From Jiangella asiatica (GTDB lineage Bacteria; Actinomycetota; Actinomycetes; Jiangellales; Jiangellaceae): DNA of 64,000 bases. The DNA lies in assembly GCF_004349065.1 (NCBI RefSeq), contig NZ_SMKZ01000020.1, forward strand, positions 1 through 64,000, in the 5' to 3' direction. Under the pieces are notes generated by a model, which saw only the letters and a program-made list of their open reading frames with translations, did no database searches and had not been told where the DNA came from. The first letter of the stretch is position 1; every line of letters starts with the position of its first letter. The position numbers and the translations under genes are program-made. Below, in pieces: positions 1-64,000 of this stretch.

Positions 1-780
1 GGCGTAGATGTCGGCCTTGTCGCCGACCTCGACCACCTTGCCGAGGTACATGACCGCGACCCGGTCGGAGATGTGGCGCACCACCGACAGGTCGTGGGCG
101 ATGAACAGGTAGGCCAGCCCCAGCTCGTCCTGGAGGTCCTCGAGCAGGTTGACCACGCCGGCTTGGACCGAGACGTCCAGCGCGGACACGGGCTCGTCGA
201 GCACCAGCAGCTTGGGCTCCAGCGCCAGTGCCCTGGCGATGCCGACCCGCTGCCGCTGCCCGCCGGAGAACTCGTGCGGGTACCGGTTGCCGTGCTCGGG
301 GTTGAGGCCGACGAGCTCCAGCAGCTCCGCGACCCGCTTCGGCCCGCCGCCGTTCCATTTCCGGTGCACCTTCAGCGGTTCGGCGATGATGTCGTTGACC
401 GGCATCTTCGGGTTGAGCGAGGCGAACGGGTCCTGGAAGACGATCTGCATCTCGCGGCGCAACTCGCGCAGCTGTTTCATCGTCAGCGAGGTCAGCTCGC
501 GGCCCTCGAACCTGACCGACCCGCTGGTGGGCCGGTGCAGCTGCAGGATCGCCCGGCCGGTGGTGGACTTGCCGCAGCCGGACTCGCCGACCACGCCGAG
601 GGTCTCGCCGGCGTCGAGGTGCAGCGAGACGCCGCTCACCGCGTGCACCTGCCCAACGACGCGGCGCAGCAAGCCTTCGCTGCGGACCGGGAACTCCATG
701 ACGAGGTCGTCGACCTCGAGCAGGTGGCCGCCGGAGCCGCTGCTCGGTGCGGCACCCTGGCGCTCGTCGGTGACCGTCAT
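1..780 (-). CDS. Peptide ABC importer ATPase, OppF/DppF type (partial, 3' end beyond window)
   Basis: ATP-hydrolysing subunit of a peptide/nickel-type ABC importer, on the cytoplasmic face of the permeases encoded upstream. The 260 visible codons show a P-loop GESGCGKST near residues 65-73, a Q-loop in IVFQDPF, the signature FSGGQRQRV and Walker [13 protein letters not shown], followed by the H-loop FIAHDL. The C-terminal oligopeptide-type tail is off the left edge. Its ATG overlaps the stop of the preceding ATPase gene by 4 bp (ATGA at 777-780), so it is the fifth gene of the operon that begins with the binding protein at 6415. The family is certain; the substrate is not. Confidence 0.93.
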
Positions 781-1958
781 CGCGAAGCCTCACTCTCGGA
801 GCGGAAGAACGCCGTCGGGTCGTCCACGCCGGCCAGCTCGTCCCAGTGGTGGCAGGCGGCGACATGGCCCATGGAGTCCGTCGGCAGCAGTGCCGGCTCC
901 TGCTCGCGGCAGATGTCCGTCGCCAGTGGGCAGCGCGGCGAGAACGGGCACCCCGTCGGAAGGTTGATCAGCGACGGCGGCGCACCCTTGATCGGCCGCA
1001 GCCGGCTGGCGTCCTGGGCCTCCAGCGACGGGATGGACCCGAGCAGGCCGGCGGTGTAGGGCATCCGCGCGTTGTAGAACACCTCGTCGGTCTCGCCGAT
1101 CTCGACCGCCCGGCCGGCGTACATGACCAGCACCCGGTGCGCCATCCCGGCGACAACGCCGAGGTCGTGGGTGATGAGGACGATGGCTGCGCCGACCGCG
1201 TCCTTGACTTCGATCAGCTTCTCCAGGATCTGCGCCTGGACGGTGACGTCCAGCGCCGTCGTCGGCTCGTCGGCGATGATGACGTCCGGGCTGTTGATGA
1301 TGGCCATCGCGATCATCGCGCGCTGACGCATGCCGCCGGAGAACTCGTGCGGGTAGCTGCGCAGCCGCGTCTTCGGCTGCGGGATGCCCACCAGCGCCAG
1401 CGCCTCCTCGGCGCGGGCCATGGCCTTCCTGCGCGGCATCAGCTCGTGCGACAGCACCGCCTCGGCAAGCTGGTCGCCGATCGTGTGCACCGGGTTCATT
1501 GCCGTCATCGGGTCCTGGAAGATCATCGCGATGCGGCGGCCGCGCAGGCTCCGCTGCGCCGGCTGCGACATGCCGAGCACGTCGTCGCCGCGGAACCGGA
1601 TGGAGCCGCGGATGCGTGCGGACTTCGGCAGCAGCCCGAGGACTGCCATGGACGACACCGACTTGCCGGAGCCGGACTCCCCCACGATGCCCAGCACCTC
1701 GCCGGCGTTCAGGCTGTAGGAGACCCCGCGGACCGCGCGCACGACGCCGTCGTCGGTGGGGAAGTCGACATGCAGGTCCTCGACCCGCAGCAGTTCCTCG
1801 GCGCCGACCCGGGACAGGCCGAGGTGGCCCAGGTGGGCGCGCTCGTCCGGGCCGATCTCCTCGGTGGGCGCGGCCGCCGGGACATCGAGCGGGTCGGAGC
1901 CCGCGGCGCCCATCGAGCGTGGGTCGCGGAACGGGTCGTCAGGTGTAGGCGTCGTCAT
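777..1958 (-). CDS. Peptide ABC importer ATPase, OppD/DppD type
   Basis: First ATPase of the peptide/nickel-type importer, 393 aa from an ATG at 1958 (MTTPTPDD), which lies 1 nt after the permease stop. It has P-loop GESGSGKSV, signature FSGGMRQR, Walker [13 protein letters not shown] and the family's C-terminal Cys-containing segment ([15 protein letters not shown]) that in OppD/DppD proteins often carries an iron-sulfur centre. An in-frame upstream extension exists but would run into the permease gene, so the short form is preferred. It pairs with the downstream OppF-type ATPase as a heterodimer, by analogy with the family. Confidence 0.93.
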
Positions 1959-1959
1959 G

Positions 1960-2964
1960 TCAGCTCCGCACCTTGTTCTGTCGAGGATCGAACGCGTCGC
2001 GCAGGCCGTCACCGATGAAGTTCACGGTGAGCGCGATGAGCACGATGAACAGGCCCGGCCAGAAGAACAGCCACGGCCGGCTGGCGAACGCCGACTGGTA
2101 GTCGCTGATGAGGCGGCCGAGCGAGGTGTCCGGCGGCTTGACGCCGAAGCCGAGGAACGACAGCGCGGTCTCCAGCAGCACCGCACCGGCGATGCTGAGC
2201 GTCGCGCTGACGACGATGACGCCGATCGTGTTGGGCAGGATGTGCTTGCGGATGATGCGCCAGGCGGGGGTGCCCACGGCGCGGGCGGCTTCGATGAACT
2301 CCTTCTCCCGCAGTGACAGAAACTCACCGCGGACGATGCGCGCCAGCCCGGTCCAGGTGAACAGCGCGATGACGACGGCCAGCCAGAACGGTCCGGCGTT
2401 GCCGACCCGGTTCGCCAGCACGGACACGATGGCCAGCAGCGGCATCACGATGATGATGTCGGTGAAGCGCATCAGGATGGTCTCGGTCCAGCCGCGGAAG
2501 AAGCCCGCCGCCGCACCGATCAGCACGCCGAGCAGGGTCCCGAGCGCGCCGACGATGAACGCGATCATGATCGAGACCTGGGTGCCGCGCATGGTCAGCG
2601 CGAAGTAGTCGATGCCCTTGTTGTCCTGGCCGAACGGGTGGTCGCCGAGGTGCATGCCGTCGCCGCCGAGGAACGTCGGCACCACCGAGAGCGTCGGGCT
2701 GCCGCCTTCGACGACGGAACCCACGGTCGTGTAGTCGTGCTTCCACCAGCCGGGGATCGGGCCGATACCGGTGGCGCTGAACGACAGGATCAGCAACAGC
2801 GCGAACACCACCAGCGAGATCATCGCGGCACGGTGCCGGAAGAACCGCCGCCGCACCAGCTGTGCCTGGGTGCGCGCGACGACCGTCATGCCCTGCGCGT
2901 CAGCGGCCGGGGCCGCCGGGTCGCCCGGTGTGATCACGGGACCTCCTCCTCCGATCGCGCTCAC
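1960..2964 (-). CDS. Peptide ABC importer permease, OppC/DppC type
   Basis: Inner-membrane permease, 334 aa, from a GTG at 2964 that overlaps the stop of the other permease (GTGA at 2961-2964). The first ~65 residues are cytoplasmic, then one membrane helix (MISLVVFALLLILSF), an extracytoplasmic stretch, and the usual block of five helices. The coupling EAA loop EAARAVGTPAWRII is present and contacts the ATPases. The open frame extends 5' by nearly 300 codons, but this is inside the neighbouring permease and is rejected. Length fits the OppC family. Confidence 0.92.
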   Translation of the reverse strand: MSAIGGGGPVITPGDPAAPAADAQGMTVVARTQAQLVRRRFFRHRAAMISLVVFALLLILSFSATGIGPIPGWWKHDYTTVGSVVEGGSPTLSVVPTFLGGDGMHLGDHPFGQDNKGIDYFALTMRGTQVSIMIAFIVGALGTLLGVLIGAAAGFFRGWTETILMRFTDIIIVMPLLAIVSVLANRVGNAGPFWLAVVIALFTWTGLARIVRGEFLSLREKEFIEAARAVGTPAWRIIRKHILPNTIGVIVVSATLSIAGAVLLETALSFLGFGVKPPDTSLGRLISDYQSAFASRPWLFFWPGLFIVLIALTVNFIGDGLRDAFDPRQNKVRS

Positions 2965-4493
2965 GACAGCCGGATCCTCGGGTCGAGGTAGGCGTAGGCG
3001 ATGTCGGCCAGCATGTTGAACACGACCGCCGCCAAGCCGGTGACCAAGAAGAACGCCATGGCCGGGTTCGGATCGACGTCGCGGAGTGCGGTCACGAACA
3101 TGAAGCCCATGCCTTGCCAGGCGAACACCGTCTCTGTGATCACCGCGCCGCCCATCAGCCCGGCGACGTCGAAGGCCATCAGCGTAGTGATCGGGATGAG
3201 GCCGTTGCGGAACGCGTGCCGGACGATGACCGTCCGCTCGGTCAGGCCCTTCGAGCGGGCCGTGCGGACGTAGTCCTGGTTCATCACCTCGAGCATGCTC
3301 GCCCGCGTGTAGCGGCTGTAGGTGGCAACGGAGACGAGGATCAGCGCGATGGTCGGCAGCAGCAGGTGAGTGGCGGTGTCGAGCAGGTTGCCCCAGGTGC
3401 CGCCGTCGTAGTTGGGCGTGCGCGAGCCGAACGTGGCCACCACCCGGCCGTCGACCGCGTCGAAGTAGTTGCCCCACGCGCTGAGCATGCGGTCGATGAA
3501 GATGGTGACCGACATGATGACGGCGACGCCGATGGACGTCTGGATCGCCTGCTTGCGCTGCAGCCCGCCCAGCGCGTACCCGACGCCGCCGGCGATCGCG
3601 ACGGCCAGCAGCAGCAGCCCGATCAGAGTGAGGTAGCTCGGGTCGCTCAGGACCTGGTCGAGCGCGAGGTTGAGGATGGCGCCGACGGCGGCCGTGGCGA
3701 GCGCCGCGTAGAGCACGTGGCGGTAGCGGAAGCCGGCCAGCAACGCCGTCAGGCCGAGGGCCGCGGCACCACCGACGACGGTGACCACGACCGGGCCGAG
3801 GCCGGGGCTGGCAAACCACCCGCTGGCCGAGAGGATCAACAGTGCGCCGGCGGTGGCCGCGAACGCGATGCCGAAGGAGATCCAGACCCGCCGCCGATCA
3901 CCCCCTATGGCCGACGCCCAGATGAGTCCGCTGATCACGCCGACGATGGCCGCGGCCGGCAGGGACACCGTCGGGTCGGCCAGCCAGTCGTTGAGGTCGA
4001 TGGCGACGTACTGCTTCAGCAGCACGGCGAACCAGAACAGCGGGAGGGAGACGAAGAAGAAGGACGCCAGTGTGGTGGCGTAGTCGAGGCGGGAGTACTG
4101 GCGCAGCGCGGTGACGATGCCGACGATGACACCGACGATCATGGCCGTGAAGGTGGCGACCGTGATGAGCTGCAGCGTCGACGACACCGCGTTGCCGAGC
4201 AGGAAGGTGACGTCCTGCCCGCGCACCGACTGGCCGAGGTCGCACTCGGCCGCGAACGGCACCAGGCACTTGGACGCCGACCCGAGCCACTGCAGGTACC
4301 GCAGCGGCACCGGGGTGTCGAGGTTGAGCCGATCGGTCATCTCGGCGATGCGGTCCTCGACGCCGGGGGTGTTGTCCTGGCGCAGCCGGGCCAGCGGGTC
4401 GCCGGACAACGCGACGAGGCAGTAGGCCAGGAAGGTGCCGGCCAGGAGCACTCCCGCGGAGACGACCAACCTGCGCACGATGAAGGCGAGCAC
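2961..4493 (-). CDS. Peptide ABC importer permease, DppB type with large membrane insertion
   Basis: Inner-membrane permease, 510 aa, well above the 305-340 aa usual for DppB. The N-terminus (IVRRLVVSAGVLLAGTF) and the C-terminal EAA-type loop (DYVRTARSKGLTERTVIVRH) are canonical. Between them, at roughly residues 160-360, lies an extra hydrophobic block of about five predicted helices that is absent from the textbook family. Start chosen at GTG 4493, which has AAAGGAG ten bases upstream; an ATG-like start 12 codons further out lies over that ribosome site. It follows the binding-protein gene after a hairpin and overlaps the next permease by 4 bp. Confidence 0.9.
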   Translation of the reverse strand: MLAFIVRRLVVSAGVLLAGTFLAYCLVALSGDPLARLRQDNTPGVEDRIAEMTDRLNLDTPVPLRYLQWLGSASKCLVPFAAECDLGQSVRGQDVTFLLGNAVSSTLQLITVATFTAMIVGVIVGIVTALRQYSRLDYATTLASFFFVSLPLFWFAVLLKQYVAIDLNDWLADPTVSLPAAAIVGVISGLIWASAIGGDRRRVWISFGIAFAATAGALLILSASGWFASPGLGPVVVTVVGGAAALGLTALLAGFRYRHVLYAALATAAVGAILNLALDQVLSDPSYLTLIGLLLLAVAIAGGVGYALGGLQRKQAIQTSIGVAVIMSVTIFIDRMLSAWGNYFDAVDGRVVATFGSRTPNYDGGTWGNLLDTATHLLLPTIALILVSVATYSRYTRASMLEVMNQDYVRTARSKGLTERTVIVRHAFRNGLIPITTLMAFDVAGLMGGAVITETVFAWQGMGFMFVTALRDVDPNPAMAFFLVTGLAAVVFNMLADIAYAYLDPRIRLS

Positions 4494-4576
4494 GTCGTAC
4501 CTGCTCCTTTGCAAAAGCTCGCTGCACACCGTACCCGACGCCGGCCGATCGGGCCGTCGAGCGGGTACTGGGCAGC

Positions 4577-4618
4577 GGACGAGGGGCCGGCCGGGCTACT
4601 CCTGCCGACCCCTCGTCC
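4577..4618 (-). terminator. Intercistronic hairpin after the binding-protein gene
   Basis: Perfect 10-bp arms GGACGAGGGG (4577-4586) and CCCCTCGTCC (4609-4618), with further inner pairing, starting 25 bp after the binding-protein stop codon. There is no U-tract. Position suggests partial termination or mRNA 3'-end protection, which would give more binding protein than permease; that role is inferred. Confidence 0.6.
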
Positions 4619-4642
4619 CCCTGGGTCATGGATTCCGGACGA

Positions 4643-6415
4643 TCAGGACGATGCCGGGATCCACTCGTCCATGTTGAACGTCACACCGGTCTGGGCGGCG
4701 TTCACCTCGACGCCTTCGATGCCCTGAGCGACAGCGACAACGTTGGCGTTCGTGTACAGCGGGATGTTGAACACGTCGTTCCAGAGCTCGGCCTCGGCCT
4801 CGACCAGGAGCTCGCGCGCGGCCTCCCGGTCGGCGCTGGTGACCACCTGGTCCCAGATCTCGTCGACCGTCGTGTTGGAGTAGCCGTACGGGTTCTGGTC
4901 GCCGCCGGTGACATAGAGCGACTGGCCGGAGGCGATGTTGCCCGAGCCCGCCCAGCCGAACATGGCGGCGTCGTACGACCCGGGGTCGGCGGTGAGGCGC
5001 TCGCCCCAGTCCGGCGGGGTGAAGTCGACGACGTTGAAGCCGACCTGGTCGCACGCGTCCTTGATCAGAGCGGCGAGGTCGTTGCGGACCGGGTCGTCGG
5101 CGTGCATGAACACGATCTCGACCGGCTGCGTCACACCGGCCTGGTCCATCAGCTCCTGAGCGCCCTGGAGGTCCTGCTCGCCGTACATGTCGGCCGGGAA
5201 GGCCGTCTCACGGGCGGCGTCGTAGTCCTCGTCGACCGGGAAGAACTCGCGCAGGTCCTGGGTCACCGCGTCCGGGTTGGCCGGGCGGACCAGGTTCTCG
5301 ACGATCAGCTCCCGCGGCACGCACTTGGCGAACGCCTGCCGGACCTCGAGCGGCTCGAACGCCCGGCCCGGGCCCATCTGGAAGTCGATGTGGCTCCAGG
5401 TCAGGTTGCCGCCGGTCATGGTCTCGACCTGGTCGCCGAGCCCCTCGAGCTGCGAGATCGTGTCGACCGTCGGGTTGCTCGGGTTGATGATGTCGACCTC
5501 GCCGTTCTGCAGCGCGGCGACCTGCTGGTCACCGTCGAGGACGCGCAGGACGATGGTCTCGGTGGGCGGCGGGGTGCCGTAGAAGTCCGGGTTCGCGGTC
5601 AGGGTGATGGACTGACCGGCCTGCCAGTCGGTGAGCAGGTAGGGGCCGGACGACGGGATCATCTCGGCCGGCGGGAGCTCACCGGGGTTGAACTGCCAGC
5701 CGGTGTTCCAGAACTCCGCCACCGGCGTCAGCGCGGCGATGTCGTCGTTCTGGATCGCGGTGACCAGCTCCTCAGGCGTCAGACCGCCCTGTTGAGCCGC
5801 GATGTGGGCCGGGACGTCGCCGCCCTCGACGATCAGCTCCCAGTCGATGTACGGCTGGCTGTAGACGACGGTGAACTGCTTGTCGCCGGGCTGGCAGTCG
5901 GGCTTCTCGATCAGCTCGAAGCCGTTGGTGGACGAGGCGTCGAAGATGTTCTCGCCGTCAGGACCGACCATGGTGCCGGACAGCGCGGCCCACTCCAGCA
6001 GGAGGTCGTCACAGTCGATCGGCGTGCCGTCGGACCAGGAGGTCTCGTCGTTCACCGTGTACTCGACGGTCAGCGGGTCGTCGCTGACCTTCTCGTAGGT
6101 GCCGAACTCCTCCTCGCGCACCGGGTTGCCATCGGCACCGTACGACCAGAAGGTCAGCTTGGTGCCGTTGTGGATGTAGCTGTTCCACGTGCCGTTGCCG
6201 ATCGCGGTGGTGTCGTTGTAGGCCGTGTAGTCCTCGTTGACCGCGACGGTGATGGTGCTGCCGGGAATGGTGCCTTCGGATTGCGTCGGCTCCTCGGTCC
6301 CGGAACGGTTGGCCCCGGGCTCCTCGCCGTCGTCGTCACTGCCACAGGCGGTCAGCGCCAGTGCGCCTGCCGCGAGGACAGCGAAGAACGCCGTACCCCT
6401 GCGCTTGGTGGTCAA
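4643..6415 (-). CDS. Peptide-type ABC importer solute-binding lipoprotein (SBP family 5)
   Basis: Extracytoplasmic binding protein, 590 aa, anchored by lipid. The signal peptide (KRRGTAFFAVLAAGALAL) ends in lipobox LTAC-G, followed by an acidic Asp/Glu/Gly linker of about 30 residues. The mature part has family-5 features such as EYTVNDETSWSDGTPIDCDD and SSGPYLLTDWQAGQSITLTANP. Start is TTG at 6415 (MTTKRRG) with AAGGAG seven bases upstream. It is the first gene of the five-gene importer operon. The ligand (peptide, nickel chelate or sugar) cannot be read from sequence. Confidence 0.93.
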   Translation of the reverse strand: MTTKRRGTAFFAVLAAGALALTACGSDDDGEEPGANRSGTEEPTQSEGTIPGSTITVAVNEDYTAYNDTTAIGNGTWNSYIHNGTKLTFWSYGADGNPVREEEFGTYEKVSDDPLTVEYTVNDETSWSDGTPIDCDDLLLEWAALSGTMVGPDGENIFDASSTNGFELIEKPDCQPGDKQFTVVYSQPYIDWELIVEGGDVPAHIAAQQGGLTPEELVTAIQNDDIAALTPVAEFWNTGWQFNPGELPPAEMIPSSGPYLLTDWQAGQSITLTANPDFYGTPPPTETIVLRVLDGDQQVAALQNGEVDIINPSNPTVDTISQLEGLGDQVETMTGGNLTWSHIDFQMGPGRAFEPLEVRQAFAKCVPRELIVENLVRPANPDAVTQDLREFFPVDEDYDAARETAFPADMYGEQDLQGAQELMDQAGVTQPVEIVFMHADDPVRNDLAALIKDACDQVGFNVVDFTPPDWGERLTADPGSYDAAMFGWAGSGNIASGQSLYVTGGDQNPYGYSNTTVDEIWDQVVTSADREAARELLVEAEAELWNDVFNIPLYTNANVVAVAQGIEGVEVNAAQTGVTFNMDEWIPASS

Positions 6416-6598
6416 GGTCTGACTCCTTGTGTGTCGGATCGCAAGGATCGCAGAATGAGAGTGTGGACAAGACCACCATCGCTACTTACGAACACACAAG
6501 GTTGCCAGGCGCGCTGTTACTGACCTGAAACCCAACTCCGGTCTCAGGCTACGAAATCACAACGGAACGGGCACGAGGGTCTCGGGAAATCCTCCGGT

Positions 6599-7855
6599 TC
6601 AATCGCTTCTCGGCAGGACGAGTAAGGAACGGCGGAAGACCACTCCCGCGAGCGCGATTCCGATTGCTCCGACAATCATCGGCAACCGCAGATCGATCCG
6701 CCCGAGCAGGCCGCCGGCCAGCGTTCCCAGCGGCATGAGACCCCACCCGAGCGACCTCCAGGCACCGTGCACCCGGCCGAGCAGGTGTCCTGGCACCAGC
6801 TCCTGCCGCAATGTGACCGCCACGACGTTCCACGCCGCCACGCCGAGGCCCACCAGCAGGAACCCGACGCCGGCGACGACGACGTGCGGCGCCAGGCCGC
6901 AGATCGCGAAGCCGGCCGAGGTGACGCCGACCGAGCCGATCAGCATCCAGCCCCGGCCGAGATGCCCGACAAGCCGCGGCGCGGCGAGCGCGCCGGCGAC
7001 CGCTCCGACCGCGGCGGTCATCACGAACACGCCGTAGAGCGCCTCCGGCAGGTCCAGCACGTCCAGGACGAACAGCACCAGAACCGCCTGCGCCACCATG
7101 ACGAACACGCCCAGGACGATGTTGACGATCCACAGGTCGCGCAGCAGCCGGTGCGCGACCAGGAACCGGACGCCCTCGGCGAGACCCGCAAGCCGCCGGG
7201 CGGACCCCGGCTCCACCTCGCCACCAGCGGCGTCACCGCCCTCGGCGTAGCGATCGGCGGCACGGGCAGCCGACAGAGGCAGGGTGATGACCAGGACGGC
7301 GGCCAGCGCGAAGCTCGCGGAATGGATCAGGAACGGCAGCGCCGCCGCGACCGCGAACAGCACACCGGCCAGCGGCGCGGCGACGAAGGTCTGTGCCACC
7401 ACCTCGGTGCTCTGGATGCGGCTGTTCGCCCGGACCAGCCTCGACCGCTCGACCACCGACGGCACCATCGCCTGAACCGACCCGTCGGCCACGGTCTCCA
7501 GGACACCGAACACGAACATCATCGCGATGAGCATCGCGATGATCATGTGGTCGGTGGCCACCAGCAGGCACACGGCGCCGGCGACCACGGCGCGCACGCC
7601 GCACGCGACGGCGGCAACCCTGCGGCGGTCGAACCCGTCGACGACGGAGCCGGACAGCACCCCGAACAGCAGCCACGGGAGGTACTGGGCGACGCCGAGC
7701 AGCGACACCAGCAGCGGATCGCGGGTCAGCGTGGCGGCCAGCAGCGGCGCGGCAGTGGCGCCGAACCCGTCGGCGAGGTTGCTGCCCAGGCTCACGCCCC
7801 AGAGCCGGCCGAACGCGGGACCCAGCCGCCGCCCGGGCGGTGCCCCGACCGTCAC
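6599..7855 (-). CDS. MFS transporter (MFS_3, enterobactin-exporter-like)
   Basis: Twelve-helix major facilitator protein, 418 aa, from GTG at 7855. It contains the family's cytoplasmic loop-2 motif variant SGSVVDGFDRRRV and the later LGVAAWNVVAVTLRQELVPGHLLGRVHG stretch in two parts, typical of the MFS_3 group of proton-driven exporters. GTG overlaps the stop of the upstream ArsR-type regulator by 4 bp (7852-7855), so the two are cotranscribed and the regulator probably controls the pump. Substrate unknown. Confidence 0.9.
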   Translation of the reverse strand: MTVGAPPGRRLGPAFGRLWGVSLGSNLADGFGATAAPLLAATLTRDPLLVSLLGVAQYLPWLLFGVLSGSVVDGFDRRRVAAVACGVRAVVAGAVCLLVATDHMIIAMLIAMMFVFGVLETVADGSVQAMVPSVVERSRLVRANSRIQSTEVVAQTFVAAPLAGVLFAVAAALPFLIHSASFALAAVLVITLPLSAARAADRYAEGGDAAGGEVEPGSARRLAGLAEGVRFLVAHRLLRDLWIVNIVLGVFVMVAQAVLVLFVLDVLDLPEALYGVFVMTAAVGAVAGALAAPRLVGHLGRGWMLIGSVGVTSAGFAICGLAPHVVVAGVGFLLVGLGVAAWNVVAVTLRQELVPGHLLGRVHGAWRSLGWGLMPLGTLAGGLLGRIDLRLPMIVGAIGIALAGVVFRRSLLVLPRSD

Positions 7856-8502
7856 GGCGTGCCCAGCGCCGGCACGGGGAACGTCCTGACCTGCACTTCG
7901 ATGATCTCAGTGTTGGGTGTCTGCTCGCCCATGCGGTGGTCGACCTGGTCCTTCCAGGCCTCGACGACGGCGGTCAGCTGCTCACTCAGCTCGGCCAACT
8001 CGTCCGGCCGCAGCCGCAGGTGGGCGGTGGAGTTGACGGTGGCCGCACCCCATTCGCGCGGCACTTCGCGATGCCCGACGGTGAGCCAGTGGTCGAGGCG
8101 GCTGGCCTGGGCGCGCTGAAACTCGCCGACCACCAACCGGGCCGCCTCGTCGGACGTGGTGCCGGACATCTCCGCGCTGTCGAGCTGTGCGCCGCCCGGG
8201 TAGGCCCGCCAGTAGCGCTCCCGCCCGACGCCGCGGTCCAGGTCTTCCTCGATGAAGCCGTGCCGGGCCAGCTGCCGCAGGTGGTAGCTGGTGGACGCGG
8301 TGCTCTCACCGAACCGCGCGGCCAGCATCGTCGCCGTCGCCGGACCGTAGGTGACGAGCGCGTCCATCAGCCGCACCCGCAGCGGGTGGGCCAGGCCGCG
8401 CAGCGTGGTCGCGTCGATCTGCCGCCGCGGCGGCCGGCGGGACTGTAGACCAGGCTCATCCGGCGGCGAACCGGACCCGTCCCCAGGCGTCATGACCAGC
8501 AC
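7852..8502 (-). CDS. ArsR-type winged-helix regulator (HTH_20)
   Basis: DNA-binding regulator, about 216 aa. The winged helix lies near residues 25-100 (TTLRGLAHPLRVRLMDAL, then a recognition helix in STASTSYHLRQLARHGF). The C-terminal half is helical and resembles the effector part of actinobacterial 'helix-turn-helix domain-containing' proteins that precede MFS genes. I place the start at GTG 8502, seven bases after GGGAAG; ATG 8493 is an equal alternative. It overlaps the MFS gene by 4 bp and is a likely local repressor of the exporter. Confidence 0.85.
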   Translation of the reverse strand: MLVMTPGDGSGSPPDEPGLQSRRPPRRQIDATTLRGLAHPLRVRLMDALVTYGPATATMLAARFGESTASTSYHLRQLARHGFIEEDLDRGVGRERYWRAYPGGAQLDSAEMSGTTSDEAARLVVGEFQRAQASRLDHWLTVGHREVPREWGAATVNSTAHLRLRPDELAELSEQLTAVVEAWKDQVDHRMGEQTPNTEIIEVQVRTFPVPALGTP

Positions 8503-8764
8503 GGTAACTCTTCCCAAGGTTTCTTTGCAACCGTTCCTTTGCACGCACGTTCGTGATCGTCGACGATTCCCCGCGCGGCAGGCCCCGGGATCGCCGATGA
8601 TCAAGGGCGGCCAGGGGCAGCCGAATTACGGAACATGATCGTTCGAAAAATCAAGTTCTGCACCGTGTGATGTACATCCCATCGCCCACAACCTCTGGAT
8701 TCGGCGGGCGAGGCGTGCCAGGCTGCGGCCTATCGCGACCGCCGATGCTCGCGGGAGGCAGCAG

Positions 8765-9052
8765 ATGGGAGTGCCCGAGAGCCGGGCAGCAGTGGCCGAC
8801 GCCGTGTCCGCACTGGAGACAGCGGTGGCAGCCCTGCGCCGGCACTACGGTGACACCCTCGGCGTTCGGCGGCTGCTCAGTGACGTGGCCAGGCTCGGCG
8901 ACGATCTCGCGGAGCTCGGCGACCCGCTGCCCGGGCATCGGCCAGAACCGGTCCGGCAGCTCGAGGTCGTTCCCGACGAGCCGTACGACCGGAGCATGTG
9001 GGCCGGCGCCGACGACGAAGGGCTCGGCGCCCCGGACCGGCGGGCACCATGA
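8765..9052 (+). CDS. Small hypothetical protein upstream of sdh operon
   Basis: 95 aa, start ATG with GGGAGG six bases upstream. The protein is largely alpha-helical in its first 55 residues (an AVADAVSALETAVAAL heptad-like helix) and has an acidic C-terminal tail without Cys or membrane segments. I recognise no domain. It lies 149 bp before, and in line with, the succinate dehydrogenase genes, so it may be cotranscribed with them. The good ribosome site and codon usage support a real gene. Confidence 0.65.
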   Translation: MGVPESRAAVADAVSALETAVAALRRHYGDTLGVRRLLSDVARLGDDLAELGDPLPGHRPEPVRQLEVVPDEPYDRSMWAGADDEGLGAPDRRAP

Positions 9053-9201
9053 TCGCCGTCCGCACCGCCCGAGCCACGCTCCCCGCTCGCGCACGTTCAG
9101 CGCCCACCTGAGCGCCCCGCACGACGCCCGGCCGCGGGTCCGCCCGCACGAGCCCACCGCACGCCCTCCCCGTCCACCGTCCTTCTGAAAGAGCGCACAA
9201 G

Positions 9202-9999
9202 ATGGCCGCCCCCACCGGAACGCAATCTCCGACCCGGGCCCGCATCACCGCACGCAGCCTGCGCACCGACCGCTGGTGGGTCTACCCCAGCTTCACCGCG
9301 CTGGTGCTGCTCGCCTTCGTCGTCTATGCGACGTACCGGGCCTTCGTCGGCGAGCACTACTTCATCGAGCCGTACCTGACGCCGCTCTACTCGCCGTGCG
9401 TCACCACCGAATGCGTCGAGGGCTCGGCCCACCTGGGCACCTGGGTGGGTGACTGGTGGCCGCTGTCGCCGGCCGTGCTCATCCTGATCATCCCGCTGAG
9501 CCTGAGGCTGACCTGCTACTACTACCGCAAGGCCTACTACCGCTCGTTCTGGATGTCGCCGCCGGCATGCGCCGTCGCCGAGCCACACCGCCGCTACACC
9601 GGCGAGACGCGGTTCCCGTTGATCCTGCAGAACATCCACCGGTACGCGCTGTACCTCGCGCTCGCCTACAACGTGCTGCTGACGTACGACGCGGTGATGA
9701 GCTTCAAGTCACCAGAGGGCGAGTGGGGCCACATGGGCCTGGGCTCGCTGATCCTGGTGGTCAACGCGGTGCTGCTGGGTCTGTACAGCCTGTCGTGCCA
9801 CTCGTGCCGGCACATCATCGGCGGCCGGCTGCGCAGCTTCTCCAAGCACCCGGTGCGCTATCGCGCCTGGGGCATGGTGTCCGTGCTCAACGGCAGACAC
9901 GCCCAGCTCGCCTGGGCATCCCTGGTGTGGGTCGCGTTCACCGACTTCTACATCTGGATGGTTGCTTCCGGCACCTGGTCCGACCCGCGGTTCTTCTGA
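9202..9999 (+). CDS. Succinate dehydrogenase membrane anchor, Sdh1-type SdhC
   Basis: Membrane subunit of a succinate:quinone oxidoreductase, 265 aa, with about five predicted helices (for example SFTALVLLAFVVYATY and LILVVNAVLLGLY). Its size and place directly before sdhA and sdhB match the mycobacterial Sdh1 arrangement, where the anchor is a single protein of about 270 aa. Two Cys/His clusters stand out: PCVTTEC in the first loop and SCHSCRH near residues 201-207. In characterised Sdh1 enzymes this subunit carries a membrane-embedded Rieske-type cluster; these residues are candidate ligands (inference). Confidence 0.85.
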   Translation: MAAPTGTQSPTRARITARSLRTDRWWVYPSFTALVLLAFVVYATYRAFVGEHYFIEPYLTPLYSPCVTTECVEGSAHLGTWVGDWWPLSPAVLILIIPLSLRLTCYYYRKAYYRSFWMSPPACAVAEPHRRYTGETRFPLILQNIHRYALYLALAYNVLLTYDAVMSFKSPEGEWGHMGLGSLILVVNAVLLGLYSLSCHSCRHIIGGRLRSFSKHPVRYRAWGMVSVLNGRHAQLAWASLVWVAFTDFYIWMVASGTWSDPRFF

Positions 10000-10016
10000 G
10001 GAGCACGAGCAACACC

Positions 10017-11843
10017 ATGACTGAGATCGAACGGCACAGCTTCGACGTCCTCGTCGTCGGTGCGGGCGGGGCCGGGCTGCGCGCGGCCATCGCCGCTCAC
10101 GACGCCGGCGCGCGGGTCGGCATCGTCTGCAAGTCCCTGCTGGGCAAAGCGCACACCGTCATGGCCGAGGGCGGCATCGCCGCGGCCATGGGCAACGTCT
10201 GGCAGGAGGACAACTGGAAGGTGCACTTCCGCGACACCATGCGTGGCGGGAAGATGCTCAACCACTGGCGGATGGCGCAGTTGCACGCGCAGGAGGCGCC
10301 GGACCGCGTCCGCGAGCTCGAGGAGTGGGGGGCGCTGTTCGACCGCACCCCCGACGGGCTCATCTCGCAGCGCGACTTCGGCGGCCACCGCTACGCGCGC
10401 CTCGCGCACGTGGGCGACCGCACCGGCCTGGAGCTCATCCGCACCCTGCAGCAGCGCGCCGTCGCCCTCGGCATCGACGTGTTCATGGAGTGCACGGTCA
10501 CCGAGCTGGTCAAGGACGGCGACACTGCGACCTCGACCGACAAGCGTGTCTCGGCCGGTGGCCGCATCGCCGGCGCGTTCGGGTACTGGCGCGAGTCCGG
10601 CCGGTTCGTGCTGTTCGAGGCCCCGTCGGTCGTGCTGGCAACCGGCGGCATCGGCAAGTCGTACAAGGTGACGTCGAACTCGTGGGAGTACACCGGCGAC
10701 GGTCACGCTCTGGCCCTGCAGTCAGGCGCCAGCCTGGTGAACATGGAGTTCGTGCAGTTTCACCCGACCGGCATGGTCTGGCCGCCGTCGGTGAAGGGCA
10801 TCCTGGTCACCGAGTCGGTCCGCGGCGACGGCGGCGTGCTGCGCAACAGCGAGGGCCGCCGGTTCATGTTCGACTACATCCCCGAGTTCTTCAAGGCCGA
10901 GACGGCGGACTCCGAGGACGAGGCCGACCGCTGGTACGAGGACAAGACGAACAACCGCCGCCCGCCGGAGCTGCTGCCCCGCGACGAGGTCGCCCGGGCC
11001 ATCAACGCCGAGGTCAAAGCAGGCCGCGGGTCACCGCACGGCGGGGTCTTCCTCGACATCGCCTCCCGACGCACACCGGAGTACATCCGGCGCCGGCTGC
11101 CGTCCATGTACCACCAGTTCAAGGAGCTGGCCGACGTCGACATCACGGCCGAGCCGATGGAGGTGGGCCCGACCTGCCACTACGTCATGGGTGGTGTCGC
11201 GGTCGACCCCGACACCGGCGAGTCGGCCGTCCCCGGCCTCTACGCCGCGGGCGAGGTGGCCGGCGGCATGCACGGCGCGAACCGGCTCGGCGGCAACTCG
11301 CTGTCCGACCTGCTGGTGTTCGGCCGGCGCACCGGCCTCAACGCGGCCTACGCCGCGGCCCGGCTGGCAACCCGTCCGTCAATCGACGACGACGTGGTGC
11401 GCGCGGCGTCGGAGCGGGCGCTGGCGCCGTTCGGCATCGAGGGCGGCGAGAACCCGTACGGCGTCCAGCAGGATCTGCAGGAGGTCATGCACAACCTCGT
11501 CGGCATCATCCGGCGCGAGGACGAGATGCGGCAGGCGCTGGACGACCTGACGAAGTTCAAGGAACGCATCGGCCGGCTCAGCGTGGAGGGCCACCGGCAG
11601 TACAACCCGGGCTGGCACCTGGCCATCGACCTGCACAACATGCTGCTGGTCAGCGAATGCATCGCGCGTGCGGCGCTGGAGCGGACCGAGAGCCGCGGCG
11701 GTCACACCCGCGACGACTTCCCGGCCACCGACGACGCCTGGGGCAGGCTCAACCTGCACTGCCGGCTCGACGGCGACGATGTCGCCGTCACCCGGGAACC
11801 GCTGCCGGAGATGCCCGACGAGCTGCGCGAGCTGTTCGGCTGA
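10017..11843 (+). CDS. sdhA: Succinate dehydrogenase/fumarate reductase flavoprotein subunit
   Basis: Catalytic flavoprotein, 608 aa, that oxidises succinate to fumarate. It has the dinucleotide fold (DVLVVGAGGAGLRAAIAA), His46 in AHTVMAEGGI as the covalent FAD site, the substrate-site FVQFHPTGM, and the C-terminal NSLSDLLVFGRR motif. ATG at 10017 lies 17 nt after the anchor gene. A much longer open frame that starts at 9456 belongs to the wrong frame of sdhC and is rejected. Part of the three-gene Sdh1-type operon. Confidence 0.96.
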   Translation: MTEIERHSFDVLVVGAGGAGLRAAIAAHDAGARVGIVCKSLLGKAHTVMAEGGIAAAMGNVWQEDNWKVHFRDTMRGGKMLNHWRMAQLHAQEAPDRVRELEEWGALFDRTPDGLISQRDFGGHRYARLAHVGDRTGLELIRTLQQRAVALGIDVFMECTVTELVKDGDTATSTDKRVSAGGRIAGAFGYWRESGRFVLFEAPSVVLATGGIGKSYKVTSNSWEYTGDGHALALQSGASLVNMEFVQFHPTGMVWPPSVKGILVTESVRGDGGVLRNSEGRRFMFDYIPEFFKAETADSEDEADRWYEDKTNNRRPPELLPRDEVARAINAEVKAGRGSPHGGVFLDIASRRTPEYIRRRLPSMYHQFKELADVDITAEPMEVGPTCHYVMGGVAVDPDTGESAVPGLYAAGEVAGGMHGANRLGGNSLSDLLVFGRRTGLNAAYAAARLATRPSIDDDVVRAASERALAPFGIEGGENPYGVQQDLQEVMHNLVGIIRREDEMRQALDDLTKFKERIGRLSVEGHRQYNPGWHLAIDLHNMLLVSECIARAALERTESRGGHTRDDFPATDDAWGRLNLHCRLDGDDVAVTREPLPEMPDELRELFG

Positions 11844-11886
11844 CCCGCGCCGGACGACACGACAGATCACCGCCGAGGAGGCGTTA

Positions 11887-12675
11887 ATGGGATACGACCT
11901 TGACATGAAGGTCTGGCGCGGCGACGCCAGCGGCGGTGAGCTGGTGGACTTCACCGTCGAGGTGGAGGAAGGCGAGGTGGTCCTCGACGCCCTCCACCGC
12001 ATCCAGGCCACCCAGGCCGGCGACCTCGCCGTCCGCTGGAACTGCAAGGCCGGCAAGTGTGGCTCGTGCAGCACCGAGATCAACGGCAAGCCGCGGCTGG
12101 CCTGCATGACCAGGCTGTCCACGTTCGAGGAGGGCGAGACGGTGACGGTGACGCCGCTGCGCGCCTTCCCCGTCGTCCGCGACCTCGTCACCGACGTGTC
12201 GTACAACTACAAGGTCGCCGAGAAGGTGCCGCCGTTCGCGCCGGAGCCGCGGCCGGCCGACGGCGCCTACCGGATGCAACAGGTCGACGTGGAGCGGGGC
12301 CAGGAGTTCCGCAAGTGCATCGAATGCTTCCTGTGCCAGACGGTGTGCCACGTCATCCGCGACCACGAGGAGAACAAGCCGTCCTTCGCCGGCCCGCGGT
12401 TCTTCCTGCGCTACGCCGAGCTCGAGATGCACCCGCTGGACACCAACGACCGTCGTGAGCTGGCTCGCGAACAGGCCGGAATCGGCCTGTGCAACATCAC
12501 CAAGTGCTGCACGGAGGTCTGCCCTGAGGGCATCAAGATCACCGACAACGCGATCATCCCGATGAAGGAGCGCGTCGCCGACCGCTCCTACGACCCGGTG
12601 ACCTGGCTCGGCCGCAAGATCTTCCGCCGCGACCAGCTCCCGGACGCTCAAGTCCCTCGGACCCCCGGGGATTGA
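11887..12675 (+). CDS. sdhB: Succinate dehydrogenase iron-sulfur subunit
   Basis: Electron-transfer subunit, 262 aa. The N-terminal ferredoxin fold binds [2Fe-2S] through C53, C58, C61 and C73. The C-terminal half carries two further Cys groups, CIECFLCQTVC and CNITKCCTEVC, for the [4Fe-4S] and [3Fe-4S] centres. ATG at 11887 has GAGGAGG five bases upstream; the open frame runs further 5' only inside sdhA. Last gene of the operon, followed at once by a hairpin repeat that could end the transcript. Confidence 0.95.
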   Translation: MGYDLDMKVWRGDASGGELVDFTVEVEEGEVVLDALHRIQATQAGDLAVRWNCKAGKCGSCSTEINGKPRLACMTRLSTFEEGETVTVTPLRAFPVVRDLVTDVSYNYKVAEKVPPFAPEPRPADGAYRMQQVDVERGQEFRKCIECFLCQTVCHVIRDHEENKPSFAGPRFFLRYAELEMHPLDTNDRRELAREQAGIGLCNITKCCTEVCPEGIKITDNAIIPMKERVADRSYDPVTWLGRKIFRRDQLPDAQVPRTPGD

Positions 12676-12746
12676 TCACGTTCAGCACGAAATCTCGTGT
12701 CTCACCAGGCTTGCGATCCTGGTGAGACACGCAGAATCCTGGTGAT
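12675..12746 (+). repeat. Dispersed hairpin repeat family A, copy 1
   Basis: About 70 bp that recurs at 13697-13770 and 53719-53793 in the opposite orientation. This copy has perfect 13-bp arms (12697-12709 and 12718-12730, core CTCACCAGG/CCTGGTGAG) with an 8-nt loop, preceded by a second small hairpin CACGA-AATC-TCGTG. It lies just after the sdhB stop and probably works as a terminator or RNA-stabilising element; it has no coding content. Confidence 0.75.
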
Positions 12747-12767
12747 GGAATGGAGGCGCAGGCACAC

Positions 12768-13064
12768 ATGGCACTGCTCGACGACGACGGCGTCCGGGTC
12801 GCGCTCGCTGGCCTGCCGCATTGGTCCGGTGACACGTCGGCCATCACGCGCACCGTCAAGGCGCCGGACTTCATGACCGGAATCCGCATCGTAGACGACG
12901 TGGCGGCGGCGGCCGAGGCGGCCGATCATCACCCGGACATCGACATCCGGTGGCGCAACCTCAGGTTCACGCTGGCCACCCACTCCGAGGGCGGCGTGAC
13001 CCAGCGGGACGTGGACCTGGCCGGCACCATCGACGAGATCGTCACCCGCCATCACGCCGCATGA
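12768..13064 (+). CDS. 4a-hydroxytetrahydrobiopterin dehydratase (pterin carbinolamine dehydratase)
   Basis: Small cytosolic enzyme, 98 aa, that dehydrates 4a-hydroxy-tetrahydropterin to recycle pterin cofactor. The family signature is intact: HHPDIDIRW followed by LATHSEGGVTQRD, with the catalytic His pair and third His. Start ATG at 12768 (MALLDDDG), behind ATGGAGG; an ATG six codons upstream sits over that ribosome site. It faces the methyltransferase gene, the two stop codons abutting at 13062-13067. Confidence 0.92.
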   Translation: MALLDDDGVRVALAGLPHWSGDTSAITRTVKAPDFMTGIRIVDDVAAAAEAADHHPDIDIRWRNLRFTLATHSEGGVTQRDVDLAGTIDEIVTRHHAA

Positions 13065-13655
13065 TCACGGGGTGGCGTGGCGCAGGACGGTGACCGCGAA
13101 GTCGGCGTCGTCGTGCCAGGCCCGCAGATCCCAGGTGGCGAACCGGTGCTCGATCCGCAGGCCTGCGTCGGTGGCGTAGCGGTCGAACTCAGCCAACGCG
13201 AGGTGCCGATTGACGTGGAACCCGACGACGACGAACCCGTCGGGCCGCACGTGGCCGGCCACCTGCCGTAGCGCCTCGGTCTCGGTGCCCTGCGCCAGAA
13301 ACACCATGACGTTGCCGGCCAGCACGGCTGCGTCGAAGGTCTCGCCGAGGTCCAGCTCGGCCAGGTCGGCGACGACGAACCGCGGGCCGTCGTGGTCGTG
13401 CCTGGCCGCGGCTATCAGCTCCGCGTCCGCATCGACGCCGACGACTTCGTGCCCGCGCTCGTGCAGGACCGCCGACACCCGGCCGGTGCCGCAGCCGGCG
13501 TCGAGGACGCGCGACCGCGGCGCGACCATCGCGTCGACGAGCCTCGCCTCGCCGCCGAGGTCGGCGCCCTCGGCGGCCATGGTGCGGAAGCGGTCGATGT
13601 ACCACTGCGAGTGGCCCGGCTTCGTCTCGGTCACCCAGCGGGTCGGTTTCGCCAC
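13065..13655 (-). CDS. Class I SAM-dependent methyltransferase
   Basis: About 196 aa from GTG 13655. Motif I VLDAGCGTGRVS, motif II VVGVDAD, and the later FDAAVLAGNVMVFL and VRPDGFVVVGF segments define a Rossmann-fold methyltransferase of the Methyltransf_25 type. The substrate is not predictable. A longer frame reaching 13742 enters the family A repeat, so the shorter start is used. Convergent with the pterin dehydratase gene with no gap. Confidence 0.85.
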   Translation of the reverse strand: MAKPTRWVTETKPGHSQWYIDRFRTMAAEGADLGGEARLVDAMVAPRSRVLDAGCGTGRVSAVLHERGHEVVGVDADAELIAAARHDHDGPRFVVADLAELDLGETFDAAVLAGNVMVFLAQGTETEALRQVAGHVRPDGFVVVGFHVNRHLALAEFDRYATDAGLRIEHRFATWDLRAWHDDADFAVTVLRHATP

Positions 13656-13696
13656 GCGACCCACTCTACGGACACGCCGGCGGTCACCGTCCACCA

Positions 13697-13770
13697 CCAG
13701 GATTGTCCGCGCAGCACCAGGCTCACAAGCATGGTGCGACACGGGATTTCGTGCTGAACGTGATCATTCC
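13697..13770 (-). repeat. Dispersed hairpin repeat family A, copy 2
   Basis: Second copy, ending in the shared block GATTTCGTGCTGAACGTGAT (13751-13770 region). Its CACCAGG...CATGGTG stem is less perfect than in copy 1. It begins 42 bp upstream of the methyltransferase start and runs into the last codons of the secreted BNR protein. Confidence 0.7.
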
Positions 13771-15425
13771 GGGGTGGTGGCGAGAGAGATGAGGTCGGGG
13801 CTGAAGCGGACACCGGCGGAGTCGACGTGCTTGTCCACGACGGTGAACCGGACGGTGTGCAGGCCGCGGCCGAGGCGACACCGGCCCAGCAGCTCGGTCT
13901 TGAACGACCGCACCGACACCGTCGACGTGTCCACCGGGCCGCCCAGCCGCGCCCCGTCTACGTCGACGGTGACGACGCCGGCGTTGGGCAGGTGCCGGAA
14001 CCGCGCGTACACGTCGTAGGTGGCGGCGCGGGTGACCTCGATGGTCGCCTCCAGGTACTGGCCGTAGTCGGTGGCCGCGACCTCGACCCGACGGCCGCCG
14101 CTGGCCGCGGGGTCGGCCACCGTGGAGACACCGACGCCGGAGGTGGCGGTCGCCGGCAGCTCCTCCACCTCGTAGCCGAACCGGGTCTGCGGGCCACGCC
14201 GTCCGGTGTCCACGCCGGAGGTCAGCCACGCCAGGTCGAACGCGGCGAAGACCACGTCACGCGAGAAGCTCCTGGTCACGCCCGGCGCGTGCTCGCGCCC
14301 GTACAGGACGCCGATGCGCCCGTCCGGCAGCGCGACCGCGTCGGAGTACGACGCCGGCCCTTCGGTCAGCACTCGGCTGTACGGCCAGGTCATGCCCTCG
14401 TCGTAGGAGATCGAGACGGTCATGTTGCGCCGCGTCGGCGAGTCGACCCGGGAGAACACGATCCGGCTGGTGTCATCCGAGCCCTGGGGCGGCACCCGGA
14501 CCACCCCGGTGTCGATCGCGTTCACCGGCCGGGCCGAGGCGTCCAGCACCGGCGGCGACCACGTCTGCCCGCGGTCGGCGCTCACCGACACGATGCGCGG
14601 ATGGGTGCCGCCGGAGGCGTACCGGCCGAGCACCGCCAGCGACCCGTCCGGCCGCTCGATCAGCCGGGCCTCGTTCAGCGGGTAGGCACCGTCCAAGGGC
14701 ACGCCGCCGCCGGCCTGCCAGGTCGCGCCGCCGTCGTCGCTGACGATCACCGTCACGCCGTAGCGCCGCTCCGCCACCGGGAAGGCGATGGCCCGCCGGT
14801 GCCACACCTGCAGCATCAGCCGCCCGTCGGCCAGCTGGATGCCGTGGCCCGGGCCCGGCATGTGCAGGGTCTGCTCGTTCGGGTCGCCGTCGAACAGGTG
14901 CGTCAGCTCGGTCGGGTCCGACCACGTCTCGCCGTCGTCGTCACTGGTCACGACGGAGAGGCGGGAGCTGTCCGGCGAGCCGCCGGTGTTGCCGGGGTCG
15001 CGGAAGCACTCCGCGTGGAACAGGAAGATGCGCCCGGACTCGCGGTCGACGACCGGCGTGGGGTTGATGAACGACTGGACGCCGTCGGAGCGGCGCACGT
15101 ACCGCAGAGGCTCCCACGTCCGACCGCCGTCGCGGCTGCGGCGGATCGCGAGGTGGTGCGGGTCGGCGTCGTGCTGGGTGATCCTGGCCTCGGCGAACGC
15201 CAGCACCGAGCCGGCCACCGTCGTCGTCAGGCCGAAGACGTGGAACACCTCCAAGTCGTCGTCGCCGGCCTGGAAGACCAGCGACTCGTGGCACTCGCCG
15301 GCCGTCGTGGCGGCGGAGCGCGTCGAGCCTTCGGCGGACGGCGCCGACGCGAGGGCACCGACGGCGGCTGCGCTCGCGGCGGTTCCAAGGACCAGGGTGC
15401 GGCGACTGATCTGGGTGCGTTCCAT
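13764..15425 (-). CDS. Secreted BNR-repeat glycosidase, sialidase-like, with C-terminal CBM-like domain
   Basis: 553 aa. A twin-arginine signal (ISRRTLVLGTAASAAAVGA) implies Tat export. The catalytic-like region is a six-bladed propeller with five Asp boxes: SRDGGRTW, SDDDGETW, SDDGGATW, SADRGQTW and SYDEGMTW. The segment LAFAEARIT matches the sialidase motif after FRIP, but the FRIP position reads FHVFGL and lacks the usual arginine of the catalytic triad. Residues ~415-550 form a beta-rich, CBM6/35-like domain (TYDVYARFRHLPNAG). It belongs to the LacI-controlled locus. The sugar could be sialic acid or a related residue; activity is uncertain. Confidence 0.85.
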   Translation of the reverse strand: MERTQISRRTLVLGTAASAAAVGALASAPSAEGSTRSAATTAGECHESLVFQAGDDDLEVFHVFGLTTTVAGSVLAFAEARITQHDADPHHLAIRRSRDGGRTWEPLRYVRRSDGVQSFINPTPVVDRESGRIFLFHAECFRDPGNTGGSPDSSRLSVVTSDDDGETWSDPTELTHLFDGDPNEQTLHMPGPGHGIQLADGRLMLQVWHRRAIAFPVAERRYGVTVIVSDDGGATWQAGGGVPLDGAYPLNEARLIERPDGSLAVLGRYASGGTHPRIVSVSADRGQTWSPPVLDASARPVNAIDTGVVRVPPQGSDDTSRIVFSRVDSPTRRNMTVSISYDEGMTWPYSRVLTEGPASYSDAVALPDGRIGVLYGREHAPGVTRSFSRDVVFAAFDLAWLTSGVDTGRRGPQTRFGYEVEELPATATSGVGVSTVADPAASGGRRVEVAATDYGQYLEATIEVTRAATYDVYARFRHLPNAGVVTVDVDGARLGGPVDTSTVSVRSFKTELLGRCRLGRGLHTVRFTVVDKHVDSAGVRFSPDLISLATTPE

Positions 15426-15447
15426 GGCTCTCTCTCCTTCGAGGACG

Positions 15448-15506
15448 CCCCATGATCATCAACGGTTGGCGACGTCATGGCGTCGCCAACCGTTGATGAT
15501 CATGGG
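15448..15506. repeat. Palindromic repeat family B, copy 1 (perfect 26-bp inverted repeat)
   Basis: Arms 15449-15474 and 15481-15506 are perfectly complementary (core ATGATCATCAACGGTTGGC), with a 6-nt loop. It lies between two minus-strand genes, and the stop codon of the decayed DapA-like frame (15500) is inside the right arm. A near-identical copy is at 43083-43146. A terminator or stabilising role is likely; a mobile-repeat origin is possible. Confidence 0.8.
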
Positions 15507-15994
15507 AGCGGGGCGGTGGGCAGAGCTTGCGTGAGTCCAGGACGGCCTTGACCGCGGGCGCTCCGGGCCGGACGGAGTGCAGCCTCGATCCCGTCCGCGC
15601 CGCCCTCCAGGCCGGCTACCAGCTGCGTCTCCGACCCCTGGCTGACGCCGACGCCCGGGCGGCGGCGGGCCGCGGCGACGACGTGCCCGAACAGCGCCAG
15701 GTCGCCGGAGCTGTCCTTCACGCCGACCACGTGCGGCATCGCCAGCACCTCGTCGAACAGCTCCGGGGTCAGCGGGTTGCTGTAGCGGGGCATGTTGTAG
15801 GCGACCACGGGCGTCGGCTGTTCGGCGAACGCGGCGCTGCCGAACAGCATCAGGCTGCGCACCCCGGCGCGGGCCAGCGCCTCGAGCAGTGCCGAGGCAG
15901 CGGCGGCGGACGGCACGCCCGGCCGCTCCATCGGCGTCACCAGCGGCGCCATCACGCCGCTGAGCAGCGCCCGACCATCGACACCGGCCGCCAT
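15500..15994 (-). pseudogene. Decayed dihydrodipicolinate synthase/N-acetylneuraminate lyase family gene
   Basis: 164 codons that align to a DapA/NanA-type aldolase (normally ~300 aa) in two pieces. The N-terminus MAPLVTPMERPG...LMLFGSAAFAE runs directly into PTPVVAYNMPRYSNPL, so roughly 85 residues are missing in frame, including the GTTGE loop. The Tyr (AYNMP) and Schiff-base Lys (GVKDSSGD) survive, but after GLEGGADGI the last ~70 residues are lost and the frame ends in a repeat. ATG overlaps the upstream FAD-protein stop by 1 nt, so it was once part of this operon. Next to a sialidase-like gene a lost NanA-like role is attractive, but unproven. Confidence 0.75.
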
Positions 15995-17607
15995 CAGTAC
16001 CCCTTGATCTCGGGCCACGCCAGCTCGACGCCGTCGGCGGCCAGCTCGTCCTGGAAGGCCGCCAGCCGCGCGCCGTCCTCGTACACCTGCTGCGGCTCCA
16101 GCCCGCCGTCCAGGCAGTGCGCGGCCAGCGCGCCGGCCACCTCCCCCACGTTCCACTCGACCGGGTGCAGGCGGTAGGAGCCGTTGGTGATGTGGGTGGT
16201 GCCGATGTTCTTCGCCGCGGGCAGCAGGTTGCGCAGTCGCACCGGCACCAGCGCGCCGAGCGGGATCTGGAACGGGCAGCTGGCCACGTCGATGTAGGTG
16301 TCGCCGCCGGTGGACGGGTGCAGGTCGATGCGGTACATGCCGACGCCGACGGAGTCCGGGTACCGCTCGGCGCCCCGGGTGCCGCGCACCGCGAGCGACA
16401 GGTCCTGCTCGACGACCTGCCGGCGGGCGACGATGCGCCGCGACTCGCGGATGTACGGCGCCATCGCCAGGCCGTCCGCGGTGCCCATGACGTCGCCGCG
16501 CAGGCGCAGCCCGGGCCAGCCGGTGCCGCCGTCGGGGCGCGGAGCCTCGGTCTGCAGCCAGTACAGCATCGACATGCTGAGCTCGCGGGCGCCGGCCAGG
16601 TGCTTGTCGCGCTCCTCGTCGCTGACGCCGATGAGCGGCCCCGGCAGGTAGTCGATCATCGGCCAGTTGACGACGGTGACGTCGCTTCGCGCGAACCCGC
16701 GGCGGAACACCGACCGGGCGACGATGCGACGGAACGCCCACAGCTCACGGTCGCCGGGATCCTTGCTCTGGTCGGCCACGACGGGGCCGGAGTCGCCGTT
16801 GGGGATGAACGCTCGCTCGAACGGCTCCAGCGTGCGCGGATCCGGCGCGCGGAGGCTGATCAGCGGGTTCGGCCACTTCGGCGGCTGGTAGGAACGCCAC
16901 GCGGCGTAGCCGGCCGGCCGGTCGATGGTGTGGTCCTCACCCGCGCGGTGGTCGACGGCGAACACCCACGAGAACGCCTGCATGTTGTCCGGCTGGGCTT
17001 CGTCCGGGGCGCTGGGCTCGCCGGTGTCGTGCCGCGACTCGAAGCCGGTGACGTGCTCAGCGCCGGTCAGCGGGAGCAGGTCGCCCAGCTCGGTCGCGTC
17101 CAGGACGTACCGGGCGCCGACGCCGGTGCGGACGCCGTCGGGGCCTTCGACGACGACGGAGCGCACGCGCTCGCCGTCGACGGAGGCGGCCACTGGGCGG
17201 TGCCGGTAGAGGATGCGAAGCCGCCCGGCCGCGACCCATGGCGCGACCATCGCGTCGAGCACCGCGGCGCCGATCCGGGGCTCGTGGCACAGCCGGCTGA
17301 CCCGGCCCTGGCCCGGGTTGAGGTCGCGGGCGGCGCGGGCCTCGTCGGTGAGCGGGTACCACGTGCGGTAGTAGGCGCGGATGTTCTCGCGCAGCTCCCG
17401 GTAGGTGCGGGTGCAGCCGAACCGTTCGATCCAGGCGTGCTCGTCCGGGGGGACGCCCTGGCTGGTCAGCTGGCCGCCGATCCAGTCGGACTCCTCGGTG
17501 AGCAGGACGGACCTGCCTCTCCGCAGTGCGGCGAGGGCCGCGGCGACACCGCCGAGCCCACCGCCCACCACGAGGATGTCGGTCGAAGTTGCCGTCTCAC
17601 TGCTCAC
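15994..17607 (-). CDS. FAD-dependent oxidoreductase (FAD_oxidored family)
   Basis: 537 aa from GTG 17607, which overlaps the glycosidase stop by 4 bp. N-terminal dinucleotide motif DILVVGGGLGGVAAALAALRRG, then SDWIGGQLTSQGV, characteristic of PF12831 proteins (xanthan-lyase-like oxidoreductases found in carbohydrate-use loci). Later LDATELGDLLPLTGAEHVTG matches the family's second nucleotide-contact block. No signal peptide is seen, so it is probably cytosolic. It lies between the glycosidase and the decayed aldolase and presumably oxidises a sugar or uronate; substrate unknown. Confidence 0.87.
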   Translation of the reverse strand: MSSETATSTDILVVGGGLGGVAAALAALRRGRSVLLTEESDWIGGQLTSQGVPPDEHAWIERFGCTRTYRELRENIRAYYRTWYPLTDEARAARDLNPGQGRVSRLCHEPRIGAAVLDAMVAPWVAAGRLRILYRHRPVAASVDGERVRSVVVEGPDGVRTGVGARYVLDATELGDLLPLTGAEHVTGFESRHDTGEPSAPDEAQPDNMQAFSWVFAVDHRAGEDHTIDRPAGYAAWRSYQPPKWPNPLISLRAPDPRTLEPFERAFIPNGDSGPVVADQSKDPGDRELWAFRRIVARSVFRRGFARSDVTVVNWPMIDYLPGPLIGVSDEERDKHLAGARELSMSMLYWLQTEAPRPDGGTGWPGLRLRGDVMGTADGLAMAPYIRESRRIVARRQVVEQDLSLAVRGTRGAERYPDSVGVGMYRIDLHPSTGGDTYIDVASCPFQIPLGALVPVRLRNLLPAAKNIGTTHITNGSYRLHPVEWNVGEVAGALAAHCLDGGLEPQQVYEDGARLAAFQDELAADGVELAWPEIKGY

Positions 17608-19643
17608 GCGATGGTTCCCTCTCTGTCGATCCGCACGCGCCGGGTCCCGCCGTCGACGGTGACGGCGATCAGTTCGCCCCCGGGCGCTCCGACCGAGACG
17701 TCTCCGCTGCCGCTGAGGCTCACCCGGACGGCGTCGCCAGTGCGCTCGTAGCCGCTGACGACGACGCCGGGCGCGGCGTCGAGGAGGACCGCGTCGTCGA
17801 GCGTCACGACGAGCCGGTCGCTCGCCCGGACGCCCAGCCGGCCCTCGCCCAGCGGGAGGTTCGCCAGCTGCGCCGCCCGGCCCGGGTGCGCGAAGCGCCA
17901 GCCGTCGGCTCGGGCCTCGGCAAGCTCGCCGAAGGCCAGGTGGGCCAGCAGCCCACCCCAGGCCATCAGCCCGTCGGAACGCTGCCGGAACCCGGTCAGG
18001 TCCTCGCCGGAGTGCGCCGGGTAGTTCTCGCGGACGTGGCTGTGCGTCTCCCACTCGGCGAGGAACAGCTCGAGCAGGGCGGCGCTCACCGCACGGCTGT
18101 GCTCCGTGAGGCCGTAGCGGCGCAGCCCTTGGACCGCGAGGTAGGCCATCGGCGCCCAGATCCGGCCGCGCCAGTAGGTGGCGGCGAACCCGGGATCGTC
18201 GCGGGACACGCTGGGCAGCGGCCGGTCGCCGCCGAGCACCTCGGGGTGCAGCATGGCCTCGGCGACGGCCCGCGCCGTCGCGGCGTCGGGGAACCCGGCC
18301 AGCAGCGGGTAGAGCAGCGTCGGCGAGACGTGCGGGTCGTGGCTGCCGTCGGCGCGCAGGTTGCGGTAGCCGCCGTGCTCGGCCGACCAGAACTGCTTCG
18401 CGGCGCTCTCCCGAGCGGCGGCGGTCTCGGCCCGCAGCCTGGCCGCCGTCTGGTCCGCACCCAGCCGGGACGCGATGGCCGCCAGGGCCTCACCGTCGGC
18501 GACGTGCAGGGCGTTCAAGCCGGCGTCGGCGAGGTCCATGGTGTGCGTCGCCGCGTCGTAGGTGGCCTCGTCGTACATCGGGGAGTCGTCCAGCCCGGAC
18601 TCGCGCTTGGTGCGGTCGAGGGTGGCCGACTCCGGGTCGCCGTCGACCGGGTCGGAGCCCCATGCGAGCAGGCCGTGCGGACCGGTGCGGTGCGCCGGCC
18701 ACCAGTCGTGCCACGCCAGCAGCGCCGGGAAGGTCTCCTCCAGGAGCCGCCGGTCGCGGGTGGCGTCGGTCAGCCCGCCTGCCAGGTAGACGTTGAGTAC
18801 CGTCAGGGCCCCGACCGGTGGCTGCGACCGGTCGTCGGTCCGCCCGCGCTCGTCGCTGACCCGGTTCGGGACCATGCCGGCGGCGTCGGCGAACGGCAGG
18901 ATCTGGCCGAGGATTCCCCGCGCGTAGTCGCGGTCGACCACGCCGGCGACCAGCCCGGTGAAGAACGTGTCCCAGGCGTGCAGCGCCCAGCTGCGGTAAA
19001 ACCCCTGCCGTTCGACGCAGACGAAGTCGCGCGAGGTCGGCGTGAGCACCGGGCCCAGGTCGGGCGCGTGGATCGTGTTCCACGTGACGGCGCGGGTCAG
19101 CGCGTCGGCGGCGTCGCGGAACCAGCCGCCGGAACGTGGCCGTGTCGCCTCGGCCGCGGCCCGCCGGGTCTCCACGACGACGGCGGCGTCGGCCGCCGTG
19201 GCGCTCGACCCGGCCGGGGCGACCAGGAAGTCGTCGCCGGAACGGTCCAGCCGCCACTCCCACGGTGTCGCGTCCGGCCACGGCTGCGGGTCGGCGTCCC
19301 ACCCAGCGGCGACGTCGGCGACGACCGTCCCCGCGGACTGCGCGCGCACGTACAGCTCGTCGCCCGGCCCGCCGGCCAGGACCAGCCGCAGCTCCACCCC
19401 GTCGACCTCGACCGTCACCTCCGCGAAGGAGCCGTCGACGGTGTGATGCCCGAGCCGCACCAGCCCGTGCCGCCAGGTGAAGCCGTCGATCACGGGGTTC
19501 GCGGCCGCATCGAGCAGCCCGAACCGCACCCGCAGCCCGGACGGCAGGTGCGCCATGCCGGTGTGGGTGCGCACGTCCCAGGTGTTCCAGCCCGTGGGCG
19601 CCGGCACGCTCATGCGCACTGTGACATCGGTCGGTCGGCCCAT
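17604..19643 (-). CDS. Glycoside hydrolase, GH63/MGH1-like (alpha/alpha toroid)
   Basis: 679 aa, ATG 19643 with GAAGGAGG nine bases upstream. After a beta-rich N-terminal domain (~1-170) comes a helical toroid with the glucosidase-I/mannosylglycerate-hydrolase-like motifs QGFYRSWALHAWDTFF, GMVPNRVS, SPMYDEATYD and YWRGRIWAPMAYLAVQGLRRYG, the last typical of GH63-type enzymes. No signal peptide is present, so it likely cleaves imported oligosaccharide in the cytoplasm. It overlaps the FAD oxidoreductase by 4 bp and lies downstream of a LacI regulator. Confidence 0.85.
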   Translation of the reverse strand: MGRPTDVTVRMSVPAPTGWNTWDVRTHTGMAHLPSGLRVRFGLLDAAANPVIDGFTWRHGLVRLGHHTVDGSFAEVTVEVDGVELRLVLAGGPGDELYVRAQSAGTVVADVAAGWDADPQPWPDATPWEWRLDRSGDDFLVAPAGSSATAADAAVVVETRRAAAEATRPRSGGWFRDAADALTRAVTWNTIHAPDLGPVLTPTSRDFVCVERQGFYRSWALHAWDTFFTGLVAGVVDRDYARGILGQILPFADAAGMVPNRVSDERGRTDDRSQPPVGALTVLNVYLAGGLTDATRDRRLLEETFPALLAWHDWWPAHRTGPHGLLAWGSDPVDGDPESATLDRTKRESGLDDSPMYDEATYDAATHTMDLADAGLNALHVADGEALAAIASRLGADQTAARLRAETAAARESAAKQFWSAEHGGYRNLRADGSHDPHVSPTLLYPLLAGFPDAATARAVAEAMLHPEVLGGDRPLPSVSRDDPGFAATYWRGRIWAPMAYLAVQGLRRYGLTEHSRAVSAALLELFLAEWETHSHVRENYPAHSGEDLTGFRQRSDGLMAWGGLLAHLAFGELAEARADGWRFAHPGRAAQLANLPLGEGRLGVRASDRLVVTLDDAVLLDAAPGVVVSGYERTGDAVRVSLSGSGDVSVGAPGGELIAVTVDGGTRRVRIDREGTIA

Positions 19644-19924
19644 GCGGCGGTGCCTCCTTCACACCACTCGGCGCACGGTCTGGAACCACGACTCGACGGG
19701 ACCTGCGGCCCTGCGTCGCCGTCGATGCCGCATCGGCCTCCCTGGGTGGGCCGGCGTCGTCGAGGGCGGCGTCGAGCAGCGCCCTGCTCCGGGTCGGCGT
19801 CGGGGCCCAGCAGGACGGTGGCCGGGTCGCCGGGTGCCACCCGGACGATGCCGAAGATCCGCGACGCGGCTCCCCAGCTGACGAAGAGTCCGATGAGCAG
19901 CCGGCGCGGGATGACGCGGATCAC
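19644..19924 (-). pseudogene. Remnant of a DppB-type ABC permease gene
   Basis: From GTG 19924 the first ~47 codons read as a canonical DppB N-terminus: VIPRRLLIGLFVSWGAASRI, then RVAPGDPATVLLGPDADPEQ. After PEQ the frame turns into Arg/Pro-rich non-permease sequence and ends at 19610 inside the glycosidase start. The remaining ~260 codons of a permease are missing. The GTG still overlaps the lacI stop by 4 bp (19921-19924). I read this as a deleted transporter of the locus. Confidence 0.7.
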
Positions 19925-21021
19925 GGTGCCTCCTCCCGGCCGGTAGCCGATGCCGGTGCCGGTCCGACGGAGTCACCCGGCACGGACGTGCACGGGATGG
20001 TGAGCTGCCGCGATGCGTGCTGCGCCTGGCCCAGCAGGTCGACCAGCATGCGCACCGCCTCGCGCGCCATCTCCGCGCGCGGTAGGGAGAACCGCGTCCA
20101 GTCGCGCTGCTCGGGCGTCCACGACGGCGGGTCACCGAGCAGCGCGATCGAGCAGTCCTCGGGGAAGCGCACCCGGGTGGCCGACCCGCCGTCGGTCATC
20201 GCCGTCAGGGCGTCGACCAGCCGGTTGTCCTCAGTGGGCTCGACGAGCACCGCGGTGACGCCGTAGGCGGCGATCCAGTGCTGGACGTGCTCGACGGACA
20301 GGTCGGCCGGGTCGGCGAGACCGTGGATCAGCGCCTCGTCGACCTCGATGCCGGCCGCCGCGAGACCGTCGCGGTAGCCCCGCTCGCGGTCGCGGGTCGG
20401 CTCGGTGTCCTCGATGGCGCGCAGGTAGAGGATGCGGCGGTGGCCGAGGCGGGCCAGCTCGGCGACCATCGCGCTGGTGGCGGTCACGTAGTCGGCGCCG
20501 ACGTAGGACAGCTCACCCTCGTCGACCTCGCGGCGACCGATGAACACGAACGGGAAGTCCTCCTGCACCAGCGCGGCCAGCTCGTCGCGGCAGACGTTGC
20601 GACCGAGCAGGACGCAGCCGTCGGCGATCTTGAGCCGGTTGCCGCCGCCGGCGTAGATGGACCGGTCGGCCGACGACGTCACCGAGCTGAACAGCAGCAG
20701 GTCGTAGCCCTGCGCCGCGGCCTCCTCCTCGACGCCGAGCAGGAAGGGGTAGTAGAAGTCGCGCTGGTCGGTCGGGAAGACCGGCTCGAACGTATACAGG
20801 CCGAGCAGGTGGTTGCGGCCGCCTTTGAGGCTGCGCGCGGCCACGTTCGCGGCATACCCGAGCTCGGCCGCCGCGGCCAGCACCGCCTGGTGGGTGGGCT
20901 CGTCGATCTGGTCCGCGGCCGCGCCGCCGCTGATGACCAACGAGACCGTGGCCTGGGAGACGCCGGCGCGCCGCGCGATGTCGACCTGCGTGGGCCGGCG
21001 GCGTCGTCCGGTACTGCTCAC
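19921..21021 (-). CDS. LacI-family transcriptional regulator
   Basis: 366 aa, GTG 21021 with AGGAGAG five bases upstream. N-terminal HTH QVDIARRAGVSQATVSLVIS (residues ~12-31) plus hinge AARSLKGGRNHLLGLY, then a periplasmic-binding-protein-like sensor domain with REVDEGELSYVGADYVTAT and a C-terminal SIALLGDPPSW block. It is the first gene of the glycan locus and is followed by a permease remnant, glycosidase, FAD enzyme, aldolase remnant and BNR protein. A palindromic candidate operator lies 21 bp upstream. Confidence 0.92.
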   Translation of the reverse strand: MSSTGRRRRPTQVDIARRAGVSQATVSLVISGGAAADQIDEPTHQAVLAAAAELGYAANVAARSLKGGRNHLLGLYTFEPVFPTDQRDFYYPFLLGVEEEAAAQGYDLLLFSSVTSSADRSIYAGGGNRLKIADGCVLLGRNVCRDELAALVQEDFPFVFIGRREVDEGELSYVGADYVTATSAMVAELARLGHRRILYLRAIEDTEPTRDRERGYRDGLAAAGIEVDEALIHGLADPADLSVEHVQHWIAAYGVTAVLVEPTEDNRLVDALTAMTDGGSATRVRFPEDCSIALLGDPPSWTPEQRDWTRFSLPRAEMAREAVRMLVDLLGQAQHASRQLTIPCTSVPGDSVGPAPASATGREEAP

Positions 21022-21041
21022 GGGCGCTCTCCTGCGACGTC

Positions 21042-21053
21042 TAATACGTATAA
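21042..21053. promoter_or_regulatory. Candidate LacI-family operator
   Basis: TAATACGTATAA with perfect core ATACGTAT (21044-21051), an A/T-rich palindrome in a very GC-rich context, 21 bp before the lacI start. It resembles the centre-CG palindromes bound by LacI-family proteins; autoregulation is inferred. Confidence 0.5.
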
Positions 21054-21174
21054 ATTCCTGGCGAAGCTCGACTGTAACGGCGACGTTTCCGGGACGTCAA
21101 GGGGGCCCGCCCGCGCCGCGACCCGGTCCGCCCGCCCCGTTGATCTTGGATCAACCGAAGGTTATGGGCGGTCT

Positions 21175-23652
21175 TCAGCGTGGGGTGACGGACCAGCCGA
21201 TCACGGTGGTGACGTCGTCCTGCGTCGTGTCGCTGCCCAGCACCACGACCTGGTCGCCCAGCGCGGCGGCGGCGTCGGCGCTCTGGTCGCCGTCGGCGAT
21301 CAGGGCGGCGTCCGCGGCCACCAGCTCGCCCTCGCGTTCCACCGCGATCAGCGCGTCGGTGCCTGCGGAGAGCCGGTACCACTGACCGGCGAGGACGGTC
21401 CCGGCCGGCGACTCGGCCGCCGCAAGGATCCGCGGCTGATGCCGGAAGCGCTGGTCGGAGACGTCCCACCCGTCATCGGTCTGGCGGGCGACTCCGGACG
21501 GCAGCATCGGAGCGTCGAGGTTCGGCAGGTCCATCGACTCGCTGGCGGCGCCGAGCGCGAGGAGCCCGTCGGCCGCGGGCGTCACGACATAGAGATCGCC
21601 GAACTCCATGCCCTCGAACGGCGCGGGCAGGACCGACCATGCCTGCCCGTCGGCGGACTCGATGACGTACGGGACCGGAGGGTACTGAAAGCCGCCGTTC
21701 TCGGTGTCCTCCGGCACTCCGGTGTGCCCGACGGCGACCAGGGTGTCGTCCTCGCGCACGGCGATGTCGGCCAGCACCTCGACGTCATGCTCCCGGAACG
21801 GCGCTTCGGCCGTAGGCACGACCTCCCAGCTCGCGCCGGCGTCCGCGGAGCGCCAGATGCCGACGTCGCGGTAGTCACGCCCTTCCGGCTCACTCACGCC
21901 GACGGCGATCACGGTGTCGCCGGCCAGGGTGATTCCGTACCCGATGGCGCCGGTGTACGCCGCGTCGGTGAGGTCGACACGCTCCCAGGCGGCACCGTCC
22001 GGTGACCTCCACACGCCGAGCCGGTCGTCGTCGTCGGACTCCTGATCCTCACCCCTGAGCTCGCCGACGGCGACGACGCCACCGTCGGCGGTGGCGGTCG
22101 CCGCGTGGATCTCGCCGGGGGCCTCCGCGAGGGCGGGCGCCTCGACCGGCGTCCACGTCGCACCGTCCGGCGACGCCCAGGCTGCGGGCACCTTTTCCGC
22201 GTCGGAACCGGCCGACCCCACGGCCAGCAGGCCGTCGGCAACCGGCACCAGCGCGCTGACCGACGACTCGCCGGTGAAGCCGGACACCTCGAGCGGGGTG
22301 ACCTCGACCGGCGGCTCGGTGACGTCGGAGGCCTCGACCGAGACGATCCAACTGGCGCCGTGTGTGGCCAGCGACGCGCCCGCCTCCTCGGCCTCATCCT
22401 CTGTGGGCGAGCGCTGGTCGGTGCCGATGACGACCGCCTGCTCGCCCAGCCCCACCAGGCCGACCGGCCGCTGGTAGCCCACGCCGGTCAACGCGGGGTC
22501 GGCGAGGTCGCGCTGCCACGTCTCCAGGTCCGACGTCAGCCACAGCTCCAGCTGGCCGGGACGCCGCCCGTTGCGCACCTCACCTTCGGTGACGCCGGCG
22601 ACCATGAGAGCACCCGACTCCAGCGTCACGGCGGTGTCCACGGACTGACGCCCGCCGCCGCCGAACGTCCACGGCTCGGTCTCGACCCGGCTGAACGTCG
22701 CGCCGCCGTCGTCGCTGCGCCATGCCGCCGCGTCCGTGCCGGCACGGGTGAAGGCCAGCAGGGTGTCGTCATGGCTGTGCAGCAGGTCCAGCGACTGGTC
22801 CTCGAACAGTTCCGCCGCCGTGCCCAGAACGGTCCATTCCGCGCCGGACTCGTCCGCGGTCCACAGCGTGGTGGTGACGCCGTCGGTGCCGGGCACACCC
22901 ACCGAGACCACCGGGACCCCGGCGTGCGTGATCAGATCGATCTGGCCAGGCGTCCCCTGCTCGATCACCGCCGGCCCGCTGTCCACGACGCGCAACTCGT
23001 CCGGGAGCTCCAGCGGCGTCCACGAGGCGCCGTCGTCGTCGGAGACCAGGACGGTGAGCGCGGCGACGGCATCTTGCGGGTTCTCGACACCCTCGATGCT
23101 GACGCCTGCGACGTAGACCCGGCCGTCCGCCGCTGCGACGGCTCGGACCCAGGCCGGCTGCCCGGCCGCACCGGGGTCGGGGAACGGCAGCTCGACCGCT
23201 TCGGCCGTGCCGCCCTGGTACCGGACGGCTGCCGGCTGGCCGCTCTCGGCGTTGCCGACCGCGAGGACGGCGTCGCCGACCGCGGCCGCGGCGGTCAGCG
23301 TGCCGGCGCCGATCTCGGCCGGCAGCTCGACGTCGGCCCACTCACGCCCGTCGGTGGAGCGCACCAGCGCCGACCCGTCCCGGGAGCCGTCGGCACCGCG
23401 GCGCGTACCCACGGCGACGATGTCGCCGTCCGCGGCCGCCGCCGAGACCAGCTCCAGCCGCTCGTCGCCGGTGCCGGGGATCAGCGGGCTGCCCTCGGCC
23501 GGAATCACGCGCTCGACCGTGGCGGTGAGCGCGGCCGGAACCGGCGACTCGGTGGACTCCCCGGAGTCCTCCTCGTCGGCGCTGCCGCCTCCGGAACAGG
23601 CGGCGAGGGTGATGACAAGACCGACGACCAAGGGTCGCGCGAGGGGACGCAT
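21175..23652 (-). CDS. Large secreted lipoprotein with repeated Asp-box-like propeller motifs
   Basis: 825 aa. Signal peptide PLARPLVVGLVITLAAC with lipobox ITLAAC-S, followed by an acidic linker. The body repeats short blade motifs of the type S-x-D-G-x-x-W (STDGREW, SDDDGASW, SPDGATW, SPDGAAW, SADAGASW, SADGQAW) alternating with GDTVIAVGV-like strands, which predicts one or two beta-propellers. No catalytic residues are recognisable. Start ATG 23652; an upstream in-frame extension would remove the signal peptide. Its divergent neighbour is the dioxygenase gene. Function unknown; a surface-exposed binding protein is the simplest guess. Confidence 0.8.
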   Translation of the reverse strand: MRPLARPLVVGLVITLAACSGGGSADEEDSGESTESPVPAALTATVERVIPAEGSPLIPGTGDERLELVSAAAADGDIVAVGTRRGADGSRDGSALVRSTDGREWADVELPAEIGAGTLTAAAAVGDAVLAVGNAESGQPAAVRYQGGTAEAVELPFPDPGAAGQPAWVRAVAAADGRVYVAGVSIEGVENPQDAVAALTVLVSDDDGASWTPLELPDELRVVDSGPAVIEQGTPGQIDLITHAGVPVVSVGVPGTDGVTTTLWTADESGAEWTVLGTAAELFEDQSLDLLHSHDDTLLAFTRAGTDAAAWRSDDGGATFSRVETEPWTFGGGGRQSVDTAVTLESGALMVAGVTEGEVRNGRRPGQLELWLTSDLETWQRDLADPALTGVGYQRPVGLVGLGEQAVVIGTDQRSPTEDEAEEAGASLATHGASWIVSVEASDVTEPPVEVTPLEVSGFTGESSVSALVPVADGLLAVGSAGSDAEKVPAAWASPDGATWTPVEAPALAEAPGEIHAATATADGGVVAVGELRGEDQESDDDDRLGVWRSPDGAAWERVDLTDAAYTGAIGYGITLAGDTVIAVGVSEPEGRDYRDVGIWRSADAGASWEVVPTAEAPFREHDVEVLADIAVREDDTLVAVGHTGVPEDTENGGFQYPPVPYVIESADGQAWSVLPAPFEGMEFGDLYVVTPAADGLLALGAASESMDLPNLDAPMLPSGVARQTDDGWDVSDQRFRHQPRILAAAESPAGTVLAGQWYRLSAGTDALIAVEREGELVAADAALIADGDQSADAAAALGDQVVVLGSDTTQDDVTTVIGWSVTPR

Positions 23653-23819
23653 GGCTCCGAATCCTCTCAGGACCGTCAGCCCCCGGAGTGGCGTCCTCCG
23701 CCACATGACATGATTCGCCAAGGACGTGCACGGTGGAGCCATGGTGGCGACGACTGCCGCGGACGCACCATCGTCGGGGAGACCACATCCCGCGCCGCAC
23801 CGCACGAGAGGGGCCGACC

Positions 23820-24707
23820 GTGACCCTGGGAACCGCTGAGCCGCACCTGACCGCGTCGTCGCACCCAACCCTCGCCGACCGCTACGACCAGGACGGATAC
23901 GTCATCCTTGAGGGCGTCTTCGACCGCAACGCACTGACCGCGCTGCTCGCCGAGACCGTCCGCATCTGCCGCGGTGAGTTGGGCGAGATCGACGGCGCCA
24001 TCGCTTCGTCGCCGGACGAGAGCGACAACGAGGTGATCCGCCGGTTCCTGTGCATCCACTACCCGCACAAGCTGTCGAGCCTGATGCTCGATACGATGCG
24101 CCATCCCGTCATCGTCGACGCACTCACCCAGGTGATCGGGCCGAACGTCAAGGCCATGCAGTCCATGCTCTTCGTGAAGGCCGAGGGCAAGCCCGGCCAG
24201 GCCTGGCACCAGGACGAGATGTTCATCCCGACCCGCGACCGGTCGCTGACCGCCACCTGGATCGCGCTGGACGACGCCACGGTCGAGAACGGCTGCCTGT
24301 GGGTGCTGCCCGGCTCGCACCGCCCCGGCATCATCTACCCCAACCGCGAGCACGACGACCCCCGCTACGACTGCACCGTGGAGTCCTTCGACTTCCCGTA
24401 CGCCGACGCCGACGCGGTGCCGGTGGAGCTCAGCGCCGGGTCCGTGCTGCTGTTCAACGGCTACCTGCTGCACAAGTCGCTGCCCAACACCGGGCGCCAC
24501 GGCTACCGGCGGGCGCTGGCCAACCACTACATGAGCGCGGAGTCGCTGCTGCCGTGGACACTGCCCGAGGACGGCACGACCATGGCGCAGGCCGACTTCC
24601 GCGACGTCGTCCTCGTGGCCGGCCGCGACCCGTACGCCTACAAGGGCATCGAGGACCACCGCCGGCCGCGCATCCGGCCCGACCGCGAAGGCGGCTGCGA
24701 CCGATGA
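23820..24707 (+). CDS. Phytanoyl-CoA dioxygenase family protein (Fe(II)/2-oxoglutarate oxygenase)
   Basis: 295 aa from GTG 23820. The PhyH double-stranded beta-helix is visible: DQDGYVILEGVFD at the N-terminus, the metal-binding HQD in QAWHQDEMFIPTRD, LWVLPGSHRPG, and a later His in LLHKSLPNTGRHGYRRAL with an Arg for 2-oxoglutarate. Upstream in-frame codons reach 23733 but the GTG with GAGAGGGG before it is preferred. It is followed after 10 bp by an AraC-type regulator in the same operon. The substrate is unknown. Confidence 0.9.
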   Translation: MTLGTAEPHLTASSHPTLADRYDQDGYVILEGVFDRNALTALLAETVRICRGELGEIDGAIASSPDESDNEVIRRFLCIHYPHKLSSLMLDTMRHPVIVDALTQVIGPNVKAMQSMLFVKAEGKPGQAWHQDEMFIPTRDRSLTATWIALDDATVENGCLWVLPGSHRPGIIYPNREHDDPRYDCTVESFDFPYADADAVPVELSAGSVLLFNGYLLHKSLPNTGRHGYRRALANHYMSAESLLPWTLPEDGTTMAQADFRDVVLVAGRDPYAYKGIEDHRRPRIRPDREGGCDR

Positions 24708-24717
24708 CGGAGGCGCG

Positions 24718-25620
24718 GTGACGGGTGGTCCGGCACTCGACGGCGATGAGCCGGCGGACGGGCTGCGGGTGCGGCTCGTCCCCCGGCTCGGCCCGACGGT
24801 CGCTGACTACCCGCCCGGCTCCACGTTCGGCCCGCGGCTCGCGCGGACCTACGAGTTCGTCTGGATCCTCAGCGGCAGCGCGACCTGGCTCTGGGACGGC
24901 ATGACCGTGCCGCTGGCGCCCGGCACGCTGCTGCTGGTCCGCCCGGGCATGCGCGACACCTTCCGCTGGGACCGGCGCCGCCCGACCCGCCACGCCTACG
25001 TTCACTTCCGGCTGTCCGGCCCGGCCGCCAGTGCCGTCGAGTGGCCGATCGTACGCGACCTCACCGCCAGGCCGGACCCCATGGGCGCACTGTGCCAGTA
25101 CCTGCTCTGGCTGGGCTCGGCGTGCCCGCCGGCGTGGCGCGAGCACGTGCGCGAGACCCTCCGCCTGCTGGTGCTGACGTTCGCCGCCGCGCCGCCGCGG
25201 TCGGAACGCCGCGACGGGCCCGCCATGCTGCCGGAGCCGATCGTCGCCGCGATCAGCAGTGTGCGTCTGGCCTGGGCCGACGGCGTAGCACGTCCGGTCA
25301 CGCTGGCCGACCTCGCCGACGCCGCCGGCGTCTCCATCAGCACGCTGTGCCGGGTGTTCCGCCGCCAGTTCGGCATCGGGCCGGTGGCCGCCCTTGAACG
25401 GCTGCGACTGGCCCGAGCCGAGCCGCTGCTGTGGATGAGCAACCTGTCGCTGAACGCGGTCGCGCTGCAGTGCGGCTTCGCCGACGCCTACCACTTCTCG
25501 CGCCGCTTCCGGGCCATCTACGGCGTCGCACCGAGCGCGTTCCGGTCCGCCGCGCCCGAGACGGCACCGCCGTCGCCCCTGGACGCCAGCGGCCTCGCTG
25601 CCCTGGAACCCCTCCTCTGA
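24718..25620 (+). CDS. AraC-family transcriptional regulator
   Basis: 300 aa from GTG 24718 with GGAGG four bases upstream. An N-terminal cupin-like sensor (TYEFVWILSGSATWLWDG, then APGTLLLVRPGMRDTF) is joined to two C-terminal HTH units: VTLADLADAAGVSISTLCRV and LNAVALQCGFADAYHFSRRF. It is translated 10 bp after the PhyH-type oxygenase and likely controls that gene or a linked sugar locus. Confidence 0.92.
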   Translation: MTGGPALDGDEPADGLRVRLVPRLGPTVADYPPGSTFGPRLARTYEFVWILSGSATWLWDGMTVPLAPGTLLLVRPGMRDTFRWDRRRPTRHAYVHFRLSGPAASAVEWPIVRDLTARPDPMGALCQYLLWLGSACPPAWREHVRETLRLLVLTFAAAPPRSERRDGPAMLPEPIVAAISSVRLAWADGVARPVTLADLADAAGVSISTLCRVFRRQFGIGPVAALERLRLARAEPLLWMSNLSLNAVALQCGFADAYHFSRRFRAIYGVAPSAFRSAAPETAPPSPLDASGLAALEPLL

Positions 25621-25671
25621 CGCTGTCCTCCCCCGCTCCGGGCGGTCGGAGGTTGCAGGGGGGTCGCGCCC

Positions 25672-25786
25672 GATGATCATCAACGATCGCTGACATCACG
25701 AGGATCGTGTGTGCTTCACCATGGTTGTAACCCTGTTGAGGCGCAGGAACGCCTGGTGACGTCGCGGATCGTTGATCGCAGCCGAC
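25672..25786. repeat. Degenerate family B repeat between convergent genes
   Basis: Begins with GATGATCATCAACGATCGC, matching family B at 12 of the first 13 bases, and ends with a complementary GATCGTTGAT (25767-25776 pairs with 25679-25688). The inner ~78 nt include a small hairpin AGGCG-CAGGAA-CGCCT. It fills the gap between the araC and KTSC stops and has no coding content. Confidence 0.5.
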
Positions 25787-25791
25787 AACCC

Positions 25792-26049
25792 TCAGCGCCG
25801 CCGACGAAAGCGCGGCGGGGCTAAGGGGTCGACGTGGACGTAGTCGTAGTTGGGCTTGATCTCCTCGTTGAGGTAAGCGCCCATGCTGTCGGCGGCCAGC
25901 AGCGCATCGACGTCCAGCGGCTCGACGTCGAAGTAGCGGTAGACCTCGCCGGAGACGAACTCGACCTCGAGCGTCCACGACCGGAGGTCGTACCCCACCG
26001 ACCGTAGTGCCGACGACGAGACCGGCCAACGCCTGATGTCGTCCATCAT
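25792..26049 (-). CDS. KTSC domain protein
   Basis: 85 aa. The KTSC fold signature is clear: SSSALRSVGYDLRSWTLEVE, then FVSGEVYRYFDVEPLDVDAL and DSMGAYLNEEIKPNYDY. These small proteins are found alone or attached to phage/lysyl-tRNA-synthetase-related proteins; their function is not settled. Start at ATG 26049 with AGGA eight bases upstream; an 11-codon extension would overlap the divergent promoter of the ABC exporter. Confidence 0.85.
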   Translation of the reverse strand: MMDDIRRWPVSSSALRSVGYDLRSWTLEVEFVSGEVYRYFDVEPLDVDALLAADSMGAYLNEEIKPNYDYVHVDPLAPPRFRRRR

Positions 26050-26100
26050 TCTGATCGTCCTGGGGCCTTCGCGGACCGTCAAGACCAGGCCGTAAACCAG

Positions 26101-26129
26101 TTGTCACGCGACGACGCCAAAGCTAGGCT
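26101..26129 (+). promoter_or_regulatory. Promoter of the ABC exporter operon, leaderless
   Basis: TTGTCA (26101-26106), 17-bp spacer, TAGGCT (26124-26129). The first plausible start codon, GTG 26140, falls 11 nt after the -10 box and no ribosome site precedes it, so transcription and translation probably begin together. Confidence 0.55.
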
Positions 26130-26139
26130 GCTCGGTTTT

Positions 26140-27840
26140 GTGCGGCCCTTTCCCGATCCGGATCCCGGCCGGCCCGATCGTCTCACCCCCGGCCGCTACC
26201 TGTTCTGGCTGACCCGCCTGGAGATCGGCGTCGTCCTGCTCGGCGCGTTCTATGGGTGCCTGTGGCCGGTCGCGCAGGCGCTGGTGCCGTACGCCGTCGG
26301 GCGGGCCATCGACGACGGGCTGGCCGCCCGGGACCGCTCCGACCTGCTGCTGTGGGGCGGGATTGTCCTGGCACTCGGCCTGGTCCAGGCCGCGTCGGGC
26401 ATTCTGCAGGACCGCTGCGCGCTGGCCAACGCCCTCGGTGCGAGGTACCGGACGCTGCAGCTGGTGACCCGGCAGGCGGCGCGCCTCGGGGCGACGCTGC
26501 CACGGCGGGTGTCCGCCGGCGAGGTCATGAGCGTGGGAGTGTCCGACGTGACGCAGATCGGCCGGGCGCTGGAGATCAGCTCGCGCGGCATCGGGTCGGC
26601 CGTCACGATCGTGGTCATCGCCACCATCATGCTCGAGGCGTCCTGGCAGCTCGGGCTCGTCGTGCTGGCTGGTGTCCCGGTCATGGTGTGGGCGCTGTCG
26701 CTCCTGCTCCGCCCACTGATCGACCGCCAGTCCCGGCTGCGCGACCAGCAGTCGGAGCTGACCTCGCGCGCCGTCGACATCGTCGGAGGGCTGCGGGTGC
26801 TGCGCGGCATCGGCGGTGAGGAGATGTTCGCCGGCCGCTACCGCGAGGAGTCCCAGCGGGTCCGCCACGCGGGCGTCCAGGTCGCCCGGGTCGAGTCGTT
26901 GCTGGAGAGCACGCGGATGCTGCTGCCGGGCCTGCTGGTGGCGCTCGTCGTGTTCCTGGGCGCGCGGTACGTGCTCGACGGCGACCTCACCGGCGGGCAG
27001 CTCGTCGCGTTCTACGGCTACGCGGTGTTCCTCGCCGTCCCGGTGCGGCGCATCTCCATCGCCGCCGGGGTGGTCATGAAAGCGCACGTCGCCGCGCGAC
27101 GGGTCGTCGACCTGCTGGCGCTGGAACCGGAGCTGGCCTCAGGGCCGAAACGGCTCGAGGCGGCGGCATCGGACCTGCACGACCCCGCGTCCGGACTCGT
27201 CGTCGACGGCGGCAGGTTCACCGCCGTGGCTTGTTCGCGGCCGGCCGATGCCGACGCCGTCGCCGACCGGCTCGGCCGCTACACCGACTCCGACGTCACC
27301 TACGGCGAGCAGCCAATTCGCGACCTGGACCTCGACGACGTGCGCAGACACGTTCTCGTGGTGAGCAACGACGCGCGGCTGTTCGCCGGCGCCCTGCGCG
27401 ACGAGCTCGACCCGGCCGGGCGCGCCGACGACCACCGGCTGGACCGCACCGTCGACGTCGCCTCCGGCGCCGACATCCTCGAGGCGCTGCCCGACGGCCT
27501 CGACACCGAGATCGCGCCGGACGGGCGGGAGTTCTCCGGCGGCCAGCGGCAGCGGCTACGGCTGGCCCGGGCCCTCACGGTCGATCCCGAGGTGCTCGTG
27601 CTGGTGGAGCCCACCAGTGCCGTCGACGCCCATACCGAAGCGCGGATCGCCGAGCGGCTGGCCGCAGAGCGCACCGGACGCACGACCGTCGTCTTCAGCA
27701 CCAGCCCGATCCTGCTCGACCACGCCGACCGGGTCGTCCTCGTCGACGCGGGGAAGGCCGTGGCCACGGGCACCCACGCGGAGCTGATGGGCGACGAGCG
27801 CTACCGGGCGCTGGTCGCCCGCGAGGAGGGTGAGGCATGA
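26140..27840 (+). CDS. ABC exporter half-transporter with degenerate ATPase domain
   Basis: Fused membrane-ATPase subunit, 566 aa. The six-helix exporter domain spans about residues 20-310. In the ATPase domain the P-loop is gone (ACSRPADADAV at ~362-372 in place of GxxGxGKST), the Walker B Asp is Val489 (LVLVEPTS, Glu490 kept), and the H-loop His is missing (VFSTSP). The signature FSGGQ (465-469) is perfect. It can therefore donate a signature motif but should not hydrolyse ATP itself. It overlaps its partner by 4 bp (ATGA). A TTG at 26101 would extend it by 13 codons but overlaps the -35 box. Confidence 0.9.
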   Translation: MRPFPDPDPGRPDRLTPGRYLFWLTRLEIGVVLLGAFYGCLWPVAQALVPYAVGRAIDDGLAARDRSDLLLWGGIVLALGLVQAASGILQDRCALANALGARYRTLQLVTRQAARLGATLPRRVSAGEVMSVGVSDVTQIGRALEISSRGIGSAVTIVVIATIMLEASWQLGLVVLAGVPVMVWALSLLLRPLIDRQSRLRDQQSELTSRAVDIVGGLRVLRGIGGEEMFAGRYREESQRVRHAGVQVARVESLLESTRMLLPGLLVALVVFLGARYVLDGDLTGGQLVAFYGYAVFLAVPVRRISIAAGVVMKAHVAARRVVDLLALEPELASGPKRLEAAASDLHDPASGLVVDGGRFTAVACSRPADADAVADRLGRYTDSDVTYGEQPIRDLDLDDVRRHVLVVSNDARLFAGALRDELDPAGRADDHRLDRTVDVASGADILEALPDGLDTEIAPDGREFSGGQRQRLRLARALTVDPEVLVLVEPTSAVDAHTEARIAERLAAERTGRTTVVFSTSPILLDHADRVVLVDAGKAVATGTHAELMGDERYRALVAREEGEA

Positions 27841-29606
27841 GCGAGCTGCCGGTCGCCTCGATGCGGACGGTGCGTGCCCGCGCCCGACGCCTCGCCCTGG
27901 CCCATCCGCGTGAGCTGGCGGTCGTCGTCGCGTTGTACGCGCTGGGCGCCGCCTCCGGCCTGGCCGGCCCGTGGTTGATCGGCCGGCTGGTCGAGGACGT
28001 CACGCGCGGCGTGGACGACGTCAGTCTGGTCACCGCGCTGATCTGCGGGTTCATCGTGGCGCAGGCGCTGCTGACCGGCCTTGGGATGTACGCGGCGGCG
28101 CGGCTGGGCGAGAAGGTGCTGGCGCGGCTGCGCGAGGAGTTCGTGACCGACGTGCTCGCGCTGCCGCTGGGCACGGTGGAGCGGGCCGGCACCGGCGACC
28201 TGATCACCCGCACCACCCGCGACGTCGACCTGCTGGCCCGCGCCGTCCGGTACGCGATCCCGGAGACGCTGATCAGCACGCTGACGATCGCCCTCACGCT
28301 GGGCGGCCTCGTGATCATCGGCCCACTGCTGGCGCTGCCGTGCCTGGTGGCGGTGCCGACCCTGTGGGCGGCCACGCGGTGGTACCTGGCCCGGGCCCAC
28401 GCCGGCTACCTGCGCGAGAACGCCTCGTACTCGCAGATCGCCGAGGGCCTGTCCGAGACCGTCGACGGCGCCCGGACGGTGGAAGCGCTGCGGCTGGGCG
28501 ATCGGCGGTTCGAGCGGGTCAACCGCGACATCGCCGCCTCCTACGCTGCCGAGCGCTACACGTTGCGGCTGCGGACGGTGTACCTGCCGACCATCGACAC
28601 CTCGTTCGTCCTCCCAGTGGTGGCCACACTGGTCATCGGCGGCCTGTTCTACCTGGAGGGCATGGTCTCGCTGGCCGCGGTCACCACGGCCACGCTGTAC
28701 ACCCAGCAGCTGCTCGTGCCGATCGACATGCTGCTGTTCTGGATGAACGAGCTGCAGATCGGTGGCGCGGCGCTGGCCCGGCTGCTCGGCGTCCGGCGGG
28801 ACGGTGGCGGTGCGGGTGATGACGGGAGTGACCGGCCGCGACCGCGAGCCGACGCCGTCGTCGGCGCCGATCCGGGACGCGGCGTCCAGGTCCACGGCGT
28901 GAGCTACGCCTACCGCGACGGGCGCGACGTGCTGCGCGGCGTGGACCTCGCGATCGCACCGGGCGAGCGGCTGGCGATCGTCGGCCCGTCCGGCGCCGGG
29001 AAGTCGACGCTCGGCAAGCTGCTGGCGGGCGTGCACCCGCCGCGGGCCGGCACCGTCACCGTCGACGGCGTCGCGGTCGGCGATCTGCCGCTCGATCGGC
29101 TGCGCTCGTCGGTCGCGCTGGTCACCCAGGAGCACCACGTGTTCCGCGGCACGGTGCGCGACAACGTGGTGCTCGGCCGGCCCGCCGCCGACGACGACGC
29201 CGTCGAGCAGGCGCTGCGTGCGGTGGACGCTTGGGGGTGGGCGTCGGCGCTCGGCCTGGGAACGGCGGTCGGCTCCGGCGGGGTGGAGCTGTCGCCGGCG
29301 CAGGCGCAGCAGCTCGCGCTGGCCCGGCTGGTCCTCGTCGACCCGCACACGCTGGTGCTGGACGAGGCGACGTCGCTGCTGGACCCCAGGGCGGCTCGGC
29401 ACCTGGAGCGTTCCTTGGCCGCGGTCCTGGCCGGGCGTACCGTCATCGCGATCGCGCACCGGCTGCACACCGCGCACGACGCGGACCGGGTCGCGGTCAT
29501 GGACGACGGCCGGATCGTGGAGCTCGGCTCACACGACGAGCTGGTCGCGGCCGGCGGCGCCTACGCCGCGCTGTGGCGGTCGTGGCACGGCGACCACTCC
29601 GGGTGA
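27837..29606 (+). CDS. ABC exporter half-transporter with intact ATP site
   Basis: 589 aa, six-helix exporter domain then an ATPase domain with P-loop GPSGAGKST (383-391), Q-loop in VTQEHHVF, Walker B LVLDEATS (Asp509, Glu510) and H-loop His541. Its own signature is degenerate: LSPAQAQQL at 485 instead of LSGGQ. Together with the preceding gene this makes a heterodimer with one competent ATP site (this Walker A plus the partner's FSGGQ). An Asp/Gly/Arg linker at ~320-345 separates the domains. Substrate unknown. Confidence 0.93.
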   Translation: MSELPVASMRTVRARARRLALAHPRELAVVVALYALGAASGLAGPWLIGRLVEDVTRGVDDVSLVTALICGFIVAQALLTGLGMYAAARLGEKVLARLREEFVTDVLALPLGTVERAGTGDLITRTTRDVDLLARAVRYAIPETLISTLTIALTLGGLVIIGPLLALPCLVAVPTLWAATRWYLARAHAGYLRENASYSQIAEGLSETVDGARTVEALRLGDRRFERVNRDIAASYAAERYTLRLRTVYLPTIDTSFVLPVVATLVIGGLFYLEGMVSLAAVTTATLYTQQLLVPIDMLLFWMNELQIGGAALARLLGVRRDGGGAGDDGSDRPRPRADAVVGADPGRGVQVHGVSYAYRDGRDVLRGVDLAIAPGERLAIVGPSGAGKSTLGKLLAGVHPPRAGTVTVDGVAVGDLPLDRLRSSVALVTQEHHVFRGTVRDNVVLGRPAADDDAVEQALRAVDAWGWASALGLGTAVGSGGVELSPAQAQQLALARLVLVDPHTLVLDEATSLLDPRAARHLERSLAAVLAGRTVIAIAHRLHTAHDADRVAVMDDGRIVELGSHDELVAAGGAYAALWRSWHGDHSG

Positions 29607-29727
29607 TCCGACGCCCGTGCCGCCGTCGACCGCCGCAGGCAGGAACGCCAGGGACTTCGCGAGGACCGGCATCGACGTCGTCGATCCATGGGGAACTTCG
29701 GCGACCTGACCCGCGCGGCCAGGGCCG

Positions 29728-30309
29728 TCAGCTGCCGGCTGCCTCGGCGGTGCGCTTGAGCTTCTCGATGTAGTCGGCCCACCAGCGGGCGTCGTGGTCA
29801 GGCAGGTTGGTGTTGCCGTTGCGCATGCCGATGCGTCCGTCGATCGTCTCGCGGACGATGTCGGCGTGCCCGGCGTGCCGGGACGTCTCGACGATCATGT
29901 GGACCATGACGGTGTGCAGCGTGACCTGCCGGCGCTCCGGCGCCCACCAGGGCACCGTGCCCGGCGCGTCCAGCTCGAGCTCGTCGATCGTGGCGTCGGC
30001 ATGTGCGCAGGCCCGCCGGTAGAAGTCGACGACCCATTCGCGTGACTGCTCGGCAGTCGCCCACATGTCGGCGTTGTCCTCGGCGTCGTCGTCCAGCCAT
30101 GGCATCGGCTCCGGCTTTGGCCGGCCGAACACGAGGCCGAAGTAGTCGTACTCCATGCTGCCGACGTGCTTGACCAGGCCGAGCAGGTTGGTACCCGTCG
30201 GCGTCATGGGCCAGCGCGCGTCGCGCTCCCCCAAGCCGTCCAGCTTCCACAGCAGCGCGTCACGGCCGGCCTGCAGGTATCTCTTCAGCACATCCTTCTC
30301 GTCCGACAT
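29728..30309 (-). CDS. DinB/DUF664 family protein
   Basis: 193 aa four-helix-bundle protein of the DinB superfamily, which in Actinobacteria includes mycothiol- or bacillithiol-dependent transferases. The three metal-ligand His positions are recognisable: LGLVKHVGSMEYDYFG, then HTVMVHMIVETSRHAGH. Start ATG 30309. It faces the ABC exporter operon across a 121-bp gap in which I see no feature. Thiol-transferase activity is a family-based guess. Confidence 0.87.
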   Translation of the reverse strand: MSDEKDVLKRYLQAGRDALLWKLDGLGERDARWPMTPTGTNLLGLVKHVGSMEYDYFGLVFGRPKPEPMPWLDDDAEDNADMWATAEQSREWVVDFYRRACAHADATIDELELDAPGTVPWWAPERRQVTLHTVMVHMIVETSRHAGHADIVRETIDGRIGMRNGNTNLPDHDARWWADYIEKLKRTAEAAGS

Positions 30310-30361
30310 GGGACCAGGCTAGACGTGGTGCGGGTCGCCGGATCGGGCGGCTGGTTCAGCG

Positions 30362-30766
30362 TCAGGCTGCCGGGACCGCCGCGACTGCCTCGATCTCGAC
30401 CAGCGCGCCCGGCACGGCGAGACCGGACACGAAGGCGGCGGTGATGGCCGGTGGGTTCGGCCGCTGCCCCCAGGTCTCGACGAACGCTGCGAAACCCTCC
30501 TCCAGCGACTCGCCCTCACGGATCAGGATGGTCCACTTCACGACATGCTCGGGACCGGCGCCGGCCGCGGTCAGGCAGGTGCGCAGGTTCTTCATGGCCT
30601 GCCGCGTCTGGCTCGCGAGGTCCGGCCCGACGACCGTGCCGGTCGCGTCGACGCCGTTCTGGCCGCCGACGTAGACGAGGTCGGCCGCCGAGGCCACCCG
30701 GACCACCTGGGTGAACGCGGGGTTCACGTGCATCGTCTCTGGGTTGATGTGCGTGGTGACTGTCAT
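30362..30766 (-). CDS. RidA family protein (enamine/imine deaminase-like)
   Basis: 134 aa, from ATG 30766. RidA/YjgF features include VYVGGQNGVDATG, the NLRTCLTAAGAGPEHVVKW stretch, and the C-terminal PGALVEIEAVAAV. The catalytic Arg of authentic RidA (usually R-x-C/A-V-x-V near the C-terminus) is not seen, because the segment reads SGLAVPGALVEIE, so deaminase activity may be absent. No ribosome site precedes the ATG; the -10 box TACATA ends 7 nt upstream, suggesting a leaderless message. Divergent from the CGNR gene. Confidence 0.85.
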   Translation of the reverse strand: MTVTTHINPETMHVNPAFTQVVRVASAADLVYVGGQNGVDATGTVVGPDLASQTRQAMKNLRTCLTAAGAGPEHVVKWTILIREGESLEEGFAAFVETWGQRPNPPAITAAFVSGLAVPGALVEIEAVAAVPAA

Positions 30767-30802
30767 AGGAGCTATGTAACCAGTTAAACTAGTTTCATGC
30801 AA
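30761..30802. promoter_or_regulatory. Overlapping divergent leaderless promoters of ridA-like and CGNR genes
   Basis: Plus strand: TGTCAT (30761-30766), 18-bp spacer, TAAACT (30785-30790), ATG at 30797. Minus strand: TTGCAT (30802-30797), 18-bp spacer, TACATA (30778-30773), ATG at 30766. Each -35 box overlaps the start codon of the opposite gene. The centre is A/T-rich with palindrome AAACTAGTTT (30786-30795). Confidence 0.55.
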
Positions 30803-31384
30803 CGACGTACGGACCTCCCTCTCGACCTGCGGCGCCGATTCCTCACCGGCCGGGTGTCGCTGGACTTCACCCACACCGGCGGCGAGGGCGAGCATGCGGT
30901 GTGGGAGATCCTCCACACCCAGGCCGATCTCGAACGGTGGCTCGACGTGATCCTCGAGGCCGAGGGCATAGTGGTCGGCTCGGCGGCGGACCTGGACGCG
31001 GCGCGCACCCTGCGGGCAGCGATCACCCGTGCCGCGCGCGGGCTGGCGGCCGGAAGCTCGCTGGACCCGGCCGACGTTGCCGTCATCAACACCGCGGCGG
31101 CGGCACCACCCCTGGTGCCGGAGCTGCGAGCGGACGGCGCCCGAGGTTACGCGGCGCCGAGCGCCGTCGGCGCCCTGTCCACCCTTGCCCGCGACGCGAT
31201 CGACCTCTTCGCCGGCCACCTGGCCACGCGCATCCGGGTCTGCGCGGCGCCGGACTGCGGCCTGCTGCTCGTCGACACCTCGCGGCCGGGCAAGCGACGC
31301 TGGTGCTCGATGCAGCGGTGCGGCAACCTCGCCAAGGTCCGCGGCCACCGCCAGCGGTCCACATCACCCGCGCCAATCCATTGA
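30797..31384 (+). CDS. CGNR zinc-finger protein (ABATE domain)
   Basis: 195 aa. N-terminal ABATE-type region (RVSLDFTHTGG) and a C-terminal CGNR treble-clef zinc finger with CAAPDCG, RRWCSMQRCGNLAKVRGHR. Such proteins are thought to be DNA-binding regulators responding to small-molecule stress. The ATG lies 7 nt after the -10 box without a ribosome site. It shares a compact divergent promoter with the RidA-like gene, making it that gene's likely regulator (inference). Confidence 0.9.
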   Translation: MQRRTDLPLDLRRRFLTGRVSLDFTHTGGEGEHAVWEILHTQADLERWLDVILEAEGIVVGSAADLDAARTLRAAITRAARGLAAGSSLDPADVAVINTAAAAPPLVPELRADGARGYAAPSAVGALSTLARDAIDLFAGHLATRIRVCAAPDCGLLLVDTSRPGKRRWCSMQRCGNLAKVRGHRQRSTSPAPIH

Positions 31385-31726
31385 TCATGTTCTCTCGCGG
31401 TCGCCCAGGAAGCCGTCGGATGAGTCGGGGACCCGACCTGTCGGCGCTTCGCCGTGCTGCGCCTCGGCACGGTGACAGCTCATCGATCGTCCGCGACACC
31501 GCATCGCTGACCAGGGGCGGCCTCGAAGTCGCGCTCGCTGGCGTCGAAGTGCGTGCACGTGAGCAGTTGGGCAGGTGCTGCCCGCGACCACCACGGTGCC
31601 GCACTCCCGCGCACGGAGCCAGCCCTCCAGGCCGGTGCGGTGGAATCAGACCCACCGGGCTCGTTCAGGCCGACGACGTGCGCCACCGGCCGCACGGAGA
31701 CGGCAGCCGGCGCGGAGTCGCGACTC
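31385..31726. other. Gene-poor stretch between CGNR gene and ychF
   Basis: 342 bp between the CGNR stop and the ychF stop. It opens with TTGATCATG, a motif also seen in family B repeats. Short open frames exist on both strands (the longest about 70 codons on the minus strand) but none has a recognisable domain or ribosome site, so I call no gene. Confidence 0.4.
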
Positions 31727-32800
31727 TCAGACGTTGAAGCGGAACTCGACGACGTCGCCGTCGGCCATGACGTAGTCCTTGCCCTCCATGCGGACCAGGC
31801 CCTTGGACCGGGCGTCGGCCATGGAGCCGCAGGCCACGAGGTCGTCGAACGACACGACCTCGGCCTTGATGAACCCCTTCTGGAAGTCGGTGTGGATGAC
31901 GCCGGCCGCCTCGGGCGCGGTGGCGCCCTTGGCGATGGTCCACGCCCGGGCCTCCTTCGGCCCGGCCGTCAGGTAGGTCTGCAGGCCGAGGGTGTCGAAG
32001 CCGACCCGGGCCAGCATGTCCAGGCCGGACTCCTCCTGCCCCATGGACCGCAGCAACTCCAGCGCCTCCGCGTCGTCCAGCTCGGCCAGCTCGGTCTCGA
32101 TCTGGGCGTCCAGGAAGATCGCCTCGGCCGGCGCCACCAGCCCACGCAGCTCGGCCTTGAGACCGTCGTCGGACAGCTCCTCGTCGTCCATGTTGAACAC
32201 GTAGAGGAACGGCTTGGCGGTGAGCAGGTGCAGCTCGCGAAGCGGCTCGGGGTCGAGGCCCGCCGCGAACACCGTCTGCCCGCCATCGAGGACCTCCTTG
32301 GCCCGCTCGACGGCGACGACGGTCTCCTGCTTGTCCTTGGCCATCCGCGCCTCCTTGACCATGCGCGGCAGGGCGTTCTCGATGGTCTGCAGGTCCGCGA
32401 GGATCAGCTCGGTGTTGATGGTCTCGATGTCGGACTTGGGCTCGATGCGACCGTCGACGTGGACGACGTCAGGGTCGTTGAAGACCCGGATGACCTGGCA
32501 GATGGCGTCGGCCTCGCGGATGTTGGCGAGGAACTTGTTGCCCAGACCCTGCCCCTCGGACGCGCCCTTCACGATGCCGGCGATGTCGACGAAGCTCACG
32601 GTGGCCGGGACCTGCCGGGCTGAGTCGAAGATCTCGGCGAGCCGGCCGAGCCGGGAGTCGGGGACGCCGACGACGCCGACGTTGGGCTCGATGGTGGCGA
32701 ACGGGTAGTTCGCGGCGAGGACGTCGTTCTTCGTCAGCGCGTTGAAGAGCGTGGACTTGCCGACGTTGGGCAAGCCGACGATCCCGATGGTGAGGGACAA
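31727..32800 (-). CDS. ychF: Redox-regulated ribosome-binding ATPase YchF
   Basis: 357 aa Obg-family P-loop protein that prefers ATP over GTP and associates with ribosomes. It begins SLTIGIVGLPNVGKSTLFNA from TTG 32800, as YchF proteins do, with the P-loop GLPNVGKST, switch region YPFATIEPNVG, EGQGLGNKFLANIREADAI, the altered base motif FNMDDEE instead of NKxD, and a C-terminal TGS domain (QTYLTAGPKEARAWTI) ending in EFRFNV. Length matches the family. The frame is open 70 codons further upstream but without YchF similarity. Confidence 0.95.
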   Translation of the reverse strand: MSLTIGIVGLPNVGKSTLFNALTKNDVLAANYPFATIEPNVGVVGVPDSRLGRLAEIFDSARQVPATVSFVDIAGIVKGASEGQGLGNKFLANIREADAICQVIRVFNDPDVVHVDGRIEPKSDIETINTELILADLQTIENALPRMVKEARMAKDKQETVVAVERAKEVLDGGQTVFAAGLDPEPLRELHLLTAKPFLYVFNMDDEELSDDGLKAELRGLVAPAEAIFLDAQIETELAELDDAEALELLRSMGQEESGLDMLARVGFDTLGLQTYLTAGPKEARAWTIAKGATAPEAAGVIHTDFQKGFIKAEVVSFDDLVACGSMADARSKGLVRMEGKDYVMADGDVVEFRFNV

Positions 32801-33024
32801 AGCCGATGATCCTTCGTTGTCAGAGCCGACTGCGCGGGCACCGTCCGGAGTCGAACGGTGAGCCAACCGAGTGTATGCCGCGCGGCGCGGTGGACGACAA
32901 TCACGGCGACGGGTGCGGCCCGGGGGCCATCCGGTGATCTCGAAACGGGACGAATCGGCCGATCCGGCCCGGCGGCCGCCGCGCCTTCCCGACTTTGTCG
33001 GACCCACCCGGCAAGCTGATCCTC

Positions 33025-34509
33025 ATGAACGGCACCAGCATCCTCGTGGCCCTCCTCGCCCTGCTGCTCGGGGCGGTGGTGGGCGGGTTGCTCGTCCGCG
33101 TCCGTTCCGCCGTCCAGGTGGCGACGGTGGTGGCCGAGCGCGACGCGGCCCGGGCCGAGCGCGACGCCGTCCGGCACGAGCGGCAGCAGCTGGTCGCCGA
33201 GCGCGAGGGCGACCGCGAGCGCCTGCTCGACGCGCAGGCCGACCAGACCCGGCTCGAGACCGAGCTGGCGCACGCGCGGGCGAGCGGTGAGGAGAAGCTG
33301 GAGCTGTTGCGGGCGGAGCAAGAGCGGCTGACGCAAGAGTTCCAGCGGCTGTCCAACGACGCGCTCAAGCAGAACCGCGCCGAGTTCCTCGAGCTGGCCG
33401 CCGAGCGGTTCAAGGGCTCCGAGGACCGCGTCAAGACCGAGCTGGAGCACCGCAGGCAGGCGGTGGAGGCACTGGTCAAGCCGCTGAACGACCAACTCGC
33501 CAAGGTCACCGACCACGCCAACCACCTCGAGAAGGCGCGTGCCGCCGCCTACGGCGAGCTGCGCGCCCAGCTCGAGACCATGGGCAAGAGCTCGGACCTG
33601 CTGCGGCAGGAGACCCAGCAGCTGGTTACGGCGCTGCGCGCGCCCCAGGTCCGCGGCCGCTGGGGTGAGTTGCAGCTTCGCCGGGTCGTCGAGGCCGCCG
33701 GCATGCTGGAGCACGTCGACTTCGTCGAGCAGGCATCCGTCGACACCCCGGACGGCAAGCTCCGTCCCGACCTGCTGGTCCACCTCGCCGGCGACAAGAA
33801 GGTCGTCGTCGACGCGAAGGTCGCCTTCAACGGCTACCTCGAGGCGCAGGAGGCCCGCGACGAGGCCACCCGCGACACCCGGCTGGCCGCCCACGCCCGC
33901 CACCTCAAGACGCACATCGATTCCCTGGCCGCCAAACAGTACTGGGAGCAGTTCACGCCCACGCCGGAGTTCGTGGTCATGTTCGTGCCCTCCGACGTGT
34001 TCCTCAACGCGGCGCTGGAGCAGGACCCGACGCTCTTCGAGCACGCCTTCGAGCGCAACGTCGTCCTGGCCACCCCGGCCACCCTGGTCGCGCTGCTGCG
34101 CACGGTCGGCTACACCTGGCGTCAGGAGGCGCTGGCCGAGAACGCCCAGCAGGTGCTGTCGCTCGGCCGCGAGTTGCACTCCCGGTTGGCCACCATGGGC
34201 ACCCACATCAGCAAGCTCGGCCGCCAGCTCGACGGCGCCGTCCGCGCCTACAACGACAGCGTCAGTTCGTTGGAGAGCCGGGTCCTCGTGAGCGCCCGCA
34301 AGCTGTCCGACCTCAAGGTGGTCGACACCGACCTTGAGGCGCCGCCGCAGATCGAGCGGGCTGCACGCCAAGTCCAGGCGCCCGAGTTGGTCGACCACGC
34401 GCTCATCGCCCTCGACGAGATCCAGATCGACCCGCGCTTCGGGCTCGCGGCGGCACCCGAGCCGAAGCCCGCCAAGCCCCGCCGCCGCCGCAACGGCACC
34501 GACGGCTGA
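33025..34509 (+). CDS. rmuC: DNA recombination protein RmuC
   Basis: 494 aa from ATG 33025. An N-terminal membrane helix (ILVALLALLLGAVVGGLLV) is followed by a long coiled coil (about residues 25-180, rich in Glu/Arg/Ala) and then the RmuC nuclease-like domain: LRPDLLVHLAGDKKVVVDAK with the PD-(D/E)xK pattern, TPEFVVMFVPSDVF and GYTWRQEALAENA. RmuC limits inversion at short repeats in E. coli. A start ten codons upstream is possible. Convergent with the chitinase gene across a strong hairpin. Confidence 0.93.
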   Translation: MNGTSILVALLALLLGAVVGGLLVRVRSAVQVATVVAERDAARAERDAVRHERQQLVAEREGDRERLLDAQADQTRLETELAHARASGEEKLELLRAEQERLTQEFQRLSNDALKQNRAEFLELAAERFKGSEDRVKTELEHRRQAVEALVKPLNDQLAKVTDHANHLEKARAAAYGELRAQLETMGKSSDLLRQETQQLVTALRAPQVRGRWGELQLRRVVEAAGMLEHVDFVEQASVDTPDGKLRPDLLVHLAGDKKVVVDAKVAFNGYLEAQEARDEATRDTRLAAHARHLKTHIDSLAAKQYWEQFTPTPEFVVMFVPSDVFLNAALEQDPTLFEHAFERNVVLATPATLVALLRTVGYTWRQEALAENAQQVLSLGRELHSRLATMGTHISKLGRQLDGAVRAYNDSVSSLESRVLVSARKLSDLKVVDTDLEAPPQIERAARQVQAPELVDHALIALDEIQIDPRFGLAAAPEPKPAKPRRRRNGTDG

Positions 34510-34621
34510 CGTCGGCACGAGGGACCGAACGATCGGTGGCCCGGGCGTTGTCGGCGCGACCGACGCTGCCCGCCCGACCGCATCGACCGCCGCACCGGCG
34601 GAAGGGCACCGTGAGCTCGGT

Positions 34622-34657
34622 GCCGGGTGCCGACGGCGTGAGCCGCCGGCACCCGGC
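34622..34657. terminator. Bidirectional hairpin between rmuC and chitinase gene
   Basis: 16-bp arms 34622-34637 and 34642-34657 with one mismatch (core CCGGGTGCC/GGCACCCGG) and a 4-nt loop. It lies between two converging stop codons (34509 and 34681) and suits termination on both strands. Confidence 0.7.
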
Positions 34658-34680
34658 CACCTCATCCCCGCCGGTTCGGT

Positions 34681-37332
34681 TCAGCCAGTGCCCAGGTAGG
34701 CACCCAGGGTGTTGGCGAACTGGTATCCGTTCGTGGCGTCCCAGTTGACCGACCACGTCATGGCCCCGCCGATCGGCCCCCACGGCTGCGCCGGTACGAA
34801 GCTGCCGCAGTCGTTCGCCGTCGCCAGACAGTCCAGCGCGGCCGTGACGTTGGACGGCGGCTGATATCCGCCTCCGGCCGCCGAGGTGGTCGCCGGCAGC
34901 CCCAGTCCGACCTGATCCGGGTCCAGGCCGGCCATGAGCTGGATGCACGCCTGCGCGGTGAGGAAGTCGACCGTCCCCTGGGCGTAGACCTGCTGGTCGC
35001 AGCCGAGCATGGTGCCGGAGTTGTAGTACTGCATGTTGACGATCGTCAGGATGTCCTGAATCGCCAGCGCCAGCTGATAGTACGCGTAGGTCGGCGCCTG
35101 GAAGTCGATGGTCTGTGGCGCCATCGTGATGATCAGGCTCGGCCCGGCGAGGTCACGCAGCTGCCGCAGCGCCTGCTCCATGTAGGCGGCGTTGATCCCG
35201 TGCTCGAGATCGATGTCGACGCCGTCGAAGCCGTACTCCCGCATCAGAGCGTGGGTGCTCTGTGCGAAGTTCGCGGCCTCGGTGGCGTTGGTGACGTTGA
35301 CGTGCCCGTTCTGGCCGCCGACGGAGATGACGACGGTGCCGCCCGCGGCCCGGCGAGCGGCCACATCGGCCTTGAACTCGGCCACGGTGTACCCGCCGAG
35401 CCCGGCGCTGTCCAGGTTGAACGTGATGCCGCCGGGGCTGCCGGACAGGTTGTCGGCGAAGGCGATCGCCAGCAGGTTGTAGGCCGTCGGGACCTCCGAG
35501 ACCCGCAGCACCGTCGAGCCGTTGTCGAAGTTGTGCCAATAGCCGGTCAGCCAGCGGTCGCCGTCCGATCCGCCGCCGGGGTCACCGTCACCGTCCTCGT
35601 CGCCGCTCTCCGATCCCGACTCCGATCCGGCATCGGTGCCGCCGTCCGCCCCGGTGTCGGAGCACGGCCCGTCGTCGCGCCACGGCCCCCACTCGCTCGG
35701 TGCGGGCACGTCGCCTTGGGTCCAGTGCCGCGCCGTCCAGGTGTGGCCCGCATAGGAGACCTGGTCCCCGCCGACGTAGACGGCGGACGGGTCCCAGGCC
35801 GGCGCCGTGCACGTCGCCGGCCCACCGTCGTCGCCGCCGGACTCGTCACCACCGGACACGTCACCACCCGACACGTCACCACCGGACTCGTCGCCGCCAC
35901 CCGGGCCGCCGGTGGCCAGCCGTTCGCCCATGAGACCGACGAGCTCGTTCGAATGGTCGCCGGCCAGGTCCCACCACATGGCGCCGCCGAACCCGCCGGC
36001 GGTGATGTAGTCGGCCTTCTTGTCGACCAGCCAGGGGTCGTCGAAGGACCAGAACTCCGTGCCGTCGTACGACCACGAGGCCAGGACCTCCTCGTCGTGG
36101 AAGATCGGCTTGTCGCGCAGGTTCCGGTACCTGTCGGTGCCGGGTTCCTCTGGGAACTCCCCCGGCGCGGCCCCGCCGGCGGATTGCCAGGCGCCGTGGG
36201 TTCCGCCGTCGGCAACGCCGGTCCAGCCGCGGCCGTACAGCGGGATGCCGGCGGTGAGCTGAGACGGCGCGACCCCGCGGTCGACGTAGTAGCTCATCGC
36301 CGCGTCGAGGCTGAACCGCTGGGACTCCTCGAGCGGGTTGGCTGGGTCGTCGTAGGTGTTGGACTGATGCCCGGCGACGTCCGGCCGCCACGTGCCGTGC
36401 AGGTCGTAGCCCTGGACGTTGCCGAAGTCGAGATGGTCGAAGATCCGGGTGACGTCCCAGCCGGCGTCGATCAGGACCGGATTCGCCGGCAGGAACGCGC
36501 TGAGCTCGTAGGTCTCGCCGGTCTGCCCGGCCAGCTCGTCGAGCTGGCGGCGGAACTCGGCCAGCAGTGCGACGAGGTTCTCCTTGTCGTCCGGGGACCA
36601 GTGGTTGCCGGGGTGTTGGAACTCCTCGGGCACACCGGGCCATTCCCAGTCGATGTCGAAGCCGTCGAAGACACCGGCGGCCGAGCCAGGGCCACCGCGA
36701 CCGTCGATGATGGGGAGATCGCCCTTGATGTACAGGTCGATGCACGACGAGACGAACCGCTCGCGCGACTCCGGGGTGGCGGCCGCTCGCGAGAAGTGCC
36801 GTGACCAGGTCCAGCCGCCGATCGAGACCATCGCCTTCAGGTGTGGATGCTTGGCCTTCAGCTCTCTGAGCTGGTTGAAGTTCCCCGCCAGCGGCTGGTC
36901 CCAGGTGTCGGCAACGCCGTCGACAGAGTTGCCGGCGGCGAAGCCGCGCCCATAGTCCGCCCACGCGTCGCCGGCATAGTCACCCTCGGTCGGCGAGTCC
37001 TTCGCGCCATTGGGCCGGTTCGCTTCGAAGCACGTGAGCGTGTCGGGGTGGATGTTGGCGAAGGCGTAGTTGACGTGCGTGAGGTCGGCCGCGGCACCGG
37101 ACGTGTCAAGGTCCTGGACCAGGAAATCGCGGGCGTAGATGCCCCACTGGGTGAAGTAGCCGACGTTGCGATATCCGTTCTCGGCCACGGCGGTGGCCGG
37201 CGCCTGCGGCGCCGACGTCGCCGGCAGGTCTTGGTCCGGACCTGACGTCCCGGCGAAGGTCGCCGCGGCGCTCGTGACCAGCAGGCCGGCAGCGACGCCA
37301 TAGGCCGCTGTCGTGCGCCATCGAGTCCTCAT
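34681..37332 (-). CDS. Secreted chitinase with two GH18 catalytic domains
   Basis: 883 aa. Signal peptide TTAAYGVAAGLLVTSAAATFA. GH18 domain 1 (~55-480) has SIGGWTWS and catalytic DGFDIDWE (D223, D226, D228, E230). A chitin-binding CBM5/12 (~505-557; WDPSAVYVGGDQVSYAGHTW, TQGDVP) is flanked by unusual Asp/Ser/Gly linkers. GH18 domain 2 (~585-883) has ISVGGQNGH and DGVDIDLE (D703, D706, D708, E710) and resembles Streptomyces family-18 endochitinases. Start ATG 37332 with AAGGAG seven bases upstream. Both active sites look intact, so this is probably an exo/endo pair in one chain. Confidence 0.95.
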   Translation of the reverse strand: MRTRWRTTAAYGVAAGLLVTSAAATFAGTSGPDQDLPATSAPQAPATAVAENGYRNVGYFTQWGIYARDFLVQDLDTSGAAADLTHVNYAFANIHPDTLTCFEANRPNGAKDSPTEGDYAGDAWADYGRGFAAGNSVDGVADTWDQPLAGNFNQLRELKAKHPHLKAMVSIGGWTWSRHFSRAAATPESRERFVSSCIDLYIKGDLPIIDGRGGPGSAAGVFDGFDIDWEWPGVPEEFQHPGNHWSPDDKENLVALLAEFRRQLDELAGQTGETYELSAFLPANPVLIDAGWDVTRIFDHLDFGNVQGYDLHGTWRPDVAGHQSNTYDDPANPLEESQRFSLDAAMSYYVDRGVAPSQLTAGIPLYGRGWTGVADGGTHGAWQSAGGAAPGEFPEEPGTDRYRNLRDKPIFHDEEVLASWSYDGTEFWSFDDPWLVDKKADYITAGGFGGAMWWDLAGDHSNELVGLMGERLATGGPGGGDESGGDVSGGDVSGGDESGGDDGGPATCTAPAWDPSAVYVGGDQVSYAGHTWTARHWTQGDVPAPSEWGPWRDDGPCSDTGADGGTDAGSESGSESGDEDGDGDPGGGSDGDRWLTGYWHNFDNGSTVLRVSEVPTAYNLLAIAFADNLSGSPGGITFNLDSAGLGGYTVAEFKADVAARRAAGGTVVISVGGQNGHVNVTNATEAANFAQSTHALMREYGFDGVDIDLEHGINAAYMEQALRQLRDLAGPSLIITMAPQTIDFQAPTYAYYQLALAIQDILTIVNMQYYNSGTMLGCDQQVYAQGTVDFLTAQACIQLMAGLDPDQVGLGLPATTSAAGGGYQPPSNVTAALDCLATANDCGSFVPAQPWGPIGGAMTWSVNWDATNGYQFANTLGAYLGTG

Positions 37333-37813
37333 AGGGTCGCTCCTTGCGATGAAAGCGGTGCTGACAGGCCCGAACCCGGGTTCGCCGGTGCGCATCACCT
37401 CCGCGGAACGGTCGTAGAGCAGGCTGACGCCATGACTAAGCACATGACTCGTCGATGTGCGCGGACGATCGGCACATTGCGTGACAATCGGCCATAGCGG
37501 CCGAATGTCCTGAATCCGAATTGGAAAGAAAGTTAGCAGAGGCCGTCGTATCTGCCAAGGGGCTCGTGACTATCCGTCAGCGAACCGCTCACGACGGCGC
37601 CGGAACCGGCGGCCGATCTGCCGGTCCGCGCTCACCGGCTGCCAGCGACGACGCGGTCGTATCCTTGCTCGAAGCGACGCCGCCCGCTTGCTCGCCAGTC
37701 AGGGCTGTGAGCGCCGAAGCAGCACGGTGCGGATGGCCTGGCCGCCGAGACCCGGCTCCGACGTGGGGCGGTGCGGATGGTTCCACAACGGCTCGAACCA
37801 GCGAGGAGGGCGG
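37333..37813. other. Intergenic control region of chitinase and DUF1707 genes
   Basis: 481 bp between divergently transcribed genes. It contains a perfect 14-bp palindrome CGAACCCGGGTTCG (37371-37384) 39 bp before the chitinase start and an inverted repeat TCGGCC-ATAGC-GGCCGA (37488-37504), both possible operator sites. A 98-codon frame at 37521-37817 has no ribosome site or similarity and is not called. Confidence 0.5.
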
Positions 37814-38263
37814 ATGACCGACCGGCCCGCGCGCCGCGACGACCAACGCGCCAGCGATGCCGACCGCGACCTTGTCGCCGGTGACCTGCGCGACGCGTTC
37901 GGGGAAGGTCGCCTCGACGCCGACGAGTACGAGCGCCGCCTCGACGCCGTCTGGGAGTCACGCACCTACCGCGAGCTGGACCGGCTGACCGCCGACCTGC
38001 CTCAGCCGTTGCACCGCGAGCGCGCCCGCGCGGAGGAGGAGCGACAGAAGGCGATCGCCGATCGCAAGAAGGCCGAGATGCGCGAGTACCTCGGCGAATG
38101 GCGGGCCTGGCTGGGTGGCGCCGTCATCATGATCGGCATCTGGCTCGTGACCGGCCTGGCCGACGGTGACTTCTCCAACTTCTGGCCGGCCATCCCGCTG
38201 GGCATCTGGGCGGTCATCCTGCTCGCCAACGCTATCGGCGGCGGGGACGGCAAGCACAAGTAG
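37814..38263 (+). CDS. DUF1707 domain membrane protein
   Basis: 149 aa, ATG 37814 with GAGGAGGG upstream. The N-terminal DUF1707 SHOCT-like motif is complete: RASDADRDLVAGDLRDAFGEGRLDADEYERRLDAV. A charged helix (RARAEEERQKAIADRKKAEM) leads to two C-terminal membrane helices (GGAVIMIGIWLVTGL and FWPAIPLGIWAVILLANAI). The family is of unknown function in Actinobacteria; two further DUF1707 genes lie at 46.9-48.3 kb. It points toward ispH, 21 bp from that gene's stop. Confidence 0.9.
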   Translation: MTDRPARRDDQRASDADRDLVAGDLRDAFGEGRLDADEYERRLDAVWESRTYRELDRLTADLPQPLHRERARAEEERQKAIADRKKAEMREYLGEWRAWLGGAVIMIGIWLVTGLADGDFSNFWPAIPLGIWAVILLANAIGGGDGKHK

Positions 38264-38284
38264 ACCGGCGCGAGGGCCGAGCCC

Positions 38285-39247
38285 TCACTCCGACGCGGCG
38301 GTCTTGAGGTCGCGGCGCAGCTCACGCGGCAGGGAGAAGATCAGCGACTCCTCGGTGGTGCGGTGCTCCTCGACGGTCGGGAAGCCGCGCTCCCCCAGCC
38401 ACGACACCACGCCGGCCACGAGGTCCTCCGGCACCGACGCGCCGCTGGTGACACCGACCGTCGTGACGCCCTCGAGCCACGCCTCGTCGATCTCGGAGGC
38501 GTTGTCGATGCGATACGAGGCGTCGGCGCCGGCGTCGAGCGCGACCTCGACCAGGCGCACCGAGTTGGACGAGTTGGCCGAGCCGACCACCAGCACCAGC
38601 TCCGACTCCGCCGCGATCTCTTTCACCGCGACCTGGCGGTTCTGCGTCGCATAGCAGATGTCGTCGCTGGGCGGGCTGATCAGGGCCGGGAACCGCTCGC
38701 GCAGCCGCGTCACCGTCTCGTAGGTCTCGTCGACCGACAGCGTGGTCTGCGACAACCACACCACCCGAGACGGGTCGCGGACATCGACCTTGTCGACGTC
38801 GGACGGGTTCTCGACCAGCTGGATGTGCTCTGGCGCCTCACCCGAGGTGCCTTCGACCTCCTCGTGCCCGGCGTGGCCGATCAGCACGATGTCGAGGTCG
38901 TCCTTGGCGAACCGGCGTGCCTCGTTGTGAACCTTGGTGACCAGCGGGCAGGTGGCATCGATGGTCCGCAGGCCGCGGTCCTCCGCCTCGCTGTGCACCG
39001 CCGGCGACACGCCGTGTGCGGAGAAGACCACCAGTGCACCCTCGGGGACCTCGGACAGCTCCTCGACGAAGATGGCCCCGCGCTGCTCCAGCGTCTCCAC
39101 CACGTGCTTGTTGTGGACGATCTGCTTGCGGACGTACACCGGCGGGCCGTAGTGGTCCAGCGCCTTCTCGACGGTGACGACGGCACGGTCGACCCCAGCG
39201 CAGTAGCCCCGCGGCGCGGCCAGCAGTACCCGTCCCTCAGCAGTCAT
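38285..39247 (-). CDS. ispH: 4-hydroxy-3-methylbut-2-enyl diphosphate reductase
   Basis: 320 aa [4Fe-4S] enzyme catalysing the last step of the MEP isoprenoid pathway (HMBPP to IPP and DMAPP). Cluster Cys residues are in [10 protein letters not shown] (N-terminus), [11 protein letters not shown] and [11 protein letters not shown]; the substrate motif [15 protein letters not shown] and the catalytic [21 protein letters not shown] block are intact. Start ATG 39247. It is divergent from xseA, a common actinobacterial arrangement. Confidence 0.96.
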
Positions 39248-39299
39248 GCCCCCATGGTAGGTGCCGTCGCCGTCGGCCCCAGCAGGTACGGTGCCCATC

Positions 39300-40535
39300 G
39301 TGGCCTTGGACACATCCCCGGAGCAGCCGGCACCCGTGCGGGTCGTCACGCAGCTGATCGGCCAGTGGATCGGACGGCTCGGCCCGGTCTGGGTGGAGGG
39401 CCAGGTCGCGCAGTACTCCCGCCGTCCGGGCACCCAGACGGCGTTCCTCACGCTGCGCGACCCGCACGCCGAGGTGTCGCTGACCGTCACCTGCCCGGTC
39501 GGGCTGCTCGACGCGCTCGAGGCACCGCTGACCGACGGCGCCCGCATCGTCGTGCACGCCAAGCCGTCCTGGTACTTCACCCGCGGCACGCTCTCGCTGG
39601 CCGCCGACGACCTGCGACCCGTCGGCCTGGGTGATCTGCTGGCCCGCATCGAGCGGCTACGCAAGATCCTGGCCGCCGAGGGCGTGTTCGCCGCCGAGCG
39701 GAAGCGCCCGCTGCCGTTCCTCCCGCACGTCGTCGGGCTGATCTGCGGGCGCGACTCCAAGGCCGAGCACGATGTGCTGGAGAACGCACGACGGCGCTGG
39801 CCCGGCGTCCGCTTCCGGATCGAGCCGGTGGCGGTGCAGGGCTCCAACGCCGTCGGCCAGATCATGGACGCGCTGCGGGTGCTCGACCGCGACCCCGAGG
39901 TCGACGTCGTCGTCATCGCCCGCGGCGGCGGGTCGGTCGAGGACCTCCTGCCGTTCTCCGACGAGGCGCTCATCCGGGCCGTCGCGGCCGCCACCACCCC
40001 CGTCGTGAGCGCGATCGGGCACGAGGCGGACACCCCGCTGCTCGACCTGGTGGCCGACGTCCGCGCGTCCACCCCGACCGACGCCGCCAAACGGGTGGTG
40101 CCCGACGTCGCCGAGGAGGTCGAGCGGGTGGCCCGGGCCCGCGAGCGCATCCGCTCCGCCGTCCGGCACCGGCTCGAGCGGGAGCGGCACGGCCTGACGT
40201 CGCTGCGGTCCAGGCCGGTCCTCGCCGATCCGCATCACGGCCTGCGGCTGCGCGCCCACGACGTCGAGGCGCTGGTCCACCGTGCCCGGCGCAGCGTCCG
40301 GCACCTGCTCGACCGGGCCGCCGTCGACGTCGACCACACCCGGGCCCGCATCCGGGCGCTGTCGCCGGCCGCCACGCTGGAGCGTGGGTACGCCGTCGTT
40401 CAGAAGGACGACTCCACCGTCGTGCGCGGCCCGGACGACGTCAGCCCTGGCGAGCACGTGCGCCTCCTGGTGGCCGGCGGACAGATCGACGCCACCATCG
40501 CACCGGCACCGGACGAGGCGAAGCCCGACCGCTGA
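39300..40535 (+). CDS. xseA: Exodeoxyribonuclease VII large subunit
   Basis: 411 aa from GTG 39300. N-terminal OB fold ([18 protein letters not shown]) and the catalytic core [66 protein letters not shown], followed by a coiled coil and the C-terminal LERGYAVV segment. ExoVII degrades single-stranded DNA from both ends with the small subunit. Start choice is uncertain: GTG 39291 or an ATG at 39261 are possible, but TACGGT (39287-39292) may be a -10 box that makes 39300 leaderless. Confidence 0.93.
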
Positions 40536-40586
40536 GCGCAGTGCGTCGCCCCAGGGCCGCGGTTCGGGCTGGTAGGTTGGCTGCTC

Positions 40587-40790
40587 ATGCAGGCCGCCGA
40601 ACCCACCTACGAAGAGGCCCGCGACGAGCTGGTGCAGATCGTCGCGAAGCTCGAGGCCGGCGGCACCACGCTGGAAGAGTCGCTGGCGCTGTGGCAGCGC
40701 GGCGAGGAGCTGGCGAAGCTCTGCGAGGCGTACCTGGACGGTGCCCGCAAGCGCCTCGACGCCGCCGAGAATCCCGACGACGCCAAGTGA
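40587..40790 (+). CDS. xseB: Exodeoxyribonuclease VII small subunit
   Basis: 67 aa three-helix protein: TYEEARDELVQIVAKLEAGG, then LEESLALWQRGEELAKLCEAYL, the full family signature. It lies 51 bp after xseA. TAGGTT (40573-40578) upstream with no ribosome site suggests an additional leaderless promoter. The stop codon lies within the left arm of a hairpin. Confidence 0.95.
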   Translation: MQAAEPTYEEARDELVQIVAKLEAGGTTLEESLALWQRGEELAKLCEAYLDGARKRLDAAENPDDAK

Positions 40791-40840
40791 TCGACAGGGG
40801 GTTGCTACCCGCCCGGGGGTGGTTGGGCACTGTCGATCAC
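40787..40840. terminator. Inverted repeat between xseB and the small acidic gene
   Basis: Perfect 11-bp arms GTGATCGACAG (40787-40797) and CTGTCGATCAC (40830-40840) enclose 32 nt rich in G runs. It spans both stop codons of converging genes and probably terminates both. Confidence 0.6.
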
Positions 40841-41373
40841 GACGGTTCGGACCACCGCTCGGACGGGACGGCCTGGCGCGCGCCCTCTCGGGTGAGCCGT
40901 TCGAGCCGCTCCTGGTAGTCCTCGGGTTGTGGGCGCGTCGACGCGCCGGGCCGGAGGTCGCCGTGGGTCAGACCGCGCGCGGCGAGCCATGCCCGCTCCG
41001 GTTCGGTGCCGTCCTCGGCGCGGTCGCTGACGCCGTACTCCATGTACGGGGTATAGCGACGACGGCCCCAATCGTCCGGCGGGACGGGGTACGGGTCGCC
41101 CGGCGCGGGCTCCGGCCCGAACAGGTCGTACCAGAGATTGCGCAGCCACTCGTCGTTACGCCACTGCGACTCACGCCGGCCAAGCGGCCGGTCCGACGAG
41201 TCGCGTATGTGGGCGGCCAGCTCGTCCCGGAACGCTGCGAAACGGTCCTTCGACTCCGAGTCGTTCTCCCACCGCTCAACCGACTCGCATCCCTCGACGT
41301 AGAAGTCAGGCTCCGCGTCCGTGGTGCTGAAGGAGCTCATGACGCGGTCATAGTCGCGCGTCGCTTCCATCAC
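40837..41373 (-). CDS. Acidic hypothetical protein, candidate immunity partner
   Basis: 178 aa from GTG 41373, eight bases after GGAGGA, overlapping the upstream gene by 26 bp. The protein is acidic and aromatic (DFYVEGCESVERWEND, RNDEWLRNLWYDLFG, PPDDWGRRRYTPYMEYGV) with no signal peptide or membrane helix. I recognise no domain. Its tight coupling behind a multi-domain gene with a variable-looking C-terminus is the arrangement of an immunity gene; this is inference only. Internal ATGs at 41370 and 41340 are alternative starts. Confidence 0.6.
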   Translation of the reverse strand: MMEATRDYDRVMSSFSTTDAEPDFYVEGCESVERWENDSESKDRFAAFRDELAAHIRDSSDRPLGRRESQWRNDEWLRNLWYDLFGPEPAPGDPYPVPPDDWGRRRYTPYMEYGVSDRAEDGTEPERAWLAARGLTHGDLRPGASTRPQPEDYQERLERLTREGARQAVPSERWSEPS

Positions 41374-42490
41374 GAATCCGTTCCTCCCATCTGGATGAAC
41401 TCGGCCGTGGTTCGGCTTCCGGATAGCACGTAATCATGACCCATGTGCGATCGATTTTCCGGAAGATCATCGTCACTCCTGGGTCCATCCCGCGGGCGAT
41501 TGGGTCGGTTCGAACGATGGGAACCGGCTCGCCGCCAAGCTCCATCGCGTCGCGCCTTTGCATTCTCCACTGCTCCGCCGTTTCCTCCGCCTGCGTTCCC
41601 TCGCCGCGGTACGCCGTGGTGTCGCCGGGTACCAAGTTGGCGTCCTCGGCGGGAACGAAGATCATTGCATCACGGAGGCCGCGGTTCCGCTCCAGATAGT
41701 CGTGCAGGTCGGCGATCGTGCCGCCGCAGTGGTCCAGTAGCGTCCTGAGCGGCTTGGCCAGCGCCTCCAGCGACGTGAACTTCCCCGCGACATGGCCCAC
41801 ACCATGTTTGGAGTGCACGGAGCCGTCCGGGTCGCGGCGCCAGTCGTTCTTCGGGTCGGTCCGGCCCATGGGGTCCTTCTTCCAGCTCACCCGGGCCTTC
41901 AATGCCTCGTCCGACACGTCTGGACCGTGCAGCTGGATCGCATGCCCGGCATCGTTGGTCACGACCATCGCCATGATGTCGTCCCGGATCGCGGCATCGA
42001 ACAGCGCTCCGTACGCCTCGCGCACATGGTCCGGCACGGTGCTGCTGGTCGGAGCGCGCTCGGCGTCGGCCGAGGACTGGCGCTCGAGGAGCTCCTCGTC
42101 AGCCAGCGCGTCGTCGACCGCCTCGTCCTCGGCCTGACCGGCGTCCTCGCCCGAAGTCGTGGCTTGGGCCGGAACGGGCCCGGGCGAAGCGCCACTTGCC
42201 GGCGGTTCGGCCAGGAGGTCGCTCAATGCACCGGTCTCGCTGGCGAACGCCTCGGTTGCCACGGCGAGCTCTTCTCCCGCCGCCGCCACACCGGCCGCGA
42301 CCAACTCCATGACCTGGTCGGCGAGCGCGGCACCGTCTGGCCCGGCAGCACTGAGGGCCTTGGCGACCCGCTCCGCGTCGCGGCGGGTCGTGGCCAGCAC
42401 GTCCGCGCTCGCCCGGTCGTAGGCCAGCAGCGCGTCCAGCAGCCCGTCCAGCGACCTGCGGATGGGCCCGCCGGTCTCGTCCGTCGCCAT
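41348..42490 (-). CDS. Two-part hypothetical protein, candidate polymorphic toxin
   Basis: 380 aa from ATG 42490. Residues 1-90 are alpha-helical (DGLLDALLAYDRASADVLAT), like an ESX/WXG-type leader but lacking W-x-G. An acidic, low-complexity linker (~95-150) follows. The C-terminal ~230 residues are compact and polar, with WKKDPMGRTDPKNDWRRD, HSKHGVGHVAGKF and a final MIFRKIDRTWVMITCYPE strand pair; the His/Lys spacing recalls BECR-fold RNase toxins. No database family is evident to me. It is coupled to the acidic gene downstream and interrupts the usual xseB-DUF4245 neighbourhood. Confidence 0.65.
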   Translation of the reverse strand: MATDETGGPIRRSLDGLLDALLAYDRASADVLATTRRDAERVAKALSAAGPDGAALADQVMELVAAGVAAAGEELAVATEAFASETGALSDLLAEPPASGASPGPVPAQATTSGEDAGQAEDEAVDDALADEELLERQSSADAERAPTSSTVPDHVREAYGALFDAAIRDDIMAMVVTNDAGHAIQLHGPDVSDEALKARVSWKKDPMGRTDPKNDWRRDPDGSVHSKHGVGHVAGKFTSLEALAKPLRTLLDHCGGTIADLHDYLERNRGLRDAMIFVPAEDANLVPGDTTAYRGEGTQAEETAEQWRMQRRDAMELGGEPVPIVRTDPIARGMDPGVTMIFRKIDRTWVMITCYPEAEPRPSSSRWEERIRDGSDARL

Positions 42491-42534
42491 GCCCACGAAG
42501 GTGGGCCGCGACCACCGGCTGTGACATCGCGCCG

Positions 42535-43065
42535 TCAGCGCAGCAGCGTGACGAAGTCCTCGAGCTCCTCGTACGGGACGGTGCCCCGCACGATGGTGAT
42601 GGCGCCACCGTCCACCCGCACCAGCGCCCGGTCCGGTGCGTCGTCGCGCTCGACCAGCCGCTCCCAGGTGACGCCGTCGATGGAGCTCTCGCCATCGGGG
42701 TCGAAGTCGGCGAGACGCTCGTCGCGGTAGCTCTCGATCTCGCCGTCGGTCTGCTCGATGCCGATGAACGTGTCGCCGTCGATCAGGAACCCCAGCTGCC
42801 AGCGGTCGCCGCCGTCGTCCTGCGAGAAGTCCATGCTGGTGGCCCGCCAGCCCGCGGGCACCGGCTCCGGCGCCAGCACGTCGTAGGCGTACTCGGCCCG
42901 GGCGACCTCCAGTGCGCCCTGGTAGTCGACGGGGTCGGGCAGCCGCGGCTCCTGGTCGTTGAGGGCGTTGAACAGCACCGCCACCAGCGCCAGCACGCCG
43001 GCCAGCACGACGACGCTGCGCACGATGTCGCCCAGCGACGGGTTACCGCGAGTCGAGGTTGCCAC
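42535..43065 (-). CDS. DUF4245 family membrane-anchored protein
   Basis: 176 aa from GTG 43065. A single N-terminal membrane anchor (IVRSVVVLAGVLALVAVLFNAL) is followed by an extracytoplasmic domain with the DUF4245 features YDVLAPEPVPAGWRATS and DRWQLGFLIDGDTFIGIEQT. The family is actinobacterial, of unknown function, and typically sits near xseA/xseB, glpX and fumC. Here it is separated from xseB by the candidate toxin pair. Confidence 0.88.
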   Translation of the reverse strand: MATSTRGNPSLGDIVRSVVVLAGVLALVAVLFNALNDQEPRLPDPVDYQGALEVARAEYAYDVLAPEPVPAGWRATSMDFSQDDGGDRWQLGFLIDGDTFIGIEQTDGEIESYRDERLADFDPDGESSIDGVTWERLVERDDAPDRALVRVDGGAITIVRGTVPYEELEDFVTLLR

Positions 43066-43082
43066 GACAACATCGTCGCACT

Positions 43083-43146
43083 CTCCCCATGATCATCAAC
43101 GGTTGGCTACGCCATAGCGTCGCCAACCGTTGATGATCATGGGGAG
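43083..43146. repeat. Palindromic repeat family B, copy 2
   Basis: 30-bp arms 43083-43112 and 43117-43146 with one mismatch and a 4-nt loop. The core ATGATCATCAACGGTTGGC is identical to copy 1 at 15.45 kb. It starts 2 bp after the modC stop, in the same gene-end position as copy 1. Confidence 0.8.
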
Positions 43147-43147
43147 G

Positions 43148-44200
43148 TCAGGCTGGGTAGACGTTGATCTCGGTCGCCTTCACCGACGCCCACACCGTGC
43201 TGCCCGGCTCCAACCGCAGGTCGGCGACGGCGAGCGGCGTCACGTCCGCGAGCACCGACACCGGGCCGTCGGTAGTGACACGGACGAGGTCGCCGTGCGC
43301 TTCGAGGTCAGTGATCACCAGCTCCCACGCGTTGCGCGCCGACCCTTCCGGCCGGCGCGGGCTCAGCGTCACCGCGACGGGCGCGAACGCCACGTGCACC
43401 GGGCCGAACGCGTCGTGCGCCAGCGCCACCGTGGCGCCGGTCGGCAGTTCCGCGACCCGTCCGTCCGCCACGCCGCGGAGCAGGTTCAGCCCGACCAGAC
43501 GCGCGACGTAGTCAGTCCGGGGGCGACGGGCCACCTCCGCCGGCTGGCCCTCCTGCACGACGGTGCCGCGTTCCAGCACGACGACTCGGTCGCCCAGCAC
43601 CATGGCCTCCAGCGGATCGTGCGTGACGACGACCGTGCAGCCGCCGTACCCCGCGAGGTGCCGGCGAAGCTCAGCCCGGACCGCCGGACGGGTACCGGCG
43701 TCGAGGGCGGCCAGCGGTTCGTCCAGCAGCAGCAGCCGCGGCTCGACGATGAGCGCCCGGGCCAGCGCGACCCGCTGGGCCTGACCACCGGAGAGCTCAC
43801 CGGGACGCCGTCGTTCGTAGCCGCCGAGCCCCACCCGGTCCAGCCACTCGCGGGCGCGCCGGCGGGCGGGCTCGCGCGCAACCCCGCGGGAACGCAGCCC
43901 GAACGCGACGTTCTCCAGCACGCTCATCCTCGGGAACAGCAGGTAGTCCTGGACCACCATGCCGACGCGGCGCTCGCGCGGCCGGACGTGGGAGCCGGCG
44001 GCCACGTCGTCAAGCGTCGTGCCGTTCAGCTCGACCCGGCCGTCGTCGGGCCGCAGCGTCCCGGCCAGCAGTTGCAGCAGCGTCGACTTGCCCGCTCCGT
44101 TGGGCCCGAGCAGTGCCACCACCTCGCCGGCTCCGACGGTGAGCGCGGCGTCGAGCCTCAGGTCGCCCCGGTTCAGGGTCAACCGTGCGAACAGGCTCAT
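43148..44200 (-). CDS. modC: Molybdate ABC importer ATPase
   Basis: 350 aa from ATG 44200, overlapping the modB stop by 4 bp. P-loop GPNGAGKST, Q-loop VVQDYLLF, signature LSGGQAQRVALARAL, Walker B LLLLDEPLAALD and a C-terminal TOBE-type regulatory domain (SVLADVTPLAVADLRLEPG, then VWASVKATEINVYPA) that binds oxyanion. Energises molybdate (or tungstate) uptake. Followed directly by repeat family B. Confidence 0.93.
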   Translation of the reverse strand: MSLFARLTLNRGDLRLDAALTVGAGEVVALLGPNGAGKSTLLQLLAGTLRPDDGRVELNGTTLDDVAAGSHVRPRERRVGMVVQDYLLFPRMSVLENVAFGLRSRGVAREPARRRAREWLDRVGLGGYERRRPGELSGGQAQRVALARALIVEPRLLLLDEPLAALDAGTRPAVRAELRRHLAGYGGCTVVVTHDPLEAMVLGDRVVVLERGTVVQEGQPAEVARRPRTDYVARLVGLNLLRGVADGRVAELPTGATVALAHDAFGPVHVAFAPVAVTLSPRRPEGSARNAWELVITDLEAHGDLVRVTTDGPVSVLADVTPLAVADLRLEPGSTVWASVKATEINVYPA

Positions 44201-45006
44201 GCGCTGCTGCCGATCCAACGGTCACGCAGGCCGACCAGGATGGCCACCGAGACCACGATCATGAGCAGGCTCAACACGATGGCCACCTCGCTGTCGCCGG
44301 CGCCGATGGCCACGTAGGCCTCGATCGGCAGCGTGCGGGTGGTGCCAGGGAGGCTGCCGGCGAAGGTCACCGTCGCGCCGAACTCGCCGAGTGCCCGCGC
44401 CCAGCACAGCACCGCGCCGGCCAGCACGCCCGGCGCGACGGCCGGCAGCGTCACCCGCCGGAACGTCGTCCACGACGTGGCGCCCAGCGTGGCTGCGACG
44501 TCCTCGTACCGGCGGTCGGTGGTGCGCAGTGCGCCTTCGACCGCCACGATGAGGAACGGCATCGCGACGAACACCTGCGCCAGGACGACCGCGGTGGTCG
44601 TGAACGGCAGGCTCACCCCGAAGGTCTCGTCCATCCAGCCGCCGATCACGCCACGCCGACCGAAGACCATGAGCAGCGCCACCCCGCCGATGACCGGCGG
44701 CAGTACCAGCGGCACCGTCACCACGCCACGCAGCAGCGACCGGCCCGGGAGCGCCGTGCGGGCGAGCAGCCAGGCGACCGGGACGCCGCAGACCAGGGCA
44801 ACCAGCGTCGCCGCCGTCGCCGTCGTCAGCGACAGCCGCAGCGCCGTCAGCACCGCCTCCGAGGTCAGGATGGACGGCAGGTCGCTCCACGGCGCCCGCA
44901 GCACCAGGCCCAGCATCGGCAGCACCAGGATCGCGACGCCGACCAGCGCCGGGATCAGCAGGCCGGCCGGGACCCGCAGATCGTCGGTGCGACGAGGGCG
45001 GCTCAC
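44197..45006 (-). CDS. modB: Molybdate ABC importer permease
   Basis: 269 aa from GTG 45006, overlapping modA by 4 bp. Typical ModB/CysT-like permease with six helices, the LPPVIGGVALLMVFGRRG motif that distinguishes ModB, and the coupling loop YEDVAATLGATSWTTFRRVTL. The C-terminus ARALGEFGATVTFAGSLPG is diagnostic of the family. Confidence 0.94.
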   Translation of the reverse strand: MSRPRRTDDLRVPAGLLIPALVGVAILVLPMLGLVLRAPWSDLPSILTSEAVLTALRLSLTTATAATLVALVCGVPVAWLLARTALPGRSLLRGVVTVPLVLPPVIGGVALLMVFGRRGVIGGWMDETFGVSLPFTTTAVVLAQVFVAMPFLIVAVEGALRTTDRRYEDVAATLGATSWTTFRRVTLPAVAPGVLAGAVLCWARALGEFGATVTFAGSLPGTTRTLPIEAYVAIGAGDSEVAIVLSLLMIVVSVAILVGLRDRWIGSSA

Positions 45007-45812
45007 GGCTCCAGGAAACCAGCCTCGGCGAGGACCGAGCGGCCGAGCTCGCCGGTGATCGCCCCGGCGATCGCGCGGGCACCGTCGGGGTTCGCAGCGT
45101 CGGCGAGGAGCGCCACCGGGTAGTCGTTGACGATCTCGTCGGCTTCCGGGACGTCGAGGGTCTCGATGTCGTCACCTTCGGCGGCCGCGTCGGTGCGGTA
45201 GATCAGCGCCGCGTCCGCCTCTCCGAGCGCGACCAGCGACGCCGCCTCTTTGACGTCCGTCGTCAACGTGTCCGGCGCCGCCGTCACCCCGGCCGCGTCG
45301 AGCAGTCGCTCGGCCGCCGCGCCGCACGGGACCTGCGGCTCGCAGACGGCGACGCGCAGGTCGTCGTCGGCGAGGTCGGCCAGGCCGGTGACACCGGCGG
45401 GGTTGCCGGCGGGGACCGCCAGCGTGAGCGCGTTGCGGGCGAAGACCACCGGCTCGCCGTCGACCACGTCCGCGGCGACCGCTTCGTCCATGGTCGTGGG
45501 GTCGGCGGTGGCCAGCACGTCGGCCGGCGCGCCGGAGATGACCTGCTCGACCAGGCCGGAGCTGGGGCCGAAGGAGAAGACGACCTCGAGGTCCGGGTAC
45601 TCGCGGGCGAGCTGCCCGGCCAGTTCCTCGAACGACTCCGTCAACGACGCCGCGGCCAGGACGGTGACCGTGCCGCTCGGCGTGTCACCCTGGCCGCTCG
45701 CCGTGTCGCTACCGGCGCCCACCTGGGGGTCCTCGTCGTCGTCGCAGCCGACCGTGGGCAGCACGATCGCCACCGCCACAGCGAGGACGGTGTAGCGCGC
45801 GCCGCGGCTCAT
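45003..45812 (-). CDS. modA: Molybdate-binding lipoprotein
   Basis: 269 aa. Signal peptide YTVLAVAVAIVLPTVGC with lipobox-like PTVG-C and acidic linker. The ModA oxyanion site segments VTVLAAASLTESFEELAG and VFSFGPSSGLVEQV supply the Ser residues that hydrogen-bond molybdate. ATG 45812 overlaps the regulator stop by 4 bp. First transport gene of the mod operon. Confidence 0.94.
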   Translation of the reverse strand: MSRGARYTVLAVAVAIVLPTVGCDDDEDPQVGAGSDTASGQGDTPSGTVTVLAAASLTESFEELAGQLAREYPDLEVVFSFGPSSGLVEQVISGAPADVLATADPTTMDEAVAADVVDGEPVVFARNALTLAVPAGNPAGVTGLADLADDDLRVAVCEPQVPCGAAAERLLDAAGVTAAPDTLTTDVKEAASLVALGEADAALIYRTDAAAEGDDIETLDVPEADEIVNDYPVALLADAANPDGARAIAGAITGELGRSVLAEAGFLEP

Positions 45813-46213
45813 GCCCGGCCCGACGGGAGGTCGACGACGACGTTCGTGGCCTTGATCGACGCGATGGCCGCGACGCCGACTTCGAGCCCGAGCTCGTCGG
45901 CTGCCTCCCGGCTCATCAAGGACACCACCCGATGCGGACCGGCCTGGATCTCCACCTGAGCCATCAGGCCGTCCTTCCGCACGCCGATGACGATGCCGGG
46001 AAAGTGGTTGCGCGCGGACTCGCGCGGGGTAGGCAGGGCGGTCTCGCCGGGGACGATCTCGCGGGCGACCCGGGCCAGCTCGACCCCGTCGACGACCATG
46101 CGCCCGGCGTCGTCGCGGTCGATCCGCAGCCGGCCGGTCTCGGCCCACCGGCGCAGGGAGTCGTCGCTCATCCCGAGGAGGCGAGCGGCGTCTGCGACCC
46201 GAAATTGCGGCAC
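45809..46213 (-). CDS. HTH-TOBE regulator of the mod operon (ModE-like)
   Basis: 134 aa from GTG 46213. Residues 1-50 are an excisionase/MerR-like HTH (QFRVADAARLLGMSDDSLRR); residues ~65-132 are a TOBE/MopI domain (GIVIGVRKDGLMAQVEIQAG, then GVAAIASIKATNVVVDLPSG) that binds molybdate or molybdopterin. This short architecture is the common actinobacterial stand-in for ModE. TATGCT ends 8 nt before the GTG and there is no ribosome site, so the message may be leaderless; ATG 46225 is an alternative start. No Moco riboswitch is apparent upstream. Confidence 0.88.
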   Translation of the reverse strand: MPQFRVADAARLLGMSDDSLRRWAETGRLRIDRDDAGRMVVDGVELARVAREIVPGETALPTPRESARNHFPGIVIGVRKDGLMAQVEIQAGPHRVVSLMSREAADELGLEVGVAAIASIKATNVVVDLPSGRA

Positions 46214-46355
46214 GAAACACAGCATAGACCCGCATCTGAGGAATCGGAGTCGCGGCGTCGCCGTGATCGCAGAAGGCCAGCGCGCATTGCAGGTAGTCGC
46301 ACTGATCGTCACCGTGCCGCCATCGGCGGCGCGACGACTCGTGGGCCGCCAAGAG

Positions 46356-46757
46356 TCAGCGACGGCGTGACGCCAGCCGCCGCAGCAGGATCGCGGCGAC
46401 CACGACCAGCCCCAACCATCCGAGGGCACCCCAGATGATCCGCGACGGGCCCCATCCCCATCCGCGGTCGCCGTTCTCACCGTCGTCGGCGACCTGCACG
46501 GCCCGGGCGGGCGTGGCCCGTTCCGGCGCGGCCAGCTTGGGCGCGGCCTGCGACCGGCCGGCATGGAGGTCGGCGGCAGCAACCGCGGCGCCACGATCGG
46601 CGGAGATCGCGGCCGGCAGGACGATCGTCGAGCCGCCTGGTTCGGCAGCGGCTGTCGCATCGGCAGAGCCCGCCGAGGCGATCACGACGCCAACGAGCAC
46701 CGCGCTCGCCGAGCGAGCCAGTCCCCCTAACGCCCCCATCACGGCAGTATCGCTCAC
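46356..46757 (-). CDS. Small secreted, C-terminally membrane-anchored protein
   Basis: 133 aa. An N-terminal signal-like helix (SASAVLVGVVIASAGSADA), an Ala-rich extracytoplasmic segment, and a C-terminal helix (IIWGALGWLGLVVVAAILL) ending RRLASRRR. It has the plan of a surface protein but no LPxTG-type sortase motif. No domain recognised. Start is uncertain (GTG 46757 or ATG 46739); a palindrome CACCGCGGTG covers the upstream region. Confidence 0.6.
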   Translation of the reverse strand: MSDTAVMGALGGLARSASAVLVGVVIASAGSADATAAAEPGGSTIVLPAAISADRGAAVAAADLHAGRSQAAPKLAAPERATPARAVQVADDGENGDRGWGWGPSRIIWGALGWLGLVVVAAILLRRLASRRR

Positions 46758-46922
46758 CGCGGTGAATCCGCGGTGACCTCCATCCGCACGTTCGGCCTAC
46801 GCATGGAGTCGTGGCTCTCCCCGGCCGCTGGCAACGAGCCGCCGGGGGTGACGCTCACGCCAACACTCGGCGCCAGCGTCACCCTCGTCGATGCCATGAC
46901 CATGCTCGCGCCGTCCCGGCGG

Positions 46923-47645
46923 TCAGTGGCCGAGCAGGGAGCGCCGCTCGCGCGGCGGGCGGACGGTGAGCTCGCCGAGGAACACGAAGCCGCGCACGTG
47001 GTAGATCGGGCTGCCGGGGGTGACCTCGGACTTCAGCTTCATCCTCCGCTCGCCCAGGATGTTCGCGCCCTCCTCGAGCCGGACGTCGATGCCCTCGGGG
47101 ACGATGAGGGTGATGCTGCCGAGGACCACGCCGACCTGGATCTCGATCTCACGCGACCGCACGATGGCCTCGGTGAAGTCGAGCACGACCTCGCCCAGCA
47201 CGGACGTGACGTCCATGCGCGCCGGGACCTCCCAGCGGCCCTTGCGCTTCTCGGTGCTGAGCACCGTGGTGATGCGTTCGGAGGGACGGAGCGGGCCGCC
47301 GGCCGCCGGAAGCGGGGTGGCACCCGCCGCCGCGCCGGCGACCGGGGCATTTGGGACTCGCGGTCCCGCGACTGGAGCGTTCGGTGGAGGCACCCGCCCC
47401 TGCTGCCAATGGGTCACCGAGGTGCCGCCGGGCAGCGGGTACGGGCCCTGCGGCAGGTCGCGGGTGATGGGCTGGAGATCGCCATAGGTGCGAGCGCTGA
47501 ACGTCGCCTCGAGCCGCTCCTCCAACTCCGAGAGGGTCAACCGGCCGTCACCGGCGGCCTGGCGCAGCGCCTCGGCGACCCGTTCACGGTCGACGTCTGA
47601 GCAGCGCAGATCAGCGGCGCTGCGAACGTCGGGAACCTCGCTCAT
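46923..47645 (-). CDS. DUF1707 protein with LiaF-like C-terminal domain
   Basis: 240 aa. DUF1707 at the N-terminus (LRCSDVDRERVAEALRQAAG, GRLTLSELEERLEAT), a Pro/Ala/Gly linker (~80-125), then a beta-helical DUF2154/LiaF-like domain (SVLGEVVLDFTEAIVRSREI, VLGSITLIVPEGIDV). LiaF homologues sense cell-envelope stress. ATG 47645 overlaps the stop of the related upstream gene by 4 bp, so the two are a cotranscribed pair. No membrane helix is seen. Confidence 0.87.
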   Translation of the reverse strand: MSEVPDVRSAADLRCSDVDRERVAEALRQAAGDGRLTLSELEERLEATFSARTYGDLQPITRDLPQGPYPLPGGTSVTHWQQGRVPPPNAPVAGPRVPNAPVAGAAAGATPLPAAGGPLRPSERITTVLSTEKRKGRWEVPARMDVTSVLGEVVLDFTEAIVRSREIEIQVGVVLGSITLIVPEGIDVRLEEGANILGERRMKLKSEVTPGSPIYHVRGFVFLGELTVRPPRERRSLLGH

Positions 47646-48271
47646 GCCTCACCCACGGACTTGCGCTGGACGTTGACGCCGCCGAACACGGCCTTGCCGG
47701 TGATCCGGACGAGCGGTGCGGCGGGGCCGGGCTGGCGCCGGTGGCTGGCGTCGTCGTTGAAGGCACCGAAGACGCCGTTGCCGTCGACCTGGACCCGGAC
47801 GTCGTCCGGGACCACGATGTTCACGCCGCCGAAGACCGCCTTGATGTCGATCTGGACCTCGGCGGTCTCAAGCGTGGCCTCGCGCAGGTCGAGGTCGGCT
47901 CCGCCGAAGACGGCCTTGATGTAGTAGTAACTGGGGACGACCCAGTCGCCGCGCCGTTGGATGCCGCTGAACACGACCTTCGCTGACCGCGACCCGGGCT
48001 GGCCGCCCACCCGGCCGGCCACCACCGGCGCCGGGTTCGCGCGGACCGCGGGCGGGCGCACGACTGGCGGCAGCGGGATGTCGCCGGGCAGGTCGCGCAC
48101 GACGGGTTCGAAGTCGGCGTACGTCTTGGCGGCGTAGAGGGCATCGATGCGCTCCTCCAGCTCGGTCAGGCTCAACCGGCCGTCGGAGGCGGCCTGCCGC
48201 AAGACGTCGGCGACGCGCTCCCGATCGGCGTCGGATGCCCGCAGCGAACGCTGGTCGCGAGTCTCGTCCAC
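47642..48271 (-). CDS. DUF1707 protein with repeated VFGG LiaF-like domain
   Basis: 209 aa from GTG 48271 with AAGG nine bases upstream. DUF1707 (LRASDADRERVADVLRQAAS, LSLTELEERIDAL) then a C-terminal beta-solenoid in which KAVFGGADLDL, KAVFGGVNIVV, NGVFGAFND and KAVFGGVNV repeat. It is a paralogue of the downstream gene, with which it overlaps by 4 bp. The two may form a heteromeric envelope sensor (inference). Confidence 0.87.
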   Translation of the reverse strand: MDETRDQRSLRASDADRERVADVLRQAASDGRLSLTELEERIDALYAAKTYADFEPVVRDLPGDIPLPPVVRPPAVRANPAPVVAGRVGGQPGSRSAKVVFSGIQRRGDWVVPSYYYIKAVFGGADLDLREATLETAEVQIDIKAVFGGVNIVVPDDVRVQVDGNGVFGAFNDDASHRRQPGPAAPLVRITGKAVFGGVNVQRKSVGEA

Positions 48272-48445
48272 AACCCATGACCTTAGCAATCACCAGGCCA
48301 TCCAGAAGGAGGAGAACGCCCTGCTCTCTGCCCCCGCAGGATGAGCCGGACGCATCAGGGACGACCGATCACCCGATCGTCGAGTAGATGTCGACCGATC
48401 GCCGCCGCTCGGCCTGCGAGGACGGTCCGCTCCGTTCGGCGCGGC

Positions 48446-49753
<1,308 letters not shown>

Positions 49754-49779
49754 GGGTTTCTCCTCCAGTTGCTACGGGG

Positions 49780-50631
49780 TCAGCCCTTGACGGCGCCCTG
49801 GGTCAGGCCGGACACGATCCGGCGTTGGAACAGCAGGACGAGGACGACGACGGGGATGGTGACGACGACGGCGGCGGCGGCTATCGGGCCGGTGGGCTCC
49901 TCGAACTGGGAGGCGCCGGTGAAGAACGCCAGCGCCGCAGGCACCGGCCGGGCCGCGTCCGTCGACGTCAGCGAGATTCCGTAGACGAAGTCGTTCCACG
50001 CGATGAAGAACGAGATGATGGCCGTGGTGAACACGCCCGGTGTCGCGAGCGGCACGATGACCTTGCGGAACGCCTGCCAGGTGGTGGCACCGTCGACCTG
50101 CGCGGCCTGCTCCAGCTCCCAAGGGATCTGCCGGAAGAACGCCGACAGCGTCCAGATCGAGATCGGCAGCGTCAGCGACAGGTAGGGGATGATCAGGCCG
50201 GGCCAGGTGTCGTACAGGCCGATGTTGCGCCACAGGTTGAACAGCGGCGTCACGATCGAGATGACCGGGAAGATGGCCACCGCGAGCGCCGTCGTCAGGA
50301 TCAGCCGCTTGCCCGGGAAGTCAAGCCGGGCGATCGCGTAGGCGGCGAACGTGGCCAGCACCACGGAGATGAACGTCGCGATGAGCGAGATGCCGATGGA
50401 GTTGCGCAGCGAGGACAGGAAGAGGTCCTGTGCGTCGCCGCGGAGGATGTTGTCGTAGTTGTCCCATACCCAGGTGGTCGGGAGGAACTGGCCCGTCCCG
50501 AGGTCACTGGCCGTCTTGAACGACAGCGAGACGATCCAGGCCACCGGGAACAGCGCGTAGACGATCACGACGACGCCGGCGACCCACCACCACGCCTTGG
50601 TGCCGCGCGAGAGCTGACCCTCGTCCATCAC
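49780..50631 (-). CDS. Carbohydrate ABC importer permease (SugB/MalG type)
   Basis: 283 aa, six membrane helices. The EAA loop [24 protein letters not shown] docks on the ATPase (only its core is quoted), and [18 protein letters not shown] is the typical preceding segment. ATG 50631 overlaps the upstream permease stop by 4 bp. Confidence 0.93.
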
Positions 50632-51584
50632 CGCTCACCCCTCGCGCTGGCCAGGTCGACCTTGAACAGTTTGATGAACAGGAAGCTGATGAGCACGACG
50701 CACAGGAACAACAGCACCGACACCGCCGATCCGAGGCCGATCTCGAGCCGGCTGATCGTCTGTCTGTACGCCAGGAACGACACGACCTCGGTGTCGTTCG
50801 CGCCCTGGGTCATGATGAACACGTTGTCGAAGATGCGGAACGCGTCGAGGGTCCGGAACAACAAGGCGACCATGATGGCCGCCTTCATGTTCGGGATGGT
50901 CACCTTGTACATGCGCTGCCACCAGGTGGCGCCGTCGACCTTGGCCGCCTCCTGCAGCTCCTCCGGCACCTGTGCCAGGCCGGCCAGCAGGAGAAGCGAG
51001 ATGAACGGCGTCGTCTTCCAGATCTCCGAGGCGATGATGACGGTGACCGACGTGCCGAACTCGCCGAACCAGTTGGTGTTCTCGCTGATGCCGGGGAGCC
51101 AGCCGAACCACGAGTTGACGAACCCGGAGTTGATGTCGAACGCGTAGAACCACGCGAACGCCGACACCACGGTGATGATGGCGTACGGGACGAGAATGGC
51201 CGTGCGCAGGATCGGCCGCAGGGTGGTGAGGGCCCGGTGCATCACCAGCGCCAGCGCGAACCCCAGGATCGCCTCGATTGCGACCGTGATGACGGTGATC
51301 AGCACGGTGACGCCGACGGCCTGCCACCACACGCCGTCGCTCAGCACGACCAGGTAGTTGTTGAGCCAGTTGAACTCGCGGGCGTCGGGGTCGGTCAGCC
51401 GGAACTTGAACAGCGACTCGTAGAATGCTTGAGCGATCGGGTACGCCGTGACCAGCAGCATCACGACGAATGCTGGACCAGCCAGGTACCAGCCGAGGCG
51501 ACGTTCCGCCCGGGCGCGGTCGGTGGCGGGCGCGGGCTGCGCCGCCGCCGAACCGACGCTGTCCGGGGCCTCTGTGACGCTCAT
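50628..51584 (-). CDS. Carbohydrate ABC importer permease (SugA/MalF type)
   Basis: 318 aa. After a ~28-residue Ala/Pro-rich N-terminus, six to seven membrane helices, [20 protein letters not shown], and the coupling loop [20 protein letters not shown]. Last codons of the binding-protein gene overlap its ATG by 4 bp. With its neighbours it forms the gene order lpqY-sugA-sugB-sugC known from the mycobacterial trehalose recycling importer. Confidence 0.93.
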
Positions 51585-52870
51585 AGCAACCGCTCCCCCT
51601 TCAGAACCTCAGTTATCAGGGTGGTGGCCTCCTCAGGCGAGGAGCCCGGCGACACCGAGCTCGGCGGATGCCAGGTGGACTGGAGTCCGGACGAGACCTC
51701 GTTGTAGTACGGCGTCTGCGGCCGTGGTGCCGCGACCTCGAGCGACTCGCGGATCAGGTCGGCCATCGGGAAGGTCTCCCGCACCTCCGGGTCGTCGTAC
51801 GCCTCGGTGTTGGAGGCCGGGTTGCCGTTGGTGACCATGTAGTACGCCTGGTTCTCGGGCGTGACGATGCATTCCGCGGCCTCGAGCGCGAAGTCGGGAT
51901 GCTCGCTGAAGGCGCCGATGCCGAGGTTGATGCCACCGTAGGGCGGACGCGTCTCCTCACCCTCGGCGACCGCCGGGTACAGCGCCCAGCCGATGTCGTC
52001 GACCAGGGACTGGTCGAGGTTGCCGCCCTCGACGCCGGCGAGCGTCGCGGCCCAGACGAACGGCCAGTTGACCATGAACGAGCCCTGGTCGCCCTGGAAC
52101 TGCAGCATGGCGCCGTTCTCGTCCTGGTTGGCCAGCCCGGGACCGCCCAGGCCGTTGCGGGCGATGTCTTCGATGACCTGGGCCGCGGCTTGGCCGGCCT
52201 CGGACTCCAGGCCGAGCTGCACCTGGTCGGCCGGCGCCTCGGGGTTCTCCAAAATCTCGCCGCCGGCCGACGTGACCAGTGCGTTGATCCACACCGTCAG
52301 CGCCTCGGCCCGGATGCCCTGCACGCCAAGGAACTTGTCCTGCGACTGCGCGGCGTCGATGACCTGCTGCCAGGTGACCGGCTCGTTCTCCGGGTCCAGG
52401 CCGGCGGCCTCGGCGACCGACCGGCGGTACCAGAGCAGCTGGGTGTTGGCCCAGAACGGGACGGCGACGAGCTCGTCGCGCCAGGTGGCACCGTCGATGG
52501 CACCCTGCACGACGTTCTCGGTGACCGTGTCGGCGACGTCGTCGGGGATCTCGGCGAGGAAGCCCGCCTCCGCGAACTCCGGGATGAACGGCGGGTCGAG
52601 GCTGATGATGTCGATGGACGAGTCGTTGGCGGCCAGGCGCCGCGCCAGCTGCTCGCGTTGCGCGGACGCCTCACGGGGCAGCAGGGACGTCTGGATGCGG
52701 TACTCGCCGTCAGCGGCCTCGGTGCATCTTTGCGCCAGCTCGACCTGTCCGCCGTTGTCGGGGTTGATGTACCACGTGAGGGTCGGTGTTCCGTCATCGC
52801 TTCCGCACGCGGCGGCGAGCCCGGCCACCATGACGACGGCGGCTGCAGCGCTGGTGCTTCTCCTGCCCAC
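51581..52870 (-). CDS. Sugar ABC importer solute-binding lipoprotein (LpqY-like)
   Basis: 429 aa from GTG 52870 with GGGAGG close upstream. Signal peptide with lipobox VAGLAAAC-G. The mature protein is a family-1 sugar binder with REQLARRLAANDSSIDIISL and FIPEFAEAGFLAEI, segments I associate with LpqY-type trehalose-binding proteins, then GDQGSFMVNWPFVWA. It heads the four-gene operon; the gene order supports trehalose or a related glucoside as ligand, but this is inference from family and order. Confidence 0.9.
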   Translation of the reverse strand: MGRRSTSAAAAVVMVAGLAAACGSDDGTPTLTWYINPDNGGQVELAQRCTEAADGEYRIQTSLLPREASAQREQLARRLAANDSSIDIISLDPPFIPEFAEAGFLAEIPDDVADTVTENVVQGAIDGATWRDELVAVPFWANTQLLWYRRSVAEAAGLDPENEPVTWQQVIDAAQSQDKFLGVQGIRAEALTVWINALVTSAGGEILENPEAPADQVQLGLESEAGQAAAQVIEDIARNGLGGPGLANQDENGAMLQFQGDQGSFMVNWPFVWAATLAGVEGGNLDQSLVDDIGWALYPAVAEGEETRPPYGGINLGIGAFSEHPDFALEAAECIVTPENQAYYMVTNGNPASNTEAYDDPEVRETFPMADLIRESLEVAAPRPQTPYYNEVSSGLQSTWHPPSSVSPGSSPEEATTLITEVLKGERLL

Positions 52871-52954
52871 GTGCCCTCCCTGGAGCAGTCGCAGCACGCT
52901 CCAGTGACCGCTTCGTCATCGGAGCGTCGAGGTGTGAGTCGACGTTACGACATC

Positions 52955-52965
52955 GAGTGACACTC
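52955..52965. promoter_or_regulatory. Small palindrome between lpqY-like and spermidine-synthase-like genes
   Basis: GAGTGACACTC, perfect 5-bp arms around one base, in the 117-bp divergent intergenic region. Possible operator for the sugar importer; no regulator gene is adjacent. Confidence 0.3.
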
Positions 52966-52987
52966 GCCAAGGACATACGGTGATCCT

Positions 52988-53674
52988 GTGGACGACCTTC
53001 CGCGCACCCTCGTCCGGCACGACGGCGTCGGGGGTGAGGTGGTGGTTCGCAGCCGGTCCGGCGACTCCGGAACGATCTACGAGCTGATCGTCAACGGCAC
53101 GTTCCTCATGGACACCGCTGAGACCTCGACCGAGCGGCTCCTGGCCGGCATCCTGCTCGAGCGGCACCCGGTGCCGGAGCGGGTCCTGGTAGCCGGTCTC
53201 GGCTTCGGCTTCACCGTCGCCGAGCTACTGCGGGACGCCCGGGTCCAGGCCGTCGACGTCGTCGAGCTGGAGCCGACGCTGGTCGACGTGCTTCGTCGCG
53301 GCATCGTGCCGGGCGCGGAGGCCGTCGTCGCCGATCCCCGGGTGCGGATCGTGGTGGACGACGTCCGCGCGCTGCTACCCGCCGTGGCGCCGGCGACGTA
53401 CGACGGCATCCTGCTCGACGTCGACAACGGCCCGCACATGCTGGTGCACGAGGCGAACGCAGAGGTCTACGAGCGGCCGTTGCTGGCGCAGGCGGCGCGG
53501 GCGCTGCGGCCGGACGGCCTGCTGGTGGTGTGGTCCGCGGCGCCGTCGACGGCATTGGGCGCGGCGCTCGCGGACGCCGTCGGCGAGGTCGACGAGGTGG
53601 TCCGCACCGTGGCGCGGGAAGGCCGCGACGTCGACTACCACCTCTACGCGGCGGCGCGGTTCGAGTCGAGCTGA
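52988..53674 (+). CDS. Spermidine synthase-like protein
   Basis: 228 aa from GTG 52988. The Rossmann core of polyamine aminopropyltransferases is present: RVLVAGLGFGFTVAELLRD, VDVVELEPTLVDVLRR and YDGILLDVDNGPHML, but the N-terminal beta-tetramer domain is very short, so it may be a methyltransferase-like relative and not a true spermidine synthase. TACGGT ends 7 nt before the GTG with no ribosome site, suggesting leaderless expression. Confidence 0.82.
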   Translation: MDDLPRTLVRHDGVGGEVVVRSRSGDSGTIYELIVNGTFLMDTAETSTERLLAGILLERHPVPERVLVAGLGFGFTVAELLRDARVQAVDVVELEPTLVDVLRRGIVPGAEAVVADPRVRIVVDDVRALLPAVAPATYDGILLDVDNGPHMLVHEANAEVYERPLLAQAARALRPDGLLVVWSAAPSTALGAALADAVGEVDEVVRTVAREGRDVDYHLYAAARFESS

Positions 53675-53718
53675 CGGCTGGTGCTGCCCGCCCGCCCGTC
53701 GGCCGCGGGACGACCGAG

Positions 53719-53793
53719 CCACCACCAGGATTGTCCGTGCTCCACCAGGCCTACAGGCATGGCGCGACACGAGATTTCGTGCTGAACGTGATC
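53719..53793 (-). repeat. Dispersed hairpin repeat family A, copy 3
   Basis: Third copy, highly similar to copy 2 over its last 35 bases (GACACGAGATTTCGTGCTGA then ACGTGATCATTC). It sits between the converging spermidine-synthase-like and desaturase-like genes, 40 kb from the other copies. Confidence 0.72.
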
Positions 53794-53805
53794 ATTCGGA
53801 GGCGA

Positions 53806-54600
53806 TCAGGCCGGGACGCCGCGCAGGTCGAGCGCGTTCTCGACGATGCGCAGCCCGGCCAGCCCAGGCATCTTGCTGATGTGGTCGTCGATGCTGCGGG
53901 CAGCCTGACGCCCGTCCGGGCCGCTCATGAGGTGGTGCAGCACGTGCCTGACCTCGGACTCGGCCATGACCCCGGTGCCGACCGGTCCCCAGAACTTGCG
54001 CAGCGCGAACCGGGCGATCTTCTGCGCCTTCTTGCTGCGCGCCAGCCGGTCCCGCGCCTGCGTGGCGTAGAACGCGACGTGCCGCGCCTCCTGCTTGGCT
54101 ATCCGCTGCAGCAGCTCGGCAAGCACCGGGTGCTTCTCCAGCGCGGCCAGCCGGTTGTACGCGGTGATGGCCGACCACTCGTTGGCCGCGCCCCAGATCA
54201 TGTGCACGGCGACGAAGTCCTGGCCGACGATGTTGGCCAGCATCGACTGCTTGATGGGGTCGAACTTGTCGCGCCAGCCCATCTTGAGCCGGACCGCCTT
54301 GAGGTGGTCGTAGTCGACGCTGAGGCCATGAATGCCGAGGACCTCGGCCAGCGCCTCGCCGTGCCAGAACTCTTCCATGTTCCACATGGTCATGAACGCG
54401 GTGACCTGCGGATCCTTGTGCGACGGCGTGACCAGCATGTCACGCAGGTAGCAGACGGTGTGGTACTCGACGTCGCACATGTAGCGGAGGCTGCGCAACG
54501 TGTCGGGCGGCAGAGGGTTCGTGCGGAACTCGTCCAATGGCAGGTCCTGCCACTTCACTGCCGCTGAGGTCCGGGTGTATTCGCGGATGTCAAATGCCAT
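53806..54600 (-). CDS. Ferritin-like diiron protein, acyl-ACP desaturase-type
   Basis: 264 aa from ATG 54600. Helical bundle with two carboxylate/His pairs: NMEEFWHGEAL (E-E-x-x-H) and AKQEARHVAFY (E-x-R-H), plus earlier CDVEYHTVCYLRDML. These fit the soluble diiron desaturase/ferritin-like superfamily, as in mycobacterial DesA proteins. No signal peptide or membrane helix. The C-terminal SIDDHISKMPGLAGLRI stretch is typical of actinobacterial members. Role in lipid modification is a family-level guess. Confidence 0.82.
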   Translation of the reverse strand: MAFDIREYTRTSAAVKWQDLPLDEFRTNPLPPDTLRSLRYMCDVEYHTVCYLRDMLVTPSHKDPQVTAFMTMWNMEEFWHGEALAEVLGIHGLSVDYDHLKAVRLKMGWRDKFDPIKQSMLANIVGQDFVAVHMIWGAANEWSAITAYNRLAALEKHPVLAELLQRIAKQEARHVAFYATQARDRLARSKKAQKIARFALRKFWGPVGTGVMAESEVRHVLHHLMSGPDGRQAARSIDDHISKMPGLAGLRIVENALDLRGVPA

Positions 54601-54890
54601 AGCGTTTCGAGGCGGCGCCATTTTCAGGCCCTATCGCCCCGTACCCTCCCATGCGACGCCACCAAAACGAAGGCTCATTCTTTATGGAACGAGTATGCCG
54701 TTACCTGACCACCCAGGGCAATATGCCGTGGATCACGCTTGTCGGCCGGCAGGCAGATTTCGCTACCGGAACGGGCCGGAAACCGATCCGACCGCCGTCC
54801 ACCTGCGGGATCGCCGCCCTCGCCGGCCCTCGGTCACGGCGGTACGACCCCAACGGCGGGCCGTGACCCGAGCACGCCATGATGGTCACC

Positions 54891-56297
54891 ATGAGCGACG
54901 AGGAGTACCGGATCGAACACGACACCATGGGCGAGGTACGGGTCCCCGCGGCGGCGAAGTACCGCGCTCAGACCCAGCGGGCGGTGGAGAACTTCCCGGT
55001 CTCCGGCACGCGCATCGAGCGCTCGCTCATCCACGCGCTGGCCACCATCAAGGGCGCGGCCGCGCGGGTCAACGCCGACCTCGGAGTGCTCGACGCCGAC
55101 CTGGCGAAGGCCATTCACGAGGCCGCCGCCGAGGTCGCCCGGGGCGACTTCGACGAGGACTTCCCGATCGACGTGTTCCAGACCGGCTCGGGCACGTCGA
55201 GCAACATGAACACCAACGAGGTCATCGCGACCCTGGCCACCACCCGGCTCGGGCAGCCGGTGCACCCCAACGACCACGTCAACGCCTCACAGTCGAGCAA
55301 CGACGTGTTCCCCACGGCCATCCACGTCGCCGCCACGGGCGCCGTCGTCACCGACCTCGTCCCGGCGCTGCAGCACCTCGAGCGCGGCCTGGCGCGCAAG
55401 TCCGCCGAGTTCGCCGGCATCGTCAAGAGCGGCCGCACGCACCTCATGGACGCCACCCCGGTCACCCTCGGCCAGGAGTTCGGTGGCTACGCCGCGCAGG
55501 TCGCCTACGGCGTCGAGCGCCTGCAGGCGACGCTGCCGCGAGTGGCCGAGGTCCCGCTGGGCGGCACCGCGGTCGGCACCGGCATCAACACCCCGCCCGG
55601 GTTCGCCGCCGCCGTCATCGAACGCATCGCCGCCGAGACCGGGCTGCCCATCACCGAGGCTCGCAACCACTTCGAGGCGCAGGGCGCCCGCGACGGGCTG
55701 GTCGAGCTCTCCGGCCAGCTGCGCACCATCGCCGTCTCGCTGTACAAGGTCTCCAACGACGTGCGCTGGATGGGCTCCGGCCCGCGCGCCGGCCTGGCCG
55801 AGATCGCTCTGCCCGACCTGCAGCCCGGGTCGTCGATCATGCCCGGCAAGGTCAACCCGGTCATCCCGGAGGCGCTGTGCATGGTGTGCGCCCAGGTGGT
55901 CGGTAACGACGCCGCGGTGGCGTTCGCCGGCGCGGCCGGCAACTTCGAGCTGAACGTGATGCTGCCGGTCATCGCCCGCAATGTGCTGGAGTCGGTCCGG
56001 CTGCTGTCGAACATCGCTCGACTGTTCGCCGACCGGTGCGTCGCGGGCATCGAGGCCAACGAGGACCGCGCCCGCGAGTACGCCGAGTCGTCGCCGTCCA
56101 TCGTCACGCCGCTCAACCGCTACATCGGCTACGAGGAGGCGGCCAAGGTCGCCAAGCAGGCGCTGGCGGAGCGGAAGACCATCCGGCAGGTGGTCATCGA
56201 GCGCGGCTACGTCGACAAGGGCCAACTCACCGAGGAGCAACTCGACGACGCCCTCGACGTGCTGAGCATGACCCGCCCGCCCGCCTCTCCGAGTTGA
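54891..56297 (+). CDS. fumC: Class II fumarate hydratase
   Basis: 468 aa from ATG 54891 ([16 protein letters not shown]); ATG 54879 is a possible alternative. TCA-cycle enzyme interconverting fumarate and malate. Family landmarks: [51 protein letters not shown] and the signature [11 protein letters not shown] with the catalytic Ser loop. Works downstream of the succinate dehydrogenase at 9-12.7 kb. Confidence 0.95.
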
Positions 56298-56353
56298 TCA
56301 TGGAGTAGGTCGCCTTCCCGGTCGCCGGGAGCATGATCTACGCCATGATCAAC
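56293..56353 (+). terminator. Inverted repeat after fumC
   Basis: Arms 56293-56308 and 56338-56353 match at 15 of 16 positions (GTTGATCATGG core) and enclose an inner hairpin TCCCGG-TCG-CCGGGA. It lies just after the fumC stop and shares the TGATCATGG motif with repeat family B. Confidence 0.55.
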
Positions 56354-56389
56354 CCGGGGGCGCCAGGGAGGCAGCGAGGCCCCGGGCCA

Positions 56390-57082
56390 TCAGTACCAGC
56401 CCGTGGCCTCGGAGTGTGCCCAGGCCTCGCACGGGGTGCCGTAGCGGTCCTCGATGTACCAGAGTCCCCACTCGATCTGGGTGACCGGGTTGGATCGGTA
56501 GTCGTCACCGAACCGGGACATCTTGCTGGCCGGCAGCGACTGCGGGATGCCGTAGGCGCCCGACGACGGGTTCTCCGCGGTGTGCCGCCAGTTGGACTCG
56601 CGGATCCAGAGGCTGTCTAGGCACGAGAACTGGTCGTCACCCCAGCCGTAGTCGGCCATGAGGGTACGGGCCGCGGACTTCGGATCATCGATGGCCCGTT
56701 CCAACGACCGGGCCGCTTCCTCGGCGGCCGCCTGCCGCTCGGCCTCCGCACGAGCGGCCGCCTCGGCCTCGGCGCGAGCCCGCGCCTCGGCTTCCGCCTT
56801 GGCCTTGGCTTCGGCCTCCGCCTTGGCCCGGGCCGCTTCCTCCGCCGCCACCTGGGCCTCGGCGGCGTCGGCGAGCTGCTGCTCGATGGAGGGCTGCTCG
56901 GTGGCCTGGGCCTTGGGCCCCACCTGTGGGAGTGCCGCCCCGGCTTCGACGCTCGCGACCGTGCCGCGAGGTCCTGCCGAGTCGACGAGCCACCCTGTGA
57001 CGAGGGTGGCGAGAACGATGATCGATGCGATGAATCCGAGCCCTAGACCGAGCCGGCGCAGGTGGCTGCGTCTTCGATGCAC
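56390..57082 (-). CDS. Secreted lysozyme-like transglycosylase with Ala/Glu coiled coil
   Basis: 230 aa from GTG 57082. Signal/anchor helix (LGLGLGFIASIIVLATLVTGWL), then a highly regular Ala/Glu/Lys/Arg helix of about 65 residues (~75-140, KAEAEAKAKAEAEARARAEA), then a C-terminal lysozyme-fold SLT-type domain with catalytic Glu162 in LWIRESNWRHTA, SSGAYGIPQSLPASKM and PVTQIEWGLWYIEDRYGTPC. Such proteins cleave peptidoglycan glycan strands at the cell surface. Neighbour of phoH and fumC as in other Actinobacteria. Confidence 0.9.
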   Translation of the reverse strand: MHRRRSHLRRLGLGLGFIASIIVLATLVTGWLVDSAGPRGTVASVEAGAALPQVGPKAQATEQPSIEQQLADAAEAQVAAEEAARAKAEAEAKAKAEAEARARAEAEAAARAEAERQAAAEEAARSLERAIDDPKSAARTLMADYGWGDDQFSCLDSLWIRESNWRHTAENPSSGAYGIPQSLPASKMSRFGDDYRSNPVTQIEWGLWYIEDRYGTPCEAWAHSEATGWY

Positions 57083-57338
57083 GAGGTGAGAACCTTTCCT
57101 GTTGGGCCCCACCACACTGCAATGAAATCGTGACCTATGCCAACCCGACGGCGTGTGACGTCGCCCACCGCGAAAGCCGCGAACCACCGTCAACCGGACG
57201 GCGACAGCGAGCCTGACGCCAACCTCAACCGGCTCGGAAACCGCCTCGCACCAGGGAACTCCCGCTTCTCCAGTTGCCTCGATCGTCGGGCCCGGTGAAG
57301 CGGGAGCACCCATCCTTCACGTGTCATTCAGTGAGAGG

Positions 57339-58676
57339 TCAGCCGGGCATCCGCTCCAGCATCTCGGTGACGAGCGCGGCGATCGGCGACCGCTCGGACC
57401 GAGTGAGGGTCACGTGGGCGAACAGCGGGTGGCCCTTGAGCTTCTCCGCGACCGCGACGACACCGTCGTGCCGGCCGACGCGGAGGTTGTCGCGCTGGCC
57501 GACGTCGTGGGTCAGCACCACCCGCGAGTTGCTGCCCACCCGCGACAGCACCGTGAGCAGGACGTTGCGCTCCAGCGACTGCGCCTCGTCGACGACGACG
57601 AAGGAGTCGTGCAGCGACCGGCCACGGATGTGGGTCAGCGGCAGCACCTCGAGCATGCCGCGGGCGACCACCTCGTCGATGACGTCCTGCGTGGTCAGGG
57701 CGCCGAGGGTGTCGAAGACCGCCTGTGCCCAGGGGTTCATCTTCTCCGACTCGTTGCCGGGCAGGTACCCGAGGTCCTGGCCGCCGACGGCGTACAGCGG
57801 CCGGAACACGACCACCTTCTTGTGCACGCGGCGCTCCATAACCGCCTCCAGTCCCGCGCACAACGCCAACGCCGACTTGCCGGTGCCAGCCCGGCCGCCC
57901 AGCGAGACGATGCCGACCTCGTCGTCGAGCAGCAGGTCCAGCGCGATGCGCTGCTCGGCGGAGCGGCCGTGCAGCCCGAACGCCTCGCGGTCGCCGCGGA
58001 CCAGGCGGACGCGCTTGTCCGCGGTCATCCGGCCCAGGCCGCTGCCGCGTTCGCTGTGCAACACCAGGCCGGTGTGGCACGGCAGTTCGCGGGCCTGCTC
58101 GAGGTCGGCGTAACCGGACTCGTACAGCTCGTCCAGCACGCCACCGGGGACCTCCAGCTCGGCCATCCCGGTCCAGCCGGACTCGATGACGGTCTCCGCG
58201 CGGTACTCCTCCGCGTGCAAGCCCACCGAGGAGGCCTTGACCCGCATCGGCAGGTCCTTCGAGACGAGGGTGACGTCGGCGCCGTCGGCGGCCAGGTTGC
58301 GGGCCACGGCGAGGATGCGGGAGTCGTTGTCGCCCAGGCGAAAGCCTGCTGGCAGCACCTCCGGATCGGTGTGGTTGAGCTCGACACGGACCGTCCCGTC
58401 ATCGCCTACCGGCAATGGAACATCGAGGCGACCGTGCTCGACGCGCAGCTCGTCGAGCAGGCGCAACGCGGCACGGGCGAAGTACCCGAGCTCTGGGTGA
58501 TGCCGCTTGGCCTCGAGTTCGGTGATCACCACGATCGGCAGGACGACCTCGTGCTCGGCGAAGCGGAGGATCGCGTACGGGTCGGCCAGCAACACGCTCG
58601 TATCGAGCACGTAGGTGCGGCGGGCCGGCTCAGGCCGGGTGGTGCGACGACGGGTCTGGTTCCTGGAAGAGGCCAC
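57339..58676 (-). CDS. PIN domain-PhoH family ATPase (PhoH2)
   Basis: 445 aa from GTG 58676, six bases after GGGAG. N-terminal PIN nuclease domain ([49 protein letters not shown]) fused to a C-terminal PhoH ATPase domain with P-loop [12 protein letters not shown], Walker [12 protein letters not shown] and the Arg-containing [20 protein letters not shown]. PhoH2 proteins in mycobacteria are RNA helicase/ribonucleases. A hairpin (58816-58836) lies 140 bp upstream, possibly in the 5' leader. Confidence 0.93.
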
Positions 58677-59060
58677 GTCCGTCTCCCTCACGCCTGAGTG
58701 CACCCTGACGGCTCAGGCGTCTGTGTCGCGCGGAGTGCCGGGACCGAGCCCACTGGGCCGGGTGCCGGCCCTCCGTTCGCGCCTAGGTATCAGCACGTAG
58801 GACGGGCCTCCCGGACGGTCGGCTACTCACCGACCGCCGAGACCAAGATTAGCGCCGCGCCCTTCACCCGCGATAGGACACGCCTTGACCGTGACGTGAA
58901 CGATGTGTTTCACGCGCGCCACCGCGCGTAAACGATCACGCCGGAGGAGCGACCGTCCGCACCTCCGGCGTTGCACGAGACCGAGACGACGTGGCGTCGC
59001 GGTCCGGCAGACAGCCCGACCAGCAGACCCACCTGGCGTGCCTGAGTTGACGCTGACCAG
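58677..59060. other. Intergenic region between phoH2 and DUF574 methyltransferase
   Basis: 384 bp. Holds the phoH2 upstream region, including the hairpin CGGTCGG-CTACTCA-CCGACCG, and a terminator-like hairpin for the methyltransferase gene at 58938-58971. Short plus-strand frames have no ribosome site and are not called. Confidence 0.5.
58938..58971 (-). terminator. Terminator-like hairpin after DUF574 methyltransferase gene
   Basis: Perfect 10-bp arms ACGCCGGAGG (58938-58947) and CCTCCGGCGT (58962-58971), 14-nt loop, 90 bp after the methyltransferase stop on the minus strand. No U-tract. Confidence 0.5.
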
Positions 59061-59891
59061 TCAGCGCTTGACCCCGATACCGCCCGCGATGCACTGCTGA
59101 GCCTGGTTCAACTCCTTGAGCTGCGGGCCGTCCGGCCACCACTTCGCACACAGCGTGACACCGGGCTCCACCAACTCCAGCCCATCGAAGAGCTCCTCGA
59201 TCTCGCCCTTCGTCCGGAACGTCCCGGAGCCCATCGGGCTGGCGCGGAAGTGCTCCTCCATGTGCCGCGCGACCTCGGTGTACTCGTTCTCCGGGTCCAG
59301 GAAGTGCGAGATCGCCACGTACGAGCCCGGCGCCAGCGCGTCGATGAACGACTTCATGATCTGCACTGGACCCCCCTTCGGGCCTTCGAAATGGTGCAGC
59401 GTGCCCATCTGGAGGAACGCGACCGGCTCGGAGAGGTCGAGGTGCTTGCGCACCACCGGGTTCTCCATGACGCTCTGGGGGTCGAAGATGTCCGCCGACA
59501 CGAAGTGGGTGTACTCGTTCTCCTCGAGCAGCGCTCGACCGTGTGCCAACACCACTGGGTCATTGTCGATGTAGACGACTCGCGCCTCCGGGTGGAACCG
59601 CTGGACGACCTGGTGGACGTTTTCCGCCGTCGGCAAGCCCGACCCGCAGTCGAGGAACTGCCTGATGTTCGTCTGCGCCGCCAGGAAGCGGCACGCCCGG
59701 ATGAGGAAGTTACGGTTCTCCACCGCGAGGTCGTTCACCTCGGGCGCGGCCGCCGCCACTCGACGCAACACCTCGCGGTCGATCTCATAGTTGTCGTTAC
59801 CGCCGAGGGCAGCGTCGTACACGCGAGCGATACTCGCGCGGCTCGGATCCACACCGACGGGCACGCGGCCGGTTTGAGGAGCACCAGGCAT
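59061..59891 (-). CDS. SAM-dependent methyltransferase, DUF574 family
   Basis: 276 aa, ATG 59891 with AAGGA seven bases upstream. DUF574 (Methyltransf_19) hallmarks: VDPSRASIARVYDAALGGND at the N-terminus, NRNFLIRACRFLA, motif I QFLDCGSGLPTAENVHQV and VVYIDNDPVVLAHGR. In Streptomyces these genes recur in WhiJ/BldB-type clusters with an XRE regulator and DUF397 proteins, as here. The target molecule is unknown. Divergent from the XRE gene with a 231-bp shared control region. Confidence 0.93.
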   Translation of the reverse strand: MPGAPQTGRVPVGVDPSRASIARVYDAALGGNDNYEIDREVLRRVAAAAPEVNDLAVENRNFLIRACRFLAAQTNIRQFLDCGSGLPTAENVHQVVQRFHPEARVVYIDNDPVVLAHGRALLEENEYTHFVSADIFDPQSVMENPVVRKHLDLSEPVAFLQMGTLHHFEGPKGGPVQIMKSFIDALAPGSYVAISHFLDPENEYTEVARHMEEHFRASPMGSGTFRTKGEIEELFDGLELVEPGVTLCAKWWPDGPQLKELNQAQQCIAGGIGVKR

Positions 59892-60122
59892 TGATCAATC
59901 CTTGCTGTAGACCCAGCAGTTCAGTCGCCCATAGCGTAGGTGCAGGTGATCAACTGCGCAACGGTCCGATTCGCCGATCGCGAGGGGATTTTCATCGGCA
60001 TCTACCGTTGGGTCTGGATCATGAAGCGATGGCTCCGTAGGATGATGAGGTCTGCGGCAGGAAGGGCTCGGCCTCATCCGGTCCGAGTCGTCTCACGGGC
60101 GACCAATGAGGAAGGTACGCAG

Positions 60123-61013
60123 ATGACGGGCGGCGACGCAGTGGGCACCAGCCCGCTAGATGCGCGCGGTAGCGCGCCAACAGCACGTCGGATGGTGCTG
60201 GGCGCGCAGCTGCGGCGCCTGCGTGAGGCCGCCGAACTGTCACGCGCCGATGCCGGCTTCACCATCCGCGCCTCCGAATCCAAGATGAGCCGCCTCGAGG
60301 CCGGCAAAGTCGGGTTCAAAGAGCGGGACGTCGCGGATCTGTTGACCACGTACGGCGTCAACGATCCGGCCGAACGTGAGGTGTTCCTCGAGATGGTCAA
60401 GCAATCCAACCAGCAGGGCTGGTGGCATCGCTACAACGACGTGATCCCGGGGTGGTTCAACGACTTCGTCGGGCTCGAGGAGTCAGCCTCCCTCATCCAG
60501 TCGTACGAGCACCAGTTCGTGCCTGGTCTCCTGCAGACGGAGGACTACGCCCGTGCGGTGATGACCCACGGGCGTCCGGAGCACGCCACGGATGAGACCG
60601 AGCAGCGGATCGGCCTGCGACGGCGTCGGCAGCGGATTCTCGCCCGGCCGGGCGCCCCGCGCCTGTGGGTGGTGCTCGATGAGTCGGTGCTGCACCGCCC
60701 GATCGGGGGCCGCAGTGTGCTCAAAGCGCAGATCAGTGCCATGCTCGACGCGACCAGCATGCCGCACATCACCGTGCAGGTCCTGACCCACGACCGCAAC
60801 ACCAACGCGGCCGAAGGTGCCTTCACCATGCTCCGGTTCGCCGAGAAGGATCTCCCCACACTCGTCTACATCGAGCATCTCACCGGGGCGCTCTACCTCG
60901 ATCGACTTGACGAGGTGGAGACCTACGGGCGCGTCCTCGACACCCTCTCGGTCGATGCTGAGACGCCCGAGGACAGCCGGCAGCTCCTGGCGAAGCTCCG
61001 CGCGGACATCTAG
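60123..61013 (+). CDS. XRE-family regulator with DUF5753 domain (WhiJ-like)
   Basis: 296 aa from ATG 60123 with GAGGAAGG seven bases upstream. HTH at ~24-80 (LRRLREAAELSRADAGFTIR, SESKMSRLEAGKVGF), then the DUF5753 effector domain beginning GWWHRYNDVIPGWFNDFVGL with ASLIQSYEHQFVPGLLQTED and later EHLTGALYLDRLDEVETY. WhiJ-type regulators act with DUF397 proteins in development and are proposed to form toxin-antitoxin-like pairs. It lies between the methyltransferase and the DUF397-fusion gene. Confidence 0.93.
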   Translation: MTGGDAVGTSPLDARGSAPTARRMVLGAQLRRLREAAELSRADAGFTIRASESKMSRLEAGKVGFKERDVADLLTTYGVNDPAEREVFLEMVKQSNQQGWWHRYNDVIPGWFNDFVGLEESASLIQSYEHQFVPGLLQTEDYARAVMTHGRPEHATDETEQRIGLRRRRQRILARPGAPRLWVVLDESVLHRPIGGRSVLKAQISAMLDATSMPHITVQVLTHDRNTNAAEGAFTMLRFAEKDLPTLVYIEHLTGALYLDRLDEVETYGRVLDTLSVDAETPEDSRQLLAKLRADI

Positions 61014-61180
61014 CGACGCGCCGGTTGGCCGGCGCACGACATCAGGCCTTTCTCGCCCTCAACCCGGCCTGAGCGCATGGTGATGTGCTGAAGCGTCGGG
61101 CGGCTCGCAACAGTTTCCCGGATCCCCTCGCGCAGGCGTGCCTGGCTGGCGTGCAACAGACACGCCGACACCGATCGGGC

Positions 61181-61237
61181 GTGCAGCTGCACATGCAGAT
61201 GAATCGTGCTAGATTCGTCTGCAACGCGCAGCTGCAC
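61181..61237 (+). promoter_or_regulatory. Palindrome-rich promoter of the DUF397-fusion operon
   Basis: Three nested elements: perfect palindrome GTGCAGCTGCAC (61181-61192); a 30-bp inverted repeat TGCAGATGAATC...GATTCGTCTGCA (61194-61205 and 61212-61223, 11 of 12 paired) whose centre carries the -10 box TAGATT (61210-61215); and a second GCAGCTGC (61228-61235). TGCACA (61188-61193) is the likely -35. The TGCAG half-site recurs throughout, suggesting cooperative binding by the XRE regulator (inference). Confidence 0.65.
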
Positions 61238-61272
61238 GTGTAGACGGGTCGGCACTCTGGAGATGAGGCGGC

Positions 61273-61953
61273 ATGGACAACATCGTCAATGGCATGTCGG
61301 CCTCGGACGTCCCCCACGCCGTGTGGCGCAAGAGCACCCGGAGCGGAGCGCAGGGCAACTGCGTCGAAGTGGCTCCGCTGCCCACCGGCACGATCGCGGT
61401 GCGCAACTCACGCCATCCCGACGGTCCCGCGCTGATCTTCACCCACGACGAGATAGCGGCATTCGTCGACGGCGCGAAGGCTGGCGAGTTCGATCTCCCC
61501 GCCGCACCTGAGGCGTCGCACGAGGCAACACCGGCACCGGGCGAGCCGGCGACCACGGACGATGACGGCACGCCGTCGCGCTACCAGGCGATCGGGAACG
61601 AGCTGCAGAATCTGACTGGGCGGCTGCTCGAGGGCGACAGCGTTCTGGACCGCGAGTCGTCGGAGCGGCTGCTGCGCATCCTCAGTGCTGTCGCCATGCT
61701 CCAGCAAGCGCACCGCGTCGACCGCAACGGCAACTGCACCATCTGCCGTACCAAGGCACGACGATGGCACCGGTCCCGGCACGACGTGTGCTCGGTCTAT
61801 GCCGCACTGAGCATCTACTTGGGCCGGTCGCTGATGGTGCCCGCCACGCCGGACGAGACGGCCGAACAGCTCTGGCCGGCAGCCGGCGCTACCAGCAGCT
61901 CACCGGTGGTCGTCACGCCGCCGCACGGCAGGGGATCCCGGTCCCGGCGATGA
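61273..61953 (+). CDS. DUF397 domain fused to a Cys/His-rich domain
   Basis: 226 aa, well over the 60-80 aa of ordinary DUF397 proteins. Residues ~14-72 are DUF397 (VWRKSTRSGAQGNCVEVAPL, then VRNSRHPDGPALIFTHDEIA). A Pro/Ala/Glu linker leads to a helical domain (~95-205) with a conserved-looking CTICRTKARRWHRSRHDVCS cluster that could bind zinc. Its ATG has GGAG and GAGG upstream. Located directly behind the palindromic promoter and coupled (ATGA) to the next gene. In the family DUF397 partners XRE-DUF5753 proteins. Confidence 0.9.
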   Translation: MDNIVNGMSASDVPHAVWRKSTRSGAQGNCVEVAPLPTGTIAVRNSRHPDGPALIFTHDEIAAFVDGAKAGEFDLPAAPEASHEATPAPGEPATTDDDGTPSRYQAIGNELQNLTGRLLEGDSVLDRESSERLLRILSAVAMLQQAHRVDRNGNCTICRTKARRWHRSRHDVCSVYAALSIYLGRSLMVPATPDETAEQLWPAAGATSSSPVVVTPPHGRGSRSRR

Positions 61954-62222
61954 GTGCCTCGAACGGGCTCCGCGACGTGAACGCGAGTCGTGACGCGAAG
62001 AGGATCACGACACCGAGCTCGCCGCCCGGCCGCGGACTCGTCGACTGGTCGACCGAACGGGTGGACGCGTACGCGGACGAGCTGCTCGCGACCCATCAGC
62101 AGGGCCGGTCGTGGCCGCCGCGCAGCACGCTCACCTGCCGACGGTGTCACGAACCCTGGCCTTGTTCGTCGGTCACCTGGGCCCAGCACCGGGCGGAGCG
62201 TCAGAGCCGGACCAGGCCATGA
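61950..62222 (+). CDS. Small Cys-containing protein of the WhiJ-type locus
   Basis: 90 aa; ATG overlaps the DUF397-fusion stop (61950-61953). Its middle WSTERVDAYADELLATHQQG is a helix, and the C-terminus STLTCRRCHEPWPCSSVTWA has a C-x-x-C...C pattern typical of a short zinc site. I recognise no named family, but the 4-bp couplings at both ends strongly support translation. Confidence 0.7.
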   Translation: MSASNGLRDVNASRDAKRITTPSSPPGRGLVDWSTERVDAYADELLATHQQGRSWPPRSTLTCRRCHEPWPCSSVTWAQHRAERQSRTRP

Positions 62223-62443
62223 GCACCACGGGGAAAGAGACACCGGAGCAGCGCTGGGCGCCGGCGTACCGCGCTCACTGTCCGACCTGCCGCGAATCGG
62301 GGCGCGAGTTCTCGTCCTACGGGAACGCGGAAGAGGCGGCGCGGGGCCATGCCGGCAAGCACACCCACACGACGTACGTCGTCGACCAGTACGGCATCCG
62401 GATCATCGGATCGTTCCAGCGGCCGGGCGAACTCCAGGTGTGA
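62219..62443 (+). CDS. Small CPxC protein at the end of the WhiJ-type operon
   Basis: 74 aa; ATG overlaps the preceding stop by 4 bp. RAHCPTCRESGREFSSYGNA with C-P-x-C, followed by EEAARGHAGKHTHTTYVVDQ, so two Cys and two His could form a treble-clef or knuckle zinc site. Ends IIGSFQRPGELQV. No family recognised. Third member of the operon behind the palindromic promoter. Confidence 0.7.
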   Translation: MSTTGKETPEQRWAPAYRAHCPTCRESGREFSSYGNAEEAARGHAGKHTHTTYVVDQYGIRIIGSFQRPGELQV

Positions 62444-62514
62444 CGCCACACATGGAGCCGCGGCGACGCTGACCGGGCGGGCCGCTACCAAGCCCGCCCG
62501 CGCGGACGGCGTGC

Positions 62515-63333
62515 TCACCCCCGCCACGCACCCCGGGCCGCGGCCTCGGCCGCGTACGTCGCGAACCGCTTCGGCGCCCGCCCGGTGACCTGGCGCACGG
62601 CGTCGCTGAGCTCGGGGTCGCCCTGTGCACGCAGCGCCGCGAACGCCGCCACCGCCTGCTCGGCCTCGGCTCGCGGTACGCCGAGGGCCGCCTGCGCCAC
62701 CAGGTACTCCTCGGCCGACCCGCGATACTGGACGCTGCGCCCGGCGGCCTGCCCGACCAGGTCGGTCGCGGCACCGAAGGACAGCGCCTCCGGTCCGGTG
62801 ACCTCGTAGCCGCGGCCGGCGTGGCCGTCCTCGGTGAGCGCCGTGACAGCCACCGCCGCGATGTCGTCGGCGTCGACGAAGCCCTGCCGGTGGTCGTCGA
62901 GAGGTATGGCCAGCTCGCCGGCCATGACCGCGGGGCGGAAGAAGCCCTCGTCGAAGTTCTGGTCGAACCAGTCGGCCCGGACGATGGTCCACTCGGCGCC
63001 GGAGTCGCGAACGGTGCGCTCAGCGTCGAGCAGCCGCTGGTCGCCCATCGCCTCGATGCCCCGGCTGGACAGCAGGACGATGCGGCGCACCCCGGCGCCG
63101 ACCGCGACGGTGACGAACGCGGGATCGACCGGCAGCTCGTGGGGCGCCATCAGATACATCCGGTCGGCGCCGCCGACCGCGGGCTCCCACGTCCGCGGCT
63201 CGGTCCAGTCGAAGCGGACCTCGCCGGTGCGCGCGGCCGCCCGGACCGGCACCCCGCGAGCACGTAACAGCCCGGCGACCCGCCGGCCGGTGGAGCCGGT
63301 GGCGCCGAGGACGAGCACGGGCGATTCAGTCAT
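62515..63333 (-). CDS. NmrA/SDR-type NAD(P)-binding protein
   Basis: 272 aa from ATG 63333. Atypical short-chain reductase of the NmrA/QorB kind: VLVLGATGSTGRRVAGLLRA nucleotide motif, IVLLSSRGIEAMGDQRLLDA, EWTIVRADWFDQNF and GFVDADDIAAVAVTAL. These proteins reduce or sense NAD(P)H-linked substrates; no catalytic Tyr-x-x-x-Lys is seen, as usual in NmrA relatives. Divergent from the VOC gene. Confidence 0.9.
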   Translation of the reverse strand: MTESPVLVLGATGSTGRRVAGLLRARGVPVRAAARTGEVRFDWTEPRTWEPAVGGADRMYLMAPHELPVDPAFVTVAVGAGVRRIVLLSSRGIEAMGDQRLLDAERTVRDSGAEWTIVRADWFDQNFDEGFFRPAVMAGELAIPLDDHRQGFVDADDIAAVAVTALTEDGHAGRGYEVTGPEALSFGAATDLVGQAAGRSVQYRGSAEEYLVAQAALGVPRAEAEQAVAAFAALRAQGDPELSDAVRQVTGRAPKRFATYAAEAAARGAWRG

Positions 63334-63438
63334 AGCCACAGTCAACCAGCGGGCTCCGACAAAGTTCGCCGGCGCCGATGAGTTCCGCCGGCCGCGGCGG
63401 TCTGTACCCACGAGGAGCCCGACGAGAAGGAGATCATC

Positions 63439-63837
63439 ATGAGTGGAGCCGTCCTCGGCAGCATGCTGCTGTCCAGCACCGACCCCGAGCGGCTTGGTGC
63501 CTGGTACGCCTCGGTCCTGTCCCCCGTCGACGACGCACGGGTGGAGAACTACCGCATCCTCAGGTTCGGCGAGTTCTACCTGATGATCGACACCCGGGAC
63601 GACATCGGTGCCACCAACCCCGAGCCTGGCCGCTTGATCCTCAACTTCGACGTCGCCGACGCCCGCGCCGTCGCCGGCCGGCTGGATGAGCTGGGTGTGA
63701 CCTGGGTGGCGCCGCTGGAGGACCGCGACGGCAGCCTGTTCGCCACCGCCGAGGACCCCGACGGCAACTACGTGCAGATCATCCAGATCAGCCCGGAGCA
63801 CCAGGCGCAGATGGCGGCGACGTCGGAGCGGTCGTGA
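63439..63837 (+). CDS. VOC superfamily protein (glyoxalase/bleomycin-resistance fold)
   Basis: 132 aa, ATG 63439 with AAGGAG upstream. One VOC unit pair: SSTDPERLGAWYASVLSPVD, FGEFYLMIDTRDDI, then LEDRDGSLFATAEDPDGNYV and QIIQISPEH. The metal-ligand positions are partly kept (second Glu region), so dioxygenase or lyase function cannot be assumed. Followed by a gap with a short repeat and then a probable sigma gene. Confidence 0.9.
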   Translation: MSGAVLGSMLLSSTDPERLGAWYASVLSPVDDARVENYRILRFGEFYLMIDTRDDIGATNPEPGRLILNFDVADARAVAGRLDELGVTWVAPLEDRDGSLFATAEDPDGNYVQIIQISPEHQAQMAATSERS

Positions 63838-63859
63838 TCGGCGCCGGGGTCCGCGAACG

Positions 63860-63905
63860 TCGAGCGGACGTCGCTGGGACGACGTCGAGCAGACCTCGAG
63901 CGGAC
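63860..63905. repeat. Three direct copies of TCGAGCRGAC
   Basis: TCGAGCGGAC at 63860-63869, TCGAGCAGAC at 63885-63894 and TCGAGCGGAC at 63896-63905, upstream of the gene that starts at 63948. Could be regulator binding sites or chance in GC-rich DNA. Confidence 0.35.
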
Positions 63906-63947
63906 GCCGTCGTCGGCGTAGTGTCGACCCGGACGAAGGAGGCGACG

Positions 63948-64000
63948 GTGCCGACCACGACCGACCAGACCGCGGGCGACTTCCAACAGCTCGCCGATCC
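63948..64000 (+). CDS. Start of a probable ECF sigma factor gene (partial)
   Basis: GTG 63948 has GAAGGAGG five bases upstream. The 17 complete codons read PTTTDQTAGDFQQLADP after the start; F-x-x-L-x-D-P is how many actinobacterial ECF sigma factors (SigG/SigJ-like) begin, just before LRRELLAHC. Only this stub is visible, so the assignment is tentative. Confidence 0.4.
   Translation, partial: MPTTTDQTAGDFQQLAD

Follow-up and report, generated by a model that had tools for sequence, protein, structure and literature searches.

Two adjacent genes of Jiangella asiatica, referred to as A and B, probably encode an ABC exporter, an obligate heterodimer driven from a single composite ATP site, with its second site serving as a nucleotide-free protein hinge. 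The pair lies in a window of 64,000 nucleotides, the whole stretch of DNA that was analyzed. From motif states, conservation, gene pairing, open frames under constraint and predicted folds, we infer the heterodimer, its ATP stoichiometry, the empty second site, the hinge role of that site and the direction of transport.

The two genes occupy adjacent frames, both open, and the stop of A overlaps the start of B as ATGA. Gene A begins at TTG 26101 (579 aa) or at GTG 26140 (566 aa), the start taken by the first-pass annotation of this DNA, and gene B encodes 589 aa. Both products contain ABC_membrane and ABC_tran domains above the Pfam cut-off, with the TMD preceding the NBD. This domain set and order, in two different co-encoded half-transporters, are those of type I heterodimers resembling TmrAB and TM287/288. 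In A, the ABC_membrane match has an E value of 7e-28 and the ABC_tran match (E = 4.8e-9) is confined to profile positions 39-137. A and B score below every cut-off among the 25 best NCBIfam curated exporter families listed for each.

Table 1. Features of the A/B gene pair, in window coordinates, with conservation among A and B proteins.
Feature	Position	Strand	Basis or conservation
Gene A, half-transporter (TMD + pseudo-NBD), no recognizable nucleotide pocket	26101..27840	+	ORF, Pfam, AF2
A: P-loop position, AVACSRPADADAV, without Gly-rich loop and Lys	27223..27261	+	Lys 0/135 A proteins
A: Q-loop Gln position, Asn (VSND)	27367..27369	+	Gln 1/135
A: signature FSGGQ, kept	27532..27546	+	SGGQ 135/135
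A: Walker B/D-loop, VLVLVEPTSAVD	27592..27627	+	Walker B Asp 4/135, D-loop Asp 135/135
A: H-loop changed to TSP turn	27688..27708	+	His 0/135, Ser-Pro 135/135
Gene B, half-transporter, Walker A/B, Q-, H- and A-loops intact, LSPAQ for LSGGQ	27837..29606	+	ORF, Pfam, AF2
B: Walker A GPSGAGKST, intact	28983..29009	+	Lys 129/129 B proteins
B: Q-loop Gln, intact	29127..29129	+	129/129
B: degenerate signature LSPAQ	29289..29303	+	Second Gly 1/129, first Gly 6/129
B: Walker B + D-loop TLVLDEATSLLD, intact	29349..29384	+	Asp and Glu 128/129, one row ends at contig end
B: H-loop His, intact	29457..29459	+	128/129, one row ends at contig end

One complete consensus ATP site is present, formed by the Walker A and B motifs and the Q-, H- and A-loops of B together with the SGGQ of A; Walker B of B reads LVLDEATS and its H-loop stretch IAIAHRL. 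The other site is degenerate, with Walker B and the H-loop altered in A and the signature altered in B. In A, Val replaces the Walker B Asp, the Glu and the D-loop Asp are retained, and the H-loop reads FSTSP, with Thr in place of His. The A-loop Tyr, absent from the A protein of the window and from all others (0/135), and the Q-loop Gln are also lost, and therefore five ATP-contacting motifs are gone on A's side. The first-pass annotation had described A as devoid of Walker A, the Walker B Asp and the H-loop His with FSGGQ kept, and B as catalytically complete with LSPAQ; both descriptions hold for our reading of the pair. In the family, none of the 135 A proteins has the P-loop Lys or the H-loop His and all have SGGQ, and in B the P-loop Lys is present in 129/129 and SGGQ in 0/129. 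The claim of the first-pass annotation that the losses all fall on one composite site is supported, as they comprise Walker A and B and the A-, Q- and H-loops of A plus the signature of B.

The family motif table comprises 135 distinct A and 129 distinct B proteins, of which 58 and 57, respectively, came from whole-protein searches that used no motif pattern. A further search giving 80 loci used patterns that include [LA][VI]EPTSAVD, and its results are therefore biased in favor of proteins in which the Walker B Asp is lost. Across the table, the parts of the consensus site (Walker A/B, Q-, H- and A-loops of B; signature and D-loop Asp of A) are kept, one B row at a contig end excepted. The dead site of A has acquired invariant residues of its own, Thr529, Ser535, Pro536 and Leu539, each in 135/135 proteins, and Pro381 occupies the former P-loop in 125/135.

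The search covered 11 further genomes of the genus, all of which carry A at 71-81% identity, and none of these copies has a P-loop. A sequencing or assembly error at 27.22-27.26 kb, named by the first-pass annotation as the finding that would overturn its reading, is excluded by these genomes. Among 12 genomes of the genus, A has a median dN/dS of 0.38, its P-loop stretch one of 0.36, and B one of 0.31. An origin of the loss in sequencing, assembly or a frameshift has a practically negligible probability, given that the same state recurs in the genus and the whole family in open frames; artefact and pseudogene alike are rejected by genus conservation, the family motif table and dN/dS.

In the same genome, 20 of 20 other ABC halves and ATPases, chosen by similarity as a sample of its ABC proteins, keep G....GK[ST], and in this comparison the motif is absent from two proteins only, the A of the window and its paralogue in a second copy of the pair on contig C37. 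The C37 pair (A 10710-12455, B 8998-10587), whose A is 46% identical to that of the window, has the same losses and gene order, and the signature of its B is VGPAFAQ where the window's B has LSPAQ. Judged from sequence comparison, the loss of the P-loop in A exceeds chance.

Pairing of the two genes is nearly universal: 103 of 104 scanned loci carry A plus at least part of B. In the exception, L214, A is fragmented and no B of at least 300 aa lies in the 7.5 kb covered there. B is split over two frames in L128, and an NRPS gene separates B from A in L275 and L276; in L260 and L261, A looked solo, but B lies about 11 kb away, beyond an NRPS gene. Start and stop overlap in 91 of the 130 loci in which both genes are complete, a set that includes two ordinary outgroup pairs.

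These data bear on the possibility that A is decaying or merely regulatory and that B acts as a homodimer, which we consider very improbable. The NBD of A evolves about twice as fast as that of B (dN/dS 0.39 and 0.20), indicating weaker constraint on A, and A is in pieces at L214. Against this, a B homodimer would lack SGGQ at both of its sites (0/129), A retains in 135/135 proteins the SGGQ and D-loop Asp needed by B's site, and the pairing of the two genes is kept at almost every locus.

A and B each form one clade, with starred support of 100 in the full tree and of 98 in a TMD-only tree built without the NBD motifs. A and B both split into the same two clades, I and II; the pair of the window belongs to clade I, and clade II is its sister. 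Outside the family, the closest relatives that were found are heterodimers of the ordinary kind, whose P-loops are intact; A groups with their first subunits and B with their second subunits, a kinship without starred support in the full tree and weaker still in the domain-only tree. No intermediate between forms of A with and without a P-loop was seen in the 30 loci and 16 regions (overlapping sets) read from a clade II profile search. The loss is a conserved family trait of apparently single origin, not peculiar to one genome. In clade II the complementarity also reaches the D-loop of B, which lies opposite the missing P-loop of A and reads EATAEAG in 9/9 proteins.

The pump family spans two or more clades of the Actinomycetota, soil actinobacteria included. 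Viral contigs gave no match to the search patterns (from P0001), and nine plasmid records matched, in which the gene either is labeled ABC transporter ATP-binding protein or has no annotation. Four plasmid contexts differ from each other (a DpgABC/RiPP-type neighborhood, a TetR gene overlapping A, and others) and share no substrate hint.

AF2 models were obtained with mean pLDDT values of 93.3 for A and 89.1 for B. At the P-loop position of the A model, strand 373-378 is followed by two residues and helix 381-391, so that A is predicted to have a short turn where the phosphate-holding loop belongs. The A fold best matches chain A of MsRv1273c/72c (taken as MsRv1273c, inferred from chain lengths; Z 28.4, r.m.s.d. 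4.7, 550 aligned residues) and TM287 (Z 27.9, r.m.s.d. 5.3, 544 aligned), and only other ABC transporters occur among the 60 of 451 A-profile matches listed for solved structures. The B fold matches IrtAB chain A (Z 31.3, r.m.s.d. 5.3, 546 aligned) and the TM288 NBD (Z 28.9, r.m.s.d. 2.0, 236 aligned); MsRv1273c/72c chain B and many exporters of similar Z also appear among its matches, and scores within 1 of each other count as tied. Because both models favor chain B of the TmrAB entries in most rows, structure does not settle subunit polarity.

Ordinary heterodimers (TM287/288, TmrAB, BmrCD and MsRv1273c/72c) share with A/B the exporter fold, the two halves and the combination of one consensus with one degenerate site. 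Compared with them, the A family has lost the P-loop, the A-loop Tyr, the Q-loop Gln, the H-loop His and usually the Walker B Asp. Our outgroup pairs (L208, L210, L265-L269, L273 and L274) have Asp for the Glu after Walker B in A and an SAG-type signature in B but, unlike the A/B family, keep the P-loop in both subunits. Pdr5, described as showing among the largest degrees of deviation known for degenerate sites, and the fungal PDR transporters resemble A/B in the complementary degeneration of all motifs at one site (PMC7756269). In NBD1 of Pdr5, Cys replaces the Lys of Walker A, Asn the Glu of Walker B and Tyr the His of the H-loop, and NBD2 carries LNVEQ (PMC7756269). Single residues are thus changed in a Walker A that is still present, in contrast to A/B, and the first-pass description of the P-loop loss as extreme is fair by this standard. 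A/B does not belong to the PDR family, in which the NBD precedes the TMD within one polypeptide, whereas A/B has the order TMD-NBD in two chains. RamA/RamB was considered as a relative and dropped, as the literature offered nothing useful. Degenerate sites are already known, and a family without a P-loop appears to be a new aspect, insofar as the accessible text of open-licence PMC papers shows, where no description of such an exporter family was found.

Degenerate sites are described as having a MgATP affinity comparable to that of the canonical site (PMC7756269), and known degenerate-site exporters bind ATP there (PMC7756269; PMC12038006), MsRv1273c/72c among them (PMC12038006). It is accordingly conceivable, if unlikely, that the second site of A/B still holds ATP non-canonically, from B's side or in a rebuilt A pocket, and that the pair is a usual ATP-glue exporter. 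The Walker B Glu of A, kept in 125/135 proteins and Asp in the remaining 10, speaks for this reading. It also counts against the explanation we prefer, being needless without ATP unless it serves the shape of the D-loop. The rest of the pocket argues the other way: the Walker A Lys (0/135), A-loop Tyr (0/135), Q-loop Gln (1/135) and Walker B Asp (4/135) are gone from A, SGGQ is absent from partner B (0/129), and the model has a two-residue turn in place of the phosphate nest. The P-loop that ATP-glue exporters retain at the degenerate site is lacking here, both as Walker A Lys (0/135) and as a loop in the model.

The reading we prefer is a pump with one working site. B would bind ATP through its Walker A and B motifs and its A-, Q- and H-loops, and the SGGQ of A would clamp the nucleotide, one ATP being used per NBD closure. 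Closure would turn the transmembrane domains outward, and hydrolysis through the Walker B Glu of B would reset the transporter. The second site, without P-loop, A-loop Tyr, Walker B Asp, H-loop His and LSGGQ, should therefore hold no nucleotide; there, the pseudo-NBD of A would dock on B via protein contacts, and this hinge would take over the role ascribed to the ATP glue in known degenerate-site exporters. With somewhat less assurance, we think it likely that the whole family is permanently one-ATP and needs neither glue nor alternation between sites, its second site having given way to a protein-protein joint that conserves particular residues. The residues of such a joint would include Pro in the former P-loop and Ser-Pro in the former H-loop.

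Gene context informs the substrate. Siderophore biosynthesis or uptake genes lie beside the pair at 10 of 14 clade II loci, and at 6 of 10 when the four loci that supplied queries are left out. L275 and L276 share the order ATPase gene, binding lipoprotein, B, NRPS (3,652 or 3,632 aa) and A, followed by an esterase gene in the opposite orientation (Pfam names tested in L276), an arrangement that we take to be that of the cch locus. Both are coelichelin-like siderophore clusters. CchGI (SCO0491, SCO0493) is the presumed coelichelin exporter of Streptomyces coelicolor (PMC12161575); gene order suggests that CchI and CchG correspond to the L275 and L276 proteins. Siderophores are thus the likely substrate of clade II.

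The window's pair belongs to the sister clade, and its counterparts at the four named Jiangella loci (L082-L085) have no siderophore genes nearby (0/4). Just 2 of 80 named clade I loci have a siderophore-type neighbor, in both cases only an AMP-binding-type match. In an all-against-all comparison of the flanking frames at these 80 loci, no cluster occurred in more than 28, many clusters were shadow frames, and no partner gene or substrate emerged. Small molecules are a plausible substrate for this clade.

The siderophore context could also fit an importer with an exporter fold, like IrtAB for siderophores, whose chain gives the top structural match of B (Z 31.3, tied with others). We regard this as improbable: many exporters score similarly against B, uptake-type binding-protein, FecCD and ATPase genes are already present at several clade II loci, and CchGI is presumed to export coelichelin (PMC12161575).

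The function acquired by degenerate sites has been called unclear, with indirect evidence suggesting that ATP, as a permanent glue, prevents the site from opening for several cycles (PMC7756269). A family that should be unable to hold ATP there, although the remaining machinery is conserved, offers a natural test of the need for second-site ATP, and clade II ties it to siderophore clusters, one of them with a named presumed exporter, CchGI. Should A/B prove to pump, then transport can do without ATP glue and a single ATP suffices for each cycle. The pair also offers a small model system for ABC motors that are asymmetric and have one site.

Genes A and B of the window encode adjacent half-transporters, both matched by the Pfam profiles ABC_membrane and ABC_tran, with the ABC_tran match in A beginning only at profile position 39. 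In A, the A-loop holds no aromatic residue, the place of the P-loop reads AVACSRPADADAV, the Q-loop reads VVSND, the Walker B/D-loop region VLVLVEPTSAVD and the H-loop FSTSP, alongside an FSGGQ signature. B carries an SYAYR A-loop, a GPSGAGKST Walker A, an LVTQE Q-loop, an LSPAQ signature, the Walker B/D-loop region TLVLDEATSLLD and an IAIAH H-loop. These motif states leave one ATP site complete and the other without its parts on both sides, indicating that the pair has one full ATP site and a second one degraded from both subunits. Our reading agrees with the first-pass annotation, which proposed complementary losses on one composite site; the three losses that it named in A hold, and the full list comprises five. 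As a base rate, all 20 other ABC halves or ATPases taken from the same genome retain the P-loop pattern.

Features of the window at and beside the exporter pair
Feature	Position	Strand	Remark
Gene A	TTG 26101 or GTG 26140, to 27840	+	ABC exporter half-transporter
Gene B	27837-29606	+	ABC exporter half-transporter; ATGA overlap with A
PhyH-type dioxygenase and AraC regulator	23733-25617	+	in tandem
Small gene, 85 aa	25795-26049	-	between AraC gene and A

AlphaFold2 models (60 family rows) were predicted with a mean pLDDT of 93.3 for A and 89.1 for B. The A model runs from a strand (373-378) through two residues into a helix (381-391), and the B model has, at the same place, a strand (378-382), six residues and a helix from 389. 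Given this two-residue link, the phosphate-binding loop of A is predicted to be missing altogether rather than only mutated. With structure rows within 1 Z counted as tied, A matched chain A of MsRv1273c/72c (Z 28.4, r.m.s.d. 4.7, 550 aligned), TM287 (Z 27.9, r.m.s.d. 5.3, 544 aligned) and other exporters, and B matched chain A of IrtAB (Z 31.3, r.m.s.d. 5.3, 546 aligned) as well as the nucleotide-binding domains (NBDs) of P-glycoprotein, ABCB6 and TM288. In the TmrAB entries, most rows favor chain B for the A and B models alike, so this comparison does not settle the subunit correspondence; the predicted folds gave no indication of transport direction.

Of the 22 genomes searched in the order, 21 hold A (E no higher than 1e-80), including 12 of 12 of the genus (the window's genome counted). 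The order search yielded 38 A and 38 B proteins, the window's own among them, and was enlarged with 80 named genome loci and regions from a phylum sample; removing 11 fragments, nine duplicates and one neighboring half-transporter and setting aside two ordinary pairs left 135 A and 129 B. Since all sets were gathered by similarity to P-loop-less proteins, the counts describe this family and not ABC exporters at large: in A, Walker A Lys, A-loop Tyr and H-loop His occur in none, Q-loop Gln in one, Walker B Asp in four, Walker B Glu in 125, and SGGQ and the D-loop Asp in all 135. In B, the A-loop Tyr, Walker A Lys and Q-loop Gln are present in all 129 and Walker B Asp, Glu and H-loop His in 128 each (one row ends at a contig end), and the signature has its first Gly in six, its second in one and both together in none. 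The search patterns behind the 80 named loci favor A proteins with a lost Walker B Asp; proteins from outside that search give the same picture (A: Lys 0/58, His 0/58, Walker B Asp 4/58; B: Walker A Lys 57/57). P-loop loss is a trait of the whole family. The A proteins of loci L200, L201, L213, L272, L206 and L264 retain the Walker B Asp (LDEP) despite losing P-loop and H-loop.

The phylum sample gave matches in 23 of 296 genomes at E up to 1e-90, the P-loop pattern of A being missing in 21 (one of them, G063, assessed on fragments only) and present in two (G155 and G037). A second profile, built from distant members, reached 80 out of 396 genomes (cut-off 1e-85), with ordinary-looking scores in many of them; 30 loci from it comprised 24 without and six with the pattern, and 16 regions comprised nine P-loop-less A and seven ordinary pairs, with overlap between the sets. 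No intermediates between the two states of A were seen in the loci and regions read. In five loci of another genus, g8 (L166-L169 and L186), an extra exporter half that carries both an SAGQ motif and the P-loop pattern adjoins the pair, making three half-transporter genes.

A and B each form one clade with starred support of 100 (quick method, 58 rows), and again of 98 each in a tree of the transmembrane domains (54 rows), which excludes the NBD motifs, so that these cannot drive the grouping. In the full tree, A is placed among the first subunits of ordinary heterodimers and B among their second subunits, without starred support, and this kinship is less clear in the transmembrane-domain tree. 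With ordinary first subunits as the root, the A proteins lacking the P-loop make up a single clade (starred 100) of two halves (starred 99 each), clade I, which holds the window pair, and clade II. The simplest reading is a single loss predating this split, in an ordinary exporter whose A had Asp in place of Glu after its Walker B and whose B had a SAG-type signature; outgroup pairs show both features. In all nine of the clade II loci L202-L207, L209, L211 and L212, the B D-loop reads EATAEAG, having lost its Asp. As this D-loop faces the missing P-loop of A, the complementary loss there goes beyond that of the window.

Pro381, in the former P-loop of A, is found in 125 of 135 proteins, and where the H-loop once was, Thr529, Ser535, Pro536 and Leu539 surround the site in all 135; the lost positions are thus conserved in a different form, which speaks of constraint, not decay. 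Median dN/dS (Nei-Gojobori, 66 pairs, 12 genomes of the genus) was 0.38 in A, against 0.31 in B and 0.36 in the P-loop stretch of A, with the NBD of A under weaker constraint than that of B (0.39 versus 0.20). A is accompanied by at least part of B in 103 of 104 scanned loci, and among the 130 loci where both genes are complete (two of them ordinary pairs), 91 show a start/stop overlap. The exception to pairing, L214 (G063:C5:1-7500), has A in two pieces, from either decay or an assembly error, and no B of at least 300 aa in its 7.5 kb stretch. B is split over two frames in L128, and in L275 and L276 the two genes are not adjacent.

The window pair is flanked on one side by the dioxygenase, AraC and small genes and on the opposite side by a mycothiol-S-transferase gene, neighbors that do not reveal its substrate. 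We take the small gene to resemble a KTSC-type domain; four named Jiangella loci (L082-L085) have a called counterpart of 74 aa in the corresponding position. An AraC-like gene upstream of A was called clearly in L082, L083 and L042, unclearly in L084 and not in L085. In clade II, siderophore-type genes lie within 6 kb of the pair in 10 of the 14 loci taken with wider context, or in six of 10 without the four loci that supplied the queries (six proteins or pieces). All 80 named loci score as clade I (at least 714 with the A model), and two of them match a siderophore query, both of AMP-binding type only. Pfam matches among ten clade II neighbors comprise ornithine/lysine monooxygenase (two), formyl transferase, NRPS domains, phosphopantetheinyl transferase, FecCD, periplasmic binding protein, ABC ATPase, siderophore-interacting protein and esterase. 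In two g8 genomes (L275 and L276), a giant NRPS gene stands between B and A, in a consecutive run that opens with an ATPase gene and a binding lipoprotein before B and closes with an esterase after A; both subunits carry the losses of the family. This order is presumably that of the coelichelin cluster, and gene order is where the likeness to the CchGI system lies. CchGI has been published as the presumed exporter of coelichelin (PMC12161575), and the text consulted makes no mention of its motifs. On a Streptomyces globosus plasmid (L215, 374314-394014), the pair follows a methyltransferase gene in the vicinity of DpgABC and RiPP-type biosynthesis genes, and is possibly a natural-product exporter. 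On a Streptomyces clavifer plasmid (L217), a TetR-type regulator gene overlaps the A start by four bases, a hint of inducible efflux.

We propose that B would bind ATP, which the SGGQ of A would clamp; closure of the NBDs would open the transporter outward and hydrolysis would reset it. The second side, lacking recognizable ATP-holding parts, would most likely act as a protein-protein hinge. The Walker B Glu kept in A (125/135) speaks against an ATP-free second site, and may be retained to serve the D-loop. Degenerate and complementary sites are already known, up to Pdr5. We found no description in the open-license papers searched of a family with the P-loop itself gone from one subunit, and neither window protein reaches a curated NCBI family cut-off among its best 25 families. 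Known degenerate-site exporters are believed to retain ATP in the dead site as glue (PMC7756269; PMC12038006), whereas this family would work without such glue at its second site.
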